A stretch of DNA of 64,000 nt from Vibrio ponticus (GTDB lineage: Bacteria; Pseudomonadota; Gammaproteobacteria; Enterobacterales; Vibrionaceae), in contig NZ_AP019657.1 of NCBI RefSeq assembly GCF_009938225.1, positions 1,178,001 to 1,242,000 on the forward strand, read 5' to 3'. The notes under the pieces were generated by a model. That model was not told where the DNA came from and made no database searches. It saw only the letters and a program-made list of their open reading frames with translations. A program made the translations under genes and the position numbers. Of this stretch, positions 1 to 64,000 are shown piece by piece (the stretch's first letter is position 1; each line of letters begins with the position of its first letter).

Positions 1-321
1 CATTTTTTGCACGGCTAACTGTGCGATCCCTTGACCAATGTATTGCTCACCCAAACGATAACCGAGAAATGCCTTACCTCGATGAATATTGTGGAGGTTT
101 ATGCGCCCAATAATGTTTTGCCTATTGTCGACGATAAGCATGGGTAAAGCCTTGCCTAAGGTATGGTCCATTAGCAGTTCAGCAATGTGGGTCTGCACAC
201 CTAATTCACAATAGAAATCGCTCGCCCTTGCTTGGATATGTTGCTCAAACCAGTGTTGATTATCTCGTTCAAATTTGAGCAGTTGCTGGGTATGTTGCAG
301 GCTGAGCGGAATGAGCTGCAT
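1..321 (-). CDS. GNAT-family N-acetyltransferase, RimJ/RimL-like (partial, C-terminus off the left edge)
   Basis: I translated the minus strand from an ATG at 321. The frame stays open for 107 codons to the edge of the window, so the C-terminal part is missing. The N-terminus reads MQLIPLSLQHTQQLLKFERD, and further on come GRINLHNIHRGKAFLGYR and the acetyl-CoA-loop-like GQGIAQLAV. This pattern (substrate-side beta strands, then a Q/R-x-x-G-x-A-like loop) is typical of RimJ/RimL GNAT acetyltransferases, which acetylate protein N-termini or small amines. The substrate cannot be read from the sequence. A terminator for the upstream minus-strand gene lies just before the start, so this gene probably has its own promoter or relies on read-through. 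Confidence 0.75.
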   Translation of the reverse strand, partial: MQLIPLSLQHTQQLLKFERDNQHWFEQHIQARASDFYCELGVQTHIAELLMDHTLGKALPMLIVDNRQNIIGRINLHNIHRGKAFLGYRLGEQYIGQGIAQLAVQKM

Positions 322-343
322 GCCAAGATCCTTATGGCAAAAA

Positions 344-365
344 AAGACCGCCAGTAGGCGGTCTT
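344..365 (-). terminator. Rho-independent terminator after the MazG-like gene
   Basis: A perfect inverted repeat of nine bases (AAGACCGCC / GGCGGTCTT) has a four-base loop. On the minus strand it is followed by a run of T residues. It sits 13 bases past the stop codon of the gene ending at 378. Confidence 0.9.
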
Positions 366-377
366 AGAATAATGAAA

Positions 378-953
378 TTAGCGAGTGAGTGGCGCTAGAT
401 CGGCAGGGCGGTAGTAAACAGATTTTAGTACTTTACCTTGGCGAATTGTTTTTGCTTCAGAGACGAAGTCTTCCGCACATTTCGCGATGATGTAGTCGCC
501 TTTTTGTACCGCCATTAGCTTGATACCTTGCTCAGCGTAGTGCGCTTCAGTGTCTGCGTACTCTTTTTCGCTGCGGCATACTTTGCTCATGTTGCTTGAG
601 TGCACTTCATCCCAGCAAGGAATAAAATCAATACCACGGTTAACTGCAACGTTAAGCAATAGGTCGATTAGGTAGCTGATTGCTAGGTTGTCTTCTACTT
701 TGTCGTGACCTAGGTGCACTAGACGCCCCATCAAAACGTACACGCTGTCGACAATCGCATCAGCTTGTTCGGTTTTGTTGTCTGCTTCCGCAAGCTCAGT
801 TAGTTCTTCGATAGCTAGAGAAGTGTGTAACGTGTCCGCTTTATCATCTAGGCTTTCAGGTGAAGCAACTGGAAGATCAAAAGTGCTACGGAATTCGTTA
901 ATATCACGGTAAAGGTGATCGAAGATTTCTTGAGTCAGTTTTGATAGGTACAT
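378..953 (-). CDS. MazG/HisE-like all-alpha NTP pyrophosphohydrolase family protein
   Basis: The protein has 191 residues and is soluble, with no signal peptide. Residues 49-53 read EELTE, followed by E62, D65 and D69 in a second helix (ADAIVD). That is the EExxE plus ExxD magnesium-binding arrangement of the MazG/HisE superfamily, which hydrolyses nucleoside triphosphates or phosphoribosyl-ATP to monophosphate and pyrophosphate. The C-terminal half contains CWDEVHSSNMSK, which recalls phage and bacterial phosphoribosyl-ATP-pyrophosphohydrolase-like proteins of this size. A housecleaning nucleotide-pool role is inference. The gene is monocistronic, with its own terminator. Its start at 953 lies just after a short AT-rich leader. 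Confidence 0.8.
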   Translation of the reverse strand: MYLSKLTQEIFDHLYRDINEFRSTFDLPVASPESLDDKADTLHTSLAIEELTELAEADNKTEQADAIVDSVYVLMGRLVHLGHDKVEDNLAISYLIDLLLNVAVNRGIDFIPCWDEVHSSNMSKVCRSEKEYADTEAHYAEQGIKLMAVQKGDYIIAKCAEDFVSEAKTIRQGKVLKSVYYRPADLAPLTR

Positions 954-1053
954 GCGATTTTTCCGCTAAATATAAATTTCGCGCAATACTAACAAAGCAG
1001 AGCTCGGCTCGCTACGCATTGGCACGAATTAGTTAACTGTTCGAGTAAGAAAT

Positions 1054-1076
1054 CACACATCCTTTTGGGATGTGTG
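1054..1076 (-). terminator. Putative terminator after the DUF1415 gene
   Basis: A nine-base inverted repeat, CACACATCC / GGATGTGTG, has a five-base loop. On the minus strand it is followed by a weak T-containing tail. It lies 44 bases past the stop of the DUF1415 gene. The rest of the 954-1119 gap holds no other recognisable feature. Confidence 0.5.
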
Positions 1077-1119
1077 CAGATTTAATACAGCTTGACGTTG
1101 CTTAGCAAATTACGGCGCG

Positions 1120-1692
1120 TTACTTGCCAAATAGGTAAGGGAATAACTGTAAGCGTTCTTGTGGCGTTAATGATTCAACTCGCGCAATATTGGTCTCAGG
1201 AATCGCTTCAGGATTCGGGTAGTGTTTTAGCACTTTTTCCATGCTTTCTTCACGGATTAAGTGAAATACTGGATAGGGCGCACGGTTAGTTAAGTTGGAT
1301 GCATCTTCCGGCTCACTGTCAGCAAAGCAGTAGTCTGGATGAAATGTCGCAACTTGATAGATACCATCCCAACCTTGTTGCTGAATAATACCTTCTACCC
1401 AGTCGATAAACATATTGTAATCCCAAAAATCATCGAGCATATACGGCGCGACAACTAGCGTCGTTTCAAGCTCTTTGACTGGGGTATGATCAAGATGAAG
1501 CAGTTGGCTAAAGATATCTTCTAGCAGAGCTTCATCATCGGTTGCTTGGCTAACAAAAATCTCAATCTGTTTATTTCGTTGTGGCTTTGCAGCAAAAGGA
1601 CACAAGTTAAGCCCGATAACAACATCATTCAGCCATTGATTCACTTGCTGTTTGATTTCTGGTACTTGTGGAGTTGAGCGTGGACAATTCAT
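1120..1692 (-). CDS. DUF1415 family protein
   Basis: A 190-residue cytosolic protein of a widely conserved gammaproteobacterial family without a known biochemical role. Characteristic stretches are VIGLNLCPFA near the N-terminus, VAPYMLDDFWDYN in the middle and YQVATFHPDYCF after it. Cys and His residues are conserved in appearance (CPF, FHPDYC), which could mean metal binding; that is inference. An upstream TTG would add four residues, but the ATG at 1692 has GGGAAG seven bases ahead of it and gives the usual start. Its neighbours do not suggest an operon. Confidence 0.8.
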   Translation of the reverse strand: MNCPRSTPQVPEIKQQVNQWLNDVVIGLNLCPFAAKPQRNKQIEIFVSQATDDEALLEDIFSQLLHLDHTPVKELETTLVVAPYMLDDFWDYNMFIDWVEGIIQQQGWDGIYQVATFHPDYCFADSEPEDASNLTNRAPYPVFHLIREESMEKVLKHYPNPEAIPETNIARVESLTPQERLQLFPYLFGK

Positions 1693-1740
1693 AGAGCTTC
1701 CCAAATGAACAACAAAAAGCTGTTTATTGATACGATAGTT

Positions 1741-2955
1741 TTATTTTTTATTGTCAATAATAACAGAATTCGTGGTGAGAAGTTTGTCTTTTGCTTCTAG
1801 GCGCGCGCACAATACAAAAATCGCAAGGTATAACATACTGCCACCCATGATCACCGCTTGCCAACCTCCGTGCTGCCAGCAATAAATTAGGAAGAAGCCA
1901 CCAATACTACCACCAATATAATAGTGTACGAGGTAGAGGGCGGTTGCTGTGGCTTTGGCGCGTTTGGCTTTTTGACTCACCCAGCCATAGGCTAGCGTGT
2001 GAGTGAAGAACGCCCCAAAGCTAATCAACAATAAGCCTAATGTCATCCATAACAGATGATCGAAGTAGGCGACCAACATACCGACTAGGCTGATTGCCGT
2101 GCCAAGCATCATGCCAGAAATTGCGTTGTGTTTATTGGTCCACGCTGAGGTTAAGGTCGAACTGAGTGTTCCGGCTAAATAGCAGAGAAATATTAGTGAA
2201 GCCAACCCTATCGGTAGGCTATGCGGTGCTGATACTAAACGGAAACCCATCACCGAGTAGAGGTTAACGAATAAGGCAAAGTTTAAGCAGCCAATCAGCA
2301 TAGCAAGCCAAATGGTGCGGTTTTTGAGGTGTGAAATAATCGCGCGATTATGGTAGCGGAGCAGTCCTTTTTGCGGTTTAAAATGTTGTTGTGCTGGGAG
2401 CAACCACGCCACGAGTAATACGCCAATAATGGTAAACACTACCATAGCGAGAACCGCTTGTTGCCAGCCTAGGGTGTCAGTTAGGGTGCCTCCCACGATT
2501 CGACCACAAATCCCACCGAGAGAGTTCGCGGCGATATAAGTGCCAATCGCTTGGCTAAACGCCTTTGCGCTTAATTCTTCGACCATGTAAGCCACCGCCA
2601 CCGAAGCAAAGGCAGCAAGCGCAATACCCATCAGAGCGCGCAGAATGACCAGCATCAATAGCGATTCGCTAAGTAACATTAGCGCCCCAATCACGGGCAT
2701 AGCGAATAAGCCGGTTAGCATTATCGCTCGTCGCCCCACTGTTTCTGAACTGATTGCCCATGGTAATAAAGAGAAAGACAACGCCAGCGTCGAAGCGGCA
2801 AAAATCCAGTTAACTTGGGTTTCTGATACTGAGAAGTAGTCCGCCATAAATGGCAGCATTGGCTGAAAAAGATAAAGATTACAGAATACTAAGAATGAAC
2901 CTAAAGCTAAGCTTAAGGTTACGCGCTTGTATTGAGATGTGCCAAGTTCAATCAT
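1741..2955 (-). CDS. MFS transporter, YnfM/arabinose-efflux-like
   Basis: 404 residues with about twelve hydrophobic helices, the standard major facilitator size. After TM2 a loop reads SSETVGRRAIM, matching the MFS loop 2-3 G-x-x-x-D/E-R-x-G-R-R/K signature loosely, and a similar RIVGG-TD segment follows TM5. Proteins of this type (YnfM, CmlA-like) are proton-coupled exporters of small molecules; the substrate is unknown. It is divergently transcribed from the adjacent LysR regulator across a 124-136 base gap, the classical arrangement for a regulator controlling its neighbour. Confidence 0.85.
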   Translation of the reverse strand: MIELGTSQYKRVTLSLALGSFLVFCNLYLFQPMLPFMADYFSVSETQVNWIFAASTLALSFSLLPWAISSETVGRRAIMLTGLFAMPVIGALMLLSESLLMLVILRALMGIALAAFASVAVAYMVEELSAKAFSQAIGTYIAANSLGGICGRIVGGTLTDTLGWQQAVLAMVVFTIIGVLLVAWLLPAQQHFKPQKGLLRYHNRAIISHLKNRTIWLAMLIGCLNFALFVNLYSVMGFRLVSAPHSLPIGLASLIFLCYLAGTLSSTLTSAWTNKHNAISGMMLGTAISLVGMLVAYFDHLLWMTLGLLLISFGAFFTHTLAYGWVSQKAKRAKATATALYLVHYYIGGSIGGFFLIYCWQHGGWQAVIMGGSMLYLAIFVLCARLEAKDKLLTTNSVIIDNKK

Positions 2956-3091
2956 GGTTTACGCATGCAAAGATAACAGATGTGATCAAGTTATCAGTGA
3001 AAGCTGGATTAATAAAATATATTAAAAATATCATCCTAATATATTCTGTATATCATAGTCGTGATTTCTAGCTGCAAAAATGGACGCTCGT

Positions 3092-3964
3092 ATGGACTCT
3101 AAACACCTCAAACATTTTGTCACCGTTGCCGAGTTTGGTCACTTTACTCAAGCAGCTAAAGCGCTGCATATCGCTCAGCCTGCATTAAGTATCTCGATTA
3201 AAAAGTTTGAGCAGCAACTGGGTATGACGTTGTTTCGCCGTAATGAGCGTAAGGTCGAACTCACCGATGAAGGCAAGGTGTTGCTGAAACATGCCAAGCG
3301 GGTGCTACAACAAATAGATGATGCCAAGCTAGCGATGGATGAGCTAAAAGGGTTAGAGAAAGGGGAAGTGAGGCTGGGCGCACCAAGCATGATGGGTTCG
3401 TATTTCTTTCCGCAAATTTTAATGGCATTTAAAAGCCGTTATCCAGATCTAAAGCTTACCTTGGTGGATGCAGGTACCGGCTCAATTCGCAACATGTTGC
3501 TTAATGGTGAATTGGATATAGGGGTCATCAATCTCGATAAACAGGTGCCTGATGACTTAGAGACCGACATCCTACTGCATTCTGAAATGGTCGCCGTGGT
3601 GGGAAAAGATCATCCGTTTGCCAGTAAGCAATCGGTAAGGTTTGATGAATTCTTTGAGCAGGACTTAGTGATGTTCAAAGAGGGCTACTTTCATCGCGAC
3701 TATATTGAAGCGAAGGCGAAGGAGAATGCGCTTGAATTAGAGTGCGCATTTGAGACCAATTTACTGCCATTAATATTAAGTATTGTAAGACGTGAGTTTG
3801 CGATTACAGCTCTGCTCGACTTGGTGACCCACCATGAAGCGGATATCGTCGGTGTGCCATTTGAACAACCAGTAAAACTCGATTTAGCGTTGGCGTGGCG
3901 AAAGGGGGGCTACCTGTCTATTGCGGATCGAACCTTTATTGAGTTCGTTAAGTCTTTTCATTGA
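3092..3964 (+). CDS. LysR-type transcriptional regulator, probable regulator of the divergent MFS gene
   Basis: About 290 residues. The N-terminal winged helix-turn-helix is clear: residues 1-60 include LKHFVTVAEFGHFTQAAKAL and QPALSISIKKFEQQLGMTLF. A linker helix and a periplasmic-binding-protein-like effector domain follow (VRLGAPSMMGSYFFPQIL). The start could be the ATG at 3080 or at 3092. I prefer 3092 because it gives the usual short N-terminus and has GGA seven bases upstream. The intergenic region 2956-3079 is AT-rich with a palindromic stretch around ATATATT, a plausible site for LysR binding. The inducer is unknown. Confidence 0.9.
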   Translation: MDSKHLKHFVTVAEFGHFTQAAKALHIAQPALSISIKKFEQQLGMTLFRRNERKVELTDEGKVLLKHAKRVLQQIDDAKLAMDELKGLEKGEVRLGAPSMMGSYFFPQILMAFKSRYPDLKLTLVDAGTGSIRNMLLNGELDIGVINLDKQVPDDLETDILLHSEMVAVVGKDHPFASKQSVRFDEFFEQDLVMFKEGYFHRDYIEAKAKENALELECAFETNLLPLILSIVRREFAITALLDLVTHHEADIVGVPFEQPVKLDLALAWRKGGYLSIADRTFIEFVKSFH

Positions 3965-3992
3965 ATTAGAAGCCGATTCACCGCCGATAAAA

Positions 3993-4015
3993 AAGAGCCG
4001 CTAGATGCGGCTCTT
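3993..4015 (-). terminator. Rho-independent terminator between convergent LysR and Nramp-like genes
   Basis: AAGAGCCGC and GCGGCTCTT pair around a five-base loop. The minus-strand side ends in a T run, so it serves the Nramp-like gene. The plus-strand tail is poor in T. Confidence 0.85.
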
Positions 4016-4042
4016 AATCGTTCGGCTTATATCGCTAAGGCT

Positions 4043-5284
4043 TTAGCCGATAAACTTCGCAACGAAGTTACTGATGTTAGTCACGCTTGATGCAGCCATG
4101 ACTACCACGATTATCGCACCAATGGCTGTTAGGTAAACTGGGTGTTTGTAGTCACCGATGATGTCTTTGCGACGAGTAGCCGCCAGTACCATGCCCAATA
4201 CGATAGGTAGGATAATGCTGTTTACCAGACCCGCTAGCATCAGCAGAAGGATTGGCATGTTCATGGTTACGGTGCCAAGGCTTGTCACTAGGATAAATGC
4301 CACACACCATGCTTTTTCATTACGCGCTACCACAGGGAACAGCGTTTTGATAAGCGAGATAGCCATGTATGAGTTGCCCACTACTGAGGTGATTGATGCA
4401 ACAAACAATACTAGACCGAAGATGAAGTAACCCGTTTCACCTGCACCTTGACGGAACGCATCGGCTGCTGGGTTTGATGAGTCCAGTACCGCACCAGCTG
4501 AGATTACGCCAAATACTGCAAGGAACAGTAGGATTCGAATCACAACCGCAATTGAGATACCTGCCCAAGCTGCCGTTTTGATTGACGGAACGTTCTCTTT
4601 ACCTTGCAGACCGATATCAACTAGACGTTGTGCACCAGTGTAGTAACCGCCTACAGCACCCCCCACGATGGTAAGTGTTGGCAGTAGCAGACTACCAAAA
4701 TCGCTCGGCATAACGGCTGCAGATAGCGTTTCGCCCATTGGAGGAAGGCTTGTCATTGCGACATAAGCAATCAAAACAATCATAAACAAGCCAAGGTAGC
4801 GCGCCATTTGGTCCATGCGTTTAGAAGCATTGTGTACAATGAACAGTAAGCTACCGATAAGACCGGTAAATAGGGCGCCCCAAGTAGTGTCGATACCAGT
4901 CAGTACATTGATACCAAGCGCTGAGCCACTGACGTTACCGAAGTTAAACGCTACTGCACCAAGTGCCAGTAGTACGCCAACCACATAGCCCATGCCAGGT
5001 GCGACTTTGTTTGCGATGTCTTGGATGCGTAGACCAGATACGCCAACAATTCGCCATAGGTTCATCACGATACCGAAAGTGATAAACATTGAAGCGAATA
5101 CAGGGAATGCCATATCTACTTTGTAGATATTAGTGAAAACTGCGGTTTGAGTTAGGAAGCCAGGACCAACAGACGTTGTCGCCATTAGGAAGGCAACGCT
5201 AAGAATGGCTTTCTTTTGCCATGAAGTCTCGTTGTTAATCGGAGCAGTCGCGTTGATGGTCGCGGTAGAAGATTGTGTTGTCAT
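4043..5284 (-). CDS. Nramp-superfamily transporter with atypical TM1 motif
   Basis: 413 residues with about eleven hydrophobic helices and the LeuT-fold layout of Nramp proteins. The first helix reads ATTSVGPGFLTQTAVF. Canonical Nramp Mn/Fe transporters carry DPGN here, with Asp and Asn binding the metal, but this protein has GPGF. The unwound TM6 region reads VGGAVGGYYTGAQ rather than the A-x-x-M-P-H of metal importers. It therefore belongs to the divergent Nramp-related branch (YcsG-like), and the substrate should not be assumed to be Mn or Fe. An upstream TTG at 5296 is possible, but the ATG at 5284 fits better. The 5285-5534 gap upstream holds AT-rich promoter-like DNA only. Confidence 0.8.
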   Translation of the reverse strand: MTTQSSTATINATAPINNETSWQKKAILSVAFLMATTSVGPGFLTQTAVFTNIYKVDMAFPVFASMFITFGIVMNLWRIVGVSGLRIQDIANKVAPGMGYVVGVLLALGAVAFNFGNVSGSALGINVLTGIDTTWGALFTGLIGSLLFIVHNASKRMDQMARYLGLFMIVLIAYVAMTSLPPMGETLSAAVMPSDFGSLLLPTLTIVGGAVGGYYTGAQRLVDIGLQGKENVPSIKTAAWAGISIAVVIRILLFLAVFGVISAGAVLDSSNPAADAFRQGAGETGYFIFGLVLFVASITSVVGNSYMAISLIKTLFPVVARNEKAWCVAFILVTSLGTVTMNMPILLLMLAGLVNSIILPIVLGMVLAATRRKDIIGDYKHPVYLTAIGAIIVVVMAASSVTNISNFVAKFIG

Positions 5285-5534
5285 GCCGAATCTCAAAATG
5301 TTGTGTCTCTATCTTTAAAAAAATAGAAAGACAACTGACCAAGATCAGCTGAACTTATGCTCGTAATTTATTGTAAAAACAAGTAATTTCAAATCTGTCC
5401 TTACTTGCTGGCGGCGGATTTTAAAGAGGTCGTAAGCGCTTGTCAATAGTTGTTTTTTATTTATTTTCTCATCGCTAAATTAGCCGGTTTCCCTTATATT
5501 TTTCCCTCTCTATCACGGGGTGAATGTTAAAAAA

Positions 5535-5975
5535 ATGGCAATAAATTATTCAACAAGAGAAGCCGTTGAGTCTGATTATGAGTTCCTGTTTGAACTCAAA
5601 AAAATAACTGAGAAGCAGGCAATAGCGAACGTGTTTGGTTGGGATGAAATCATTCAGTGGCAGATCCATAAACAAGAGTGGGAACTAGCTAAACCATTGA
5701 TAATCATAGTCGATGGTGAAGATGTTGGCAGCGTTCTGATTGAACAACGTAGTGACGAAATTTACTTTGGGCGCTTCTTTATTTTGCCAAGTTATCAAGG
5801 GCAAGGGCTTGGCAGTGCGGTGATGCAAAATGTGATTGAAATGTCACAAAAACAGCAACTTCCGATCAGCTTACTCTATCTACAAGGCAACCGCGTGGGC
5901 GCGCTTTATCGTCGTCACGGTTTTGAAGTGACCTCTGAAACCGAGCAGTTTGTGTATATGCAGCGTCCGCTGTGA
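5535..5975 (+). CDS. GNAT-family N-acetyltransferase
   Basis: 146 residues in one GNAT fold. Motif A is well preserved (FFILPSYQGQGLGSAVMQ, with Q-G-Q-G-L-G binding the acetyl-CoA pyrophosphate). Motif B near the C-terminus reads NRVGALYRRHGFE, typical of aminoglycoside/small-molecule acetyltransferases. A GTG at 5520 would add five residues; the ATG at 5535 has GGGGTGA upstream and is preferred. The acceptor substrate cannot be deduced. Confidence 0.85.
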   Translation: MAINYSTREAVESDYEFLFELKKITEKQAIANVFGWDEIIQWQIHKQEWELAKPLIIIVDGEDVGSVLIEQRSDEIYFGRFFILPSYQGQGLGSAVMQNVIEMSQKQQLPISLLYLQGNRVGALYRRHGFEVTSETEQFVYMQRPL

Positions 5976-6107
5976 TAATCCTTTAGATTTTTCAAACAGA
6001 GCATTAATTTTGTGATCTGTCGAATTGTTAGCCAGATTAACTGCCTCTTCGCTTAAAAATTGTTAAATTAATCTTATGGTTACAGGATTTACGATTAGGG
6101 AGTCGGT

Positions 6108-7031
6108 ATGGCAAAAGCATTTGATATCATTGGTGCTCCGTTTAATTTGTTGGGCTGCAGACCCACAAAACAAAATACCGTTAATGGTCTGCGCCATAAT
6201 GATGAGAATGGCGACGTTGGGCTAAGTGAATGGATCGAAGTTCGCAATGCTCGATGGGGAGCGGATGTAGTCGATCGCGGTGATATTGCGCTTACTCCAA
6301 CTATCGCTGATTTGATTGCAACCAACAAACAAGCGCAAGGGCTGAGTGGCTATACAGAGCAGCTGAAGCAGCAGGTATTGGCGAGTTACGATAAGGGACG
6401 AATCCCAATTACCATTGGTGGCGACCACTCCATCGCAGTGGGGTCCGTGCAAGCGGCTCTAGATCATTATCAGATGCATCAAGGTAAGCGTGTAGCGCTA
6501 ATTTGGATTGATGCCCATGCAGATTGCAATGACTCAAATGTGGGTAATTTACACGGCAAGCCGGTCACTATGCTGATGGGCAAATCTTATGAAAAGTTGG
6601 AGTGTCGCGAACCTAAGGCTCTTCTAAAATCAAATGATCTTTACTATGTCGCGGTGCGTGATTTGATGCCCAATGAAGATGCGATAATTAAACAGCACTC
6701 GATCATCAACTATGACATGGCGGCTATCGAAAGCCACGGCATCAACCATGTGTTAAGTCAACTGCTCAAAACCATCGACAGTGACTACGATTATTTTTAT
6801 GTCTCTTTTGACTATGACGCACTCGATGGCAGTATCTTCCGCGCCTGCGGCACGCCGAATGTAGGCGGATTAAGCGCGAGAGAGGCGATTCATCTGATAT
6901 ACGGTTTGGCAAACCATGACAAGTTTGTCGGTATTGATTTTGTCGAGTACATGCCAGAATTAGATGAGCAGGGCATATCTAAACAGTTAATGCTTAAATT
7001 GATTGATGCGGTGTGGGGATACCGCGCTTAG
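6108..7031 (+). CDS. Arginase-family (ureohydrolase) enzyme
   Basis: 307 residues, the normal ureohydrolase length. The three binuclear-manganese motifs are present: GGDHS, DAHAD and SFDYDALD, supplying the His and Asp ligands. The family hydrolyses guanidino compounds (arginine, agmatine, formiminoglutamate, proclavaminate) to urea or formamide plus an amine. After the third motif the sequence reads GSIFRACGTPNVGG instead of the usual DP-x-x-APGTGTP, so substrate choice among the family members is open. No hut or speA/B genes flank it. The ATG at 6108 is preceded by TTAGGGAG, a good ribosome-binding site. A strong terminator follows. Confidence 0.85.
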   Translation: MAKAFDIIGAPFNLLGCRPTKQNTVNGLRHNDENGDVGLSEWIEVRNARWGADVVDRGDIALTPTIADLIATNKQAQGLSGYTEQLKQQVLASYDKGRIPITIGGDHSIAVGSVQAALDHYQMHQGKRVALIWIDAHADCNDSNVGNLHGKPVTMLMGKSYEKLECREPKALLKSNDLYYVAVRDLMPNEDAIIKQHSIINYDMAAIESHGINHVLSQLLKTIDSDYDYFYVSFDYDALDGSIFRACGTPNVGGLSAREAIHLIYGLANHDKFVGIDFVEYMPELDEQGISKQLMLKLIDAVWGYRA

Positions 7032-7042
7032 CGATAAAACGA

Positions 7043-7068
7043 AAAAAGGATGGTAAACCATCCTTTTT
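7043..7068 (+). terminator. Rho-independent terminator after the arginase-family gene
   Basis: AAAAAGGATGG pairs perfectly with CCATCCTTTTT around a TAAA loop and ends in five T. It is symmetric, so it can also stop transcription coming from the glutaredoxin side. Confidence 0.9.
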
Positions 7069-7088
7069 ACTGTGTTCTGTAGTGGCAA

Positions 7089-7220
7089 TTAATTGCTCTT
7101 ATACATCTTCTCAAAGTTAGCCGCATTCCAGCCAATCATATAGCGATCGCCAATTTTCAATACCGGCAGAGAACGTGCACCAATCGCATCCAGTTCTTTG
7201 CGACCATGTTGCATTTTACT
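7089..7220 (-). pseudogene. Truncated second copy of the glutaredoxin 3' half
   Basis: On the minus strand this stretch encodes KMQHGRKELDAIGARSLPVL and then the same C-terminus as the intact glutaredoxin gene at 8738-8965, ending EKMYKSN in place of EKMYKA. By my hand alignment, 116 bases (7102-7217 against 8748-8863) differ at about ten positions, mostly third codon positions. The N-terminal half with the CPHC active site is absent, and homology ends close to 7217. It has no start codon and cannot make a working enzyme. Its position next to the arginase terminator suggests it is the original 3' end of the gene, displaced by the insertion of the intervening DNA. Confidence 0.85.
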
Positions 7221-7221
7221 T

Positions 7222-7258
7222 AAAGCCAGTCGGAGTACTACGTTTCGTTGGCTTTTTT
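7222..7258 (+). terminator. Terminator-like hairpin at the left end of the island
   Basis: AAAGCCA and TGGCTTT pair across a loop of about 20 bases and are followed by a T run on the plus strand. A second, mismatched terminator-like stem follows at about 7268-7302 (AAGAGACTT / AAGTGTCTT, then T6). No gene on the plus strand precedes them now. Confidence 0.5.
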
Positions 7259-7601
7259 ATCGTGCTTTAAGAGACTTATTACAAATCGTAAAGTGTCTTT
7301 TTTAATAGTTATCTAATAAACATATTATAAAACGTACATTTATAAAGATGGCTCAAATAATGAGCCACTGGTAATCTTGTGTGTTGAACATGCTTAAAGA
7401 CACTATATATAGTATTTAGTGACGTATATCTGCTAATTTAATCGATCTTATTGCGGCGCAGATCGATAAGCCCTTATCTGATAAGCCTTGTCAAAAAATC
7501 AAGTTTAATAACAGAAAAAATGCAACTTTCATTGTTTTCTTTGTATCTGGGAGCAGTGCCAACAAGATCGTTTCCATATTGTACTGCAACTGAATTTTAA
7601 T

Positions 7602-7615
7602 GATCTAGATCAATA
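7602..7615. promoter_or_regulatory. FNR/CRP-like dyad
   Basis: TGATCTAGATCA with flanking A/T resembles the FNR half-site pair (TTGAT-N4-ATCAA with one mismatch) and the core of CRP sites. It lies in the non-coding island with no nearby gene start, so the function is uncertain. Confidence 0.3.
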
Positions 7616-7840
7616 CTTTTGGGGTGTGCTTTAGAGTTTAATACGTCTGTCTACTAAATCACCATAATACTAAATCTAGTGATTTTTTATTAATTTAATG
7701 GGATTTTTGGGTATATCTAGTTTTTTGTGTGATAGATATCTTGATATCAACATATCAAATGCACAATTATATATTTTTGTCAAATAACAAGGTAAAAGGA
7801 TTTCTATCTTGAAACGCAAGAATGTTAACATTCCTGTGTA

Positions 7841-8040
7841 TATCCTATGGATAGCGTGGTGTTATTCAACGAATTTAGTAAATTCTTTGCATAATTCGTT
7901 TTAAGGCTTTATTTCAACTCAAAGTTAATTGAGGTGCAGTTATTTAAACAACCATCAGGCGTCATTACAGGAATTATTTTAAATTACGCAAGATTAAATG
8001 TGATTAAAGTCACGAAACGTGAAAATGTATCCTGTGGATA
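7841..8040. repeat. Pair of identical-pattern dyads TATCC-N3-GGATA
   Basis: TATCCTATGGATA at 7841-7853 and TATCCTGTGGATA at 8028-8040 share the same ten outer bases and are perfect 5+5 inverted repeats 187 bases apart. A half copy, TATCCTGCA, occurs at about 8202. Repetition with conserved arms suggests protein-binding sites. Confidence 0.45.
7999..8014. promoter_or_regulatory. CRP-like site
   Basis: TGTGATTAAAGTCACG matches the CRP consensus TGTGA-N6-TCACA at nine of ten conserved bases. There is no gene start within 400 bases, so it would act on an RNA or on the distant small ORFs. Confidence 0.4.
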
Positions 8041-8206
8041 AGTTGGGTGTTGCGAGAATAATGGGCTTTTATTGAGTTGAATGTAAGTAATTTGCTTGAT
8101 TATTTGTGATTAGAATCAAATAAACGTGGGTATTCCCGTTAAAAGAGGGAAAACTGTCAAAAATAGAGGGGATTACAAGTAATCAAGATGAGAGTAAAAT
8201 ATATCC

Positions 8207-8258
8207 TGCAAATGAAACAAAACCCTCCGAAGGGTTAACTTAGAGGGTTTCATTTGCA
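8207..8258. repeat. Long imperfect palindrome with an alternative internal hairpin
   Basis: The outer arms TGCAAATGAAA and TTTCATTTGCA pair perfectly, continued by CCCTC/GAGGG after a four-base bulge. Inside, AACCCT/AGGGTT around CCGA (8221-8236) forms a competing hairpin that uses the same CCCTC. No T run follows on either strand, so it is not a standard terminator. A further hairpin, GTGTGGATC / GATCCATACAC, follows at 8277-8312. Confidence 0.65.
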
Positions 8259-8368
8259 AAACGAAGGACTAGTTTCGTGTGGATCTCCCCGACCAAAGTT
8301 TGATCCATACACCAGAAAGACTTCGATATATGTGTAGTCGTAATTTACTAAAATAAACATGTTATCTC

Positions 8369-8384
8369 AGTGATCACTATCACA
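8369..8384. promoter_or_regulatory. CRP-like site upstream of the small ORF pair
   Basis: AGTGATCACTATCACA matches TGTGA-N6-TCACA at nine of ten conserved bases. It lies about 85-100 bases upstream of the ATG at 8470, a distance compatible with class I activation. Confidence 0.45.
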
Positions 8385-8469
8385 GAATAATATGCATGGG
8401 TAAGTGCGTCAACAAGAACTGAACCTTTCGCTAGTCCATTTTCAATAGTCCTATATAGGAGAAAATGGC

Positions 8470-8622
8470 ATGAAATCGATCAGCCATAAACCAGCCCCAA
8501 CCGGCTTTAAATGGGTTTACACACGTTTTCGTCGTGTAAGAAATTCATCAAAGGTACTAGATGCCCACGCATACGGGTGGAAATCTTGGTGTTTTCTAGT
8601 TCGTTGTGCAAGGGGTAAGTAA
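8470..8622 (+). CDS. Small basic protein of unknown function (50 aa), first gene of a tiny operon
   Basis: The ORF is too short for usual ORF callers. It starts at the ATG at 8470, nine bases after a perfect AGGAG, and encodes MKSISHKPAPTGFKWVYTRF, then a run rich in Arg, Trp, Tyr and two Cys, ending CARGK. The regular spacing of aromatic and basic residues, the strong ribosome-binding site, the overlapping next ORF and the terminator argue that it is translated. It recalls small KPAP-GFKWVY-type orphan proteins I associate with Vibrio mobile DNA, but that is memory and not a database result. No function can be assigned. Confidence 0.6.
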   Translation: MKSISHKPAPTGFKWVYTRFRRVRNSSKVLDAHAYGWKSWCFLVRCARGK

Positions 8623-8693
8623 TGATTAGTGTATTTGTTCGTTTAATAAAGTGGTTGATTGAAATTGACCGAGAGTGGTTAATACAAATCTAA
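8622..8693 (+). CDS. Very small ORF (23 aa), amphipathic/hydrophobic peptide, coupled to the 50-aa gene
   Basis: The ATG overlaps the TAA of the preceding gene by one base (TAATG), a typical translational-coupling arrangement. The product reads MISVFVRLIKWLIEIDREWL plus three residues. Helical-wheel reasoning suggests an amphipathic helix with Trp, Lys, Arg and acidic residues on one face, as in small membrane-associated peptides. It could be a membrane peptide or simply a chance ORF. The terminator begins ten bases after its stop. Confidence 0.4.
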   Translation: MISVFVRLIKWLIEIDREWLIQI

Positions 8694-8702
8694 ATGGAAA
8701 AG

Positions 8703-8725
8703 CCCGCACTAGTTGCGGGTTTTTC
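8703..8725 (+). terminator. Bidirectional rho-independent terminator between small ORFs and glutaredoxin
   Basis: CCCGCA and TGCGGG pair around CTAGT and are followed by T5. The opposite side also ends in a short T run, so it can serve both the plus-strand small ORFs and the minus-strand glutaredoxin gene. Confidence 0.85.
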
Positions 8726-8737
8726 ATGCTTGAAGAT

Positions 8738-8965
8738 TTATGCCTTGTACATTTTCTCAAAATTAGAAGCGTTCCAGCCAATCATATAGCGGTCGCCAAT
8801 TTTCAATACCGGCAGTGAACGTGCGCCAATCGCATCGAGTTCTTTGCGACCACGTTGCATTTTTGCGTTGGTTAGACGGTATGGATAACCTTTTGAATCA
8901 AGGTAGCGCTGAGCATCTTTGCAGTGCGGGCACTTATCTTTTACATATAATACGAGTCGTTTCAT
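8738..8965 (-). CDS. Glutaredoxin-family protein
   Basis: 75 residues with the thioredoxin-fold active site CPHC at residues 12-15 (YVKDKCPHCKDAQRYL) and the cis-proline segment ARSLPVLKIGD. Glutaredoxins reduce disulfides or glutathione mixed disulfides in the cytosol. This one is of the short single-domain type. The ATG at 8965 is preferred over a GTG at 8971. Its 3' half is duplicated at 7089-7220, so the present gene may be a junction between resident 5' DNA and incoming 3' DNA. The coding frame is intact. Confidence 0.85.
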   Translation of the reverse strand: MKRLVLYVKDKCPHCKDAQRYLDSKGYPYRLTNAKMQRGRKELDAIGARSLPVLKIGDRYMIGWNASNFEKMYKA

Positions 8966-9097
8966 TGTCACTATTGGCTCTTGGAACGTTAAACTGGCGC
9001 GAGTATAGGCGAATAGGGCACTTTCGACAACGATTCCCGTGAAGCGACGCCTTGATTAAGGTAGACTTAGCGCGATTTTATTATTTGTTGTTCGGTT

Positions 9098-9598
9098 ATG
9101 AATCCAAATCCTGTACTTCGTTATATCCAAGGTTACCCAGAACATATTCTAACTCCCGTTTCACAGATGCTTGAGGCGGGACGTTTTTGCGCGTGGTTTG
9201 AAAAGCGCTACCCACAGCGTCACGAAATTCAAAGTGAAAAAGCGCTGTATGAATACACCATGGCGCTGAAAAACCAGTATATGAGGAAGACTTCGCCACT
9301 GAGCAAGGTGATTTACGATAACAAGATCCATCTGATCAACAATGCGTTGGGGCTGCACACTTACGCTGCCAAAGTGCATGGTGGAAAAATCAAATCGAAG
9401 AATGAAATCCGCATCGCCAGCGTATTTAAACACGCGCCGGAGCCTTTGCTACGCATGCTCGTTGTACACGAATTAGCGCATTTAAAAGAAAAAGATCATA
9501 ACAAAGCTTTTTACCAACTGTGCTGTCATATGGAACCGGACTATCATCAATTAGAGCTGGATGCTCGCCTGTTTATGATTTACCAAGATATTAAGTAA
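9098..9598 (+). CDS. YgjP-like (DUF45) metallopeptidase-fold protein
   Basis: 166 residues. A zinc-binding signature [16 protein letters not shown] lies near residue 125, with the third ligand in the downstream ELDAR helix, matching the YgjP/DUF45 branch of M48-like gluzincins. These proteins are small cytosolic putative zinc hydrolases. Biological substrates are poorly established, and I make no stronger claim. It is followed eight bases later by rlmF, so the two are probably co-transcribed. Confidence 0.8.
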
Positions 9599-9606
9599 CG
9601 ACCCTT

Positions 9607-10824
9607 ATGAGTAATAAAGAGACTTCGCGCTCAAAGCACAAGCCACACAACAGCACTCCAAATAAGTCGACACGTAAGTCAAAAGGCAACGCTGCCAGTG
9701 CAACAAAAAGTGCTGAGAAAGCCAAACCAGTGAGAACTAAGCCAGCGAGAGCGTCTAAGAGTGCCGTGAAGCAGAGCAATCCTAAGCAGAGCAACTCTAA
9801 TCAGAGTAACCCTGAGCAGACTAGTTCGATGCTGGTGACGACCGTGGCGGGAAAAGCAGGGCTGCATAAGCGTAACCTACACCAAGGTCGTTATGATTTT
9901 GAGCGTTTGGTAAAAGCACTACCAGCACTTGAAAAGCATGTGGTACTTAATCCCAAAGGTGAGCAAACCATTCGCTTTGATGACCCGACGGCAGTCAAGC
10001 TTTTAAACCGAGCTCTGCTTGCTGAACATTACAGTGTCACACAATGGGATATTCCTCAAGGCTACCTTTGTCCGCCAATTCCTGGGCGCGCGGATTATAT
10101 TCACCGTCTAGCGGAATTGCTGCTCAATGAAGCGCCAAAGCTCAACCATAGTCTAGTTAAAGCGCTTGATATTGGTGTCGGCGCTAACTGTATTTACCCA
10201 ATTGTCGGGGCAAGCCAATATGGCTGGGAGGTTATCGGCAGTGATGTTGATCCTATCTCGGTAGATAACTCAAACCAGATCGCGCAAAACAACGCTGTAC
10301 TTACAGGTAAAGTGGCGTGCCGTTTACAAAGCGACAGTCGCCATTTCTTCAAGAGCATCATTGAGCCGAATGAATTTTATGACGTGACGACCTGTAACCC
10401 TCCGTTTCATGCTTCGCTTGAAGAAGCGCAGCAGGGTACAGAGCGCAAACTGAATAACCTCAATGCGCACAAAGCCAAACGTGGTCAGGTGAAAGTTGAA
10501 AAAGGCACTCAGACTAAAGCGAGTAAGCCGACACTTAACTTTGGTGGTCAAAAGGCTGAGCTGTGGTGCCCGGGCGGCGAAGCTGCATTTGTGAAAAACA
10601 TGGCATTTGAAAGCCGTGAATTTGCTACTCAGGTATTATGGTTTACGACCTTAATCTCGAAAAAAGATAATGTTCGTTGGTTGCGCAAAAATCTCGAAAA
10701 AGCCGGTGCAAAAGAGGCAGTAATTGTCGAGATGAGCCAAGGGCAGAAGATTAGCCGCTTTGTGGCGTGGAGCTTTAAAGATAAAGCTGAGCGTGCAAAA
10801 TGGTTGGCGGTGAAGTCTAATTAA
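9607..10824 (+). CDS. rlmF: 23S rRNA (adenine(1618)-N6)-methyltransferase RlmF
   Basis: 405 residues. The S-adenosylmethionine loop reads [13 protein letters not shown] near residue 188 and the N6-adenine catalytic motif NPPF lies in [12 protein letters not shown] near residue 263. The conserved segment [15 protein letters not shown] precedes them, diagnostic of RlmF (YbiN). It methylates A1618 of 23S rRNA. An N-terminal extension of about 75 residues is low-complexity, rich in Lys, Ser, Ala, Asn and Gln (repeats like KQSN), probably disordered RNA-binding sequence. Start ATG at 9607, eight bases after the YgjP-like gene. Confidence 0.92.
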
Positions 10825-10839
10825 TTAGTTAACTAATTA
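10822..10839. repeat. 18-base perfect palindrome at the rlmF stop codon
   Basis: TAATTAGTTAACTAATTA is fully self-complementary and overlaps the rlmF stop codon at 10822-10824. It may be incidental AT-rich sequence or part of the transcription-end structure. Confidence 0.5.
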
Positions 10840-10853
10840 TTGACCATGTTATG

Positions 10854-11588
10854 TTATTGAAACCCGCCGATGTGCGGGTTTATTTTTGCCAGCTTAAGCT
10901 GATAATTCTGCGCGCTTGCGGTATTTCCTGCCTTGATTTCTAATCGAACTAGAGATTGTAGGATCTGAGCTTGAGTGCCAAATTGCTGCTGTGCACTGAT
11001 CAATCGCGTTCTTGCTGGTTCAAAATAGCCATGGGCGATCTCTAATTCAACCAAATGGAACAGTGTTCGGAAGTCATCTGGTTGATAGCTTAAAGAGCGA
11101 CGGAAGTACTCGATCGCAAGCTCAGTATCTCGCCCTTTGAGCGCACAGTAAGCGGCATTGGCGTAACTACTGGCAATATGCGGGTAGGATGGGTTCGCTG
11201 TCGCGCGCACAAAGTATTGATTGGCGCGCTGGTATTGTTGTTGACTGCAAAGGAAGACCGCATAGTCATTTAATACATAGCTGTTGTCGCGATGATAGTA
11301 GAGCGCGGTTTGATAGGTTTGCCGCGCTTTTTCTGGTTCGTTGACTTGCTTAAAGTAATCGGCTTGCGTAAGCAAGGTTCGGTAGTACTTGGGAGCGTGC
11401 TGTAAGGCTTTATCGAGATTTTCTTTAGCTCTGCTGAGGTTGCGCTGTTTGAGATAGCCTTTGGCAAGCTCGATACGCGCATCCGCTTTTTGCTGGTGGG
11501 AAGGCATTGAATCAGTGATAGGCTCGCTGGCACATCCAGCTATTAGCGCTAATGCTAATACGCTTACCGTCACTAATCTTACTTTCAT
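10854..11588 (-). CDS. PilF/PilW-like tetratricopeptide lipoprotein
   Basis: 244 residues with a lipoprotein signal (VSVLALALIAGCAS, lipobox Cys near residue 20) and about five TPR repeats, starting KADARIELAKGYLKQRNLSR and continuing through ALYYHRDNSYVLNDYAVFL. This is the layout of PilF/PilW, the outer-membrane lipoprotein that assists type IV pilus secretin assembly. The usual pilF locus (near rlmN, ispG, hisS) is absent here, so this may be a paralogue with another role. I chose the ATG at 11588 because AGGAGG lies five bases upstream; the GTG at 11594 is too close to it. Confidence 0.75.
   Translation of the reverse strand: MKVRLVTVSVLALALIAGCASEPITDSMPSHQQKADARIELAKGYLKQRNLSRAKENLDKALQHAPKYYRTLLTQADYFKQVNEPEKARQTYQTALYYHRDNSYVLNDYAVFLCSQQQYQRANQYFVRATANPSYPHIASSYANAAYCALKGRDTELAIEYFRRSLSYQPDDFRTLFHLVELEIAHGYFEPARTRLISAQQQFGTQAQILQSLVRLEIKAGNTASAQNYQLKLAKINPHIGGFQ
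10861..10885 (+). terminator. Terminator for rlmF inside the 3' end of the TPR gene
   Basis: AACCCGC and GCGGGTT pair around a six-base loop, followed by TATTTTT on the plus strand. It overlaps the last codons of the convergent TPR gene. Confidence 0.75.
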
Positions 11589-11680
11589 CTTCACCTCCTA
11601 ATTGGTTGAATTTGAGTATATCGAGCACAGGGTAAGATTGAGTTTCAGTTGTGAATGGGGTAAATCGAGTCAGGTCAAAA

Positions 11681-11701
11681 AAGACCAACAGAGTTGGTCT
11701 T
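11681..11701 (-). terminator. Rho-independent terminator after metA
   Basis: AAGACCAAC pairs perfectly with GTTGGTCTT around an AGA loop, with a run of T on the minus strand, 33 bases past the metA stop. Confidence 0.9.
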
Positions 11702-11733
11702 GGTGCTTGTTGCTTAAACTAGCTGGCTTGTGC

Positions 11734-12675
11734 CTAATCGTCTTTGGTGAAGTTCGCTTCACTAAAGTGTTCCAAATCGAAAGGTGTTTGCTGATAAACA
11801 CAGTAGTTAAGCCAGTTAGAAAACAATAAATGTCCATGACTGCGCCAACTAGCACGCGGAGGGTTGTCTGGGTTGTTGTTTGGGTAGTAATTGATTGGGA
11901 TCGCAGGCTCCATACCTTCGCTAAGATCGCGAACATATTCATTGTGCAACGTGTGAGAGTCGTACTCCGGATGCCCGGTGACAAACACATTACGTTTGTC
12001 TTTGGTCGCTGCCAGATAGACGCCCGCCACGTCGGATGTCGCGAGAATATCAAGGTCGGTATGCTCAGAGAGGTACTCTGAGGAAAAATCCGCATAGCGT
12101 GAGTGTGGCGCTAAAAACTCGTCATCAAAACCGCGCAGTAGTGGGCTAAGCGGATTGACGGTTTGGTGTTTATAAACGCCAGAAAGCTTCTCTTTACGAG
12201 TACGCTTAGGCAAATTATAGAGCAGCTTCAAACCAGCTTGTGCCGCCCAGCAAACATAAAGGGTTGAGGTGACATGCTCTTTTGCCCAATTCATGATGTT
12301 CTGCAGATGTTCCCAATAAATCACATCTTCAAATTGCACTAAGCCAAGCGGCGCTCCGGTAATGATCATGCCATCAAAGTTGCGCTGCTTTACCATTTCA
12401 AATTGGCGATAGAAAGTATCCAGATGCTGAGTCGGCGTATTCTTGCTCGGACGATTATCGATTCGAAGCAGTTCAATATCCACTTGCAGCGGGCTATTCG
12501 ATAGTAAGCGGAGAAATTGAGTTTCCGTCTCAATTTTTTTTGGCATCAGATTAAGGATCAATACTTTCAGCGGGCGGATATTCTGCGTCGCGGCGCGTGT
12601 TTCTGACATCACGAAGATGTTCTCTTCACGTAGCACGTCAGTGGCTGGTAGTTGATCGGGGATCTTGATCGGCAC
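11734..12675 (-). CDS. metA: Homoserine O-succinyltransferase (or O-acetyltransferase) MetA
   Basis: 313 residues, full length. It transfers an acyl group to homoserine in the first committed step of methionine synthesis. The nucleophile Cys lies in [10 protein letters not shown], and the His/Glu pair in VTGHPEYD completes the triad. The N-terminus [11 protein letters not shown] matches enterobacterial MetA. Whether succinyl- or acetyl-CoA is used depends on one or two residues that I cannot judge by eye; a gammaproteobacterial context favours succinyl. The start codon is GTG, with GGGAG about seven bases upstream. A MetJ-like operator precedes it. Confidence 0.93.
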
Positions 12676-12702
12676 GGCTTTCTCCCTAAAGCAGTTTTTT
12701 TT

Positions 12703-12718
12703 GGACGTCTATACATCC
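12703..12718. promoter_or_regulatory. Putative MetJ operator (two met boxes) upstream of metA
   Basis: GGACGTCT and ATACATCC are adjacent eight-base units matching the met box AGACGTCT at seven and five of eight positions. They lie 28 bases upstream of the metA start. MetJ repression of metA is established in enterics and vibrios. Confidence 0.55.
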
Positions 12719-12929
12719 AAACTTACAACAATCATTTTAAGATGTCGACAGCAAATTTAATTTACCTTAGACGAAGTAGTAAACCAAGCCAAGGTAACGA
12801 CGCGAGATCAAATACCTCAACGGTGAGTTCTATGAGAGTAAAAACGTCAGATGAACGAGTTAGCGATAACAATGTGGCTGGTTTATACTGCGCCTCCTCA
12901 ATTTAATTAGTTGGTTGTCTTTTCACATT

Positions 12930-13310
12930 ATGCCGAAGCTTATTCTTATCCGTGGTTTACCTGGTTCGGGTAAAAGTACCCTAGCGAAAACGTTCCAAGC
13001 TCAGCACTTTGAGGCGGACATGTACTTTATTGATAAAAATGGCGAGTACCGATTTAATCCTACTTTGTTAGAAAAAGCGCATGCATGGTGTAAGCAGCAA
13101 ACCGAGCAAGCGCTGCGCAGAGGAGAGGACGTGGTCGTCGCCAATACCTTTGTTCGTCGCTGGGAGATTCAGCCATACTACCAGTTAGCGAGAAAGCTCA
13201 AAGTCGAGTTTGAGATCATCGAATGTCATGGTGAATATGGCAGTATTCATGGTGTCGAGCAGAGCGTGATCGAGAAGATGCGCGCTAAATGGCAAGAGTG
13301 GCGGGTATGA
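12930..13310 (+). CDS. P-loop ATP-binding protein (AAA_33 / zeta-like kinase family)
   Basis: 126 residues. Walker A at the N-terminus reads RGLPGSGKST, followed by ADMYFIDKNGEYRFNP and a VVVANTFV strand that plays the Walker B part. This is the small ATP-dependent nucleotide/polynucleotide-kinase-like family with C-terminal helices (NEDD4-binding-protein-2-like). The phosphoryl acceptor is unknown. The ATG at 12930 directly precedes PKLILIRG; the frame extends upstream to a TTG at 12915, which has no better support. A purine-rich repeat follows the stop codon. Confidence 0.8.
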   Translation: MPKLILIRGLPGSGKSTLAKTFQAQHFEADMYFIDKNGEYRFNPTLLEKAHAWCKQQTEQALRRGEDVVVANTFVRRWEIQPYYQLARKLKVEFEIIECHGEYGSIHGVEQSVIEKMRAKWQEWRV

Positions 13311-13412
13311 GGGGGAGAGGCGAGAAAGCGAGAATTGAGATCTGAGAAGGGGAGAATTGAGAAGGTAGATCTGAGAGGCGAGATCTGAGAGTCAAGAAAT
13401 GAGAAACGAGAA
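13311..13412 (+). repeat. Purine-rich GAGA-type degenerate repeat
   Basis: About 100 bases built from irregular copies of GAGA, including GAGATCTGAGA and GAGAATTGAGA units that each recur. It lies between the stop of the P-loop gene and the terminator of the efflux operon. One strand is almost purely G and A. Confidence 0.75.
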
Positions 13413-13413
13413 G

Positions 13414-13435
13414 AAGGGTGACGAGTGCCACCCTT
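13414..13435 (-). terminator. Putative terminator of the efflux operon
   Basis: AAGGGTG and CACCCTT pair around an eight-base loop. On the minus strand the tail is CTTCTTCTCG, only moderately T-rich. Confidence 0.6.
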
Positions 13436-13441
13436 GATGGT

Positions 13442-14575
13442 TTAAGCTTTGACTTTTTGTCGTTTGAGCGTCCAGATGGCAATTGCTAGCCACACTATGG
13501 CTTGAATCCATAATTGAGTGTAATACGGCGCAGCTTGCTGCCAAGTAGCCCCCATCTGATTCAAGGCTAAAAAGCCTTGGATGCCCGGGGTACTTGGGAA
13601 GAGATTCGCAAGCCAGACGATAATGCTCGGGATTGAGCCGGTCGGCCAAATAAATCCGGCACTAAAGACCAGCGGCATCGAGCTAATCAGTACGACCAAG
13701 GTGACCAGCTCTCTACGTGGTAAAATCGCACCAAGCCAAATGCCAATCGCACATGAGGCTAATAGGAAAGGCAGCAACATTGCCAATAGGGCACTGGCTT
13801 GAGCCAATTGACTGACGCCATGCATGGTAAAGCTAGCGCCGAAATAGTACATGCTGAGTAGATAGTAAATTGTCACCAGCACTATGCTGCGCACTGCGAT
13901 GAGCTTATACGCCGGAGTGCTAGTCCAGTAACCTTTGCCGTGCTTCTGCGTTCCACCCATAAGCCCTGATGCCATGGCTAATGTTTGTTGTAAGATCAGC
14001 ACAAACACCGCAGGTACCACATAATCCACATAGCCCATGCGCGGGTTAAATGTTGGCTTCATATTAAGCTGCGTCGGAGAGTATTGTTTAGCCGCTTGCT
14101 CTATCGGTGTGCCGTCCATAACCAATCGACTGACGGTGGTTTGCGCCGCTAACGTGCCGCCTGCTTGCGCCAAGCCTTCAACAATCGTCCCGTAAACCAG
14201 AAAATAAGAAGCGTCACCAGCATAAGAGAGTGTCGGGCTTTTACCTAACAACAGGTCTTTATAGAAATGCTCAGGAATCACCAATATTCCGCTGATTTCG
14301 CGGGCTAAAAACGCCTCTTTTGCCGTTGCAATGGTTGAGTCTCGTTGTACGATCTGTACTTGCGGAGTGGCATCAACCATACGTTCTAGTCGATAACTGG
14401 TCTGGCTATGATCTAAGTTAACCACACTGATTTTTTGCTCCCTTGGCGTCTGATGGCTGTAAGGGAGTGGGTAAAGAAACGAGTAGAAAACCACCCCACC
14501 AAACACAGTTAACATCACCACTGGATTGGTCAGTAAGGCTTTGAGTTCGGCTTTGATCAATTCAAACAGGTTCAT
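13442..14575 (-). CDS. ABC-2-type permease, second of two in an efflux operon
   Basis: 377 residues. One TM helix near residues 20-35 is followed by a periplasmic domain of about 140 residues and a C-terminal cluster of five or six helices: the ABC2_membrane_3 layout of YhhJ/YbhR-like drug or polysaccharide exporters. A conserved YVVPAVFVLILQQTLA segment starts the membrane core. Its ATG overlaps the stop of the upstream permease by one base (TAATG), so translation is coupled. It is the last gene of a TolC-HlyD-permease-permease operon. No ATP-binding subunit is encoded in the operon. Confidence 0.85.
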   Translation of the reverse strand: MNLFELIKAELKALLTNPVVMLTVFGGVVFYSFLYPLPYSHQTPREQKISVVNLDHSQTSYRLERMVDATPQVQIVQRDSTIATAKEAFLAREISGILVIPEHFYKDLLLGKSPTLSYAGDASYFLVYGTIVEGLAQAGGTLAAQTTVSRLVMDGTPIEQAAKQYSPTQLNMKPTFNPRMGYVDYVVPAVFVLILQQTLAMASGLMGGTQKHGKGYWTSTPAYKLIAVRSIVLVTIYYLLSMYYFGASFTMHGVSQLAQASALLAMLLPFLLASCAIGIWLGAILPRRELVTLVVLISSMPLVFSAGFIWPTGSIPSIIVWLANLFPSTPGIQGFLALNQMGATWQQAAPYYTQLWIQAIVWLAIAIWTLKRQKVKA

Positions 14576-15753
14576 TATTGGTGCTCCTGTTTTTCAGTGG
14601 CAGGTATTGCTGCGGCAGTTAAATGCTTTTTGATGAGCAATCCGGTCAGCATCAGTGGTAGCAAATAACCAAGCATAGGCAATAACTCCTGGATAGAGAC
14701 ATGCCAACTGGCGCCATAACTCACTTGACTGACTTGCAGCTCAATATAGTGGCTGATTGGTAGCAGACTACGCCAAAATTGGGCGAGGGTATTCATGTCT
14801 GTCACCGGGAAGGTAATTCCCATAAACGCAAAGCTAGGTGCGGTAAAAGCACCAGCAAAGCTCATCGCTCGGGCAGGGTCTAACGTCATAAAGAAGAAAA
14901 AGCTCCCCATGATCATGCACGCGATAACCGTCACCCATTGTCCGATAACCAGTATCAATAAACTGCCTTCCATCGGCCACTTGAAACCAAGGTAAAACCA
15001 ACAGAGAAAAGCAAAGCCTTGCAGGGCAAATACGGGCAGATACGGTGACAATGTCACAACCAGTCGTTTGATAGGTTGTTCAGCTAACCATTTGCTCAGC
15101 CCTTGCTGACGATGATTGGCTGCCAAGATCAAGATAGTGCTTACCACTACGACTATTTGCCATAGCGCAGGAATGATCGCCGAGACGAGGAACTGTGCAT
15201 AGTTACTGTTTTTATTAAACAGCGGGGTGATTTGCGTTCTAATGGGTAACGCTTGCCCCATTGCACTGCTCAAGGTCTGATTGCCATGAGCGAGGTTAGC
15301 GATAGTGGCAATTTGCGCGTTAAATGTTGCCTGTGCTTGAACAAATGCAGAGTTGATTAGCTTACCAATCAAGATAAATTGGCTGTTATAAAACACCGAA
15401 ACTTGCGGGTTTAGCCCTTTATAAACATCTTCTTCAAAGTTATGGGGGATGACTGCGTAGGCATAAATATCGCCACTGATGAGCGCTTGTTCCGCTTGAT
15501 TGGCACTCTGCATTTGCTCAACCACTGCCATCGATGAAGTCGCATCGTAATAGCGTGATAATGTACGTGACATTTCGCTATGCGAAAGATCAACCACTGC
15601 AATTGGCAGATCACGGGCGATACCTTGAGAAAAGATCGCCCAAATAGAAATGGCTAACGCAATCGGTAGCCAAGTGAGACAAGAGAGCAACCATCTATCT
15701 CGTCTCACTATCTGCCACTGGCTGATCGCATTAGCGTTTTGCTGAAAACTCAT
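14575..15753 (-). CDS. ABC-2-type permease, first of two in an efflux operon
   Basis: 392 residues, homologous in layout to the downstream permease: TM near residues 24-42, periplasmic domain with the AVVDLSHSEMSRTLSRYYDA motif that its partner matches as NLDHSQTSYRLERMVDA, then a hydrophobic C-terminal half starting FLVSAIIPALWQIVVVV. The pair probably forms a heterodimeric membrane unit. The start overlaps the HlyD-like stop codon by one base. Known relatives (YbhS/YbhR, YhiH/YhhJ) need an ATPase, which is absent here. Confidence 0.85.
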   Translation of the reverse strand: MSFQQNANAISQWQIVRRDRWLLSCLTWLPIALAISIWAIFSQGIARDLPIAVVDLSHSEMSRTLSRYYDATSSMAVVEQMQSANQAEQALISGDIYAYAVIPHNFEEDVYKGLNPQVSVFYNSQFILIGKLINSAFVQAQATFNAQIATIANLAHGNQTLSSAMGQALPIRTQITPLFNKNSNYAQFLVSAIIPALWQIVVVVSTILILAANHRQQGLSKWLAEQPIKRLVVTLSPYLPVFALQGFAFLCWFYLGFKWPMEGSLLILVIGQWVTVIACMIMGSFFFFMTLDPARAMSFAGAFTAPSFAFMGITFPVTDMNTLAQFWRSLLPISHYIELQVSQVSYGASWHVSIQELLPMLGYLLPLMLTGLLIKKHLTAAAIPATEKQEHQ

Positions 15754-16727
15754 TACAGCTCAACCACCAAACTCATGCCCATACGTAACTCTGGCTCTGG
15801 TGTCACAGGGCGCGCTTCCACTTCAAAAGTGCGCAGATCAAACCCTTGAGAGGCATCGGTAGAGCGCCAAGTAGCGAAGTCGCCCATTACGGCAACATGG
15901 GTTACTTTGAATTCTACTTGCTTGTCCAATGCAGGCAGATAGGCGGTGAATGTGCTGCCTTTGTTAAAGTGTTTTAGCCAATCTTCACGTACATTGAGCA
16001 CTGCCCACGAATCTTGTCTATCGACGACGGTAACCACAGGAAAACCTTGCGGTGCGAGTTCGCCACTTTGTAGCAATACCTGAGATACTTCACCGTCAAA
16101 CCAGCTTTTGATTTGTGTGTCAGCGGCAAAGGCTTCTACTTCCGCTACCGCGCCGGCAGCCATGCGCGCTTTTTCCACAGCGGCAAGTTTGGTTTCAGAA
16201 CGGGCGCCTTCTTTCGCCATTTGGTACATTTGGAACGCGGCACTTTCAGTGTACTTCGCGGCTTGCCACTGGGTTTTCGCCTCGTCACGTTTTTGCTCGG
16301 CAACCACCCCATCATTGTATAGATTGTTCACGCGTAGATAGGTTTTTTCCATCAGATCAGCGGCTGCTTTGGCTTTTTGCCATTGATCTTTGGCTGCTTG
16401 AATCTGTTGTACACGCGCACCTTTTTCTGCTTCTTGTGCCAATGCACCCGCCGCTTTTTGACCGGCTTTGGCTTGTTCAAGTTTGGCTTCAATTTCAGGG
16501 CTGTGAATGGTGAAAATTAGTTGTTCTTGCTTTACTTCATCGCCTTTACGCACCAAAACTTGGTCGATACGCCCTGCAACTTTAGAGGAAATGCTGTATT
16601 GCTGCGATTCAATCTGACCCTGTAGATGCATAGGTTTCGGTTGGTAGGCTTGGTAAAAGCTGTAACCAATCCAAGAGGCGAGAGCAATTGCAGTGGCCGA
16701 AAGTAATAATGTTTTTTTGTTTTTCAT
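15753..16727 (-). CDS. HlyD-family periplasmic adaptor (membrane fusion protein)
   Basis: 324 residues with an N-terminal anchor (LLLSATAIALASWIGYSFYQ), a biotinyl-lipoyl-like half near residue 45 (ISSKVAGRIDQVLVRKGDEV), an Ala/Gln/Lys-rich coiled-coil hairpin over roughly residues 75-185 and a second lipoyl half (WFDGEVSQVLLQSGELAP). It would bridge the inner-membrane permeases and the TolC-like channel. A good ribosome-binding site AAGGAA lies ahead of the ATG. The gene follows the TolC-like gene after 12 bases. Confidence 0.9.
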   Translation of the reverse strand: MKNKKTLLLSATAIALASWIGYSFYQAYQPKPMHLQGQIESQQYSISSKVAGRIDQVLVRKGDEVKQEQLIFTIHSPEIEAKLEQAKAGQKAAGALAQEAEKGARVQQIQAAKDQWQKAKAAADLMEKTYLRVNNLYNDGVVAEQKRDEAKTQWQAAKYTESAAFQMYQMAKEGARSETKLAAVEKARMAAGAVAEVEAFAADTQIKSWFDGEVSQVLLQSGELAPQGFPVVTVVDRQDSWAVLNVREDWLKHFNKGSTFTAYLPALDKQVEFKVTHVAVMGDFATWRSTDASQGFDLRTFEVEARPVTPEPELRMGMSLVVEL

Positions 16728-16739
16728 GCTGGTTCCTTA

Positions 16740-18140
16740 TTACAGGCTGTGAGTTGCAATTGCATTGTGTTGATATTGAGCAAAACTGTTCATTTGGCTA
16801 GAAAGCGCCAACAGTTTTGATAGCGAAATAAGATAGTTGAAGCTAGCGGCAGCGCGTTGCGTTTGTACGCTAGCCAAATAGAGCTGCGCGTCAACCACAT
16901 CGGTTGAGGTTGAAATACCTTGAGAAAACGCTTTTTCGCGTAAACGTAAGTTCTCTTTTGCCAGTTCGATGCTAGAGCCCAAACCGATGACTTCTTCTTG
17001 TGCTTGCTGTGCCTCTAAATAGGTTTTCTTAACCAATACGGAGAGATCTTGTTTTGCTTGCGCTTTTAGGTAGCGCACTTGGCTAACTGCACTGTGGGCT
17101 GCTTGTACATTTTCACTGCGACCGCTGTTATCGATCAGCGGCACACTAACACCGAGCCCGACCAGCCAGTCCGGTTTCATCTGGCTCGCTAGCGAGTCGT
17201 CTTCGTGCAGGCTGTAATCACCGTATAGATAAACTTCAGGGTAGTATTTGCCTTTTTCTGCCTGAATTAGGCTGCTGGCTTGTTTTTCTTTGGCATCGAG
17301 CAGATCAAGACCCGGATAAGTCTCAAGTGTTTGCTCGACAAAAGCAGATAGAGGCGGCAGGTTCTGGTTAATAAACAGGGCGCTGCGAGGTTCGACGCTG
17401 GTGGTTTGGTTGAGAATTTCAGTCAGTGCCGATTGGGCAATCTCCAAACTCTTTTGCGCTTTTTTGCGTTCCACTATCGCTTTATCTAAAGCCGCGTCTG
17501 CTTGAAGGCGCTCAACACGCGCAATTTGACCTTGTTGTTCGAGTTTGACGGCGTTGTCACGATGTTTGGTTAAACCGCTTTCAACCAGTTTACGCGTCGT
17601 AACCACTTCTTGCGCGAGTACCACACTGAAATAGTACTTACTTAAATCTTCATAACGCGCCTGAGTTTCCATTGCCAGTTGGCTACGCGCCTCGTCGGTT
17701 TTACCTTGCGCAGCACTTTGCGCGGCACTAATGCGTCCACCGGTAAAGATAGGCCAAATAGCACGAATAGAAGAGGTGAAAATATCACGTTCAGAAATCG
17801 TAGAGGTGACCGAGCCAATAACAGGGTTAAGGATGCCGGATATTGCTGGTGATACACCATCAATACTATCGAGCAACTGCTTTCCCGAAACCGTTACATC
17901 TTGATCCAGACGAGTGTAGTTAGCGCCAATAGTGACTTTAGGCAGATTAAGATCGTCAGTGGCACTTTGCAGGTGTTGATAACGCTCAACATTGGCGCGT
18001 TGTGCGGCGATGGAATTGTTATCTTGCTGTAGCAGTTGCCAAGCCTCATCAAAACTGATCGCGGCACTATAAGCCATAGGCGATATTGCTACGCAACTAA
18101 GAGATAGACTGAGTAACAGAGAATGAGGACGTAGTTTCAT
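16740..18140 (-). CDS. TolC-family outer membrane efflux protein
   Basis: About 466 residues with a cleavable signal (LLSLSLSCVAISPMAYSAA) and two long helical halves, each an OEP repeat. The first repeat includes ISFDEAWQLLQQDNNSIAA and the second starts near DLLDAKEKQASSLIQAEKG. The C-terminal FSQGISTSTDVVDAQLYL is typical of TolC relatives. It is the first gene of the operon. I chose the ATG at 18140; a TTG at 18146 is in frame. A perfect 18-base palindrome lies 25 bases upstream and probably controls the operon. Confidence 0.9.
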   Translation of the reverse strand: MKLRPHSLLLSLSLSCVAISPMAYSAAISFDEAWQLLQQDNNSIAAQRANVERYQHLQSATDDLNLPKVTIGANYTRLDQDVTVSGKQLLDSIDGVSPAISGILNPVIGSVTSTISERDIFTSSIRAIWPIFTGGRISAAQSAAQGKTDEARSQLAMETQARYEDLSKYYFSVVLAQEVVTTRKLVESGLTKHRDNAVKLEQQGQIARVERLQADAALDKAIVERKKAQKSLEIAQSALTEILNQTTSVEPRSALFINQNLPPLSAFVEQTLETYPGLDLLDAKEKQASSLIQAEKGKYYPEVYLYGDYSLHEDDSLASQMKPDWLVGLGVSVPLIDNSGRSENVQAAHSAVSQVRYLKAQAKQDLSVLVKKTYLEAQQAQEEVIGLGSSIELAKENLRLREKAFSQGISTSTDVVDAQLYLASVQTQRAAASFNYLISLSKLLALSSQMNSFAQYQHNAIATHSL

Positions 18141-18164
18141 TGGCAATTCGCTGAGTAAAATAAA

Positions 18165-18182
18165 TTAGAGTATATACTCTAA
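18165..18182. promoter_or_regulatory. Perfect 18-base palindrome, likely operator of the efflux operon
   Basis: TTAGAGTATATACTCTAA is fully self-complementary and lies 25-42 bases upstream of the TolC-like ATG, where a promoter is expected. Such dyads are typical targets of TetR- or MarR-type repressors. No such regulator is encoded next to the operon, so the cognate protein is unknown. Confidence 0.7.
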
Positions 18183-18349
18183 CTGTTGGTCGCGCAAAAA
18201 ATGCTTAGTAAATCAAACATATCAACTTTTACAGTATGCTCAATTGAACTTTTGTGCAACAAGGCTGATACTGGATTAGTATTAACTAGGGAGAGTGCGC
18301 TAATAGGATAGATTAAAGCGCCATTTTGCTAAACGTAAAATTAACAAGA

Positions 18350-18386
18350 GGAGGCCACAGCCTCCCATCTAGTATGCCAAAGGAGG
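18350..18386 (+). promoter_or_regulatory. Leader hairpin and Shine-Dalgarno of the HD-GYP gene
   Basis: GGAGGC and GCCTCC (18350-18365) pair around CACA. The true ribosome-binding site AAGGAGG follows at 18380-18386. The CCTCC of the hairpin could instead pair with GGAGG of the ribosome-binding site, so two exclusive structures are possible. Regulation through them is inference. Confidence 0.45.
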
Positions 18387-18397
18387 GCTAAGACGCG

Positions 18398-21300
18398 ATG
18401 ACTCAATCGTTAACGTCGGCTAGAAGGTTTTCTATACGTTTTACTGTCGGAACCATGTTTATCTTTGCTACCGTGATAACTGCCGCGATAGCGATAAGCA
18501 TGCAGTATTATTTCAGCAAACAAATGTCTCAAGATCATGTGCTGAGTAAACTGAGCATGGCGAGTGCAGAGATCAGTGAATATATTCAACAAATTGAGAT
18601 CAACGCCAGCAGCAGCGCGAAGATATTACGCAGTGTTTCTATTGCGGCTGAGCGCCAACTGAGCGAACGCGATATTCGTGATATTTTCATTCAGGTGTTG
18701 GTCGACAATCCGCTGTTTTATAGCCTTTACTATGGCAATAAAAATGAGGATTTCTATCAGATTATTAATCTGGACTCTGCGCCGATTGTTCGTGAGCGAA
18801 TAGGTGCTGAGGATAATGATCGTTGGGTGATCATTAAAATTAAAGGCGATGCTAAAAACCGGATTAGAACCACCGAATACTTTACAGAGCGTTTATCACG
18901 CACGCGAATTGAATCCGAAACCAGTAACTATTTTCCTTCACAAAGACCTTGGTTTCACTCTGCGAGTGAAAAGTCAGTCTATAAAACCGATCCTTACCTG
19001 TTTAAGCATTTAAAGATCACCGGGCAAACTTACTCTACGCGCAGTAAGACATCGGTGATTGGTGTCGATATTGTTTTGTCGTCAGTCAGCTCAAAAATAT
19101 CGGCGGATTCACTAGGGCTTGCAGCGAATCCAAATGTCGAGGCGTTTTTGTTTAATCACAATGGCGAAGTGATCGCTTCGAACTTGCCTTCGCGAAATGA
19201 GATAACGATCCCGCGAGCCAAGCCAATTGCGTTGACTGAGCAACAGAGAAGCCTAATTGCTAGTGCGCCGACATTGGTTGTTTCCAACCAGAATAATTGG
19301 GGACCTTATGACTTTGCCCAAGCCGGCGAGCCTCAAGGGTACGCAATTGATAGATTGAAGTTGCTGGCACAATCAACGGGACTCCAGTTGGAGTTCGTCA
19401 ATGGGTTCGATTCCAACACCTTACTGAGTAAATTCGTCACTGGCAAAATTGACGTTTTACACTCGGTGACCGACGATCTGGCTACCTCGTATGGTTTCGA
19501 ATCCCTCGATTTCTATTCTGCACCAATTGGGATTGCCACTGTGACTGGTCAAAACGCGCCTGCGAGCTTATATGACATAGATACACAACGGGTTGGTGTT
19601 ATCGCTGGGCGAGGTATGGCTGAGCTAATTAGTCGCACCTTGCCCGATGTGAATATTTTCCGTGTGAATGATTTCAAGGCGGCTAAACAACACCTACTTA
19701 ACGGGCAAGTGGATTATGTTGTTGACAGTTACTTAGCGTTGAACGAGATGAAAGGCATTGCTAATAGCGACGCCATAGAGGTGAATAAATTGGTCGGTCT
19801 CGACAGCATCTCTTTTCAACTTTTACTCAATGAGCGCCACTCGCACCTTATGCCAATCATGCTAAAAGCGTTAAAGCAGATAACGGCTGAACAGCAACTT
19901 GCTTTAGAGACTAAATGGCTGGACGAAAGCGTCTCTAAAGGCGGCTTTGTCCCTTATCCGGAATTGTTTGAATTGGCGCTCAACGAGTCGAATCACAATC
20001 AGATTCTGCAAAGTGACGACCAACGCAGTTTTATCTATCTCTCTTCAGTTTCAGGTATCGGTGGTAATGAGTACTTCGCTGTTATTGTGCCCGAAGAGGT
20101 GATTACCTCACAGGTGATGTCGCGCTTGATGACATCGATTGCGATCACAGCTTTGGTGATGATCATCATATTACCGATCGCATGGATATTTGGCTCACCA
20201 ATAGTGAAGCCTGTAACTCAGTTAAGATCTGAAACGCAGTTAATTAAACAGCGGAAATTTAACAAGGTTCAGTTGGTGAATAGTCGAATCAAAGAAGTCC
20301 ATGAGCTGTCTGAATCGATGTTGGAAATGGTCGATGAAATAGAGAAGTATCATAAAGAGCGTGAAGCTTTTATTGATGCGTTTATTTATGTTATCGCACA
20401 AGCAATCGATGATAAATCGCCTTATACCGCGGGACATTGTAATCGTGTGCCGGAGCTGGGGATTATGTTGGCGGAAATTGCCGAGCAAACGCAGAGCGGT
20501 AAGTTTAAAGAGTTCAAGTTCAACAGTGAAGATGAGCGCCGTGAGTTCAGAATTGCCGCTTGGTTACATGATTGCGGCAAAATCACGACACCAGAGCATA
20601 TTGTCGATAAGGGCACTAAGCTTGAAGCGAACTACAATCGTATCCATGAAGTACGGACTCGTTTTGAAGTGCTTTGGCGTGACGCTGAAATTGAATATCT
20701 TAAAGCGGTGTTGGACGAGCCAAATTCAAAAGCAGCAGCATTTGAAACCCTTCATCAACGCCATGCTCAATTACAACAGGACTTCGAATTTGTCGCCAAA
20801 GCCAATGTGGGTGGCGAATTTATGAGTGATGAAGCGATATCGAGAGTGAAAGAAATCGCAGAGCAAACTTGGCTGCGACATTTTGATAATCGTCTTGGAC
20901 TGTCACCTTTTGAAGAGCTCAGTAAAATGCCAACTAAGGAATCACTGCCTACTGAGGAAAAGCTCTTAGCGGACAAACCAGAGCATGTAATACATCGGGT
21001 TAGACCGTTGGAATTTGATCCTAAACTCGGTTTTGATATTGAGGTTCCAGAACATCAATACAATCAAGGTGAAATCTATAACTTGATTATCCGCCGGGGA
21101 ACGTTGACCGCAGAAGATCGCTTTAAAATCAATGAGCATATGACCAGTGGAATTAAGATGCTGGAAGCGTTGCCATTCCCACCAGAGTTAGCAAAGGTAC
21201 CGCGCTATGCGTCAACTCACCATGAGACATTGAATGGGCGAGGCTATCCACGCAAACTCAGCGCAAGCGATCTATCGATACCGGAAAGAATTTTGGCGAT

Positions 21301-21538
21301 CGCTGATATATTTGAGGCGTTGACAGCCGCGGATCGCCCTTATAAGAAAGCCAAACCACTGAGTGTCGCGATTGATATCATGCACAGTATGGCAAAGGAT
21401 GAGCATATTGATTACGACTTGTTTATTCTGTTTCTAGCCAGCGGTGGGTTTGAGCGATACGCTGAACTGTACTTACCGGAATCACAGCGAGATAAAGTAG
21501 AGCTATCTAAGTATTTGAAGCAGCAGCAACCAGCCTAA
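18398..21538 (+). CDS. Membrane HD-GYP phosphodiesterase with Cache-like and inserted solute-binding (SBP_bac_3) sensor domains
   Basis: 1046 residues. TM1 spans about 15-37. A Cache-like periplasmic region follows to about 285. Then APTLVVSNQNNWGPYDFA opens a PBPb/SBP_bac_3-like domain to about 510, followed by a short Cache-like tail, TM2 at about 578-600 and HAMP. The HD-GYP domain starts near 660: GHCNRVPEL near 681, LHDCGKITTPEHI near 724 and HHETLNGRGYP near 942. The HD and GYP parts are separated by an extra stretch of about 190 residues. HD-GYP enzymes hydrolyse cyclic-di-GMP; all signature residues are present, so activity is likely. The sensor could bind an amino acid or other small solute. 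Monocistronic with its own terminator. Confidence 0.88.
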   Translation: MTQSLTSARRFSIRFTVGTMFIFATVITAAIAISMQYYFSKQMSQDHVLSKLSMASAEISEYIQQIEINASSSAKILRSVSIAAERQLSERDIRDIFIQVLVDNPLFYSLYYGNKNEDFYQIINLDSAPIVRERIGAEDNDRWVIIKIKGDAKNRIRTTEYFTERLSRTRIESETSNYFPSQRPWFHSASEKSVYKTDPYLFKHLKITGQTYSTRSKTSVIGVDIVLSSVSSKISADSLGLAANPNVEAFLFNHNGEVIASNLPSRNEITIPRAKPIALTEQQRSLIASAPTLVVSNQNNWGPYDFAQAGEPQGYAIDRLKLLAQSTGLQLEFVNGFDSNTLLSKFVTGKIDVLHSVTDDLATSYGFESLDFYSAPIGIATVTGQNAPASLYDIDTQRVGVIAGRGMAELISRTLPDVNIFRVNDFKAAKQHLLNGQVDYVVDSYLALNEMKGIANSDAIEVNKLVGLDSISFQLLLNERHSHLMPIMLKALKQITAEQQLALETKWLDESVSKGGFVPYPELFELALNESNHNQILQSDDQRSFIYLSSVSGIGGNEYFAVIVPEEVITSQVMSRLMTSIAITALVMIIILPIAWIFGSPIVKPVTQLRSETQLIKQRKFNKVQLVNSRIKEVHELSESMLEMVDEIEKYHKEREAFIDAFIYVIAQAIDDKSPYTAGHCNRVPELGIMLAEIAEQTQSGKFKEFKFNSEDERREFRIAAWLHDCGKITTPEHIVDKGTKLEANYNRIHEVRTRFEVLWRDAEIEYLKAVLDEPNSKAAAFETLHQRHAQLQQDFEFVAKANVGGEFMSDEAISRVKEIAEQTWLRHFDNRLGLSPFEELSKMPTKESLPTEEKLLADKPEHVIHRVRPLEFDPKLGFDIEVPEHQYNQGEIYNLIIRRGTLTAEDRFKINEHMTSGIKMLEALPFPPELAKVPRYASTHHETLNGRGYPRKLSASDLSIPERILAIADIFEALTAADRPYKKAKPLSVAIDIMHSMAKDEHIDYDLFILFLASGGFERYAELYLPESQRDKVELSKYLKQQQPA

Positions 21539-21555
21539 ATGCAAAGCGAAAAATA

Positions 21556-21580
21556 AAGGAGCTCCGAAGAGCTCCTTTTT
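21556..21580 (+). terminator. Bidirectional terminator between HD-GYP gene and tctA
   Basis: AAGGAGCTC and GAGCTCCTT pair around CGAA and end in T5 on the plus strand. It separates convergent genes. Confidence 0.9.
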
Positions 21581-21601
21581 AGCGGCTGTGACTATTTGCC
21601 G

Positions 21602-23134
21602 TTAATCTGTGACTGATTTCGCGTTGCGACTTGGCATCACTCGCTTAACCGCATTGATGATAATTGGGCTAAACAGGATGAGCACTGCTAGAGCGGTAAA
21701 CGCCAGAGTAATAGGGCGTTCCCATAAGAAGCTCAGTTCACCATCACTGATCATCAAGGCGCGTCGCAGATTCTCTTCCATCAAACCACCTAAGATAAAG
21801 CCAAGCAATAGTGGAGCAAGAGGGAAGTTTGCCAACCTTAAAGCTATCGCTGCCATGGCAATTAGAATCATGATAAATACATCGATAGTATTGAATGATA
21901 CTAGGTATACACCGGTAATTGAGAAGAACAGAATCATTGGCAGTAATACCGTTCTTGGCACCGCAAGTAACTTAGAGATGTAAGGGATCAAAGGTAGATT
22001 CAGAATCACCAACACAATGTTACCGATGTACATTGAGATAATCACCGACCAGAATACATCAGGGTGTTCAACGAAAAGGCGTGGACCCGGCTGAATACCA
22101 TAAGCGATCAACGCACCTAGCATGATTGCTGTTGTGCCAGAACCTGGAATACCAAGCGTAAGAAGAGGCACGAAAGAGCCGCTTGATGCCGCGTTATTTG
22201 CAGACTCTGGCGCGACTAAGCCGCGAATACTGCCTTTACCAAACTCTTCTTTCTTCTCTTTTGGTGCTAGGTTACGTTCCATACCGTAGCTTAGAAAGGC
22301 TGCGATGGTTGCGCCAGCACCCGGCAGAACGCCAGTAAAGAAGCCGAGAATCGAAGAGCGAATTGAAACCGGTGCAACTTCTTTAATTTCCTCTTTGGTT
22401 ACCTTCATACTGCCGATGTTCGAGAGCTTATCTTGTTCTTCGTCACGGGTATCTTTGCTTGGCTTAAGAATGCCCATCAACGTTTCGCCTAGCGCAAAGG
22501 TTGCCATTGCAAGTAGCAGGAAGCTAAAGCCATCCATTAAGTCAGTGAGACCGAAGGTAAAGCGCTCAACGCCGACACCTTTGTCGATACCGACCGTAGA
22601 GAGCATTAAGCCTAAAATGGTCATCATCCATGCTTTGAGTACTTGTCCTTTACCTGCGAATGCCGCCACAGCTGAAAGACCAAGCACCATTAGCGCAAAA
22701 TAATCAGACGATTGGAAGCTCAGTGACACTTTCGCTAGAGCAGGAGCGGCGACCAATAACATGATGGCAGAGAGCGTACCACCAGTGAATGAAGAGTAAG
22801 CTGCCAGTGCTAACGCTTTACCCGCCATGCCTTTTTTTGCCATTGGGTAACCGTCAAATGCGGTGACCACAGTGGAGGAACAGCCTGGTGCATTAATCAG
22901 AATTGATGAAGTTGAGCCACCAAATACCGCGCCGTAATACACACCAGCCATAAGAATCAGACCTGAAGAGGGCTCTAATCCATAAGTAATTGGGATCATC
23001 AACGCGATAGCTGAAATGGGTCCGAGTCCCGGCAACATTCCGATAAAAGTACCGACAAAACAGCCAACAATTACCATCATGATGTTCATTGGCATTACCG
23101 CAGTCGATAATCCTTGTAAGATTCCATCCAACAT
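21602..23134 (-). CDS. tctA: Tripartite tricarboxylate transporter, large permease TctA
   Basis: 510 residues and about eleven helices, the standard TctA length. The conserved MLPGLGPISAIALMIPITYG and PGCSSTVVTAFDGYPMAKKG segments and the second G-rich repeat TLGIPGSGTTAIMLGALIAY are clear. It forms the ion-driven membrane channel for the substrate delivered by TctC. The substrate of this copy is unknown (citrate is the founding example). It follows tctB by 17 bases. No TctD/TctE two-component genes are adjacent. Confidence 0.93.
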   Translation of the reverse strand: MLDGILQGLSTAVMPMNIMMVIVGCFVGTFIGMLPGLGPISAIALMIPITYGLEPSSGLILMAGVYYGAVFGGSTSSILINAPGCSSTVVTAFDGYPMAKKGMAGKALALAAYSSFTGGTLSAIMLLVAAPALAKVSLSFQSSDYFALMVLGLSAVAAFAGKGQVLKAWMMTILGLMLSTVGIDKGVGVERFTFGLTDLMDGFSFLLLAMATFALGETLMGILKPSKDTRDEEQDKLSNIGSMKVTKEEIKEVAPVSIRSSILGFFTGVLPGAGATIAAFLSYGMERNLAPKEKKEEFGKGSIRGLVAPESANNAASSGSFVPLLTLGIPGSGTTAIMLGALIAYGIQPGPRLFVEHPDVFWSVIISMYIGNIVLVILNLPLIPYISKLLAVPRTVLLPMILFFSITGVYLVSFNTIDVFIMILIAMAAIALRLANFPLAPLLLGFILGGLMEENLRRALMISDGELSFLWERPITLAFTALAVLILFSPIIINAVKRVMPSRNAKSVTD

Positions 23135-23151
23135 AACTTAAATCCTATCGT

Positions 23152-23664
23152 TTATGACCACATTAAAAACAGCAAACCCGGTTCAAGATAGATATCTAAT
23201 CCTTGGGTAAGCAGTAAATAAAACGCGACAACAAAGGGTATCGAAGCGCCAAAAAGCACACTTTTGCGACGTTCGCCAAGAATATAGAAACCGGCAAGTA
23301 AAAATGCGCTGGTGGCGATGACAAAGCCGACGTAAGTCAGTCCTAGCCCATAAAAAGCCATCAAGATGAGAAAACCAGCGAGTAGTTTCCAATTAAATGA
23401 GCCTACTTCAATTTGCTCTTCATCACCTTTCGCCATCACCAATAGCATTAGCGCTAACGCGACGCCTAAGTAGGTTAATATGGTTGGTAAAGTGCGAGCG
23501 GTGAACGGTTCATATTCATCCCCAGGAAATAGGGGAATTTGAGAGGTTTGATATCCGTAACACAAGCAAACTGCGAGAAAAATCAATGCCCCAACGCGAT
23601 CGCGGCAAAGAAGATTTTTTTTGGAAAAAAAGGACGTAGAGGCACGAGACGGTGTATCCGACAT
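23152..23664 (-). CDS. tctB: Tripartite tricarboxylate transporter, small permease TctB
   Basis: 170 residues with four hydrophobic helices: GALIFLAVCLCYGYQTSQIP, TILTYLGVALALMLLVMA and two C-terminal ones around LLAGFLILMAFYGLGL. This is the usual small TctB subunit. The reading frame is open further upstream, but the ATG at 23664 has TTGGAG eight bases ahead and starts a soluble N-terminus MSDTPSRAST; the longer frame looks wrong. It lies between tctC and tctA in the usual C-B-A order. Confidence 0.88.
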   Translation of the reverse strand: MSDTPSRASTSFFSKKNLLCRDRVGALIFLAVCLCYGYQTSQIPLFPGDEYEPFTARTLPTILTYLGVALALMLLVMAKGDEEQIEVGSFNWKLLAGFLILMAFYGLGLTYVGFVIATSAFLLAGFYILGERRKSVLFGASIPFVVAFYLLLTQGLDIYLEPGLLFLMWS

Positions 23665-23793
23665 ATCAAACTCCAAATACTTTAATGGGAAAAGATAGCC
23701 AACAATCAAACTAACCACACAGGCAAGGAGTCGCGTGAATAGTTTGCCTCATCGATAGATGAGAGGGGCAAAGTTGATCGTTGGCTAGGGAAA

Positions 23794-23818
23794 TTAGGCT
23801 GAGGAGAAATCAGCCTAA
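23794..23818 (-). terminator. Intercistronic hairpin between tctC and tctB
   Basis: TTAGGCTGA pairs perfectly with TCAGCCTAA around a seven-base loop, 32 bases after the tctC stop. On the minus strand only three T follow. It may partly terminate or stabilise the tctC mRNA, giving excess binding protein. Confidence 0.65.
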
Positions 23819-23849
23819 ACAGCTTTCCAAATCTTGTTTTAGGTTAGAT

Positions 23850-24821
23850 TTACTTTAGGAAACCCAGCTCACGCATTAGGTTACCCATCTGTTTTTCTTG
23901 GTCTTCTAGGAAAGCAAAGAACTCTTTATCTGCTTTGTAGTTGTCGATCCAGCCGTTACGGTCGCGAACCACTTGCCATTGGTCTGTGTTGTACATTTTG
24001 GTAAATGCCGCGTTCCACTCATTGATTTTATCTTGGCTAACACCAGGTGCAGCGAAGAAGCCACGCCAGTTAGCAAAGACCGTTTCGTTACCATATTCCG
24101 TTAGCGTTGGAATATCTGGCGCCGCATCAAGGCGTTTAGGTGCTGTAACCGCAAGTACTTTAACTTGACCCGCTTTCGACATTTCTAGTACTTCACCAAG
24201 ACCCGTAGATAGGAGAGGGGTTTCACCTGAAAGAAGTGCTGCCATTGCTTTACCGCCGGCATCATAGGCGATGTAACGTACTTTACGAGCGTCAAAGCCT
24301 TCGCCTTTAAATGCTGCAGCGACAACTAGGTGGTCCATGCTTCCGCGTGCAGAACCGCCAGCAACTTTAACGTCACGAGGATTTTCACCAAATGCTTTGA
24401 CTACATCTTCCCAAGTTTTGTATGGAGAGTCAGGAGACGTTACGATAGCGCCATAATCAGCAATGGTTGCCGCAACAGGGGTTAGATCACGGAAAGATTG
24501 AGGGAAAACGCCGGTCAGTGAGCGGACCACGATAGGCGTTGAGTTAACCATGAGCGTGTCTTCTTGACGCTCAGCGGTTTCGATTAGGTGCGCAATTGCC
24601 TTACCACCGCCGCCACCAGACAAGTTTTGGAACGAAACATTTTCTACCAAATCTTCTTTCACTAGTACGTCACCGGTGCCACGAGCAGTCATATCCCAAC
24701 CACCACCAGCGCCACCTGGAATTAGAAAGTGGATTTTATCTATGTCAGCCGCTAGAGCATTAAACGAAAATGATGCAGCGATGATTGAAGCTGCTAGGGT
24801 TGTTTTCATTCCCTTAAACAT
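23850..24821 (-). CDS. tctC: Tripartite tricarboxylate transporter substrate-binding protein TctC
   Basis: 323 residues with a cleavable signal (TTLAASIIAASFSFNALAAD). The mature protein begins KIHFLIPGGAGGGWDMTAR, the TctC/Bug signature of a phosphate-loop-like G-rich strand that binds the carboxylate. It is the periplasmic high-affinity binding component. GAAGGAA lies ahead of the ATG. The ligand cannot be predicted, as Bug/TctC proteins bind diverse di- and tricarboxylates and other organic acids. Confidence 0.93.
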   Translation of the reverse strand: MFKGMKTTLAASIIAASFSFNALAADIDKIHFLIPGGAGGGWDMTARGTGDVLVKEDLVENVSFQNLSGGGGGKAIAHLIETAERQEDTLMVNSTPIVVRSLTGVFPQSFRDLTPVAATIADYGAIVTSPDSPYKTWEDVVKAFGENPRDVKVAGGSARGSMDHLVVAAAFKGEGFDARKVRYIAYDAGGKAMAALLSGETPLLSTGLGEVLEMSKAGQVKVLAVTAPKRLDAAPDIPTLTEYGNETVFANWRGFFAAPGVSQDKINEWNAAFTKMYNTDQWQVVRDRNGWIDNYKADKEFFAFLEDQEKQMGNLMRELGFLK

Positions 24822-25377
24822 GATTCACGTTCCTTCTGTTAAAGCGCAAAGCGCTAGAGGTAATGTTTAAATGCAACACATTGAATAATATGCTTCGACC
24901 TATATTAGGTACTATTATCTATATGTCTAGGTTGGCACCAATGAGTGATTTTATGGGTGTATATTAAGTGCCGGTAAGTTATAGGTTATGAAAGTGTTAA
25001 TTTAATGTCTTTAAAGCAGAGATAATGTGAATATTGAACATTGTGGGGGTTTTGTTCATTTTGTTCACGGCGTGGTGAGCAATATAGTGGGATTATTAAA
25101 ATGCGGCAGGTAACGCAATAAATAAACCTGAAAATACTCTGTTTCATCTGATATTGAGAATGTATTGCAAATATATAAAGTTCATGTTGTAGGTTTAGGC
25201 GGAGAAAAAAACAAAATGATGTCATTTGTTATGAGGAGAAAATAGGCAATTGAGTCATCAGCACTTAAAATCCGATTTTCCATAATGACTATATTGATTG
25301 TAACAAGGGCTTTCGGCGTTGTAGGATCAGCCAAAGATTAGGTTAGAATCATTATTTTGATATTAAGAGGGACCGTT
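24822..25377. other. Intergenic region upstream of tctC and the GNAT gene
   Basis: About 550 bases, AT-rich, between divergent genes. It must contain both promoters. A possible 79-codon ORF on the minus strand has no ribosome-binding site and unlikely composition. I see no convincing RNA or repeat here. Confidence 0.5.
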
Positions 25378-25845
25378 GTGATCGCCATTCGCGCAGCAAA
25401 CACCGCAGATTTAGAGCAATTAAATGAGTTGATGTACCAGCTGCATCATGAGCACCACTTACAAGACCCTCACAACTTCAAAACCGCGGAAGAGATCGAA
25501 CAAGAAAAAAGTATCGCTCGTTATATCGATAATCCAGAATGTTTGGTTTTTGTCGCTAGTGATGCAGAGCAATTGGTCGGTTTTATTACCGGTAATTTTT
25601 GTGAACTTATCTCATCGGTCAGTAAACCAGTGCAAATGGGAAGTGTCGATGAACTGTACGTTTTACCCAACTGGCGACAAAAAAAAGTAGCAAAGCAGCT
25701 TTACCAGGTTTTAGAGACACGTTTTACTGAATATGGCGTTAAGCAGGTCTTTGTTGAGGTTTGGCACTTTAACCAACAAGCCTGCGCTTTTTACGATGAT
25801 TCAGGATTTAAACATCATATTCACTGGCTTAGAAAACAACTTTAA
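25378..25845 (+). CDS. GNAT-family N-acetyltransferase
   Basis: 155 residues. The core reads VDELYVLPNWRQKKVAKQLY: the acetyl-CoA loop is R-Q-K-K-V-A instead of the ideal Q/R-G-x-G-x-A, so it lacks the usual glycines. Motif B is NQQACAFYDDSGFKHH. GTG at 25378 follows AAGAGGGA by seven bases and is the likely start; a TTG at 25357 is too far. It overlaps nothing but lies only ten bases before the Nudix-PAP2 gene, suggesting one transcript. Confidence 0.8.
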   Translation: MIAIRAANTADLEQLNELMYQLHHEHHLQDPHNFKTAEEIEQEKSIARYIDNPECLVFVASDAEQLVGFITGNFCELISSVSKPVQMGSVDELYVLPNWRQKKVAKQLYQVLETRFTEYGVKQVFVEVWHFNQQACAFYDDSGFKHHIHWLRKQL

Positions 25846-25855
25846 AAGAAATCGA

Positions 25856-27298
25856 ATGGATACAATTTTGCGTAACTCGCTATTGAGTGTTTTTTTGCTA
25901 CTCACCTTATTTACTGCCATGCCCAGCCTTGCGAGTGATAACTTCAAAGGCGCAGTCTGTTTGATTCGTTCCGACAGTCACTTGGTGATGGTTAAAGAGG
26001 TTCTCACTGATAAATGGTCTCTACCCGCTGGTACGATTGAGGCTGGAGAACCGCCTCAACAAGCTGCTCAACGAGAAGTTTGGGAAGAAACCGGATTGGT
26101 GGTGAGTGTCGGAAAGGAATTGTGGCGAGGGGAGAGTGCAATCTTCTTTGATTGTGTTTCTGACTCAGATTTAATTGCTTTTGCTCAACAAGACAAAGAT
26201 GGTGGTTATGAATTGCCAATTTGGTTTGCTCCTGACTATGGTATAGAAGTCGCTCGTGCTCATCTTATTGATGCTAAGACTGTTTTAGCTGAGGACTATC
26301 GTTATCCTAATCAGTGGCAATCAATTGTTGATGGTTATCTAGGTGCGACAAGTCAAAAAGTGAGCTTTGTCGAGTCTCTTGCACAGGCTGCGCCACGGTT
26401 TAACCAACTTGAGTTGCCTTGGATTGCAAAGTTACAGTCATACTTACTTTACAGTGACAACCCACTGGTCGACATGATGAGCTCTTTGGTCTTGGTTGGT
26501 CTATGGTTTACGTCACCTTGGTGGCTGCTGCTGTTGCCACTTTGCTACGCCCAGTTTGGTCGCGATTTTACCTTGAAGTTGATGTTTACTTTAGCATTTG
26601 GCGCACTCGTGGTGCAGATGGGTAAATTGGGCTTTCAACTACCGCGTCCATTTGTCTACCAGCCTAACTTAAACTTGGCAGAACAAATTGGTTACGGCTT
26701 ACCAAGCTTGTCATTGACGCTGTGGACGATTGCTATCGCGATGATCAGCAGCCAGCTCGATCTGAGAGGGTGGAACCGCTTCTATACTTGCAGTGCGATT
26801 GGTCTGCTTTGGCTGGTAGCCGCACTATTTTATAGCGCGAGTACGTTCTTAGTGGACTGTATTATTGGGGTACTCTTTGGCTGGCTTTGTGCTTGGCACA
26901 TGTCACGTTTGGAAACCACCATTGGTCCACAAAGTAACGAATTGTTTATTAGCAAAGGGGTGTGGATAGTGCTTTTATTTGCTTCGTCAGCGATTGCATT
27001 TATTTGGCAAACTCCGGCGCTTTTAGGGCTCGCTTTAGTCGTTTTTGCGACGCTTATATGTGTGCTCGTCTTGAAATTGCCGAAATTAATTTCGGCTAAA
27101 AGCGCAGTGTTACTCACTGGCTGTTTGGCGATAATAACCTTTGGTTTTGCTTATCTACATAGCTTGGTAAACAGTAGCAATTTTGACTCGTTGCTTGTCT
27201 ATGTTTCTTTATTGCCTGTGCTGGTTATCGTTAGTTTTGTTTTTATCAAAATAACGGGTATCAAAATAACAGGCGAAAAAAAACCTAGCCGAAGCTAG
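25856..27298 (+). CDS. Nudix hydrolase fused to a PAP2-like membrane domain
   Basis: 480 residues. A signal or TM segment (LLSVFLLLTLFTAMPSLAS) places the Nudix domain in the periplasm. The Nudix box is perfect: GTIEAGE then PPQQAAQREVWEETGLV, near residues 59-82. The C-terminal half has about nine helices and a PAP2-like first motif KLGFQLPRP near residue 257. The second motif, normally PSGH, is PSLS, and the third, normally SR-x5-H-x3-D, reads YSASTFLVDCIIG without the His. The Nudix part should be catalytic; the PAP2 part looks degenerate. Substrates are unknown. The terminator hairpin overlaps the last codons. Confidence 0.82.
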   Translation: MDTILRNSLLSVFLLLTLFTAMPSLASDNFKGAVCLIRSDSHLVMVKEVLTDKWSLPAGTIEAGEPPQQAAQREVWEETGLVVSVGKELWRGESAIFFDCVSDSDLIAFAQQDKDGGYELPIWFAPDYGIEVARAHLIDAKTVLAEDYRYPNQWQSIVDGYLGATSQKVSFVESLAQAAPRFNQLELPWIAKLQSYLLYSDNPLVDMMSSLVLVGLWFTSPWWLLLLPLCYAQFGRDFTLKLMFTLAFGALVVQMGKLGFQLPRPFVYQPNLNLAEQIGYGLPSLSLTLWTIAIAMISSQLDLRGWNRFYTCSAIGLLWLVAALFYSASTFLVDCIIGVLFGWLCAWHMSRLETTIGPQSNELFISKGVWIVLLFASSAIAFIWQTPALLGLALVVFATLICVLVLKLPKLISAKSAVLLTGCLAIITFGFAYLHSLVNSSNFDSLLVYVSLLPVLVIVSFVFIKITGIKITGEKKPSRS

Positions 27299-27303
27299 GT
27301 TTT
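27280..27303. terminator. Bidirectional terminator overlapping the Nudix-PAP2 stop codon
   Basis: AAAACCTAGC and GCTAGGTTTT pair around CGAA. T/A runs flank both sides, so it serves both this gene and the convergent chemoreceptor gene. Confidence 0.88.
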
Positions 27304-27315
27304 GTCTAAAAGGTA

Positions 27316-28956
27316 TTAGCATTTGAACTGAGAAACTAATCTATCAAGTTGATCACATTGCTGATTTAGACCTTGAATACTGTGCTCAGCGCGTTGGACA
27401 CTTTCCACCACCTGAGCACTATTACTCGCGATACGTACGATGTTTTCTGATACTTCTTCACTGACCGTGTTTTGCTGAACGGCTGCTGAGGCGATATGGG
27501 TATTCATATCACTCATGCTTGAAATCGCGTTCAGGATTGTTTGTAGTGACTGGCTCGCTTGTCCGGCTGAATCGATTGTACTTTCGCTACTATTACGGCT
27601 CGAGTTCATCACTTGCACTGCTTGTTCAGCACCTTGTTGAAGCTTCTCGATCATTGCTTGGATTTCGCCCGTACTTTGTTGTGTGCGACTTGCTAGCGAT
27701 CGAACTTCATCAGCAACAACGGCAAATCCACGACCTTGTTCACCGGCGCGTGCGGCTTCAATTGCTGCATTTAGCGCGAGTAGGTTTGTTTGCTCCGCAA
27801 TCCCTTTAATCACATCAAGTACAGAGGCGATATTGCCGACATCAGAAGATAGGTGATTGATTACGCCGCTTGCTTCATCAATTTCACCCGCAAGAGTTCG
27901 AATTGAATCAACCGTTTGATCGAGTACGCGGTTGGTTGTTTGTACTTCGATGTCAGCACTTTGGCTTGCTTGTGCTGCATCGCGGGCATTATCGCTGACC
28001 ACTTGGCTGGTGGCTTGCATTTCGTTAACCGCAGTAGAAACCAGTTCGCTTTCCTGACGTTGCTGATTGGTTTGGTCGGCAATGCCGTGTGACATAGCAA
28101 CTAGGTTTGAAAGCTCGTTTTTAACCGCGTTATTAGTCGAAACAACTTGTTGAATGGTTGAGCGGATCTTACCGACAAACTGGTTAAAGCTTTCGGCTAG
28201 TTTGCCAATTTCATCGTTGGCTTCCGAAGTGATGGTTTGGTTTAAATCACCGTCGCCGGATGCGATTTCTTGCATCGCGCGTTGAATATTGACCAGTGGC
28301 TTGACGATTGAGTTAATCAGTACCCAACAAGTGATTAGAGACAATAAGATCACAATTACAGTGCCGGTTTGCAGGGCGACTTCTGCTTTTGTTGCAGCGG
28401 CTTTGATTTCGTCTTGAAGAATGTTTCGCTCGGCTTCAATTTGATCTTTTACTACATTGAGTTGCTCACGCACGGCAACGAACTGCTCTTCAAACAGGTC
28501 TTTGTTAGCTTGATAGGTGCTTGCCCATTGGCTTTGCGGTTTGGCAAGCATCGCTTCATAGCTGGCTAGCCATTGATTGGCAGCGATGACAAGTTGATCA
28601 ATGTCTTTGGTCATGCTGGCAGGCAGGACATTTTCATCGACAACCAGTTGTGCTGATTTCATGCGAGGAATCGCTTTGTAGGCGTTGTCTTTATATTCGA
28701 AGTGGTTAAATTCAATTGCTTCTTGATTGTTTCCTGCTAGTGCGATTCCTTGTACTGCAGAAGTTGCTTGATATAAATCGCGGTAAGCGTCTTCAATATT
28801 AAATAGGGTAGGGACAACAACTTGATTGAGTTGGTATGTCAGCTCTCCTTGCTGTTTTGATGTTAAAACATTGATAATCGAACTCGTCGCAAATAGAGCG
28901 ATAATCGCAATAATTGGGAAAGTGATTTTTTGTTTCACAGATAAATTTCGCAGCAT
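27316..28956 (-). CDS. Methyl-accepting chemotaxis protein with helical-bundle-type sensor
   Basis: 546 residues. TM1 at about 10-30, a periplasmic helical domain of about 160 residues (4HB-like, no Cache signature), TM2 at about 192-212 ([20 protein letters not shown]), HAMP, then a cytoplasmic signalling domain. The invariant tip [20 protein letters not shown] is intact. No pentapeptide tether is seen at the C-terminus. Ligand unknown. AGGAA precedes the ATG at 28956. Confidence 0.92.
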
Positions 28957-29490
28957 CTTATGTTCCTATTAGATGTTGGTTTGTATACGTTGTTAGTCTC
29001 TGTAGTTGTATAAAAAAGAGACTGGCTGTTTATATAGTGTTCGATGTTTAAAAAGTTGAAAGAGAAAACTGTAAATCGAAACGCTAGTTAAACCTTAATA
29101 GCAGGTGATTTTTTACTTATAAATCTAAGCTTATAGAATGGGTTTAAATAAATCTATTTACACCGTGCTTATAATCTTAAAAGTAATTTGAAAGAACTAA
29201 TATCATTTCCATTAGAATTAGTTCTTAACGCTATAATTACATAGTAACGTTTTTTATGTGCTTGATGTTGTAGGAAAATGGAGTTTGCGCTAATAATGTT
29301 TTTATCGTCACGATAATTTGTGGTGTTTGTTTGGCTTTTTAGAGGAGCTGCTCGCAAAGCTCTTTGTTACGTATTGACAGTGTGCAACATGTTGATTGTT
29401 AGGTATTCATGTTCAGATTGACCTAGGTCGCTTGCTCTTATAAGGTGTGCGCCGAAAGAGGAGAAACGTTCGTGAAGATAGGTTGTAGTT
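28957..29490. other. Intergenic region upstream of the chemoreceptor and queE
   Basis: About 530 bases, strongly AT-rich, between divergent genes. I looked for a preQ1 riboswitch and saw no convincing one. No ORF with a good start is present. Confidence 0.5.
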
Positions 29491-30156
29491 TTGTATAAAT
29501 TGAATGAAATGTTCCAAACCATACAAGGTGAAGGAAGTTTTACTGGCGTACCATCGGTTTTTATTCGCCTGCAGTTATGTCGAGTAGGATGTGCATGGTG
29601 TGACACGAAGCAAACTTGGCAGATTGACTTGGACGATCAAACGGACGTTTCACACATTCTGTCCAAAACGGTAGAGTCACCAAAGTGGTGTTCGATTTCT
29701 GCACAGGAATTGGTCGAACTTTATCGTCAAAAATATACAGCTAAACATATTGTTATTACCGGTGGTGAGCCGTGTGAATATGATTTATTGCCTCTTACCC
29801 AAGCTTTTGAAGCAATAGGTTGTCAATGCCAGATCGAAACAAGTGGTACATCACCAGTATCCGTAACAGCTGACACGTGGGTCACCGTATCGCCTAAGAT
29901 CGCAATGAAAGGGCGCCTGCCTGTTCTGGACAGTGCGTTAGCGAGAGCCAATGAGATTAAGCATCCGGTTGGCACAGGCAAGGATATTGAGCAATTGGAT
30001 CAATTGCTTGCTGGGGTTCAATTAAAATCCGATGCGATCATTGCGTTACAGCCTATCAGCCAAAAACCTCGTGCAACTCAATTGTGTATTGATACTTGTA
30101 TTGAGCGAAACTGGCGCCTTTCTATTCAAACTCATAAATATCTTAATATCGCTTAA
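29491..30156 (+). CDS. queE: 7-carboxy-7-deazaguanine synthase QueE (radical SAM)
   Basis: 221 residues. It converts 6-carboxytetrahydropterin to 7-carboxy-7-deazaguanine in queuosine synthesis. The N-terminus [19 protein letters not shown] is diagnostic, the iron-sulfur cluster cysteines are in [12 protein letters not shown], and GGEP follows for SAM binding. The start codon appears to be TTG; the sequence aligns from the first residue with enterobacterial QueE and no ATG fits as well. queC follows ten bases later. Confidence 0.92.
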
Positions 30157-30166
30157 AGGGAACAAC

Positions 30167-30865
30167 ATGAATAAAGCTGTAGTTGTATTTAGTGGTGGAC
30201 AAGACTCGACAACGTGCCTAGTTCAAGCTTTAAAACAGTATGATGAGGTTCATGCGATCACGTTTGATTACGGTCAGCGCCATAGACTGGAAATTGAAGT
30301 CGCCAGTCAATTGGCTAACGATCTCGGCGTGTCAGCGCATAAAGTAATGGATGTAACGTTACTGAATGAATTGGCGATCAGTTCTTTAACGCGTGATGAC
30401 ATTGCCGTTTCGCATGAATTGCAGGAGAACGGATTACCGAACTCATTTGTCCCTGGTCGTAACATTCTGTTTCTGACACTGGCTGGTATTTATGCCTACC
30501 AAGTTGGTGCGCAAACTATTATTACTGGTGTGTGTGAGACAGATTTTTCTGGTTATCCAGATTGTCGTGATGAGTTTGTTAAAGCGATGAATGATGCTTT
30601 GGTAAAAGGCATGGATAAAAATATCACGATTAAGACACCATTAATGTGGCTGAATAAAGCCGAAACGTGGGCATTAGCTGCGCAATATCAGGCTTTGGAG
30701 CTAGTGCGAAATCATACCTTAACTTGCTATAACGGTATTATTGGTGATGGTTGCGGTGATTGCCCATCTTGCGATCTACGCAAGACAGGCTTGAATGACT
30801 ATTTAAGCAACAAAGAGTCGGTGGATGCTGAATTGACTCGCAAACAGGCTAATCCAAGTAAATAG
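30167..30865 (+). CDS. queC: 7-cyano-7-deazaguanine synthase QueC
   Basis: 232 residues. It makes preQ0 from 7-carboxy-7-deazaguanine, ATP and ammonia, the step after QueE. The PP-loop motif [10 protein letters not shown] is at the N-terminus. The C-terminal zinc cluster [10 protein letters not shown], with a preceding Cys in [12 protein letters not shown], is intact. The ATG at 30167 is preceded by AAAGGGAA. Its last 17 bases overlap the 3' end of the convergent GGDEF gene. Confidence 0.94.
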
Positions 30866-32792
30866 GGTCGTTGTAGGCATCAATGACACGATTCTTGCCA
30901 CTTTTTTTCGCTTGGAACATAGCTTGATCTAGGATCGAATAGAGTTCGTCAAAATCAGCTAGTGCCTTAGTGGTGGCAAGATAAGCAATCGTTGAGGTTA
31001 CTGCAACGGATTGATGACAGTCCGTTGCAATCTGTGCGTTGTTAATCACTTGGTGAATGGTTTCGATGCGCTGCTCGACATCAAGCTCATCAACGTCTTT
31101 GAGCAAAATGATAAACTCTTCGCCTCCCATTCTGCCGATGATGTCATTAGCAGCAAGTTGAGTTTTTATCTCATTGGTGATGGTTTTTAACGCTCTATCA
31201 CCTATTGGATGACCATAAGCATCATTCACCGCCTTGAAATTATCTAAGTCGACCAGTAGCACAACACTTTTATTTTCAGGTGTTGGGCAGGCTGGTTGCT
31301 TTTTAATATGGCGTAAACAAGCGGTGCGACTTAGGGAGCCGCTTAATGCATCCAATTTAAGCAGGGCAGATTTTTTACGCTGATAGACCAGTTGAGCAAA
31401 TATAAATATAACCATCAACAGTAAACTGAAACCGTATATCGATGTTTTGTTTTGTTCAGATTGTAAACGCTCTTGCAATGACACAATTTCATCAGTCAGT
31501 GTTTCATTTTTGATTTGGTTGAAATAATTTTGCCTTGCTGCATCCAACGCGACAAAAGCATTTTTACTGTCTTTGTCTCGCTTTTTAATTTCAGACCGCG
31601 CGTATTCTCGATAATACTTAAGGGCCGAACTATAGTTTCCCTGTAGCTCAGATATTTCAGCCAGTTGTTTGAGTGATTGTGCGATTAGGCGCTCACTACC
31701 AATTTGTCTCGATAGATTTAAAGCCTGTTGGGCAAATTCGATAGCCGAAATATACTTGCCACGAGCGTAATGTGAATCAGCTAACGTTAGGTATATCTCC
31801 CCACGAATTTGGGAGTTTTGCTGCCTTGATGCACTATCAAGCGCATCGAGTAGGTAGCGGGTTCCTTTATCGAACTGATTGAGACCTATGTATGCTTGAC
31901 CGAGGCCTAGTTGGGCGAAAGTGATACCATACAAATTGCTATAAAGTTCGGAAATGTCTTTCGATTTGACGAAATGTTCAATGGCTATCTCAAACTCATT
32001 TTGCTTTAACAACACTTTGCCCATACTGTGATGAGTTTGTGCCAGTTTTAATGGGGTTTCAGTATTCGCTCGTAAGTCGAGCGCCGTGTTTAGATATTCT
32101 TCCGCTTTGTCAAAATAGCCTAAATTTGCCAGCAATAAACCGGTGTCATTATATATGCCTGACGAGTCAACATAGGTCGGTATTATTCTTAGCAACTCTT
32201 CATAAGTTTCTAAAGCTGACTGATATTTACCAAGAAATTCCCTGTTGTTTGCGATGACTCTTAACGCGCCATACTTAGGCAAAATGGTCTCTTCCGCATC
32301 TTGAATATGGGTGTTGAGGGAAGAACAATACACATCCGCTTGATGATAAAGCGCTTGACGGTTTAATACACGGCATAGGTGGTATTCAAATAGGATTTTG
32401 CCGTCTAGCGATCCTTGACGATCAAAGTGTTTTAAAAGCTCAGTGTAGTTTTGATTAGCGGTGTTGAAGTCTAACTGTTCTTCGCTATTCAGACCTTCGA
32501 GAAAAAACTGTTCTTGTTTGGCAAACTCAGTATCAAAAGTCTTTTGATTACCATGATAAGGTTGACCATTAAGCACCATAAACCCGTGGAGTTTACTGCT
32601 GATATAGAGTTTTTCTACCCCAGAAGGAAGGGCATTATAACGATCTTGCAGTAATGAAAGCGCTCTTTGCTTGTCACTTTTCAATGCATTGGCATAAGCT
32701 TCTTCCCATTGGGTATGGTCACTGACTGCTAATGTGGGCAATGGAGCTGCGAGTGAGCAAGCAGTAATAAAAATTGAGAATAAGCGTTTCAT
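30849..32792 (-). CDS. TPR-containing membrane diguanylate cyclase (GGDEF)
   Basis: 647 residues. A signal peptide ([19 protein letters not shown]) leads into a periplasmic array of TPR-like helices to about residue 440. A single TM ([19 protein letters not shown]) follows, then a GGDEF domain with the active motif GRMGGEEF near residue 553. Upstream [19 protein letters not shown] matches the substrate-binding part. The RxxD inhibitory site five residues before GGEEF is replaced (AAND), so product inhibition may be missing. It would make cyclic-di-GMP in response to a periplasmic protein or peptide signal; that is inference. Confidence 0.9.
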
Positions 32793-32938
32793 GAAGTTGT
32801 GACTAAAATAAATATTTGATAATTAGGATGTTATGATAAGCGAGGATACTAGTCGTCACAACGGACTACTGTGCGATTAGTGGCAAATGTGAAAGTAATC
32901 GCGATCTAACGCAAAGAAGTGCATATTTCTTATAAAAA

Positions 32939-32959
32939 AAACGCCACACGGGCGTTTTT
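32939..32959 (-). terminator. Terminator after the DUF2750 gene
   Basis: AAACGCC and GGCGTTT pair around ACACG. T runs flank both sides; on the minus strand the run is seven long. Confidence 0.88.
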
Positions 32960-32981
32960 ATATAGTCATGATGGTGACTGA

Positions 32982-33332
32982 TTAAAGGTACATTTTTGCC
33001 AGTTGAGATGGCTCAACTTCTTTGCCTTCAAGCTGAGCGTTCCAGTTTGTACCGACTAGTACGCCATCTTCATCTAGAGTTAGTAGCCAATCTTCAACAA
33101 AGATATCAAGAGGAATTTCTAATACTTCGAAATCAGCCCACTCTTCAACGTTGTGTGCCTGAGCATCTTCTTTAGAAGACCAGAAAGGCATCACTTCGCT
33201 TTCTTCAAACTCAGTAGAGTCGCAAGACAGCCAGCCTTCTTCGTTGCGAAGACCCCAAACCAATTGATTCGTTTTGGTTTCTTCAACAAAAAGCGCCAAA
33301 TTTGCTTCAATGTCTGCTGTTAGTTTGCTCAT
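32982..33332 (-). CDS. DUF2750 family protein
   Basis: 116 residues, acidic and soluble. Typical DUF2750 segments are LVWGLRNEEGWL, SEVMPFWSSKEDAQAH and LEIPLDIFVEDWLL. The function of the family is unknown. Monocistronic, with terminators on both sides and an AGAGAA-type ribosome-binding site ahead of the ATG. Confidence 0.85.
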   Translation of the reverse strand: MSKLTADIEANLALFVEETKTNQLVWGLRNEEGWLSCDSTEFEESEVMPFWSSKEDAQAHNVEEWADFEVLEIPLDIFVEDWLLTLDEDGVLVGTNWNAQLEGKEVEPSQLAKMYL

Positions 33333-33395
33333 GAATATTCTCTCACGGATAAATTTGAAGTAAGGTTAGCACCACACCAGTTAGATACCAAACAA

Positions 33396-33417
33396 AAAAG
33401 GAGCTTTCGCTCCTTTT
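33396..33417 (-). terminator. Terminator after the OmpA-lipoprotein gene
   Basis: AAAAGGAGC and GCTCCTTTT pair around TTTC with a T run on the minus strand, 18 bases past the stop codon. Confidence 0.9.
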
Positions 33418-33434
33418 GTTGTAAAACCACTCAA

Positions 33435-34046
33435 TTATTTTGGCAGTCGGGTGAAAATTGTCCACTCTTTAACGACATCACCTTTATATCCCACCACGCT
33501 GGCGACGACTTTACGGTTTTTCGCATGGCTAATCTCTTCATCGCCACTGTCTTCTAATTGTGTTTCACCATAGCCAACTATCGTTACACGATTAGGGTTG
33601 ATAGAGTAGGATTCTAATTCAGACTCAACCGCAAGTGCACGACGTTTTGATAGGGCTAAATTATACTCATCTGTACCGACTTTACTCGCATAACCTTGAA
33701 TTTCAATCGCGGTTTCCGGGTATTCTTTAAGGAACTTGGACATCTTGAATATCTGATCTTTAAAGATCGGCAGGATTTCACTCGAATCATTTTCAAATAA
33801 AATATGTAAGCCAAGTGATTCGGAAGATTTGAGTATTCGCCCACATCCTTCATTGGTGATCTCTGAACCTCGAGGTGTTTCAGTACATAGATCACGTGCG
33901 TTTATTACGCCATCGCTGTCTTCATCCATTAAGTCGGCAACCTGATTTGGCGTTGGGGTGGCAATATAGTCGTAGTGATTATCACCGGCAACACATCCGC
34001 TTACAGCGAGCGTTATCAAAGATAGGCTAATAAACTTCTTCAACAT
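33435..34046 (-). CDS. OmpA-family lipoprotein paired with the TolC/AggA-like channel
   Basis: 203 residues. Lipobox: LSLITLAVSGCVAG, Cys near residue 18. A short calcium-binding-like stretch DEDSDGVINARDLC comes before the C-terminal OmpA domain, whose peptidoglycan-binding signature reads IEIQGYASKVGTDEYNLALS plus RVTIVGYGE. The protein would anchor the outer membrane to peptidoglycan. The ATG at 34046 follows the stop of the upstream channel gene by one base, with GGAG eight bases ahead; the longer frame is unlikely. The pair sits beside large LapA/FrhA-type adhesin genes in vibrios. Confidence 0.88.
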   Translation of the reverse strand: MLKKFISLSLITLAVSGCVAGDNHYDYIATPTPNQVADLMDEDSDGVINARDLCTETPRGSEITNEGCGRILKSSESLGLHILFENDSSEILPIFKDQIFKMSKFLKEYPETAIEIQGYASKVGTDEYNLALSKRRALAVESELESYSINPNRVTIVGYGETQLEDSGDEEISHAKNRKVVASVVGYKGDVVKEWTIFTRLPK

Positions 34047-34047
34047 T

Positions 34048-35352
34048 TTAGTACTCCACCGCTTTGTGCCATTCTTTTGGGGTATCGACGCGTAAGGCAT
34101 CTAGAAGAGAACCGGTCGCATTAAATACCCGATATTTAGCAAACTGCTCGGCGTATTTTGCATCTAAATACCCTTTACGCGCTTCAAACAATTCGTTTTC
34201 GGTATTGAGAACGTCAAGTAGGGTACGTTTACCTATCTTGTATTGTTTTTGATACGCAATAACCGTTTCGGATGCTGAGTCGACATGATCTGCGAGAAAG
34301 TCTTTTTGTTGTACTGTCAGATCAAGTGCACTCCAAGAAAGGCGCAGGCCTTCTTCTACGGAACGGAAAGTGCGATCGCGAAAATCTTTGGCTTTGTTTA
34401 ACTGGTATGCTGCGCTATCCGCTAAATCTTTATCGCTACCGCCGTTGAAAAGGTTGTAGCGTAGGCGAAGCATGGCTGCGAATTCGTCACTTTGTCCCTC
34501 AATACCACCTGCGTCATCTCGCCAGGTTTGATTCGCTTCTATTGAAATAGTGGGGTAGTAGGTCCCTTTACGTTGTTGAAATTGATAACGAGCGGAATCA
34601 ACATCAACTTGAGCGATTTTAATCACCGGATGATTCTGGTTCGCGAGCTCGAGACCTTCGTCGAGAGTGTGAGGCAGGGCATTTTCATCAGCTCTTGGGA
34701 AAATCAAACCCTGCGGGGCCTGACCAACCAAGCGCTTAAATTGAGTGTGGACATCGAAAAGATTATTTTGTGCAGCGATGAGGTTGCCATGTGCTTTTGC
34801 AATCCGTGCTTCCACTTGTGACAGATCGGCTGTTGAGCCAATTCCTGATTCGACGCGGCGTTTAATGTCGCGATGAATTTCTTTGTGAACAGCCAGATTA
34901 GCTTCTGATAGCTGCAATACTTCAAGTGCTTTGGTCGCATCAAGGTATATTCTCGTTACCTCAAGCGCCATATCAGAAGCATCTGCTAGTAATTGATAGC
35001 GTACGGATTCAGCATCTGCTGCAGTACGTGACATATCGTTGATGGTTGAATTTCCGTCCCAAATTAATTGGGAAAGGCTTAACGTTGCTTCTTTACGAGT
35101 TAGGTCATTCTCAATCCCGGAGGCCAGATCGACAGATTCATGTCCGATACCTGCATCTAAATCCAATTTAGGAAGATAGGCGCCTTCTGCAGCTTCGGCT
35201 TCATAGTATTTGCTTACAAACTCATTGTAAGACGCTTTGATTTCGGGATTATTGGTAATGGTTAATGAAACCGCTTGTTCTAAAGTTTGGCTGGATGCAT
35301 TGAAACTAATCCCAACCAACAAAGCTAGCGAGCTAAGCTTTATTGCTTTCAC
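34048..35352 (-). CDS. TolC-family outer membrane channel, AggA/LapE-like (type I secretion)
   Basis: 434 residues with a signal peptide (LSSLALLVGISFNASSQ) and two OEP repeats: EQAVSLTITNNPEIKASYNE near the N-terminus and DEGLELANQNHPVIKIAQV in the middle. The end, KIGKRTLLDVLNTENELFEA, is characteristic of type I secretion TolC relatives. The start codon is GTG with GAGGAG upstream. Together with the OmpA lipoprotein it forms a two-gene operon divergent from the adhesin, its probable cargo. The matching inner-membrane ABC transporter and adaptor are not in this window. Confidence 0.9.
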   Translation of the reverse strand: MKAIKLSSLALLVGISFNASSQTLEQAVSLTITNNPEIKASYNEFVSKYYEAEAAEGAYLPKLDLDAGIGHESVDLASGIENDLTRKEATLSLSQLIWDGNSTINDMSRTAADAESVRYQLLADASDMALEVTRIYLDATKALEVLQLSEANLAVHKEIHRDIKRRVESGIGSTADLSQVEARIAKAHGNLIAAQNNLFDVHTQFKRLVGQAPQGLIFPRADENALPHTLDEGLELANQNHPVIKIAQVDVDSARYQFQQRKGTYYPTISIEANQTWRDDAGGIEGQSDEFAAMLRLRYNLFNGGSDKDLADSAAYQLNKAKDFRDRTFRSVEEGLRLSWSALDLTVQQKDFLADHVDSASETVIAYQKQYKIGKRTLLDVLNTENELFEARKGYLDAKYAEQFAKYRVFNATGSLLDALRVDTPKEWHKAVEY

Positions 35353-35758
35353 TTTAATTCTCCTCAGGGTGCCCTGCGCCTATTCTAATTAAAACGTTTT
35401 CTTAAATTCGAGAATTTGGCGTCTAATCCTATTTTTTATTCTGTAATGTAAGACATATCTAAGTGGCTATAACTTAGAGATAATAACTAAGAGTTATCAA
35501 ATGAGATGAAGTTAAAACTTATTTTAATTCGCCTTGACATAATGCATTTTGTTATGAATCTGTTTGAATTATTTTTGATTTGACTAAGTTGTAATAAATA
35601 ACTGATAGAAATGTAATAATCTCAGATTTGGTATTTGTTGTCAAAAAAGCTTTCGTGTCGTTTATGTTGAATTTTATAAATGTTAGTTTGAGCAAATAAA
35701 AGATATTTGCGATGTACTTCAAAATTATACATTCAGGTAATTGTCAGCGGGGCTAAAT
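35353..35758. other. Divergent intergenic region between the LapE-like and adhesin genes
   Basis: About 400 very AT-rich bases. It holds an imperfect inverted repeat ATAAC-TTAG ... CTAA-GA-GTTAT at about 35469-35497. No ORF or RNA is apparent. It should contain both promoters and likely sites for biofilm regulators, but none could be matched with confidence. Confidence 0.45.
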
Positions 35759-38700
35759 ATGAAAGTAACTCATTTAACAACAACTGCCAATTTGGTCGGA
35801 GGGCAATCGATTGTCATCGGAATAAATGGAGAGCTGCGGTTATTGAATGAAGGAGAAGTCCCTTTACCTGGCGAATTGATTATCACCAATAGCCCTAATA
35901 GTGGTATCAATGCTGGTTCTGTAGAGATATTTCAGCAAGCCCAAGATCAAGTTTTGGATATTACACAAGACGTAAATGACATTTTAACGGCAATCGAACA
36001 GGGTGAGGACCCAACGGCGCTTGACCCTGACATAGCGCCAGCAGCAGGAGGTGCGCAAGGTTCAAGTATCGGTCTTTCTGGTACCGTCTCTCGTGATGGT
36101 GCAGAAACGCAGCCGCAGACCCTATTTCTCACAGAAGCATCGGGAACGCTGAATTTATCAACCACGCAAAGCTTAGGTTTATTATCCGTTCTATCTTTAC
36201 CTGCGGCACCTTTACCCACCGTCCCAACACTACCGCCAACGGCCGTTGATGATCCTCAGCCCTTTGCGCTTATCCGTGGCAATATGACATTAACAAACAG
36301 TGGTAGCGTCGGTTGGGATGACGTTACTTTGTTTGCTGAGTTCGATGGACAAGCAGTCAAGGTTGTCGAAGATTACCTTGATCGCTTAGGAGTACATGGA
36401 ACGGATATTCCCGGAGGACCATACAAGCAGGTTCAATATGATAGAGAGTCGCAGCAATCCGAAACATTAAGCATAAAATTTGGCAAAGCGGCTACACAAG
36501 GACAGGTTGCGATAACTAATTTGTTCGCTGATGAGAGGCGAGTCTCCGATGACGATAAGCCGAATAATGAAGTTGGCGTTTGGGTTGCATACCTCAACGG
36601 CACGGTCGCTGGAAGTGGGGCGTTTGAGGCGGGTGTTAGTGATAAACAGATTGTCGTTCTTGATACTAATGGTAATGCATTTGATGAAGTGGTTTTTTAT
36701 GCCAGTGAATACAGTTCCGGTGGGCATAGCTCAATAGATAACGATTCGTCTGACTATTTTGTCGCCGGTATCGAAGTCTCGTCAGAGGGCTATTATGCCA
36801 CGAATGCTAATCAAGTTTTGCGAATTCCTATTACAGAGATCTTGAGTAACGATTCTGACCCGAAAGGGACGGCTCTAGCCGTTAGTCGAGTCGAGGTAGA
36901 TCCAAGCGTTGGTCGCGCGCAAATTGTCGGTGATTACATTGAATTTACCCCATCATCAGGGATGGTGGGAGCTGGAGAGATTGCGTATCAGGTTGTGGAT
37001 GGTGATGGTGAAGTTGCTAGCGCTAATATCGCTATCTTAGTGAATGCAACGGTGGAACCCGCGCGGATGGCTTCACTAGAATTGCAAGCGGATTCTGTTT
37101 ATGAGGGGGAACCGTTGATTTATGCGGTTCAACTGGATAAGCCGACCATCGCTGAAAGTAGATATCATTATTCGTTTGAGCTGCTAAATGGGACTGATAA
37201 TGAGGATATTAACTTAGATCAAGTCTCTTTTACCAATGGGGTCACCATTGATACAACCGGTGTTCTATTGGTACCACTGGGCGTTGATAGGTTTGATATT
37301 GTACTGCCTACACGTTTGGACACGGTTGCAGATAGTGGTGAGATAGTGGCACTAAACATTGCAAGTCCACCAGGTGGTGATTTACAAACTGCGGAGGGAA
37401 CCATTCTTGATAGAGTTGAGCCACTTATCGACGTGTCGCATGAATTGATTCAGGGAGACATCACCCTGGATGCTACAGATGCTAGAAGCTGGAATAGCGC
37501 AAATATTGAAGTCAGTTTTGCTGGTGTTCCTGCACGTTTAGCGATGAACTCAGTGACAGGTCGATTAGGTATTTTAAATGGCGCCCCAGAAGGGGGACCT
37601 CGTAAGCAAATTCAGTTTGATCGTGAATCAGGAGAATCAGAGAAGCTCGCGATTCAATTTGATACACCAGCAACTTCTGGCAGTTTTCTGATCAGTAAAT
37701 TGTTTGATGCGGAAGGTAATGGTGACGCGAATCATGAAGCCGGTACTTGGGTTGCAAAGCTAAATGGTGAATCAGTCGCCAGCGGGCAATTTGATGGAGG
37801 AGTGAACCCCGGTGGGGGGCGTACTTTGTTTACTATCGACACTCAAGGGCTGGCTTTTGATCAAGTGATTTTCTCAGCGACTGAATACAGTGGCGGGATT
37901 AATGGTGCGGTAGATAATGACTCGTCAGATTATTATCTTGAAGGGTTAAAAGTGAGTGCGACTCATCAGTTTGCCATACAAGAAACGCTCTCTGGGACTC
38001 AACCATCTTATCTTACTATTCCCGCCTCACATCTATTTAGCCGCATTGGCGGTTCCTCTGATGCAGGTTATCAGATTGTTTCGGCAAGTTTGACTCATCT
38101 GCCAGCCGGTTTGGTTTCAATTGATGCAAATGGCAATATTGTATTTGAGGCTGAGCATGGTTTTATTGGTGAAACAAACGTTGAATTTGCGGTCTTGCAA
38201 CCTGATGGTGTGGTTCGACACGGATATCTGGAAATATCGGTGGTCGAGCGGGTGGCGAACTCGTCAGTAGAGACCATTATTGCTGTACAAGATGTGCTGG
38301 GTGAAGGTGATGAAGTGCATTTTAAGGTCAATTTGGATAAGGTGACACTTGATCAGGCAGTGTTCGATGTCGTACTTAAGCAAAATACCAGTGATGGCAC
38401 AGGTGAAACAGACATCGTTGCAAGGCTTGCTGATGCGCGCTTTAGTCATGGCGTAACAGCGTCAGCGGCGGGACAGATTCATGTTCCAGAGAGTGTGGGA
38501 GAGTTTGAGGTTTTCTTGCCTTCTGATATCAGTACTGGGTCAGATGGAGTTCGTGCGGTATCTTTGTCAATTGCGGGTAAGCAATCAAGCGTTGATATTT
38601 TTGACACACTGCATACAGCGACACTGCTGAATGACATATTGCAGGGAGATGACGGAGCAGATCTGTTTCAATGGGTCGATCAACCTTGGGAGACCACGAA

Positions 38701-38962
38701 TCGTTTTAGTGTGTCTAAGTTTGAAGTGGGTACCGATAAGCTCGATTTGTCAGATATCTTGGAAGACAATCTGTCATTGGATGAGGCGTTAGCGGCAATT
38801 AATCTCGTCAAAAGTGCCGATAATGAATCTGTGAATCTTGAGGTTGCTACGAAAAGTGCTGATACGATTGCAATAGATATTGAGAGTGATCCAATGACGA
38901 GTTTTGACGCGCTTTCGGGAGAGACATTGTTGAAGAGTGTACTTTTCAATTTACCTGATTAA
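35759..38962 (+). CDS. Short LapA/FrhA-type RTX adhesin with N-terminal retention module and type I secretion signal
   Basis: 1067 residues from the ATG at 35759. Residues 1-90 form a LapA-like retention module (GELRLLNEGEVPLPGELI), followed by P94-A95-A96-G97-G98, the di-alanine type of site cut by LapG proteases. The body is a three-part block present twice: a jellyroll-like domain (172-341 and 566-736, sharing GGP-x-KQ-x-Q and DNDSSDY), a cadherin-like domain and a Calx-beta-like domain. The C-terminus ends NDILQGDDGADLFQW ... VGTDKLDLSDIL, the VCA0849-type T1SS target. It probably mediates surface attachment. It is far shorter than FrhA or LapA. Confidence 0.82.
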   Translation: MKVTHLTTTANLVGGQSIVIGINGELRLLNEGEVPLPGELIITNSPNSGINAGSVEIFQQAQDQVLDITQDVNDILTAIEQGEDPTALDPDIAPAAGGAQGSSIGLSGTVSRDGAETQPQTLFLTEASGTLNLSTTQSLGLLSVLSLPAAPLPTVPTLPPTAVDDPQPFALIRGNMTLTNSGSVGWDDVTLFAEFDGQAVKVVEDYLDRLGVHGTDIPGGPYKQVQYDRESQQSETLSIKFGKAATQGQVAITNLFADERRVSDDDKPNNEVGVWVAYLNGTVAGSGAFEAGVSDKQIVVLDTNGNAFDEVVFYASEYSSGGHSSIDNDSSDYFVAGIEVSSEGYYATNANQVLRIPITEILSNDSDPKGTALAVSRVEVDPSVGRAQIVGDYIEFTPSSGMVGAGEIAYQVVDGDGEVASANIAILVNATVEPARMASLELQADSVYEGEPLIYAVQLDKPTIAESRYHYSFELLNGTDNEDINLDQVSFTNGVTIDTTGVLLVPLGVDRFDIVLPTRLDTVADSGEIVALNIASPPGGDLQTAEGTILDRVEPLIDVSHELIQGDITLDATDARSWNSANIEVSFAGVPARLAMNSVTGRLGILNGAPEGGPRKQIQFDRESGESEKLAIQFDTPATSGSFLISKLFDAEGNGDANHEAGTWVAKLNGESVASGQFDGGVNPGGGRTLFTIDTQGLAFDQVIFSATEYSGGINGAVDNDSSDYYLEGLKVSATHQFAIQETLSGTQPSYLTIPASHLFSRIGGSSDAGYQIVSASLTHLPAGLVSIDANGNIVFEAEHGFIGETNVEFAVLQPDGVVRHGYLEISVVERVANSSVETIIAVQDVLGEGDEVHFKVNLDKVTLDQAVFDVVLKQNTSDGTGETDIVARLADARFSHGVTASAAGQIHVPESVGEFEVFLPSDISTGSDGVRAVSLSIAGKQSSVDIFDTLHTATLLNDILQGDDGADLFQWVDQPWETTNRFSVSKFEVGTDKLDLSDILEDNLSLDEALAAINLVKSADNESVNLEVATKSADTIAIDIESDPMTSFDALSGETLLKSVLFNLPD

Positions 38963-38996
38963 TCTCGACGCTCCGATAGTCTGAAGAAAGTTTGTT

Positions 38997-39033
38997 AAGC
39001 CTGCCTCACAGTCAATGTGGAGCAGGCTTTTTT
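38997..39033 (+). terminator. Terminator after the adhesin gene
   Basis: AAGCCTGC...GCAGGCTT closes an outer stem with TCACA/TGTGG continuing inside, followed by a T run. Confidence 0.85.
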
Positions 39034-39044
39034 ACACAATAGAG

Positions 39045-40238
39045 TTACAGTACTTTACACGCAAAGCCTTTCAGGTAGAAACCTTCTGGGTATGCGGTGT
39101 CGGTTGGGTGGTCTGCTGCTTGCTCGAAGCGTTCAACAAATTTCACCTGACGACCTGCATCTACTGCCGCATCAGCAATGATTTTTTGGAACAGTACTTG
39201 GTCCATTAAACCCGAGCATGAGTACGTTAATAGCGTACCGCCTGGTTTTAAAATCTGCATAGCTAGCATGTTGATATCTTTGTAACCACGGCATGCACCA
39301 TTGAGTTGTGCTTTGCTATCTGCAAACTTTGGTGGATCCATTACTACAACATCGAACTGAGTGCCTTGATCGCGGTACTCGCGTAGCAGTTTGAATACGT
39401 CAGCATTTAGGAACACCGCACGTTTCTTTGAGATATCAAATTCGTTGATCTCTGCGTTGAACTTCGCTGTATCTAGAGCTGGTTGAGAAACATCAGCATT
39501 GATAACACGCTTCGCGCCGCCTTTTAGTGCGTAAAGACCAAAGCCACCGGTGTAAGAGAAGCAGTTTAGTACTTCTTTATCTTTGACATACTTCATTGAC
39601 TGTTGACGGCTATCGCGCTGGTCAAGATAGAAACCAGTTTTGTGACCACCTACGATATCGACACTGATTTTTACGCCGTTCTCTTCAATCACAACAGATT
39701 TAGGTGGCATTTCACCGTGCAGTACACCAGTTGTCTCTTCTAAACCTTCTTTTTTGCGCACCGCAACATCTGAACGTTCGTATACGTTGGCATTTGGGAA
39801 TACTTCGATCAGTGCATCGACTAAGTTTTGTTTTTGGTATTCCGCACCCGCACTTAGTAATTGGCACACCAGGAAATCTTGATATTTATCAATAGTAATT
39901 CCTGGCAGACCATCAGACTCAGCTGCGATTAGGCGGTAACCAGTTAGTCCATCGCGCTCGATAACATCTTCACGGAGCAGTTGAGCATCTTGAATACGTT
40001 TTACGAAGAATGCCTTGTCGATGTTTTGTTTCTCGAAACTCCAAACTCGTGCACGAATCTGGGAGTTTGGTGAGTAAGCTGCTTTTGCTAGCCATTGACC
40101 ATCATTGCTATACACATCAACAGTTTCACCTAATTGAGGCTCACCCTCTACGCGTTGGATACCGCGAGAGAAAATCCATGGGTGTTTGCGTCGTAGTGAT
40201 TTGTCTCGACCTTTTACTAGGTAAATTGCTGGTGTCAT
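39045..40238 (-). CDS. rlmI: 23S rRNA (cytosine(1962)-C5)-methyltransferase RlmI
   Basis: 397 residues. An N-terminal PUA domain ([20 protein letters not shown]) precedes a RlmK/I Rossmann methyltransferase: [20 protein letters not shown] binds [12 protein letters not shown] is the motif IV and LTYSCSGLM carries the catalytic-type Cys. It methylates C1962 of 23S rRNA. ATG at 40238 is preferred over a TTG at 40250. Confidence 0.93.
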
Positions 40239-40305
40239 TGTGATACTCAAATGATTGTCTGGAAAGGGTGGGTATTGTCAGTGAAGCGCTAGGGAAAAGC
40301 AAATA

Positions 40306-40329
40306 AAAGAGCCGCATCAGCGGCTCTTT
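40306..40329 (-). terminator. Terminator after the second chemoreceptor gene
   Basis: AAAGAGCCGC pairs with GCGGCTCTTT around ATCA, with T-rich sequence following on the minus strand, 43 bases past the stop. Confidence 0.88.
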
Positions 40330-40371
40330 AGGTGACTATCTGTATTGTAACTGGCTCAATACATTATGCTG

Positions 40372-41775
40372 TTAGGCTTTAAGCCCCGTTAGCATATTCT
40401 CCATGGTGGTACTTTGTGCTCGAAGTTGCTCCACATGGCTGCGAGTCTCTTCAAGCATATTGCACACCGTATTCGATTGATTGCGAATTTCATCCACGCT
40501 AGCGGCAATATTATCTGCGACTACCCCTTGTTGTTCAGCCGCGGTGGCAATTTGAGTTGAACTGTCTGAGATACTTTGGTTGCGAGTAGCAAGTTCGCCA
40601 ATTTCACTGTCTACTTCTGACATTAAAGTTTGACCTTCGTTGGCGCTGGAGACGGTAGTTTCCATCAACTGTGTGAGTGACTGGCTGTTGCGTTGTAGCG
40701 CTTCAATCATCGATTGAATTTCAACAGTGGCTTGTTGTGTTCTACCTGCCAGAGCGCGAACTTCATCGGCGACCACGGCGAACCCGCGACCTTGCTCACC
40801 GGCGCGGGCGGCTTCGATTGCTGCGTTAAGTGCAAGTAAATTGGTTTGTTCTGAAATGCCGTTGATCGCGGTGACTACTTGGTCGATTTGTGCCGCGTTT
40901 GCATCCAGTTCTGCAACTGCCTGAGATGCTGATTGCACTTCAGTAGATAAGTGTGAAATTGAAGTTAGCGTATGACCCACTTTGCTTTGACCTTGCTGAG
41001 CGATGTTGCGCGCTTCGTTAGTCTGAGTGCTAGAGTCGTGGGCAAGGGTAGCGACTTCGCGAATGGTACACGCCATTTGTTCAGTCGCGCTCGCAAGTGA
41101 GCTTAGGTGCTCTTGCTGCGTCGCTGATACTTGCGAACTTTCTTGCGTCGCTAGGTTAAGCTCTGAACTGATTTGTTGCATCAGTGCAATCGACTCTTGG
41201 ATCGACATCACTAGGTTTTGTTCACGATCGGCAACCTTATCGATAGTGATAGCGATTTCACTAAACTCGTCACGCACTTTAAAGAAGTTCATACGAGCAG
41301 TTAAGTCACCATCTGCTAAAGTATTAAGAGCTTTATTCATGGTGAACATCGCACCGCCGATAAAGGTCATGATGTAATAAACGCCAAGTGCAATCAGAGA
41401 TAAAGTGGCAATAATAATACTGACTTGGAAAGTCGAAAGTGCCGTCCACAAATTTTGCTTATGATTGGCAACGAGGCTGTATTGACCGCCGTTCACTGCG
41501 ATAGCGTCAGGACCAAAGCCAATGCTGATGGTACTTGACGTACTTAATAGTGTCGCTACGTCACTTTGAGAGAGATTTCCCGCTTCAATTAAGCTTTTTA
41601 CTAATAGTAATTCTTCTTGATATAGGCTTTCAGTCATTGCGCCCGACGCACTGTTTAGAATCACAGTTAAAATGACTAAAGCGGAAAATGGCAGTAAGAA
41701 GAGTAGGTAAAACTTCTCTTGAATTGTTAAATGAATGAGATACTTATCAATCCAACGAAATGGGATTTCTTTCAT
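40372..41775 (-). CDS. Methyl-accepting chemotaxis protein with a small periplasmic domain
   Basis: 467 residues. TM1 at about 22-42, a periplasmic region of only about 60-65 residues, TM2 at about 113-137, HAMP, then the signalling domain with the invariant [20 protein letters not shown]. The sensor is too small for a Cache or 4HB domain, so it may sense through a partner or the membrane. Ligand unknown. Confidence 0.92.
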
Positions 41776-41863
41776 AATGTAGTTCCTTAAATATACCCCA
41801 CTGATTCCACTAGTGGGTAAAGCCGCGGCACTATATCACCGCGCTACAGCAAGAGGTACCGAT

Positions 41864-42136
41864 ATGGCACAACGATGTGTGAAATTTGTGGTAGAGGGCA
41901 GAGTTCAGGGAGTTGGCTTTCGTTATCAAACCGCTTACTTTGCTTTAAAAGTGGGGGTAACCGGGTATGCCAAGAATTTATGGGATGGTGATGTTGAGGT
42001 GATGGTGTGTGGTAATGACGCACAGCTAGAAAGAATGGATGAATATTTACAAGATGGTCCACCAAGTGCACGAGTGGATAATTTGAGTCGAGAAAGCGTC
42101 GATTTTAAGCACTTCAAAGGTTTTGATATCCTGTGA
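41864..42136 (+). CDS. yccX: Acylphosphatase
   Basis: 90 residues. The signature VEGRVQGVGFRYQ holds the catalytic Arg, and the second motif GYAKNLWDGDVEV the catalytic Asn. It hydrolyses acyl phosphates. The ATG at 41864 follows AGAGGT. The convergent tusE and yccA follow, as in enterics. Confidence 0.94.
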   Translation: MAQRCVKFVVEGRVQGVGFRYQTAYFALKVGVTGYAKNLWDGDVEVMVCGNDAQLERMDEYLQDGPPSARVDNLSRESVDFKHFKGFDIL

Positions 42137-42164
42137 AATAACCACAGGATATCGGGTAGCTAGC

Positions 42165-42494
42165 TTATAAGCACTTGGCTGGTTTTGGCAGCCCAGCAAG
42201 TTTCGTTGCTTGTTTAGCCGGACCTTCTTTAAAAAGCTTAAACAGGTATTTGCTGTTGCCTTTTTCTGGACCGTGCGATTTTTCCATCGCTTTCACCAGC
42301 ATTCGTACTGCCGGTGATGTATTAAATTCTTGATAGAACTCACGAACAAAGTGCACCACTTCTAGGTGTGCATCTGTAAGTTCAATGCCTTCTTGCTCCG
42401 CAAGTACCTCAATCATGCCTTCTTCCCACTGAGTATGGTCGAGAAGGTAACCTTGTGCGTCCGTTTCGATTTGCTTGCCGTTATATTCAAACAT
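42165..42494 (-). CDS. tusE: Sulfurtransferase TusE (DsrC family)
   Basis: 109 residues. The C-terminal penultimate Cys (PKPAKCL) is the persulfide acceptor; the body ([21 protein letters not shown]) is typical DsrC/TusE. It relays sulfur from TusBCD to MnmA for 2-thiouridine of tRNA. The second DsrC Cys, ten residues upstream, is absent, as expected for TusE. Confidence 0.94.
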
Positions 42495-42554
42495 CTTAAT
42501 TGTCCAACCGATTAGATTACGATTAGGGTAGCCTAGCTCTGAATTACTCTCAAT

Positions 42555-42592
42555 AAAAAAGCCCGAAGGAGAGGCTCCATCGGGCTTTTTTT
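42555..42592 (-). terminator. Terminator after the yccA-like gene
   Basis: AAAAAAGCCCGA pairs with TCGGGCTTTTTT, with an internal small stem. A long T run follows on the minus strand. Confidence 0.9.
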
Positions 42593-42629
42593 AATCACTT
42601 CCGGCTAGCATGCCAGTCAAGACAAGTCA

Positions 42630-43298
42630 TTAATCGTCGTTCATGATACCTAGAATGCTTAACAAGCTAGTAAATAGGTTAAGAATATTTAGGTACATAG
42701 AGATTGTCGCGCTTACGTAATTAGTTTCTTCGCCACGTACAATGCGGCTTGTGTCGTAAAGGATAAAGCCTGAGAACACAAGTGCTGACATGCTGCTGAT
42801 CGCTAGTTGGCCCATTGTTGAACCAACAAAGATATTAATCAGTGCTGCCACGATAACAATGATCAGACCTGCCATTAGGAAATTACGCATGAAAGAGAAA
42901 TCTTTTTTGCTGCTAATGGTGTAAGCAGATAGACCCAAGAATACCATGCCTGTTAAGCCTAGAGCTTGCGCGATGATAGATGGACCGTTTGCAATTGAAG
43001 CGTAGTAAGTCAGCATTGGACCAAGTGCACCACCCATTAGAGTAGTGAAGACAAATGTCCATACAATACCCATTGATGAGTTAATGCTTCTTGGCAGAGC
43101 GAAGAAAAGAATACCGATAGCGGCGATTTGCATCACTAATGCCATGATTGGAGAAATACCGATAGCCATAGTAAACATAGCGGCAATTGCACTGGTTACT
43201 AATGTCATCGATAGCAAGAAGTAAGTATTCTTTAGGGTTTTGTTGATCTCAAGTGTGTTAGTTGCACTTGTAGAACGAGTAAACATAGGACTGTTCAT
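42630..43298 (-). CDS. yccA: Bax inhibitor-1/YccA family membrane protein
   Basis: 222 residues with seven helices. The family (YccA, TMBIM) modulates FtsH in E. coli and ion leak in relatives. The sequence TISMYLNILNLFTSLLSILG at the C-terminus and the DTSRIVRG loop are characteristic. The ATG at 43298 has GAGGAAG eight bases upstream; the ATG at 43310 lies within that site. Confidence 0.9.
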   Translation of the reverse strand: MNSPMFTRSTSATNTLEINKTLKNTYFLLSMTLVTSAIAAMFTMAIGISPIMALVMQIAAIGILFFALPRSINSSMGIVWTFVFTTLMGGALGPMLTYYASIANGPSIIAQALGLTGMVFLGLSAYTISSKKDFSFMRNFLMAGLIIVIVAALINIFVGSTMGQLAISSMSALVFSGFILYDTSRIVRGEETNYVSATISMYLNILNLFTSLLSILGIMNDD

Positions 43299-43533
43299 AG
43301 TCTTCCTCATTAGAGTGTCATGCTTTTACTTACATTTATGAGGTTGATTGAGTAAAAGATCAAGCCCCATTGAGTAGTTAACCAAATAATAATAGAAATA
43401 GATGCTTAAGTAATCGTGAAGATGTAACACAATTTAACCAAATCCGCATGTTGACGCTGTTTATCAGTGACCATATTGTGATGTGCTACAAAACTGTTTA
43501 CTTGCATGGCTGAAAAATTCCAATAAAAACAAA

Positions 43534-43557
43534 AGGGCACGTTACGTGCCCTCTGGG
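43534..43557 (-). terminator. Terminator after aapP
   Basis: AGGGCACG and CGTGCCCT pair around TTA. On the minus strand TTTTGTTTTT follows. Confidence 0.9.
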
Positions 43558-43574
43558 TTAACTCATACTTACTA

Positions 43575-44324
43575 TTAATGGTGGAGGATTTGTGCAAGGA
43601 AGTTTTGTGTTCGATCTGACTGCGGGTTTTCGAAGAAATCGACTGGATTATTCTCTTCGATGATTTCGCCAGCATCCATAAAGATAACGCGATCGGCAAC
43701 CTCTTTGGCAAAACCCATCTCGTGTGTTACACACAGCATAGTCATGCCTTCTTCTGCTAGCTCAACCATTACATCTAGCACCTCGCGCACCATCTCAGGG
43801 TCGAGAGCAGAAGTCGGCTCATCAAATAGCATCACTTGAGGGTTCATGCATAGTGAACGCGCGATAGCCACACGTTGTTGCTGACCACCAGAAAGTTGAC
43901 CTGGGTATTTATCAGCTTGGTCAGGGATTTTTACGCGCTCTAGGTATTGCATTGCAATCTTTTCCGCTTCTTCTTTCGGCATTTTTTTGACCCAAATTGG
44001 CGCTAGGGTGCAGTTTTCTAATACTGTCAGGTGAGGGAAAAGATTAAAGTGCTGAAAACACATGCCTACTTCACGGCGCACTGCTTCAATGTTTTTCAGA
44101 TCTTCCGTAAGTTCATTACCTGAAACGAAGATATGACCTTTTTGGTGTTCTTCCAAACGGTTGATACAGCGAATCATGGTCGATTTACCTGAGCCCGAAG
44201 GACCACAAATAACGATTTTTTCGCCTTTTTGAACTTTCAGATTAATGTTTTTTAGTACGTGAAACTCACCGTACCACTTGTTCATGTCGTTAATTTCGAT
44301 CATGTAATCTTGTTGTTGCGTCAT
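43575..44324 (-). CDS. aapP: General L-amino acid ABC transporter, ATP-binding protein AapP
   Basis: 249 residues. Walker [11 protein letters not shown]-loop FQHFNLFPH, signature [16 protein letters not shown], Walker [13 protein letters not shown] and H-loop THEMGFA are all intact. It is the ATPase of the aapJQMP amino-acid importer, the last gene of the operon. Confidence 0.93.
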
Positions 44325-44346
44325 AATACGTCCTTGAATACTAGAA

Positions 44347-45444
44347 TTATCGTTTGTGGCCGGTATGGAGTTTGTTCTCTAGCCATATCGAATAACGCGA
44401 CATGCCAAAACAAAATACCCAGAACACTAACGCGACAAATACATAACTTTCGGTGGCAAAGCCTAACCACTCAGGGTCAGTGTTAGCGGCTTGCCCTATG
44501 CCTAACACATCGAACATGCCGATGATGAGTACCAGACTGGTGTCTTTAAATAAGCCAATGAAGGTATTTACGATGGAAGGGATGGTGATCTTTAAAGCTT
44601 GCGGCAAAATGATCAGACCCATTTTTTTCCAGTAAGTTAAGCCTAAAGCGTCGGCTGCTTCATACTGACCTTTTGGTATTGCTTGCAAACCACCGCGAAC
44701 CACTTCTGCCATATACGCTGAGGCAAACATAACTACACCGATAAGCGCACGAATAAGCTTGTTGGTTTCAGAACCTTCGGAAAGGAACAGTGGTAGCATG
44801 ACGGATGCCATAAATAGCACCGTAATCAGCGGCACACCACGCCAAACCTCGATATAGACCGTACAGATGCTGCGAATAATTGGCATCTCTGAACGTCGAC
44901 CGAGCGCAAGCGCCACACCAATCGGCAGAGAAACCACAATACCGACAAGAGCGATAATTAGCGTAACCAGCAAGCCACCCCATTTGTGGGTTTCTACGAC
45001 CTCAAGACCGAACACGCCACCATACAGTAAACCTGCGGCGATAAACGGATAGACGTTTACAAAGAATAACCAAATCCAAGTGCGCTTCGGTGTACCTTCG
45101 TAGGCGAGTAAGATCGTAAATAGGGCGAGTGTTGCGTAAAACAGGCGAGGGCGCCACAGCTCGGCTTCTGGGTAGAAGCCATACATAAATTGCTCCCAAC
45201 GCACACTGATAAATACCCAACATGCCCCTTCGCGAGTACAGTCGTTACGAGTCGAGCCAACCCAGTCGGCGTTGATTAATGCCCACTCAGCAACAGACCA
45301 TAAGCCTACCACCATAAAGTAACCAAGAATTAAGCTAACTATAGAGTTAACGGGGCCATTGAATAAGTTACGACGTAACCAGCCAACCACACCAATGGTG
45401 TTTGATGGTGGCGGTAAATCGGGCTGAAATTGATGTATCTTCAT
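44347..45444 (-). CDS. aapM: General L-amino acid ABC transporter, permease AapM
   Basis: 365 residues. Long N-terminal extension with extra helices, as in AapM, then the HisM-type permease core with the EAA loop [20 protein letters not shown] then [10 protein letters not shown]. It lies one base after aapQ, so the two are probably translationally coupled. Confidence 0.92.
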
Positions 45445-45445
45445 A

Positions 45446-46642
45446 TTATCTCTCCACTAACGCCACTTTACGGTTATACAAGTTCATCAGAGCAGAGGTG
45501 AGTAGACTTAGGGTCAGATAAACACCCATGGTCATTGCGATGATTTCAATCGCTTGTCCAGTCTGGTTGAGTGTGGTACCGGCAAAAACAGAAACCAAAT
45601 CAGGGTAACCGATCGCCATGGCAAGCGATGAGTTCTTAGTGAGGTTTAAGTACTGGCTGGTAAGTGGAGGAATGATGATTCTAAGCGCTTGCGGAATAAC
45701 CACCAGCTTAAGCGTTTTCGAGCGTGGCAAACCAAGCGACATCGCTGCCTCTGTTTGTCCATGGCTAACTGCATTAATACCAGAGCGTACAATTTCGGCA
45801 ATAAATGAAGCTGTGTAGATACTTAGTGCCAATAGTAACGCAGCAAGTTCAGGAATAATGCTAATACCACCGCGGAAGTTAAAGCCTTTCAATTCAGGGT
45901 ACTCGGCAGAAATTGGCGAACCCATAATGAAGTAAACAACTACTGGCAAGATAACAATTAAGCCCAGAGCGATGCGGAACATTGGAGTTTGTTGCCCGGT
46001 AAGTTTCTGACGGTTGTTTGCCCATATATTAATCACGAACGTCGCGATAATACCAACGACAAGCACACCGATGACAACCATTGCGCCTTGCTCTAGAACA
46101 GGTGCAGGGAAGAACAACCCACGTACGTTGACGAAAATCGCCTCTCCCAAGCTAATACTTTGTCTTGGTGAAGGTAGTGCTTGAAGTACCGCGAAATACC
46201 AGAAAAAGATTTGCAACAATAGGGGTATATTACGAAATACTTCGATGTAGACAGCAGCTAAACGGCTGACTAACCAGTTTGATGATAGACGTGCAATACC
46301 GATGGCAAAACCGAGCACGGTTGCGACGATAATACCTAAGAACGATACCAAAGCGGTATTCAGTAGACCTACCCAGAAAGTACGTCCGTACGAGAAGGTT
46401 TCATCATACTCAATCAGCGAAAGGCCAATCCCAAAGCCTGCTTCTTGGTCGAGGAAACCAAATCCAGTGGCGATGCCACGTGAATCTAGATTGGTAAGTG
46501 CATTGTTAACAATAGTGTAGATAAAAAAGGCCAGTGCACTTACAGCAATGATCTGAAAAGCGACTGATCGAAAAGTGGGATTATAGAGTAGGCTAGCTTT
46601 AGACGATGGTGCCTGGCTAACCTCGCTAATAGTAGGTTTCAT
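45446..46642 (-). CDS. aapQ: General L-amino acid ABC transporter, permease AapQ
   Basis: 398 residues with the extended N-terminal half typical of AapQ, including a large periplasmic loop, and the EAA loop IVRSGINAVSHGQTEAAMSL. Pairs with AapM to form the membrane channel. Confidence 0.92.
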   Translation of the reverse strand: MKPTISEVSQAPSSKASLLYNPTFRSVAFQIIAVSALAFFIYTIVNNALTNLDSRGIATGFGFLDQEAGFGIGLSLIEYDETFSYGRTFWVGLLNTALVSFLGIIVATVLGFAIGIARLSSNWLVSRLAAVYIEVFRNIPLLLQIFFWYFAVLQALPSPRQSISLGEAIFVNVRGLFFPAPVLEQGAMVVIGVLVVGIIATFVINIWANNRQKLTGQQTPMFRIALGLIVILPVVVYFIMGSPISAEYPELKGFNFRGGISIIPELAALLLALSIYTASFIAEIVRSGINAVSHGQTEAAMSLGLPRSKTLKLVVIPQALRIIIPPLTSQYLNLTKNSSLAMAIGYPDLVSVFAGTTLNQTGQAIEIIAMTMGVYLTLSLLTSALMNLYNRKVALVER

Positions 46643-46676
46643 ACTGCAGTAACCTCTAATCCGTCGATATTAGTAA

Positions 46677-46698
46677 ATGGGCGGAAAACTCCGCCCAT
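46677..46698 (-). terminator. Intercistronic hairpin between aapJ and aapQ
   Basis: ATGGGCGGA pairs perfectly with TCCGCCCAT around AAAC, about 30 bases past the aapJ stop. On the minus strand only TTTACT follows. Likely a partial terminator or mRNA stabiliser favouring aapJ. Confidence 0.7.
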
Positions 46699-46726
46699 TT
46701 GTTTATTTATAGGTATCTAATTTTGC

Positions 46727-47755
46727 TTAGCGGATAGGTGGCGCGTACATGAAGCCGCCTTCGTTCCACAGTGCGTTGACGCCACGAGAGATCTCAAGCG
46801 GTGAACCTTCACCAACAGTACGCTCGAAGCTTTCACCGTAGTTACCTACTTGCTTAATCACTTGGTAACCCCAATCATCATTTAGACCTAAGCTCTTACC
46901 TTTAGGACCGTCGACACCAAGGATACGCTTGATGTTTGGATCAGATGATTTCAGCATTTTATCGACGTTTTGCGAGTCCACACCGTACTCTTCGGCATTG
47001 ATCATCGTATTAAGCGTCCACTTAGCGATGTTGAACCATTTATCATCACCTTGGCGTACCACAGGACCTAGTGGTTCTTTAGAAATGATTTCTGGTAGTA
47101 CAACTGCTGAACTTGGGTCAGCAAGGTTTAGACGCAGTGCGTAAAGACCTGATTGGTCAGTTGTCAGTACGTCACAGCGACCAGCATCGAAACCACTTGA
47201 GGTTTGCGCAGCAGTATCAAATACCACAGGTTTGTAGGTCATCTTATTGTTGCGGAAGTAGTCAGCAAGGTTTAGCTCGGTTGTTGTTCCTGATTGTACA
47301 CAAACAGATGCACCGTCAAGCTCTTTAGCGCTTGAAATGCCAAGATCTTTCTTGATCATGAAGCCTTGACCGTCGTAGTAGTTTACACCGACGAAGTTCA
47401 GACCGAGTGCAGTATCACGGTGTAGCGTCCATGTTGTGTTACGTGATAGTACGTCGATTTCACCAGATTGTAGTGCCGTGAAACGCTCTTTTGCTGTTAG
47501 CGGAACGTATTTCACTTTCGTTTTGTCGCCTAGTACTGCAGCCGCAAGAGCTTGACAGTATTCCACGTCAATCCCTTCCCATTCACCCTTTGAGTTTGGG
47601 TTAGAAAAACCCGGTAGACCAGTACTAACACCACAAGTAAGTACGCCTTTCTTAAGTACTTTATCCAGAGTGCCGTCCGCTGCGTTTGCGGCGGTAGACA
47701 TAAATGCGGTTGATGCAACTACGACTGAAGCAAGGAGCGATAGTTTTGTTTTCAT
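46727..47755 (-). CDS. aapJ: General L-amino acid ABC transporter, periplasmic binding protein AapJ
   Basis: 342 residues with a signal peptide (LSLLASVVVASTAFMSTAANA). The mature protein begins DGTLDKVLKKGVLTCGVSTG, typical of AapJ/PBP family 3, with a long C-terminal extension ending YAPPIR. It captures amino acids of broad type. The ATG at 47755 has AAGGA ahead; the frame extends upstream without support. Confidence 0.93.
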   Translation of the reverse strand: MKTKLSLLASVVVASTAFMSTAANAADGTLDKVLKKGVLTCGVSTGLPGFSNPNSKGEWEGIDVEYCQALAAAVLGDKTKVKYVPLTAKERFTALQSGEIDVLSRNTTWTLHRDTALGLNFVGVNYYDGQGFMIKKDLGISSAKELDGASVCVQSGTTTELNLADYFRNNKMTYKPVVFDTAAQTSSGFDAGRCDVLTTDQSGLYALRLNLADPSSAVVLPEIISKEPLGPVVRQGDDKWFNIAKWTLNTMINAEEYGVDSQNVDKMLKSSDPNIKRILGVDGPKGKSLGLNDDWGYQVIKQVGNYGESFERTVGEGSPLEISRGVNALWNEGGFMYAPPIR

Positions 47756-48159
47756 GTGTATCCTTCCTGTGGAATCCATGTTAGACCAGGTGACACCTGA
47801 TACAACGAATCGAAAAATGTTGTGTTTATTGCTATTGTCGACTTTATAAACTGCTCTGATGTGTCAGTCTCTAAATCAACTAGTTATAAGCCTAGGAAAG
47901 GATCTGCATATTCTCAAATGTATAATTTAAAATGAATTTTGATTAGAATCACAATCCTCGACACAAATAGAATGACGAAGTGTTAATTAATTGTAAATAG
48001 CACGTTGATCTCAATTCTAGTAAAGCAGCTTTTGATACAGTTAGAGTGACGGATTACTAGTTTGATAGTCTTGGTTAATGCTTTTAACTCGAAATATAAT
48101 TTCAAGGTTTAAGTTAAATTCGACGCTAAATGTTGAAGATTAAATAAGCAAGGAGCGAA
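47756..48159. other. Intergenic region upstream of aapJ and the siroheme gene
   Basis: About 400 bases, AT-rich, between divergent genes. No ORF, repeat or RNA of note was seen. Confidence 0.5.
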
Positions 48160-49095
48160 ATGCAGTACTTTCCAATGTTTTTAGACCTCAAAGGTAAAGA
48201 GGTTCTGGTGGTAGGTGGCGGTGAAGTTGCTTGCCGTAAAGTGGAAACGCTAGTTAGAGCAGGGGCAATTGTTACAATTGTGTCTCCGGCGATTGAGGAT
48301 TATTTACAGACTTTAGTTGTAAGTGAAGAGTGCCAATGGGTACAGAACTTCTACTCGCGCGAGATGATGGATAACAGATTTGTACAAGTTTGGGCTACCA
48401 CAGATAATCCAAGCTTGAATCATCAGGTGCATCATGATGCCAAAAAACTCGGCATTTTAGTCAACGTTGTTGATGACCAACCTTATTGCGATTTTATAAC
48501 GCCTTCCATTGTCAATCGTGGTCGCTTTCAGATAGCGATTTCGAGTGGTGGAGCATCGCCAGTACTGGTGCGAAACATTCGACAAAAGTTGGAGTATATA
48601 CTGCCACAAAACCTGGCTCTACAAGGAGAATTCGCTGCTTCTAAGCGCAACGATATTAAGCAAAAACTGCCGAGTGTTGATTTAAGACGTAAGTTTTGGG
48701 AGCGATTTTTCGATCATGCACAAGTAGAACTCGCGACATCAAGACAAGAGTTGGAAGTATGTTATCACAGCTTGCTTAGTGACAATGTCACTATGTCTGG
48801 GCAGTTAACTTGGGTTGAGTTCGGTCAGGATATTGAACTATTGTCTCTTAAAGCCTTGCGGTTGATGCAGCAAGCGGAATTAGTGCTGTATCCTGCCGAT
48901 TGCCCATTTGTGTTTGTCGATAGCGTAAGAAGAGATGCAGAGCGATTAATGTTTCATGATGAAGGCGAGTTGAGTAAATTGATCGCTCAAGCCCAGCAGC
49001 AACATTTACGCGTGATTGTGTTTATCAGTGAAGCATCGGCGAAGTACAATTTACTGATTGGCAACAGTTTACGATTAAAGCCGGCGAGAATGTAA
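48160..49095 (+). CDS. Precorrin-2 dehydrogenase/ferrochelatase-like protein with a degenerate uroporphyrinogen methyltransferase tail
   Basis: 311 residues. The N-terminal 200 residues match the CysG/Met8 dehydrogenase-ferrochelatase: VLVVGGGEVACRKVETLVRAG, the catalytic-type Asp region VNVVDDQPYCDFITPS and ISSGGASPVLVRNIR. These make siroheme from precorrin-2. From about residue 215 the sequence resembles the start of the CysG methyltransferase domain (ELLSLKALRLMQQAELVLY, then RRDAERLM), but the glycine loop GAGPGD is replaced by EFGQD and the rest of that domain is missing. So it is probably bifunctional only; the methyltransferase must be elsewhere. Start ATG at 48160 after AAGGAG. Confidence 0.85.
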   Translation: MQYFPMFLDLKGKEVLVVGGGEVACRKVETLVRAGAIVTIVSPAIEDYLQTLVVSEECQWVQNFYSREMMDNRFVQVWATTDNPSLNHQVHHDAKKLGILVNVVDDQPYCDFITPSIVNRGRFQIAISSGGASPVLVRNIRQKLEYILPQNLALQGEFAASKRNDIKQKLPSVDLRRKFWERFFDHAQVELATSRQELEVCYHSLLSDNVTMSGQLTWVEFGQDIELLSLKALRLMQQAELVLYPADCPFVFVDSVRRDAERLMFHDEGELSKLIAQAQQQHLRVIVFISEASAKYNLLIGNSLRLKPARM

Positions 49096-49120
49096 ACTAC
49101 GCTTATTCCGTTGTTAAAAG

Positions 49121-49147
49121 AAAACCCGCCAAATCGGCGGGTTTTTA
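49121..49147 (+). terminator. Bidirectional terminator between the siroheme gene and yajQ
   Basis: AAAACCCGCC and GGCGGGTTTT pair around AAATC, with T on the plus side and T on the minus side. Confidence 0.9.
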
Positions 49148-49163
49148 ATCTTAACTGTCACTC

Positions 49164-49649
49164 TTAGTCACGGAAGTTTTCGTATTGGAATGGTTGACCC
49201 AGTTCCGCTTCACGAATCAGCGCGATAGCTGCTTGTAGATCGTCGCGTTTCTTACCAGTTACACGAACTTTCTCACCTTGAATAGAAGCTTGAACTTTCA
49301 TTTTCGCGTCTTTCAAAGCTTTTACAACTTTCTTCGCCATTGGAGTATCAATGCCTTGTTTGAAAACAAGTACTTGATGCCAATTTTTACCTGTCGCTTC
49401 AGGCTCTTTGGCTTCCATTGAGTTTGCGTCAACACCACGCTTAGCTAGGTGGCTGCGTAAAATGTCACGCATTTGCTTTAGCTGGAAGTCACCTTCCGCG
49501 CTGAGTTTTACAGATTCATCTTTTTGTAGCTCAATCTCTGCTGCTACATTTCTAAAGTCGAAACGAGTAGAAAGCTCACGCTGAGCGTTCTCAATTGCGT
49601 TACGAAGTTCAACGCTATCGATTTCAGAAACAATATCAAAAGATGGCAT
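49164..49649 (-). CDS. yajQ: YajQ-family nucleotide-binding protein
   Basis: 161 residues, the standard length. [20 protein letters not shown] at the N-terminus is diagnostic. YajQ binds nucleotides and, in some bacteria, cyclic-di-GMP as an effector. Two ferredoxin-like repeats; C-terminal [27 protein letters not shown] precedes the ATG. It follows the DAHP synthase gene by 16 bases. Confidence 0.95.
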
Positions 49650-49665
49650 GTAAATTTCCTCTAAA

Positions 49666-50718
49666 TTATGGGCGTGCTTTAACAGCGTTCGCCAAAAGTT
49701 CCAACATGTACGCCGTGTCTTCCCAGCTCAAGCATGGGTCAGTGATTGACTGACCGTAGGTTAGGGAAGTGATGTCGTCCATTGGTTGATTGCCTTCAAT
49801 AATAAAGCTCTCAGCCATAATACCTGCGATGTAAGTACTGCCAGATTTAATTTGTTCACAAATGTCTTTAGCAACATCGATTTGTTTTCTATGTTGTTTT
49901 TGGCAGTTCGCGTGACTGAAATCTACCACAAGTCGTTGTGGTAGGTCGAACTCTGCAAGCTGTTTACATGCGACTTCGACTGATTGTGCATCAAAGTTTG
50001 GACCTTGATCGCCGCCACGTAGAATCACGTGACCGTAAGGGTTACCAAATGTACGGTAAACGGTCATACGACCATTTTTGTCTGGCGAATAGAAGTAGTG
50101 CTGTGCTTTCGCTGCACGGATCGCGTCGATAGCGATTTTAATGTTGCCGTTAGTACCGTTTTTGAATCCGACTGGGCATGACAATGCAGAAGCCATTTCA
50201 CGGTGGATTTGCGATTCTGTTGTTCGAGCGCCAATTGCGCCCCAAGTGATGAGATCGGCAATGTATTGGCCAGTGATCATATCAAGAAACTCGGTAGCCG
50301 TTGCCAGGCCAAGTTTATTGATATCAAGCAATAGCTCGCGTGCTTTGTTAAGACCAGTTTCAAGCGCGTAAGAACCATCGAGATTAGGGTCAGTAATGAG
50401 ACCTTTCCAACCTACAACAGTGCGAGGCTTCTCAAAGTAGGTACGCATCACGATGAAAAGTTCATCTTTGTATTGTTCTTGAATGGTAGCGAGACGACTC
50501 GCGTAATCGAGTGCTGCTTCTGTATCGTGTACAGAGCATGGACCAACGATAACAAGAAGACGTTGGTCTTCACCTACCAAAATGCTTTCAATCTGACGGC
50601 GAGATTGGGCGATACGTGCCGCTACATCGTCAGTAATTGGGTAAGTGTGGCTCAACTCAGAAGGAGTTGGCATAGGACCCATCGGTTGGGTTCTTAGTTC
50701 GTCGGTTTTAAGTGGCAT
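49666..50718 (-). CDS. aroH: 3-deoxy-7-phosphoheptulonate (DAHP) synthase, AroH-like
   Basis: 350 residues. It condenses phosphoenolpyruvate and erythrose-4-phosphate, opening aromatic amino acid synthesis. Metal and substrate motifs [25 protein letters not shown] and [11 protein letters not shown] are all present. Against remembered E. coli isozymes it resembles AroH (Trp-sensitive): [14 protein letters not shown] and GNPYGH are AroH-type and not AroG/AroF-type. Effector specificity is inferred from that. No Trp operator was seen upstream. The ATG at 50718. Confidence 0.88.
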
Positions 50719-50966
50719 ACTGCAGCCTATTCTTTAATTACGAAGCGCTAAAGATAACGGAAACCCACTAAGGAATAAACTAAATATACAAATTCTTAAG
50801 ATTTAACTTATAACCAAGTAAATCAAGTAACCTCAGTGGTGTGACAATGTAACTGTTTAAGCGCGGTTAATTCTCAATTATGTTAATGCAATGTTGACTT
50901 TGCTGCAAAACAATATACAACTTAGTTATTAATAACAGATCAGACCAGTTGATAACGGACGTCACT

Positions 50967-51449
50967 ATGCTCACTCCTCTACGCCAAGCGAATTTCTACT
51001 TAAACTCTTTCGGCTTCTTTAAAGTCCCGTTGATCTGGCTATGTCGTCCCAAGATATTGCAATTGGACGAAGAGAAAGTCGAAGTGATGATCCCACTGCG
51101 TCGAAGAACCAAAAACCATCTCAATAGTATGTATTTTGGCGTTTTGGCAGTCGGTGCAGATGTCGCTGGTGGCTTTATGGCAATGAGCAAAGCTCAGCAG
51201 CGAGGCGAAAAAATATCGTTGGCATTTAAGGCGGTTAAAGGCGAGTTTTTGAAAAGACCGGAAGCGGATGTATTGTTTACGTGCAGTGATGGTTTGCTGA
51301 TTGATCAGATGCTGGATGACGCGATTGAGACAGGTGAGCGGGTCAATAAAGCGGTGGTGATCACCGCCACTTGCCCAGATCTACACGGAGAGGAACCGAT
51401 GGCGGTGTTTGAACTGACGCTTTCGATAAAGTTATCTAAGCGCCAGTAA
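50967..51449 (+). CDS. DUF4442 hot-dog-fold protein (thioesterase-like)
   Basis: 160 residues. RRRTKNHLNSMYFGVLAVGA is the hot-dog-like core where PaaI thioesterases carry N-H-x-G; here it is NHLNSMYFG. The enzymatic role is not established. The ATG at 50967 is preferred over the upstream TTG at 50949. Confidence 0.8.
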   Translation: MLTPLRQANFYLNSFGFFKVPLIWLCRPKILQLDEEKVEVMIPLRRRTKNHLNSMYFGVLAVGADVAGGFMAMSKAQQRGEKISLAFKAVKGEFLKRPEADVLFTCSDGLLIDQMLDDAIETGERVNKAVVITATCPDLHGEEPMAVFELTLSIKLSKRQ

Positions 51450-51456
51450 GGATTGT

Positions 51457-52827
51457 TTAAGGCAGAGGAATATTTGGATCGACGTCAACCTGTTCGATGG
51501 CAACGATTTTGGTACGGTTTAAGATGATCTTCCAGCGGAAGTATCTCTGTTTACCGTCAAAGCGGTCCTCTTTCGCAATTAAGTTGATGAGATGGCGTTT
51601 CTCTACCGATTCTTTACTCACTTGACCGTTATTGAGCAAATATACGCGGTTTGAGCCTTTATCCATTAAGCGCGTAAGCGACCTCATACTCACGAACATG
51701 GTTTCGCGGGTTTCTTCATAACCACTCATAAAGCGCGACGTCGCCATTTCGATCTCTGAGCGATAATGAAGTATCTGCTCTTCACGTTGTGCGGTACGTT
51801 TTTTGCGAATAAACATGATGCGGTCAGGTAATTTGTTTAGCGCTTGGTAATCGAGCCATTCGGTTTTTTGACCAACCACTTTGTTGGTTGTTGGGTCAGT
51901 ATAACGTTTACGCCAGCGAGGTTTTCCTTTACGGAACCAGCGCCACAATACATCGCGAAGGTCATCTTTGAATATTTCACGTAGTGCGTAAACAAACGAC
52001 ATCGCAACGATAAACGACGCGGTAATTTCACCCCAGTAATCACGGGCAAGCACGGCGGTTATGGTTACAAATACCATCACAAACCCCGTTGCTAACCCCT
52101 TAACGATTCGCTTCATATTCTTACCGAGCGAAGTGGTTTTTTCTTTGAGCACGATAGGGTGCTCAATCAAGCGACGGAGTAAGCGCATCTTATTACTCAT
52201 TCGCGTTACGTCGTCACGTGTCGCGGGTGAGTTATAGTTGTTGAGCTTACGGTGCGCTTTCTCTTTCTCGACAATTAGAATCAAACGCTCTTTTAGCGTT
52301 TTATAATCGCCATCACGCGGCATATGCGCGATCAGAGAAAGAAACTTTTGTTCCGTATACCAAGACAAATAGTTGTCGATATTGGCATAGTAACGCTTAA
52401 GACTTTCTTCGTACGGTATACCACGACGTAACTTTTTAAGAATGTCGATTGCCAACTCAATCACTGCATCGATTTCTTCGTCGGTAACCACTTCTGTATC
52501 GTAGCGGTTAAGTTGATTGACGGCTTTATCAAGCGCAATGACGTACTGATACGCAAACAAACTCAAACTCACGCGATATTGCGTGGAAGATAAACGTCCT
52601 CGTTTAGCTAAACGGCTGTGGATCAGTGGCAAGAGTATCTTGTCACTGTAGTAAGCGCGCTTTTGCACGATAGATTCGTAATAAAATTCAGTTTCTTTAA
52701 GTACGTCAGGGCTAAGTCCTAACTCACCAGGAACAAAGAAATAGAGATCAAGATTGGCCTTTTTGCTGGATGCCATTGAATGGGAAATCTTGAGCGTGAT
52801 GCCGTCCTGCTTATCAACGGTAATCAA
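51457..52827 (-). CDS. Conserved two-TM protein of unknown function
   Basis: 456 residues and not recognised. The N-terminal half (to about 240) is helical and basic, rich in Arg, Lys and Tyr. Two adjacent hydrophobic helices lie near 250-290 (IVKGLATGFVMVFVTITAVL, then a segment ending FVYALREIF). The C-terminal 170 residues are basic and mixed alpha/beta, ending DVDPNIPLP. It looks like an inner-membrane protein with two cytosolic domains. The start codon is TTG with GGAG nine bases upstream; the next Met is 17 residues in. It is convergent with the DUF4442 gene, with 7 bases between stops. Not a known pathway member. Confidence 0.75.
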   Translation of the reverse strand: MITVDKQDGITLKISHSMASSKKANLDLYFFVPGELGLSPDVLKETEFYYESIVQKRAYYSDKILLPLIHSRLAKRGRLSSTQYRVSLSLFAYQYVIALDKAVNQLNRYDTEVVTDEEIDAVIELAIDILKKLRRGIPYEESLKRYYANIDNYLSWYTEQKFLSLIAHMPRDGDYKTLKERLILIVEKEKAHRKLNNYNSPATRDDVTRMSNKMRLLRRLIEHPIVLKEKTTSLGKNMKRIVKGLATGFVMVFVTITAVLARDYWGEITASFIVAMSFVYALREIFKDDLRDVLWRWFRKGKPRWRKRYTDPTTNKVVGQKTEWLDYQALNKLPDRIMFIRKKRTAQREEQILHYRSEIEMATSRFMSGYEETRETMFVSMRSLTRLMDKGSNRVYLLNNGQVSKESVEKRHLINLIAKEDRFDGKQRYFRWKIILNRTKIVAIEQVDVDPNIPLP

Positions 52828-52928
52828 GAGAGAGCTCCGAAAGGAAAAAAGTTCGAATAATCTGGCGCAAGCATAACAGACTTTCGCTATAATCGCCCCA
52901 AATTAAGTGTTACAGAGATAAAAATACA

Positions 52929-53762
52929 ATGATTAATGTTGGTCAAGTAAACCACCTCGAAGTAGTGAAACAAGCTGATTTTGGAGTATTTCTTGATGCA
53001 GGCGAGTTTGGCACCGCTCTTTTACCTAAACGTCACGTTCCGGAAGGTGTGGAAGTAGGTCAGTTTATTGATGCATTCCTGTATTTTGATTCAGACAACC
53101 AGCTAGTAGCGACTACTGAAACACCGATCGCGCAAGTAGGCGAATGGGGTTTAATGAAGATTGAAGGTATCAGCAGCACCGGCGCATTTGTTAACTGGGG
53201 TATCAAAGAGAAAGATCTTTTGGTGCCATTCAGTGAGCAACGCGGTCGTTTAGCTGCCGGTCAGATGATTCTAGTTTACGTCTACACCGACCGTGCATCT
53301 GGTCGTGTGGTTGGTACAACTAAGTTCAACAAGCTGCTAGACAAAACGCCAGCAAACTACACTCGTAACCAACAAGTGGACTTACTGATTGCTGAACGCA
53401 GTGACCTAGGCTACAAAGCGATTGTGAATGGCGAGCACTGGGGTGTGATCTTTAACTCGGACGTATTTGGCAAACTGTTCATTGGTAAAAAAATGAAGGG
53501 TTACATCAAAGCGATTCGTGAAGATGGCAAGATTGATTTGTCTTTGCAGAAAGTTGGCGTGGCTAAGATGGATGACTTGAGCTGTAAAGTGATTGAATTG
53601 CTCGAGAAAAAATGCGGATTTTTGCCGTTAAACGACAAATCAACACCAGAAGAGATTTTTGCCGCGTTTCGCACCAGTAAAGGTACGTTTAAAAAGACCA
53701 TTGGTGGTCTTTACAAGCAAGGTAAAATCACGATTGAGAAAGACGGCATCCGTCTAAACTAA
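52929..53762 (+). CDS. CvfB-like S1 RNA-binding protein
   Basis: 277 residues. Three tandem S1-like domains (first LEVVKQADFGVFLDAGEFG, then EGISSTGAFVNWGIKEKDLLVPF and IKAIREDGKIDLSLQKVG) and a C-terminal winged-helix (KSTPEEIFAAFRTSKGTFKK), the CvfB/YitL architecture. It binds RNA. GAGA lies ahead of the ATG at 52929. Confidence 0.88.
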   Translation: MINVGQVNHLEVVKQADFGVFLDAGEFGTALLPKRHVPEGVEVGQFIDAFLYFDSDNQLVATTETPIAQVGEWGLMKIEGISSTGAFVNWGIKEKDLLVPFSEQRGRLAAGQMILVYVYTDRASGRVVGTTKFNKLLDKTPANYTRNQQVDLLIAERSDLGYKAIVNGEHWGVIFNSDVFGKLFIGKKMKGYIKAIREDGKIDLSLQKVGVAKMDDLSCKVIELLEKKCGFLPLNDKSTPEEIFAAFRTSKGTFKKTIGGLYKQGKITIEKDGIRLN

Positions 53763-53807
53763 CGCCCCCATTATTATGGTCTCATACTATTGAACTATAA
53801 TAAAAAA

Positions 53808-53834
53808 GGCCCAGATCTCATCCTGATCCGGGCC
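53808..53834 (-). terminator. Putative terminator downstream of rsmF
   Basis: GGCCC-A-GATC and GATC-C-GGGCC pair with one mismatch. Six A before it give a T run on the minus strand. It is about 130 bases past the rsmF stop. A smaller GGCTC/GAGCC stem lies nearby at about 53844-53860. Confidence 0.65.
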
Positions 53835-53964
53835 TAGGGGAATGGCTCTATTAATGAGCCCGCGCTAACTTTATTGATATTATTGTTTGTATATAAGATT
53901 AATATTAGTACAAAATTTGGTTTGCGCGAGCTTGTTTCGGGTTTTAGAACTAATTTAGTACGCC

Positions 53965-55398
53965 TTAGAATAGGTTCTTGTCACGTACTAGTTCACGAGG
54001 CAATCCGTTTTTCACTCGGTTACCCACCCATTTACCTAAACCAATCACGTAGTTACCCACATCACTGCCGATTTTAACTAGTACTTCGCCTTTGCCTGAT
54101 TGACCTTCTGGGCGGACATCGCGTCCCATAAACCATTCACGAGCATCTTCAATCGAAAGTACTACGCAGTTCTTTTCTGTCCCATCCGATAGTGCTGTCG
54201 CAACTTGGTGCTGCCAGCGGTAGCCTTTTTTGTGTGCTTCAGCAATTTTTATCCCCATGCGTGAGAATTTAAATTCACTCAGCATCGGCTCAAGGGCAGT
54301 GGGGAATAACCACACATCGTTGTCACGTAGCCAAACTGCCGAATCAGTAGGTAAAGTAACATCGAGTGCTTCCTTTAACTGTTTCGCGATATCTTGCTGC
54401 ACTTTGCTACTCGCTTTCTCAAACGGGAACTTGCCGAGGCGCTTTTTCACTTCAGGTGCTGCAACTGAACCTAATTTACGCAGACGAGCAACAAAGAAAC
54501 CTTCACAATCGTAAACTTGAGGGAAGATATGGAGGAAGCCTTCTTCAGTGATCGCTTTTTCCGCTTCTGGGAATAAGTGGGTTAAATTATCGAACTCAAC
54601 CAAATCACCAAATGTCTCTTTAAGATGCAGACAAACTTCTTGGTTTTCTTCACGACTCAATGTACAGGTTGAGTAAACCATCACGCCACCAGGCTTAAGA
54701 GCATGGAAGGCACTTTCTATCAGGTCTTTCTGTGTCTCAGCGATAGAAATAACCGATTCTTTACTCCAGTTTTTCATCGCGTCGGCATCTTTGCGCACAG
54801 TGCCTTCGCCTGAGCATGGCGCATCGATAAGCACCGCTTCAAACTGTTCTGGCAACCAACCGCCAAACACACGACCGTCGTAGTTACTTAACGCGGCATT
54901 GCGAACACCACAACGTTCGATATTTGCGTGCAGCACTTTAACTCGGCTTGATGAAAACTCATTTGCCACCAGCACACCTTGGTTATTCATGCGTGCCGCA
55001 ATTTGAGTGGTCTTTGAACCTGGTGCCGCCGCCATATCTAACACGCTGTCGTACAGGTCTCCGGTTTGGAATAACGCAGCAACCGGCATCATTGAACTGG
55101 CTTCTTGAATATAGAAAAGACCACTCATGTGTTCAGCGGTATTACCAAGAGGGACGATAGATTCATCGGCTTCAATCCAGAAGCCTTCTTCACACCAAGG
55201 CACAGGCTCAAGTTGCCAGCCTTTTTCAGCCGCTCGGATCAAAAACTCGTCAATCGAGATTTTCAGTGTGTTAACACGAATACTTTTACGCAGTGGACGT
55301 TGGCAAGCAGCGACAAAATCTTCCATATTCCGTGAACTAGGAAGGATCTTCGCCATCTCGGCTAGGAATGCATCAGGGATAAATACGTTAGCGTGCAA
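53965..55398 (-). CDS. rsmF: 16S rRNA (cytosine(1407)-C5)-methyltransferase RsmF
   Basis: 477 residues. SAM binding by [19 protein letters not shown], catalytic Cys in [13 protein letters not shown] and [13 protein letters not shown]. The N-terminal SIRVNTLK and C-terminal PUA-like region match RsmF (YebU). It methylates C1407 of 16S rRNA. It lies next to letB and letA, as in E. coli (yebSTU), although here the intervening repeat separates them. Confidence 0.95.
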
Positions 55399-55486
55399 AA
55401 TGAAAACTCGAGCAAATAAAACTTAGCGCGATTATACCCGAGAGAGTTGAAGATGGAAGGAGAACGGGGAATGGATGTGGGAGACG

Positions 55487-55606
55487 GGAACGCTTCGCTA
55501 CGGAATACGGATGGGGGAACGCAGCGTTTTCGCTGCTTACGGAATCAGGAACGCTTTGCTACGGAATACGGATGCGGGAATGCAACGTTTGCGTTGCTTA
55601 CGGGAT
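55487..55606 (+). repeat. Two copies of a 61-base composite direct repeat with internal hairpins
   Basis: Each copy starts GGAACGCTTYGCTACGGAAT and continues with a GGGAAYGC segment. The period is 61 bases. Each copy holds a 6-bp hairpin: GCAGCG TTTT CGCTGC at 55521-55536 and GCAACG TTTG CGTTGC at 55582-55597. The two stems differ at one base pair, changed on both sides. The flanking DNA (55440-55490) is also degenerate GGGA-rich. It lies in the gap between rsmF and letB. Confidence 0.8.
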
Positions 55607-55617
55607 ATGGCAAAAAA

Positions 55618-55639
55618 AAGCGTAGCCTGAGCTACGCTT
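55618..55639 (-). terminator. Terminator after letB
   Basis: AAGCGTAGC and GCTACGCTT pair around CTGA with eight T on the minus strand. Confidence 0.92.
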
Positions 55640-55687
55640 GGTATTGGATAAGCAAATCTTATAAAGTATCTAACTTATAAGTATTGC

Positions 55688-58321
55688 TTATGGTCTTGGA
55701 ATGGCGGTACGCCAGCTTTTCCAATCGGCTTCGGGCGCTTTATGCAACAAGAAAGATTGATCTTGCTTTGCGACAGGTTGGAGTTGTGAGCCTTCAGGCG
55801 TGGCAAAGGTGATACCGCCGCGCAATAGGCTGTCTACCGTGCCTGAACGAATATCTGCACCTGTTAAGCCAATAGAGACATCGACACCTGAGCTGTTCCA
55901 GAATACGCTGTTTTGACGCACTAGGTATGCGTAGTCGGCATCAACCGCGATCTTAGTAATAACACGATCGGCAAATTCGCCAAGTTCTACGCTGACCACT
56001 TCACCAACTTCAATTTCACGATAAAGAACGGGCGTACCTACAACGACAGAACCACGAGTCTCACTTTGTAGTGTGAAGGAGACTCCTTCGGCTTGGAATG
56101 GTTGATTATGCAGTTCAAAGCTATTGGCTTGTGCGCCTTCACCAACCGAGACACTGATAGATTGGCTAAGCAGATTTTCAATGTTCTTCACACCACTTAA
56201 ACCCACTTCGGCTTGTGGCAACCAGAAATAAGAACCTTTACGAGCAATCTGGGCGGCAAACTCTGGCAAAATTCGTGCTTTTAATTCCACGTCATTACGC
56301 GAGAAATCAGGCACCACTTTACTGATCTCACCCACTTTGATGCTGTTGTATTGAATAGGTGTACCCACTGACACTTTGCTGTCGCCGTGAGCGATGAGGG
56401 TGATCTCAAATCCTGCTTTTTGAGCCTGTTTCAACGTGTCGTAGAGTTTCCAGTTGTTGCCTTCTTTGTTGGCAATGCCCGGCATCGTATCAAAGGCAAT
56501 CCCACCTTTAATCAGAGTTTTAAGTGGTGCGGCTTTAACACTGACACCAGCAAGCGATGCATCAATCTCAACCCCGGAACGATTCCAGAATACCGTCTCT
56601 TGGTTAAGCAGATGTTTGTATTGGTTTTCAATCGTGATGGTGACCAAGATCAGCCCATTCACCAGTTTATAGTCAGCGACGCTGCCCACTTGCAAGTTGC
56701 GGTAGAGTAGAGGGCTGCCTTTGGAAACTGGAGGCAGCTCGTCAGTGACTAACGTGATTGTCTGTGAACCGCTTAGAGCGTGCTGAGCCAGTTCGGCTAA
56801 TGACTGGCTTTTATACAGTTGATATTGAGGTTGGGCGACCTTGTCTCCCAGACTGACAAAACTAATCGAACCGGTCAGTAGCTGTTTAGCTGGTGGCACG
56901 GTGACATTTAAACCTGCTTCCGTGAGCTCTGCACTGGCGCTGCCGGTTACAAAGAAACGGTTGTTCGAGCGAATAAGGTTTTGGTAACGCTTATCGATTA
57001 ATAGATCAAAGCGTACTTTGTCTTGTTCAAGTGTTGTTTTGGTGATTTCACCGACGCCAACGCCGCGATAAAGTACCTTCGCGCCAGCATCTAGACCAAA
57101 CGAGTTATCGGCATAGAGCTCAACCGCAATAGATTGCGCTTGCTGCATTTTAAACTCATTCTTGCGAATTGCAGTAAATTGACGCGCTTTGTCACCTTCA
57201 CCTGGCACGAGAGTTAGGAAGTTGCCTTTGATAAGATTGGTGAGGTTCTCAACACCCGACAGTGATACTTCGGCTTCTTCGAGAACAAAACGGCTGCCCG
57301 AGTTCAACATATCACTGAAGGCTGGCTCAATGGCAGCAGACGCAATGATGTGCTCACGTTGTTTGTTAAGCTCTAAATCGGTGATCTGACCAACTTCGAT
57401 GCCGCGATACATAATAGGCGCGCCTGATGGGCTGATGTTGTTATCATCGGGTAAATTGATTTTAATTGAGATACCGCGACCAGCCGTTTTTAGATCAGGG
57501 TAGAGTTTAAACTGTGCATTTTGCTCTACTGGTGCGCCGCGTCCCGGAGAATCGACTGCGATAGAGCCACCGATTAACGCCGTTAAGCTTTCAAGACGGA
57601 TATCAACACCAGAGAAACCGACATTCGCACCAATGCCACTCACGTTCCAAAAACGGCTTTCGTCGGTAATGATATCGCGATATTCGTCCTGGATAGAGGC
57701 TTGGATGATGACGTTTTTGCTCTCTTTATCGAGTTGATAGTTATAAACTTCACCGATAGGGATCTTACGATAAAGAATTTGTGAACCAATTGAAATGCCA
57801 CCAAGGTCACGAGATTTTAGCGTAATACTCAAGCCTTGATTGGCGAGTAAGTCCGCGGGTGCACGATCTAGCGCTACGAACTTAGTTTCTAATTCGCCGC
57901 CTTCCACGCCCGGTTGAATCGCAATGTAATTACCGGAAACCAGCGCATCAAGACCTGAAATGCCTGAGAGTGAGGCAGTCGGTTTGACCATCCAAAAGCG
58001 AGTCGTTTCACTCAGTAGTTTGGTGGCTTCTGGATAGATATCCGCTTCAACATAGATACTTTCCAAGTTATCAGAAAGAATAATATCGCGCACCATACCC
58101 ACTTCTAAGCCTTGATAGCGGATAGTTGTGCGTCCCGCAATTAAGCCCTGAGCATCAGAAAATTGAATTTTGACTCTTTGCCCAGCGTCGTGAACGGCTT
58201 TAAAGACTAACCAACCTGCCAACACCATAGTGAGGATAGGGAGTATCCACAGTGGCGAAATACCTTTATTCCGCTTCACGTCAGGTGAGTAAGAATTTTG
58301 CGAAGACGTTGAATTACTCAT
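55688..58321 (-). CDS. letB: MCE-domain lipid transport protein LetB
   Basis: 877 residues, the LetB/YebT size. One N-terminal TM (ISPLWILPILTMVLAGWLVF) is followed by seven MCE domains, each beginning with a stretch like VKIQFSDAQGLIAGRTTIRY and G-x-x-I-x-Y-R/N. It forms a stacked hexameric tube across the periplasm that shuttles lipids between the membranes, with LetA as partner. Its start overlaps the end of letA by eight bases. Confidence 0.92.
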   Translation of the reverse strand: MSNSTSSQNSYSPDVKRNKGISPLWILPILTMVLAGWLVFKAVHDAGQRVKIQFSDAQGLIAGRTTIRYQGLEVGMVRDIILSDNLESIYVEADIYPEATKLLSETTRFWMVKPTASLSGISGLDALVSGNYIAIQPGVEGGELETKFVALDRAPADLLANQGLSITLKSRDLGGISIGSQILYRKIPIGEVYNYQLDKESKNVIIQASIQDEYRDIITDESRFWNVSGIGANVGFSGVDIRLESLTALIGGSIAVDSPGRGAPVEQNAQFKLYPDLKTAGRGISIKINLPDDNNISPSGAPIMYRGIEVGQITDLELNKQREHIIASAAIEPAFSDMLNSGSRFVLEEAEVSLSGVENLTNLIKGNFLTLVPGEGDKARQFTAIRKNEFKMQQAQSIAVELYADNSFGLDAGAKVLYRGVGVGEITKTTLEQDKVRFDLLIDKRYQNLIRSNNRFFVTGSASAELTEAGLNVTVPPAKQLLTGSISFVSLGDKVAQPQYQLYKSQSLAELAQHALSGSQTITLVTDELPPVSKGSPLLYRNLQVGSVADYKLVNGLILVTITIENQYKHLLNQETVFWNRSGVEIDASLAGVSVKAAPLKTLIKGGIAFDTMPGIANKEGNNWKLYDTLKQAQKAGFEITLIAHGDSKVSVGTPIQYNSIKVGEISKVVPDFSRNDVELKARILPEFAAQIARKGSYFWLPQAEVGLSGVKNIENLLSQSISVSVGEGAQANSFELHNQPFQAEGVSFTLQSETRGSVVVGTPVLYREIEVGEVVSVELGEFADRVITKIAVDADYAYLVRQNSVFWNSSGVDVSIGLTGADIRSGTVDSLLRGGITFATPEGSQLQPVAKQDQSFLLHKAPEADWKSWRTAIPRP

Positions 58322-59627
58322 TGAAAGACTCTTGTTGTTTTAGTTTTTTGCTTGGGCGATTACGACTTTCATCGTAATTATCCCAGATAAATCGAGGGTC
58401 GAAGCTATCTGCTGCCAACATGGTTAATACCACAACGATACCAAAAGCAACAGCGCCGTATCCCGGTGTAAAATCAAGGATTTGACCACGGTCAACTAAG
58501 GTCATCATTATTGAAATAACAAACAGATCCATCATTGACCATTTACCAATCCACTTCACGACAAAATAAATTATCATGCGTTGGCGATGGAAAATACGTC
58601 GCTTGAATTTCACTGCGAGCAAGATATAGGCAAGACCAATAATCTTAGCCACCGGTACAACAATACTGGCAACGAAGATAATCAGTGCGATACCCGACAT
58701 GCCATTTTTTACCAACGCAGCCACGCCAGAGAAAATGGTATCTTCTAAACGCTTACCATTGGTAAGCAAAATAGAAATCGGAATTAAGTTCGCGGGAAAT
58801 ATCGCAATTGAAGCTGCCAGTAAATACGCTGCGGTTTTTTGCATTGAATTCGGTGTTCGATGCGCCAAACTGTGATGGCAGCGCACACATTTGTCACTGT
58901 TAGGTTGAGATAAATGACAGACGGTACAATGCACGTCTTTATGTTCAAAAGGGTACTCACTTTCAGCTTGGTACGCTTCCCAATAGCGGCGCACACTCAC
59001 ACGGCTAACCAGCAGCACGGTAAAGAGCTGCAATAAGATCAAACCATAGAGCCCCACGCCAACAAACAGATCAGAATAGTCTTGCAGCTTAAAGCAAGAA
59101 ATCGCCACACTAATTAAAAACACGTCAATCATCACCCAGTGTTTAAGGTGCTGTATAATCCACAGAGCTGGCTTTAATAACTTAAAGGCGCGAATTTTCA
59201 GAGCGATATGGGCTGCGACGACCGAGCTGCATACGAGCAGAGGGGCAATTGAGCTACAAAAAGCGACCAACAATGCGAGAAAGACGAAGCCTTCTTCGAA
59301 CAAAGTAATGATGCCTGATGGTAGAGTTGCAGGGATCATTTGACCAAATAGGCGGATACTAAGGAAATTAAAAAAGTGCGAAGGAATAAACAGTAGCAGG
59401 CAAGTTAGCGCGATGGCTAAGTTGCCTGATAACGAAGGTCTGCCGCCACGATAGAGCTGAGTACCACAGCGAGGGCAAAAGGCACTCTTGCCTAATTCGA
59501 CATCAATAATATCGACAGGTAGTTCGCAGCCTTGGCAAAGTCGGACTTTACTAGGCTGCGCATTATGCGGAGCTAAACTCAAAGTGCCCCCAAAATGTCG
59601 AGGGTCGAGAAAGAGAGAGTAGCCCAA
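58314..59627 (-). CDS. letA: LetA/PqiA-family membrane protein
   Basis: 437 residues. Two zinc-ribbon pairs, CQGCELPVD ... CPRC and CTVCHLSQPNSDKCVRC, each precede a block of four membrane helices, the LetA (YebS) layout. It is the inner-membrane partner of LetB. The start codon is TTG at 59627, directly after the stop of the ABC gene; no ATG is available in the N-terminal part, so coupled translation is likely. Confidence 0.88.
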   Translation of the reverse strand: MGYSLFLDPRHFGGTLSLAPHNAQPSKVRLCQGCELPVDIIDVELGKSAFCPRCGTQLYRGGRPSLSGNLAIALTCLLLFIPSHFFNFLSIRLFGQMIPATLPSGIITLFEEGFVFLALLVAFCSSIAPLLVCSSVVAAHIALKIRAFKLLKPALWIIQHLKHWVMIDVFLISVAISCFKLQDYSDLFVGVGLYGLILLQLFTVLLVSRVSVRRYWEAYQAESEYPFEHKDVHCTVCHLSQPNSDKCVRCHHSLAHRTPNSMQKTAAYLLAASIAIFPANLIPISILLTNGKRLEDTIFSGVAALVKNGMSGIALIIFVASIVVPVAKIIGLAYILLAVKFKRRIFHRQRMIIYFVVKWIGKWSMMDLFVISIMMTLVDRGQILDFTPGYGAVAFGIVVVLTMLAADSFDPRFIWDNYDESRNRPSKKLKQQESFNE

Positions 59628-61424
59628 CTAGCCGTGAGATTGCACTGCGCCATAGAGGGTTTGATATAGACCTTGTTGTTCAACTAATTCTCCATGAGTC
59701 CCTGTTTGGGTAACTTGACCATCTTCTAACACATAGATGATGTCTGCTTGTCTTACCGCAGATAAGCGGTGTGCGACAATCAGTGTTGTTCGACCATTCA
59801 AAAATTCAGTCAACGCTTTGTGTAAAGCGGCTTCGGTCGCGGTATCAAGAGCTGAGGTCGCTTCATCTAAAATAACGAATTTCGGATCACTCAAAACCAT
59901 TCGAGCAATCGCTAACCGTTGTCTTTGACCGCCGGATAAGCGAATCCCGTTACGACCGATTTGCGTCTCTAAACCTTGGCTAAGTTGGCTAATGACATCT
60001 TGCATCTGCGCGATCTCAAGTGCTTGCCATAGTTGCTCATCGCTGTAATGACTGCCAAGGGTGAGATTATGCCTCAAGCTGTCGTTAAATAGTATAGGTT
60101 GCTGTAAAACCACGGCAATTTGTTCGCGGATTACATCAAAGCTGATATTGTCAGTGGTGCGATGATTGAATTTTATGACGCCACTGTCGGGGCGATACAC
60201 CCCAATCAGTAGTTGAATTAAAGTGGATTTGCCACCGCCACTGGCACCGACTAACGCGACTTTTTTTCCGGCAGGGATATGCAAATTGAGGTTTCGCAGA
60301 ACTTGGCTTTCATCGTTATAAGAAAAGGTCACATTCTCGATACTGACGTCGACTTCCTTATCATCGGTAAATGGATTCACCTTGCTCTTAGGACGATACT
60401 CTTCTTCTAACTCTAGCAGGGTGTTGATGCGAGTAAGTGCGGCTTTTGCGCTGTACCATGAAAATTGAATACCGAGAAGCTCTTGTACTGGAGAAAGCAT
60501 AAACCACAGTTAGCCAAATACAGCGAAAATTTGCCCGATGGTCAGATCGCTGAACATCACCATTAGCATTGCAACTGCGCGGAATAATTCAAACCCAAGT
60601 AAGAACAACAGAAATGAAACACGCCCAGCGGCTTCAGATTGCCAAGCATACTTATCAGCATCGAGACGAACTTGATTAGCATTGAGCTTGAGTTCATTTA
60701 AAAACTCACGCTCTCGGTTAGCCGCGCGTAACTGATAGATACCATCTAAGGTTTCCACCAAGCGATTTTGAAAGCGTTCAAATGATTGGTTCTCACGCTT
60801 TTTAAGATGCTTAACTTTACTGCCCAGCAGGCGCGAGAAGTAAATAACAATTGGGTTAACCAATAAGATAAATAAGCCCAAACGCCAATCAATCCACAGC
60901 AATACGCCGGCGGTACCAATAACAGTTAGAAAACTGATAATGAACTTACTCAATGTTGAGCCGATGAATTGGTCGATCGTTTCAATATCCGTGATCAAGT
61001 GGGCATTAATACCGCCACTACCACGTGTCTCATATTGTCGAATGCTGATGCGACCTAACTTATCAATCATTTTACTGCGCATTTGATAAGTAATGGTTTT
61101 TGACACCAACGTAAACTGACGACTTTGTAAAATATTGAGTATCTGACCCACAGTGCGCATCAAAACAACCAGGAAGAGCGCAAAAAAGATGTAACCGGTT
61201 GGTGTTTGTATCGAAGCAGGTAAGACGCTATTCATTAAGTCTAAACCTGTACCGGGTTTATTGAGCAGCACCTCATCAACCATTAACGGTAATAGTAGAG
61301 GGATAGGGACACTCACCAAGGTAGCAATAATTGCAATGACGTTGGCTACAATCAGCTTGGATTTGTGTATTTTTACTTGTGATATCAGCCAAGAACGGCT
61401 AATAGTGTTGTTGTTTTCGGTCAT
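59628..61424 (-). pseudogene. ABC exporter (TM-ATPase fusion) interrupted by one in-frame stop
   Basis: The minus-strand frame from 61424 to 59628 spans 598 codons of a typical MdlB/MsbA-like half-transporter. It is broken by a single TAA at 60510-60512. The TM part (304 residues) ends AVFG, and the same frame resumes LWF-MLSPVQELLG; family members usually have Tyr at the stop position (GYLWFM-like), so a TAT or TAC to TAA change explains it. The nucleotide-binding half is intact: GASGGGKST, LSGGQRQRLAIARMVL and FVILDEATSALD. The second ORF could restart at the ATG at 60500. It is either a recent nonsense mutation or a sequence error. letA follows directly. Confidence 0.85.
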
Positions 61425-61530
61425 TCTACTGATAATACGAATAATTTATACTCCAATTGTACGTAGAATCACCAAATATGTCTCATGTTTTGATGTGAAG
61501 TCGCGATAAGGTCTCTAAACGGAAGTAGTC

Positions 61531-62004
61531 ATGAAGCAAGAATTTTATCAATCTCTCACCAAGCAAGCTCAAGCTTTGATTGAGTCAGAAACCAATCTTA
61601 TAGCCAACTTGTCTAATATCAGCGCATTACTCAATATGTCGTTGGAAGAGATTAACTGGGTTGGTTTTTACTTGATGGATGGTGACCAATTAGTGTTAGG
61701 TCCGTTTCAAGGTAAACCTGCTTGTGTTCGCATTCCGGTAGGTAAAGGCGTATGTGGTACAGCAGTGGCGACCAATCAAGTTCAACGTGTTTATGATGTG
61801 CATGAATTTGAAGGGCATATTGCTTGTGATGCAGCAAGTAACTCTGAAATTGTTATTCCATTTTCAATTGATGGAAAAATCGTCGGCGTGCTCGATATCG
61901 ATAGTCCAAATATTGGTCGATTTGATGAAGAAGATGAAAAAGGATTGCTTATTTTAATGGCAGAAGTAGAAAAGCTGCTTAATTCACACGCTATCAAGGC
62001 ATAA
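61531..62004 (+). CDS. msrC: Free methionine-(R)-sulfoxide reductase (GAF domain)
   Basis: 157 residues. The GAF fold carries the catalytic cysteines: GKPACVRIPVGKGVCGTAV and GHIACDAASNSEIV match the fRMsr arrangement (resolving and catalytic Cys). It reduces free methionine-R-sulfoxide with thioredoxin. It lies upstream of proQ as in E. coli (yebR-proQ). The ATG at 61531 follows GGAAG. Confidence 0.93.
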   Translation: MKQEFYQSLTKQAQALIESETNLIANLSNISALLNMSLEEINWVGFYLMDGDQLVLGPFQGKPACVRIPVGKGVCGTAVATNQVQRVYDVHEFEGHIACDAASNSEIVIPFSIDGKIVGVLDIDSPNIGRFDEEDEKGLLILMAEVEKLLNSHAIKA

Positions 62005-62102
62005 ATTCGCGTTAGAGTGTGGTTTTTCCTATACAGGTCACTATAATGGCTGAAATATTTATCTTAACGCTCGCGGACAGTCCGCTTTAACCAGGAACCC
62101 CC

Positions 62103-62735
62103 ATGGAAAACACTGAAAAGTTAAAAAACAGCAAAGAAGTAATTGCATATATTGCTGAATGTTTCCCTAAGTGCTTTACTTTAGAAGGTGAAGCAAAGCC
62201 ACTTAAAATTGGTATTTTTCAAGATCTTGCGGATCGTCTTTCAGATGACCCAAAAGTAAGTAAGACTCAGCTACGTGCAGCGTTAAGACAGTACACTTCA
62301 TCATGGCGTTACCTTCACGGTGTTAAGCCTGGTGCAGTTCGTGTAGATTTAGATGGCAACCCAGCAGGTGAGCTAGATGAAGAACACGTTGAACACGCTA
62401 AAACAGCGCTAGCTGAAAGCAAAGCGAAAGTGCAAGCTCGTCGCAAAGAACAAAGCAAGAAGACTCGTGAAGAAGGTAAAGCGAAATCTGCTAAGCCTGC
62501 GGCTAAGAAGCCTCAACAAGCTCGTCGTCCTGCAAAATCTGCGCCGAAAGCAGCTAAGCCAGTTGAAACACGTCTACTAACTGCTGAAGAAGTTAAAGTT
62601 GGTAACGCAGTAAACGTGAACATGGGCAAAGGAAACATGGCTGCAACTATCGTTGAAATCAATAAGGAAGATGTGCGAGTTCAACTGTCTAACGGCCTAC
62701 AAATGGTTGTTAAAGCGGAGCACCTACGCGCATAA
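62103..62735 (+). CDS. proQ: RNA chaperone ProQ
   Basis: 210 residues. N-terminal FinO/ProQ domain ([40 protein letters not shown]), then a basic Lys/Ala-rich linker and a C-terminal Tudor-like domain ending [18 protein letters not shown]. It binds structured sRNAs and mRNA 3' ends. prc follows 17 bases after its stop, the usual proQ-prc operon. Confidence 0.95.
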
Positions 62736-62752
62736 AGGAGAATCTCCTACGC

Positions 62753-64000
62753 ATGAAATGCCGTTTAAACTTTTCGCTGATTGCTGCTAGCGTTATGCTA
62801 GCAGCAACTCCAGTAAAAGCACTCGAAGCTAAAATCGAATTAACTGACTTACCTGCGCTTGAGCAAGAAGCTCAACACAAAACCGCAAGTAAGCGAGTCA
62901 CTTCCCGATTTACCCGTTCTCATTACAAACATTTCTCGTTAGACGATCAATTTTCGCAAGCGATCTTTAATCGTTACCTAGAAATGCTTGATTTCAATAA
63001 GAATATCTTCACTCAAGCTGACATTGATTCCTTTTCTAAGTGGGCGAACTCCATTGATGATCAATTAAAGTCAGGCGATAACCAAATCGCTTTTGATATT
63101 TATAATCAATCAATTAAACGTCGTTATGAAAGGTTTGATTACGCACTGTCTCTGCTCGATAAAGAGATGACGTTCGATACTGACGAGAGCATTGAGCTCG
63201 ATCGCAGTGAAGCGGCTTGGCCGAAGAACGAACAAGAGCTAGATGAACTGTGGCGTAAACGTGTTAAGTACGATGCCTTAAATCTGAAATTGACTGGCAA
63301 GAGCTGGGATGAAATCAAAGACATCCTAGGCAAACGTTACAATAACGCATTGAAACGTTTGACTCAGACCAACAATGAAGATGCTTTCCAATTGTACATG
63401 AATGCGTTTTCACGCGAAGTGGATCCTCATACCAGTTACCTTTCTCCGCGTAACGCTGATCAATTCCAACAAGAGATGAATTTGTCCCTTGAAGGTATTG
63501 GTGCCGTGCTGCAAATGACCGATGATTATACTGTCATTCGTTCTCTTGTTGCTGGTGGTCCAGCGGCGAAGAGTAAGAAACTCGGTGAAGGTGACCGCAT
63601 CATCAGTGTCGGTCAAGAAGGCGAAGAGATGGTTGATGTGATTGGTTGGCGACTGGATGATGTTGTTCAACTAATCAAAGGTCCAAAGGGCACTACGGTC
63701 AAACTTGAGATCCTGCCTGAAGGTAATGATGCCAAGAGTGAAGTTATCTCAATTGTTCGTGACAAAGTACGTTTAGAAGATCGCGCAGTAAAATCGGAAA
63801 TCATTGAGAAAGATGGTAAGAAGATTGGCGTGCTCGAAGTGCCGAGTTTCTATGTAGGTCTATCAAAAGATACGGATAAACTGATTTCTGAGCTTAAACA
63901 GAAAAAAGTTGACGGTATTATTGTTGATCTGCGCAATAACGGTGGTGGCGCTTTAACGGAAGCAACCTCATTGTCTGGTCTGTTTATCACTAGCGGTCCA
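62753..64000 (+). CDS. prc: Tail-specific (C-terminal processing) protease Prc (partial)
   Basis: I translated from the ATG at 62753. The first 416 codons reach the right edge, so the C-terminus is missing. Signal peptide: FSLIAASVMLAATPVKALEA. DPHTSYLSP and the PDZ domain GIGAVLQM ... IRSLVAGGPAA are present, then VDLRNNGGGALTEATSLSG, the start of the peptidase S41 core. The catalytic Ser/Lys lie beyond the window edge. It is a periplasmic protease that cleaves ssrA-tagged proteins and regulates peptidoglycan hydrolases. Confidence 0.93.
   Translation, partial: MKCRLNFSLIAASVMLAATPVKALEAKIELTDLPALEQEAQHKTASKRVTSRFTRSHYKHFSLDDQFSQAIFNRYLEMLDFNKNIFTQADIDSFSKWANSIDDQLKSGDNQIAFDIYNQSIKRRYERFDYALSLLDKEMTFDTDESIELDRSEAAWPKNEQELDELWRKRVKYDALNLKLTGKSWDEIKDILGKRYNNALKRLTQTNNEDAFQLYMNAFSREVDPHTSYLSPRNADQFQQEMNLSLEGIGAVLQMTDDYTVIRSLVAGGPAAKSKKLGEGDRIISVGQEGEEMVDVIGWRLDDVVQLIKGPKGTTVKLEILPEGNDAKSEVISIVRDKVRLEDRAVKSEIIEKDGKKIGVLEVPSFYVGLSKDTDKLISELKQKKVDGIIVDLRNNGGGALTEATSLSGLFITSGP

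Follow-up and report, generated by a model that had tools for sequence, protein, structure and literature searches.

The question raised by this locus of Vibrio ponticus is how the 3' end of a glutaredoxin gene came to be present twice, in the same orientation, on the two sides of a DNA segment of about 1.5 kb. The DNA analyzed, referred to here as the window, is a stretch of 64,000 nucleotides, and all positions are those of the window unless another genome is named (G, C and L numbers denote genomes, contigs and loci, respectively). The two copies form a 120-nt direct repeat (7098-7217 and 8744-8863) with an identity of 91% and a spacing of 1,646 bp, in agreement with a previous reading of the sequence alone, which had placed them about 1.65 kb apart at roughly 91% and had taken them as the trace of an integration that restored the 3' end of the gene. 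As that reading had it, one copy is intact and the other lacks the 5' half: an ORF of 77 amino acids on the minus strand (Pfam Glutaredoxin, 2.9e-11) ends in the right copy, and the left copy is a fragment of 41 codons. The differences between the copies are mostly silent, as had also been noticed, since 11 of the 39 shared codons differ, nine of them silently and two not (H/R and A/S), and the last residues are unlike, KSN* in one copy and KA* in the other. A tRNA gene was considered as the integration target and none is present in the window; the Rfam scan of positions 6900-9200 gave nothing that reached its gathering score. The features of the gene and the repeat, with the evidence for each, are as follows.

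8738-8971, minus strand: glutaredoxin gene in its present form, with a native 5' part and a putatively foreign 3' end (ORF, Pfam Glutaredoxin, comparison with G189 and G114)
7089-7217, minus strand: displaced 3' end, the distal part of which appears to be the native end (60 of 60 positions identical to G189 over repeat positions 57-117, KSN* as last residues in common)
8793-8815, minus strand: identical block, right copy, inside which the crossover, if any, must lie (between diagnostic sites 47 and 71)
7147-7169, minus strand: identical block, left copy (between diagnostic sites 47 and 71)
7218-8737, no strand assigned: element DNA between the two gene ends (absent beside glutaredoxin in G189 and G114; G+C content 34.1%)

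The site is empty in two relatives. Genome G189 has one glutaredoxin copy with a GNAT gene adjoining it, and in G114, likewise with a single copy, 56 bp separate the stop codon of glutaredoxin from the arginase gene. Such empty single-copy sites, together with the two gene-end copies that flank the element in the window, one of them part of an intact gene, place the locus in the class of insertions that restore the 3' end of their target. When the 41-amino acid tail was used as query, 213 of 227 Vibrio genomes gave a match, a single one in 211 and two in only two (this genome and G212), so the arrangement is not common to all relatives. The whole protein, searched against 296 genomes of the family with a threshold of E <= 1e-7, matched in 247 and gave two matches in three, G000, G151 and G212, and in all three the break lies near AAAATGCA of the gene. 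The displaced 3' end of G212 (C96:1328-1453) and its gene (C130:73446-73670) are found on separate contigs and the span between them is not visible; the displaced end adjoins a fragment of a tail tape measure gene (phrog_13674, 5.8e-13) and two further ORFs with no PHROGs or Pfam match, that is, different DNA at the same place, which the sequence-only reading had named as a sign to look for. In the same register the two G212 copies do not differ at positions 66-118, which gives an overlap with the identical block of the window of five positions only (66-70), and on these alignments a common core of the two blocks is possible. The ends of both G212 contigs (L136 and L137; locus C96:1-1453) were insertion-sequence-like by eye. 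In G151 (C21, L117) a distance of 26 bp separates the whole gene (87247-87468) from a 5' half (87495-87600) that is displaced and has the same place of break; the native 3' half was not found there, and visual inspection of the ORFs over about 39 kb downstream revealed no integrase. A single glutaredoxin gene is also found in G065, where the gap between arginase and glutaredoxin genes measures 0.94 kb (L070 3695-4635) and holds an endonuclease gene start and a copy of the nrdD promoter; this DNA is perhaps a related element after loss of its left end.

To follow the origin of each half of the gene, both copies were set in register against the native genes of seven relatives, which were selected by us from those fetched. 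G189 is the closest relative by glutaredoxin DNA (95%), and G189 and G065 are the two closest. At repeat sites 10, 26, 38 and 47 both agree with the right copy (R), and at sites 71, 92, 95, 96, 101, 110 and 116 both agree with the left copy (L), so that all 11 diagnostic sites in each of the two genomes fit the pattern RRRRLLLLLLL, which is the one predicted by a single reciprocal crossover in the common 23-bp block. The five more distant relatives show mixed patterns at these sites. Over repeat positions 57-117, where the left copy does not differ from G189, the right copy matches it at 53 of 60 positions and is nearest, among the seven relatives, to G114 (56/60). The 5' part of the live gene is identical to G189 at 92 of 93 positions. 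If the crossover is undone in silico, the resulting gene is identical to G189 at 232 of 237 positions and encodes the same protein, as compared with 218 of 234 for the present gene. These likeness data indicate that the live gene is native up to a point within positions 47-71 and foreign beyond it, and that the left fragment includes the native end; they support the view that the live glutaredoxin gene is a hybrid with a foreign tail, its native end having been displaced. The foreign nature of the right-hand tail is based on seven sites. The crossover probably took place inside the repeat, in the identical block at positions 48-70, and not at the repeat edge, a location that was dropped in favour of the inner block. 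The exchange has the features of a reciprocal one, with the native end displaced and the foreign end in the gene, at every diagnostic site in both closest relatives, the part that concerns the left copy being the weaker: at site 10 the left copy stands alone against the right copy and all seven relatives, so decay of the fragment may account for the foreign look of the proximal part of the left copy at its four sites. Reciprocal recombination of foreign DNA into the 3' half of the glutaredoxin gene is well supported by this comparison, and the switch inside the repeat reveals the foreign 3' end directly, which strengthens the proposal that an integration had restored the end of the gene.

The DNA between the copies has a G+C content of 34.1% as compared with 44.1% for the window, the lowest value among the 1,520-bp stretches sampled in it. 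It has no ORF longer than 51 amino acids, and tblastn with four recombinases found no integrase remnant in it (best E 0.32), which bears out the earlier remark that an integrase is missing between the copies. The features recognized are listed below.

7376-7645, plus strand: copy of the chromosome II endonuclease gene start and nrdD promoter, last letters TAATACG (73.8% identity over 271 bp to the nrdD locus of the same genome; model R1, 92.2 bits, 7521-7645)
7600-7613, plus strand: FNR-box-like site one base off a palindrome, the motif being the one we take to be that of FNR (sequence read directly)
8221-8236, minus strand: terminator-like hairpin (consensus scan)
8273-8314, plus strand: hairpin with the loop motif TCTCCYCGACCAAARTTTGA at 8284-8303 (motif matches and covariation)
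8470-8622, plus strand: 50-amino acid phage protein, phrog_33859 (PHROGs 3.7e-19; 84% to the provirus protein)
8703-8719, minus strand: terminator-like hairpin beside the element-borne gene end (consensus scan)

Of 196 Vibrio genomes, 36 have some match to the element DNA (1,523 bp), in most cases to the promoter segment; in G107, G128 and G144 the matches are limited to 27-41 bp at the terminator. Several pieces in order were found, the locus itself aside, only in G048, and the whole unit occurs elsewhere in none of the 196. The G048 locus (L066) is proviral: it encodes a coat protein of the P2 type (PF18628, 8.8e-47), phrog_2666 as packaging protein and a 354-amino acid integrase; its integrase end adjoins dusA and its other end is a 47-bp repeat of the dusA start with 87% identity. 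The promoter segment, the hairpin block and the small ORF are present in the same order and with similar spacing in the element and at the integrase end of this provirus; in these components the cargo is similar to that end of a tailless provirus of the PM2-like type. For the middle part (7665-8225) homology with the provirus was considered and rejected (score 14, shuffle mean 16.8). The coat protein, which has a match in 65 of 227 Vibrio genomes, has none in this genome, and the target is glutaredoxin and not dusA or dif. The pieces in common point to phage-derived DNA and lend no support to the suggestion of a gene-targeting cassette of a new type.

Two tiny ORFs had been pointed out in the element; the one at 8470-8622 is supported as a gene and no other is. 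It is intact, and its codon changes (19 silent, 8 other) indicate that it is under constraint. Relatives of the small protein were found in 74 viral loci, 134 protein clusters, 4 of 227 Vibrio genomes and 1 of 50,697 phage records. An upstream ORF with a metallopeptidase-type motif is present in 48 of the 74 viral loci, and the three that were tested all match metallo-protease families; four of five downstream ORFs, chosen by us, are integrases by PHROGs. Tyrosine integrases adjoining the small ORF were also sought with a regular expression, which gave 0 of 74 and was discarded as too strict, since PHROGs finds integrases there. It is possible that the small protein is the third gene of a phage immunity module. 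In the listed loci (L082, L084, L085, L280-L353) the small protein follows the metallopeptidase-type ORF by 150-180 nt. In G138 (L086 1402-3449) a member of the family is found beside an integron-type (superintegron) integrase, named by eye, as if it had been captured as a cassette.

Exact matches to the 20-nt hairpin motif occur in 87 viral-contig stretches (L193-L279), and the counterpart of the hairpin in L066 is at 10887-10928. The inner pair was tabulated for 65 distinct contexts, among them the window and L066: T-A occurs in 43, C-G in 20, C-A in 2 and T-G in none. Covariation was scored on 41 of the 42 distinct 42-nt rows (L199, which is at a tRNA end, was left out): 93.9% of the cells pair, and the score is 0.714, as compared with a mean of 0.215 for shuffled rows and at most 0.163 for slid ones. 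The rows were chosen by exact motif, and the invariance of the loop is partly an effect of this selection, which does not apply to the outer stem. In 38 of the 65 contexts the hairpin is followed by a T run, which is absent in the window. Among nine loci, Rfam reported Spy779816 in five (one above the gathering score) and ctRNA_pT181 in three, below it; the predicted hairpin is only partly covered by Spy779816 and is often terminator-like. The motif as letters was not found in the literature searched, and neither was a description of a strongly covarying hairpin common to many viral contigs.

The locus can best be considered an integrated phage-type element, now a defective remnant lacking an integrase, that entered the glutaredoxin gene by one reciprocal crossover, a reading to which we assign a probability of about 0.68. 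A circular phage-type element would have carried some 126 bp of the glutaredoxin 3' end of another lineage as its attachment site and would have recombined with the resident gene in the 23-bp identical block, presumably through a site-specific recombinase. The gene would in this way have acquired a foreign but intact 3' end, and the native 3' end would have been left on the far side of the element. Later loss of the integrase and the core genes would have reduced the element to the regulatory segment, the hairpin and one small phage gene.

An unlikely alternative, although the strongest of the others, is that the element is a complete minimal satellite of about 1.65 kb, excised and inserted by the integrase of another phage acting in trans: both gene ends are present, the small ORF is intact and constrained, the hairpin and promoter segment are retained, and three of the five tyrosine-recombinase matches of this genome, all of which lie outside the window, look non-Xer. 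No recombinase of the genome could be tied to the glutaredoxin site, however, and no phage, plasmid or viral record matched the attachment site or the element (11 phage matches proved to be other glutaredoxins with less than 60% identity). A remnant is likelier because no integrase is in place and the unit does not occur a second time in the genomes searched. In a more elaborate form of mobilization by integrases of other phages, the DNA would be a minimal regulatory cassette, composed of the nrdD promoter without NrdR boxes, the phage hairpin and the 50-amino acid protein, parked in glutaredoxin; we regard this as a doubtful proposition, which if true would tie phage biology to the supply of anaerobic deoxyribonucleotides and thiols.

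Ordinary homologous recombination, in which a single crossover brought in foreign DNA with a glutaredoxin fragment and no site-specific recombinase was required, would result in the same hybrid pattern, and vibrios take up DNA. It is nevertheless improbable, as the longest identical block in the 120-bp, 91% identical repeat is only 23 bp and the gene is broken at the same place in three genomes. A partial gene duplication, with the copies diverging later and an unrelated insertion entering between them, is not excluded by the repeat alone, but it is very improbable because it predicts neither the swap of likeness to relatives in mid-repeat nor the phage-type cargo.

The defective phage-type remnant that we favor has precedents. 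The e14 prophage, 15.2 kb long and with phage genes, is integrated in icd of Escherichia coli according to the passages available from PMC6379469. As is known for e14, the element seems to have entered the 3' portion of a protein-coding gene, which takes its new end from it, and the former end persists as a fragment on the opposite side (163 bp in e14, 129 bp here); unlike e14, the element here measures 1.5 kb, lacks an integrase and has glutaredoxin as its target. Tailless (PM2-like) prophages of Vibrio cyclitrophicus inserted in the 5' end of dusA complement the gene, and dusA or dif are the insertion sites reported for them in the portions of PMC11630473 consulted. The complementation of a disrupted gene by the inserted DNA is common to these prophages and our element, which also has the promoter segment, hairpin block and small ORF in common with the G048 provirus, but the gene and the gene end are others, and the coat protein and integrase of the dusA prophages are both absent here. 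Phage satellites, described in part of PMC13376191 as 7 to 20 kb long with an integrase, likewise consist of DNA related to phages that lacks structural genes and lies between two repeats; the present 1.65 kb has no integrase of its own. The anchored nitrogen-fixation islands of Pseudomonas stutzeri, intergenic between cobS and gshP and beside a glutaredoxin gene, resemble this case in having no integrase and in their place; neither a split gene nor the restoration of a gene end is mentioned in the excerpts of PMC4174501. In the literature searched (titles, abstract starts and passages) no description of integration inside a glutaredoxin gene was found, and the term glutaredoxin is absent from the main text, as available, of PMC11630473, PMC9966536, PMC1950889 and PMC8138268. 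Integration that swaps a gene end is a known kind of event; the glutaredoxin target and the regulatory cargo were not found described. The locus adds glutaredoxin to the protein genes used as landing sites by mobile DNA; the swap of native and foreign ends can be followed at single sites, and it suggests that such integration has moved the C-terminus of a redox protein between Vibrio lineages.

The promoter segment deserves separate consideration. The stretch 7465-7645, at one time taken as an element end, was given up as such when it proved to be the nrdD promoter region of chromosome II, where the gene is identified as NrdD by NCBIfam; the copy ends before the NrdR boxes of the host promoter. 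A sequence-only model, R1, built from 19 nrdD promoters, matched 210 of 227 Vibrio genomes under strict filters. Ten genomes had more than one match, and a second search of these gave clear extra copies in nine (two in G190); the additional matches of G193 are weak, at 22.4 and 18.9 bits. Elements contain or adjoin three of the extra copies, those of the window, G048 and G065. The extra copies end at model position 122-126, and the segment boundary was placed from alignments because some nrdD loci stop at 124-126 too. No NrdR box was seen by eye behind the segment in the window, G048 or G065, the FNR and NrdR motifs used for box calls being those we assume for these regulators. A description of nrdD promoter copies on mobile elements was not found in the literature searched. 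The remaining seven extra copies are intergenic and occupy two kinds of site: five lie between topB and a gene for a nitroreductase (gene families were tested in G005 alone), and the other two adjoin a gene that by eye is TrhO-like. At these sites (L186-L192; G205, G046, G005, G190, G186 and G018) visual reading of the sequence behind the copy gave a box resembling that of NrdR, a ribosome-binding site, an ORF of six codons and a terminator, and the copies are perhaps small RNA or micropeptide genes under the control of FNR and NrdR.
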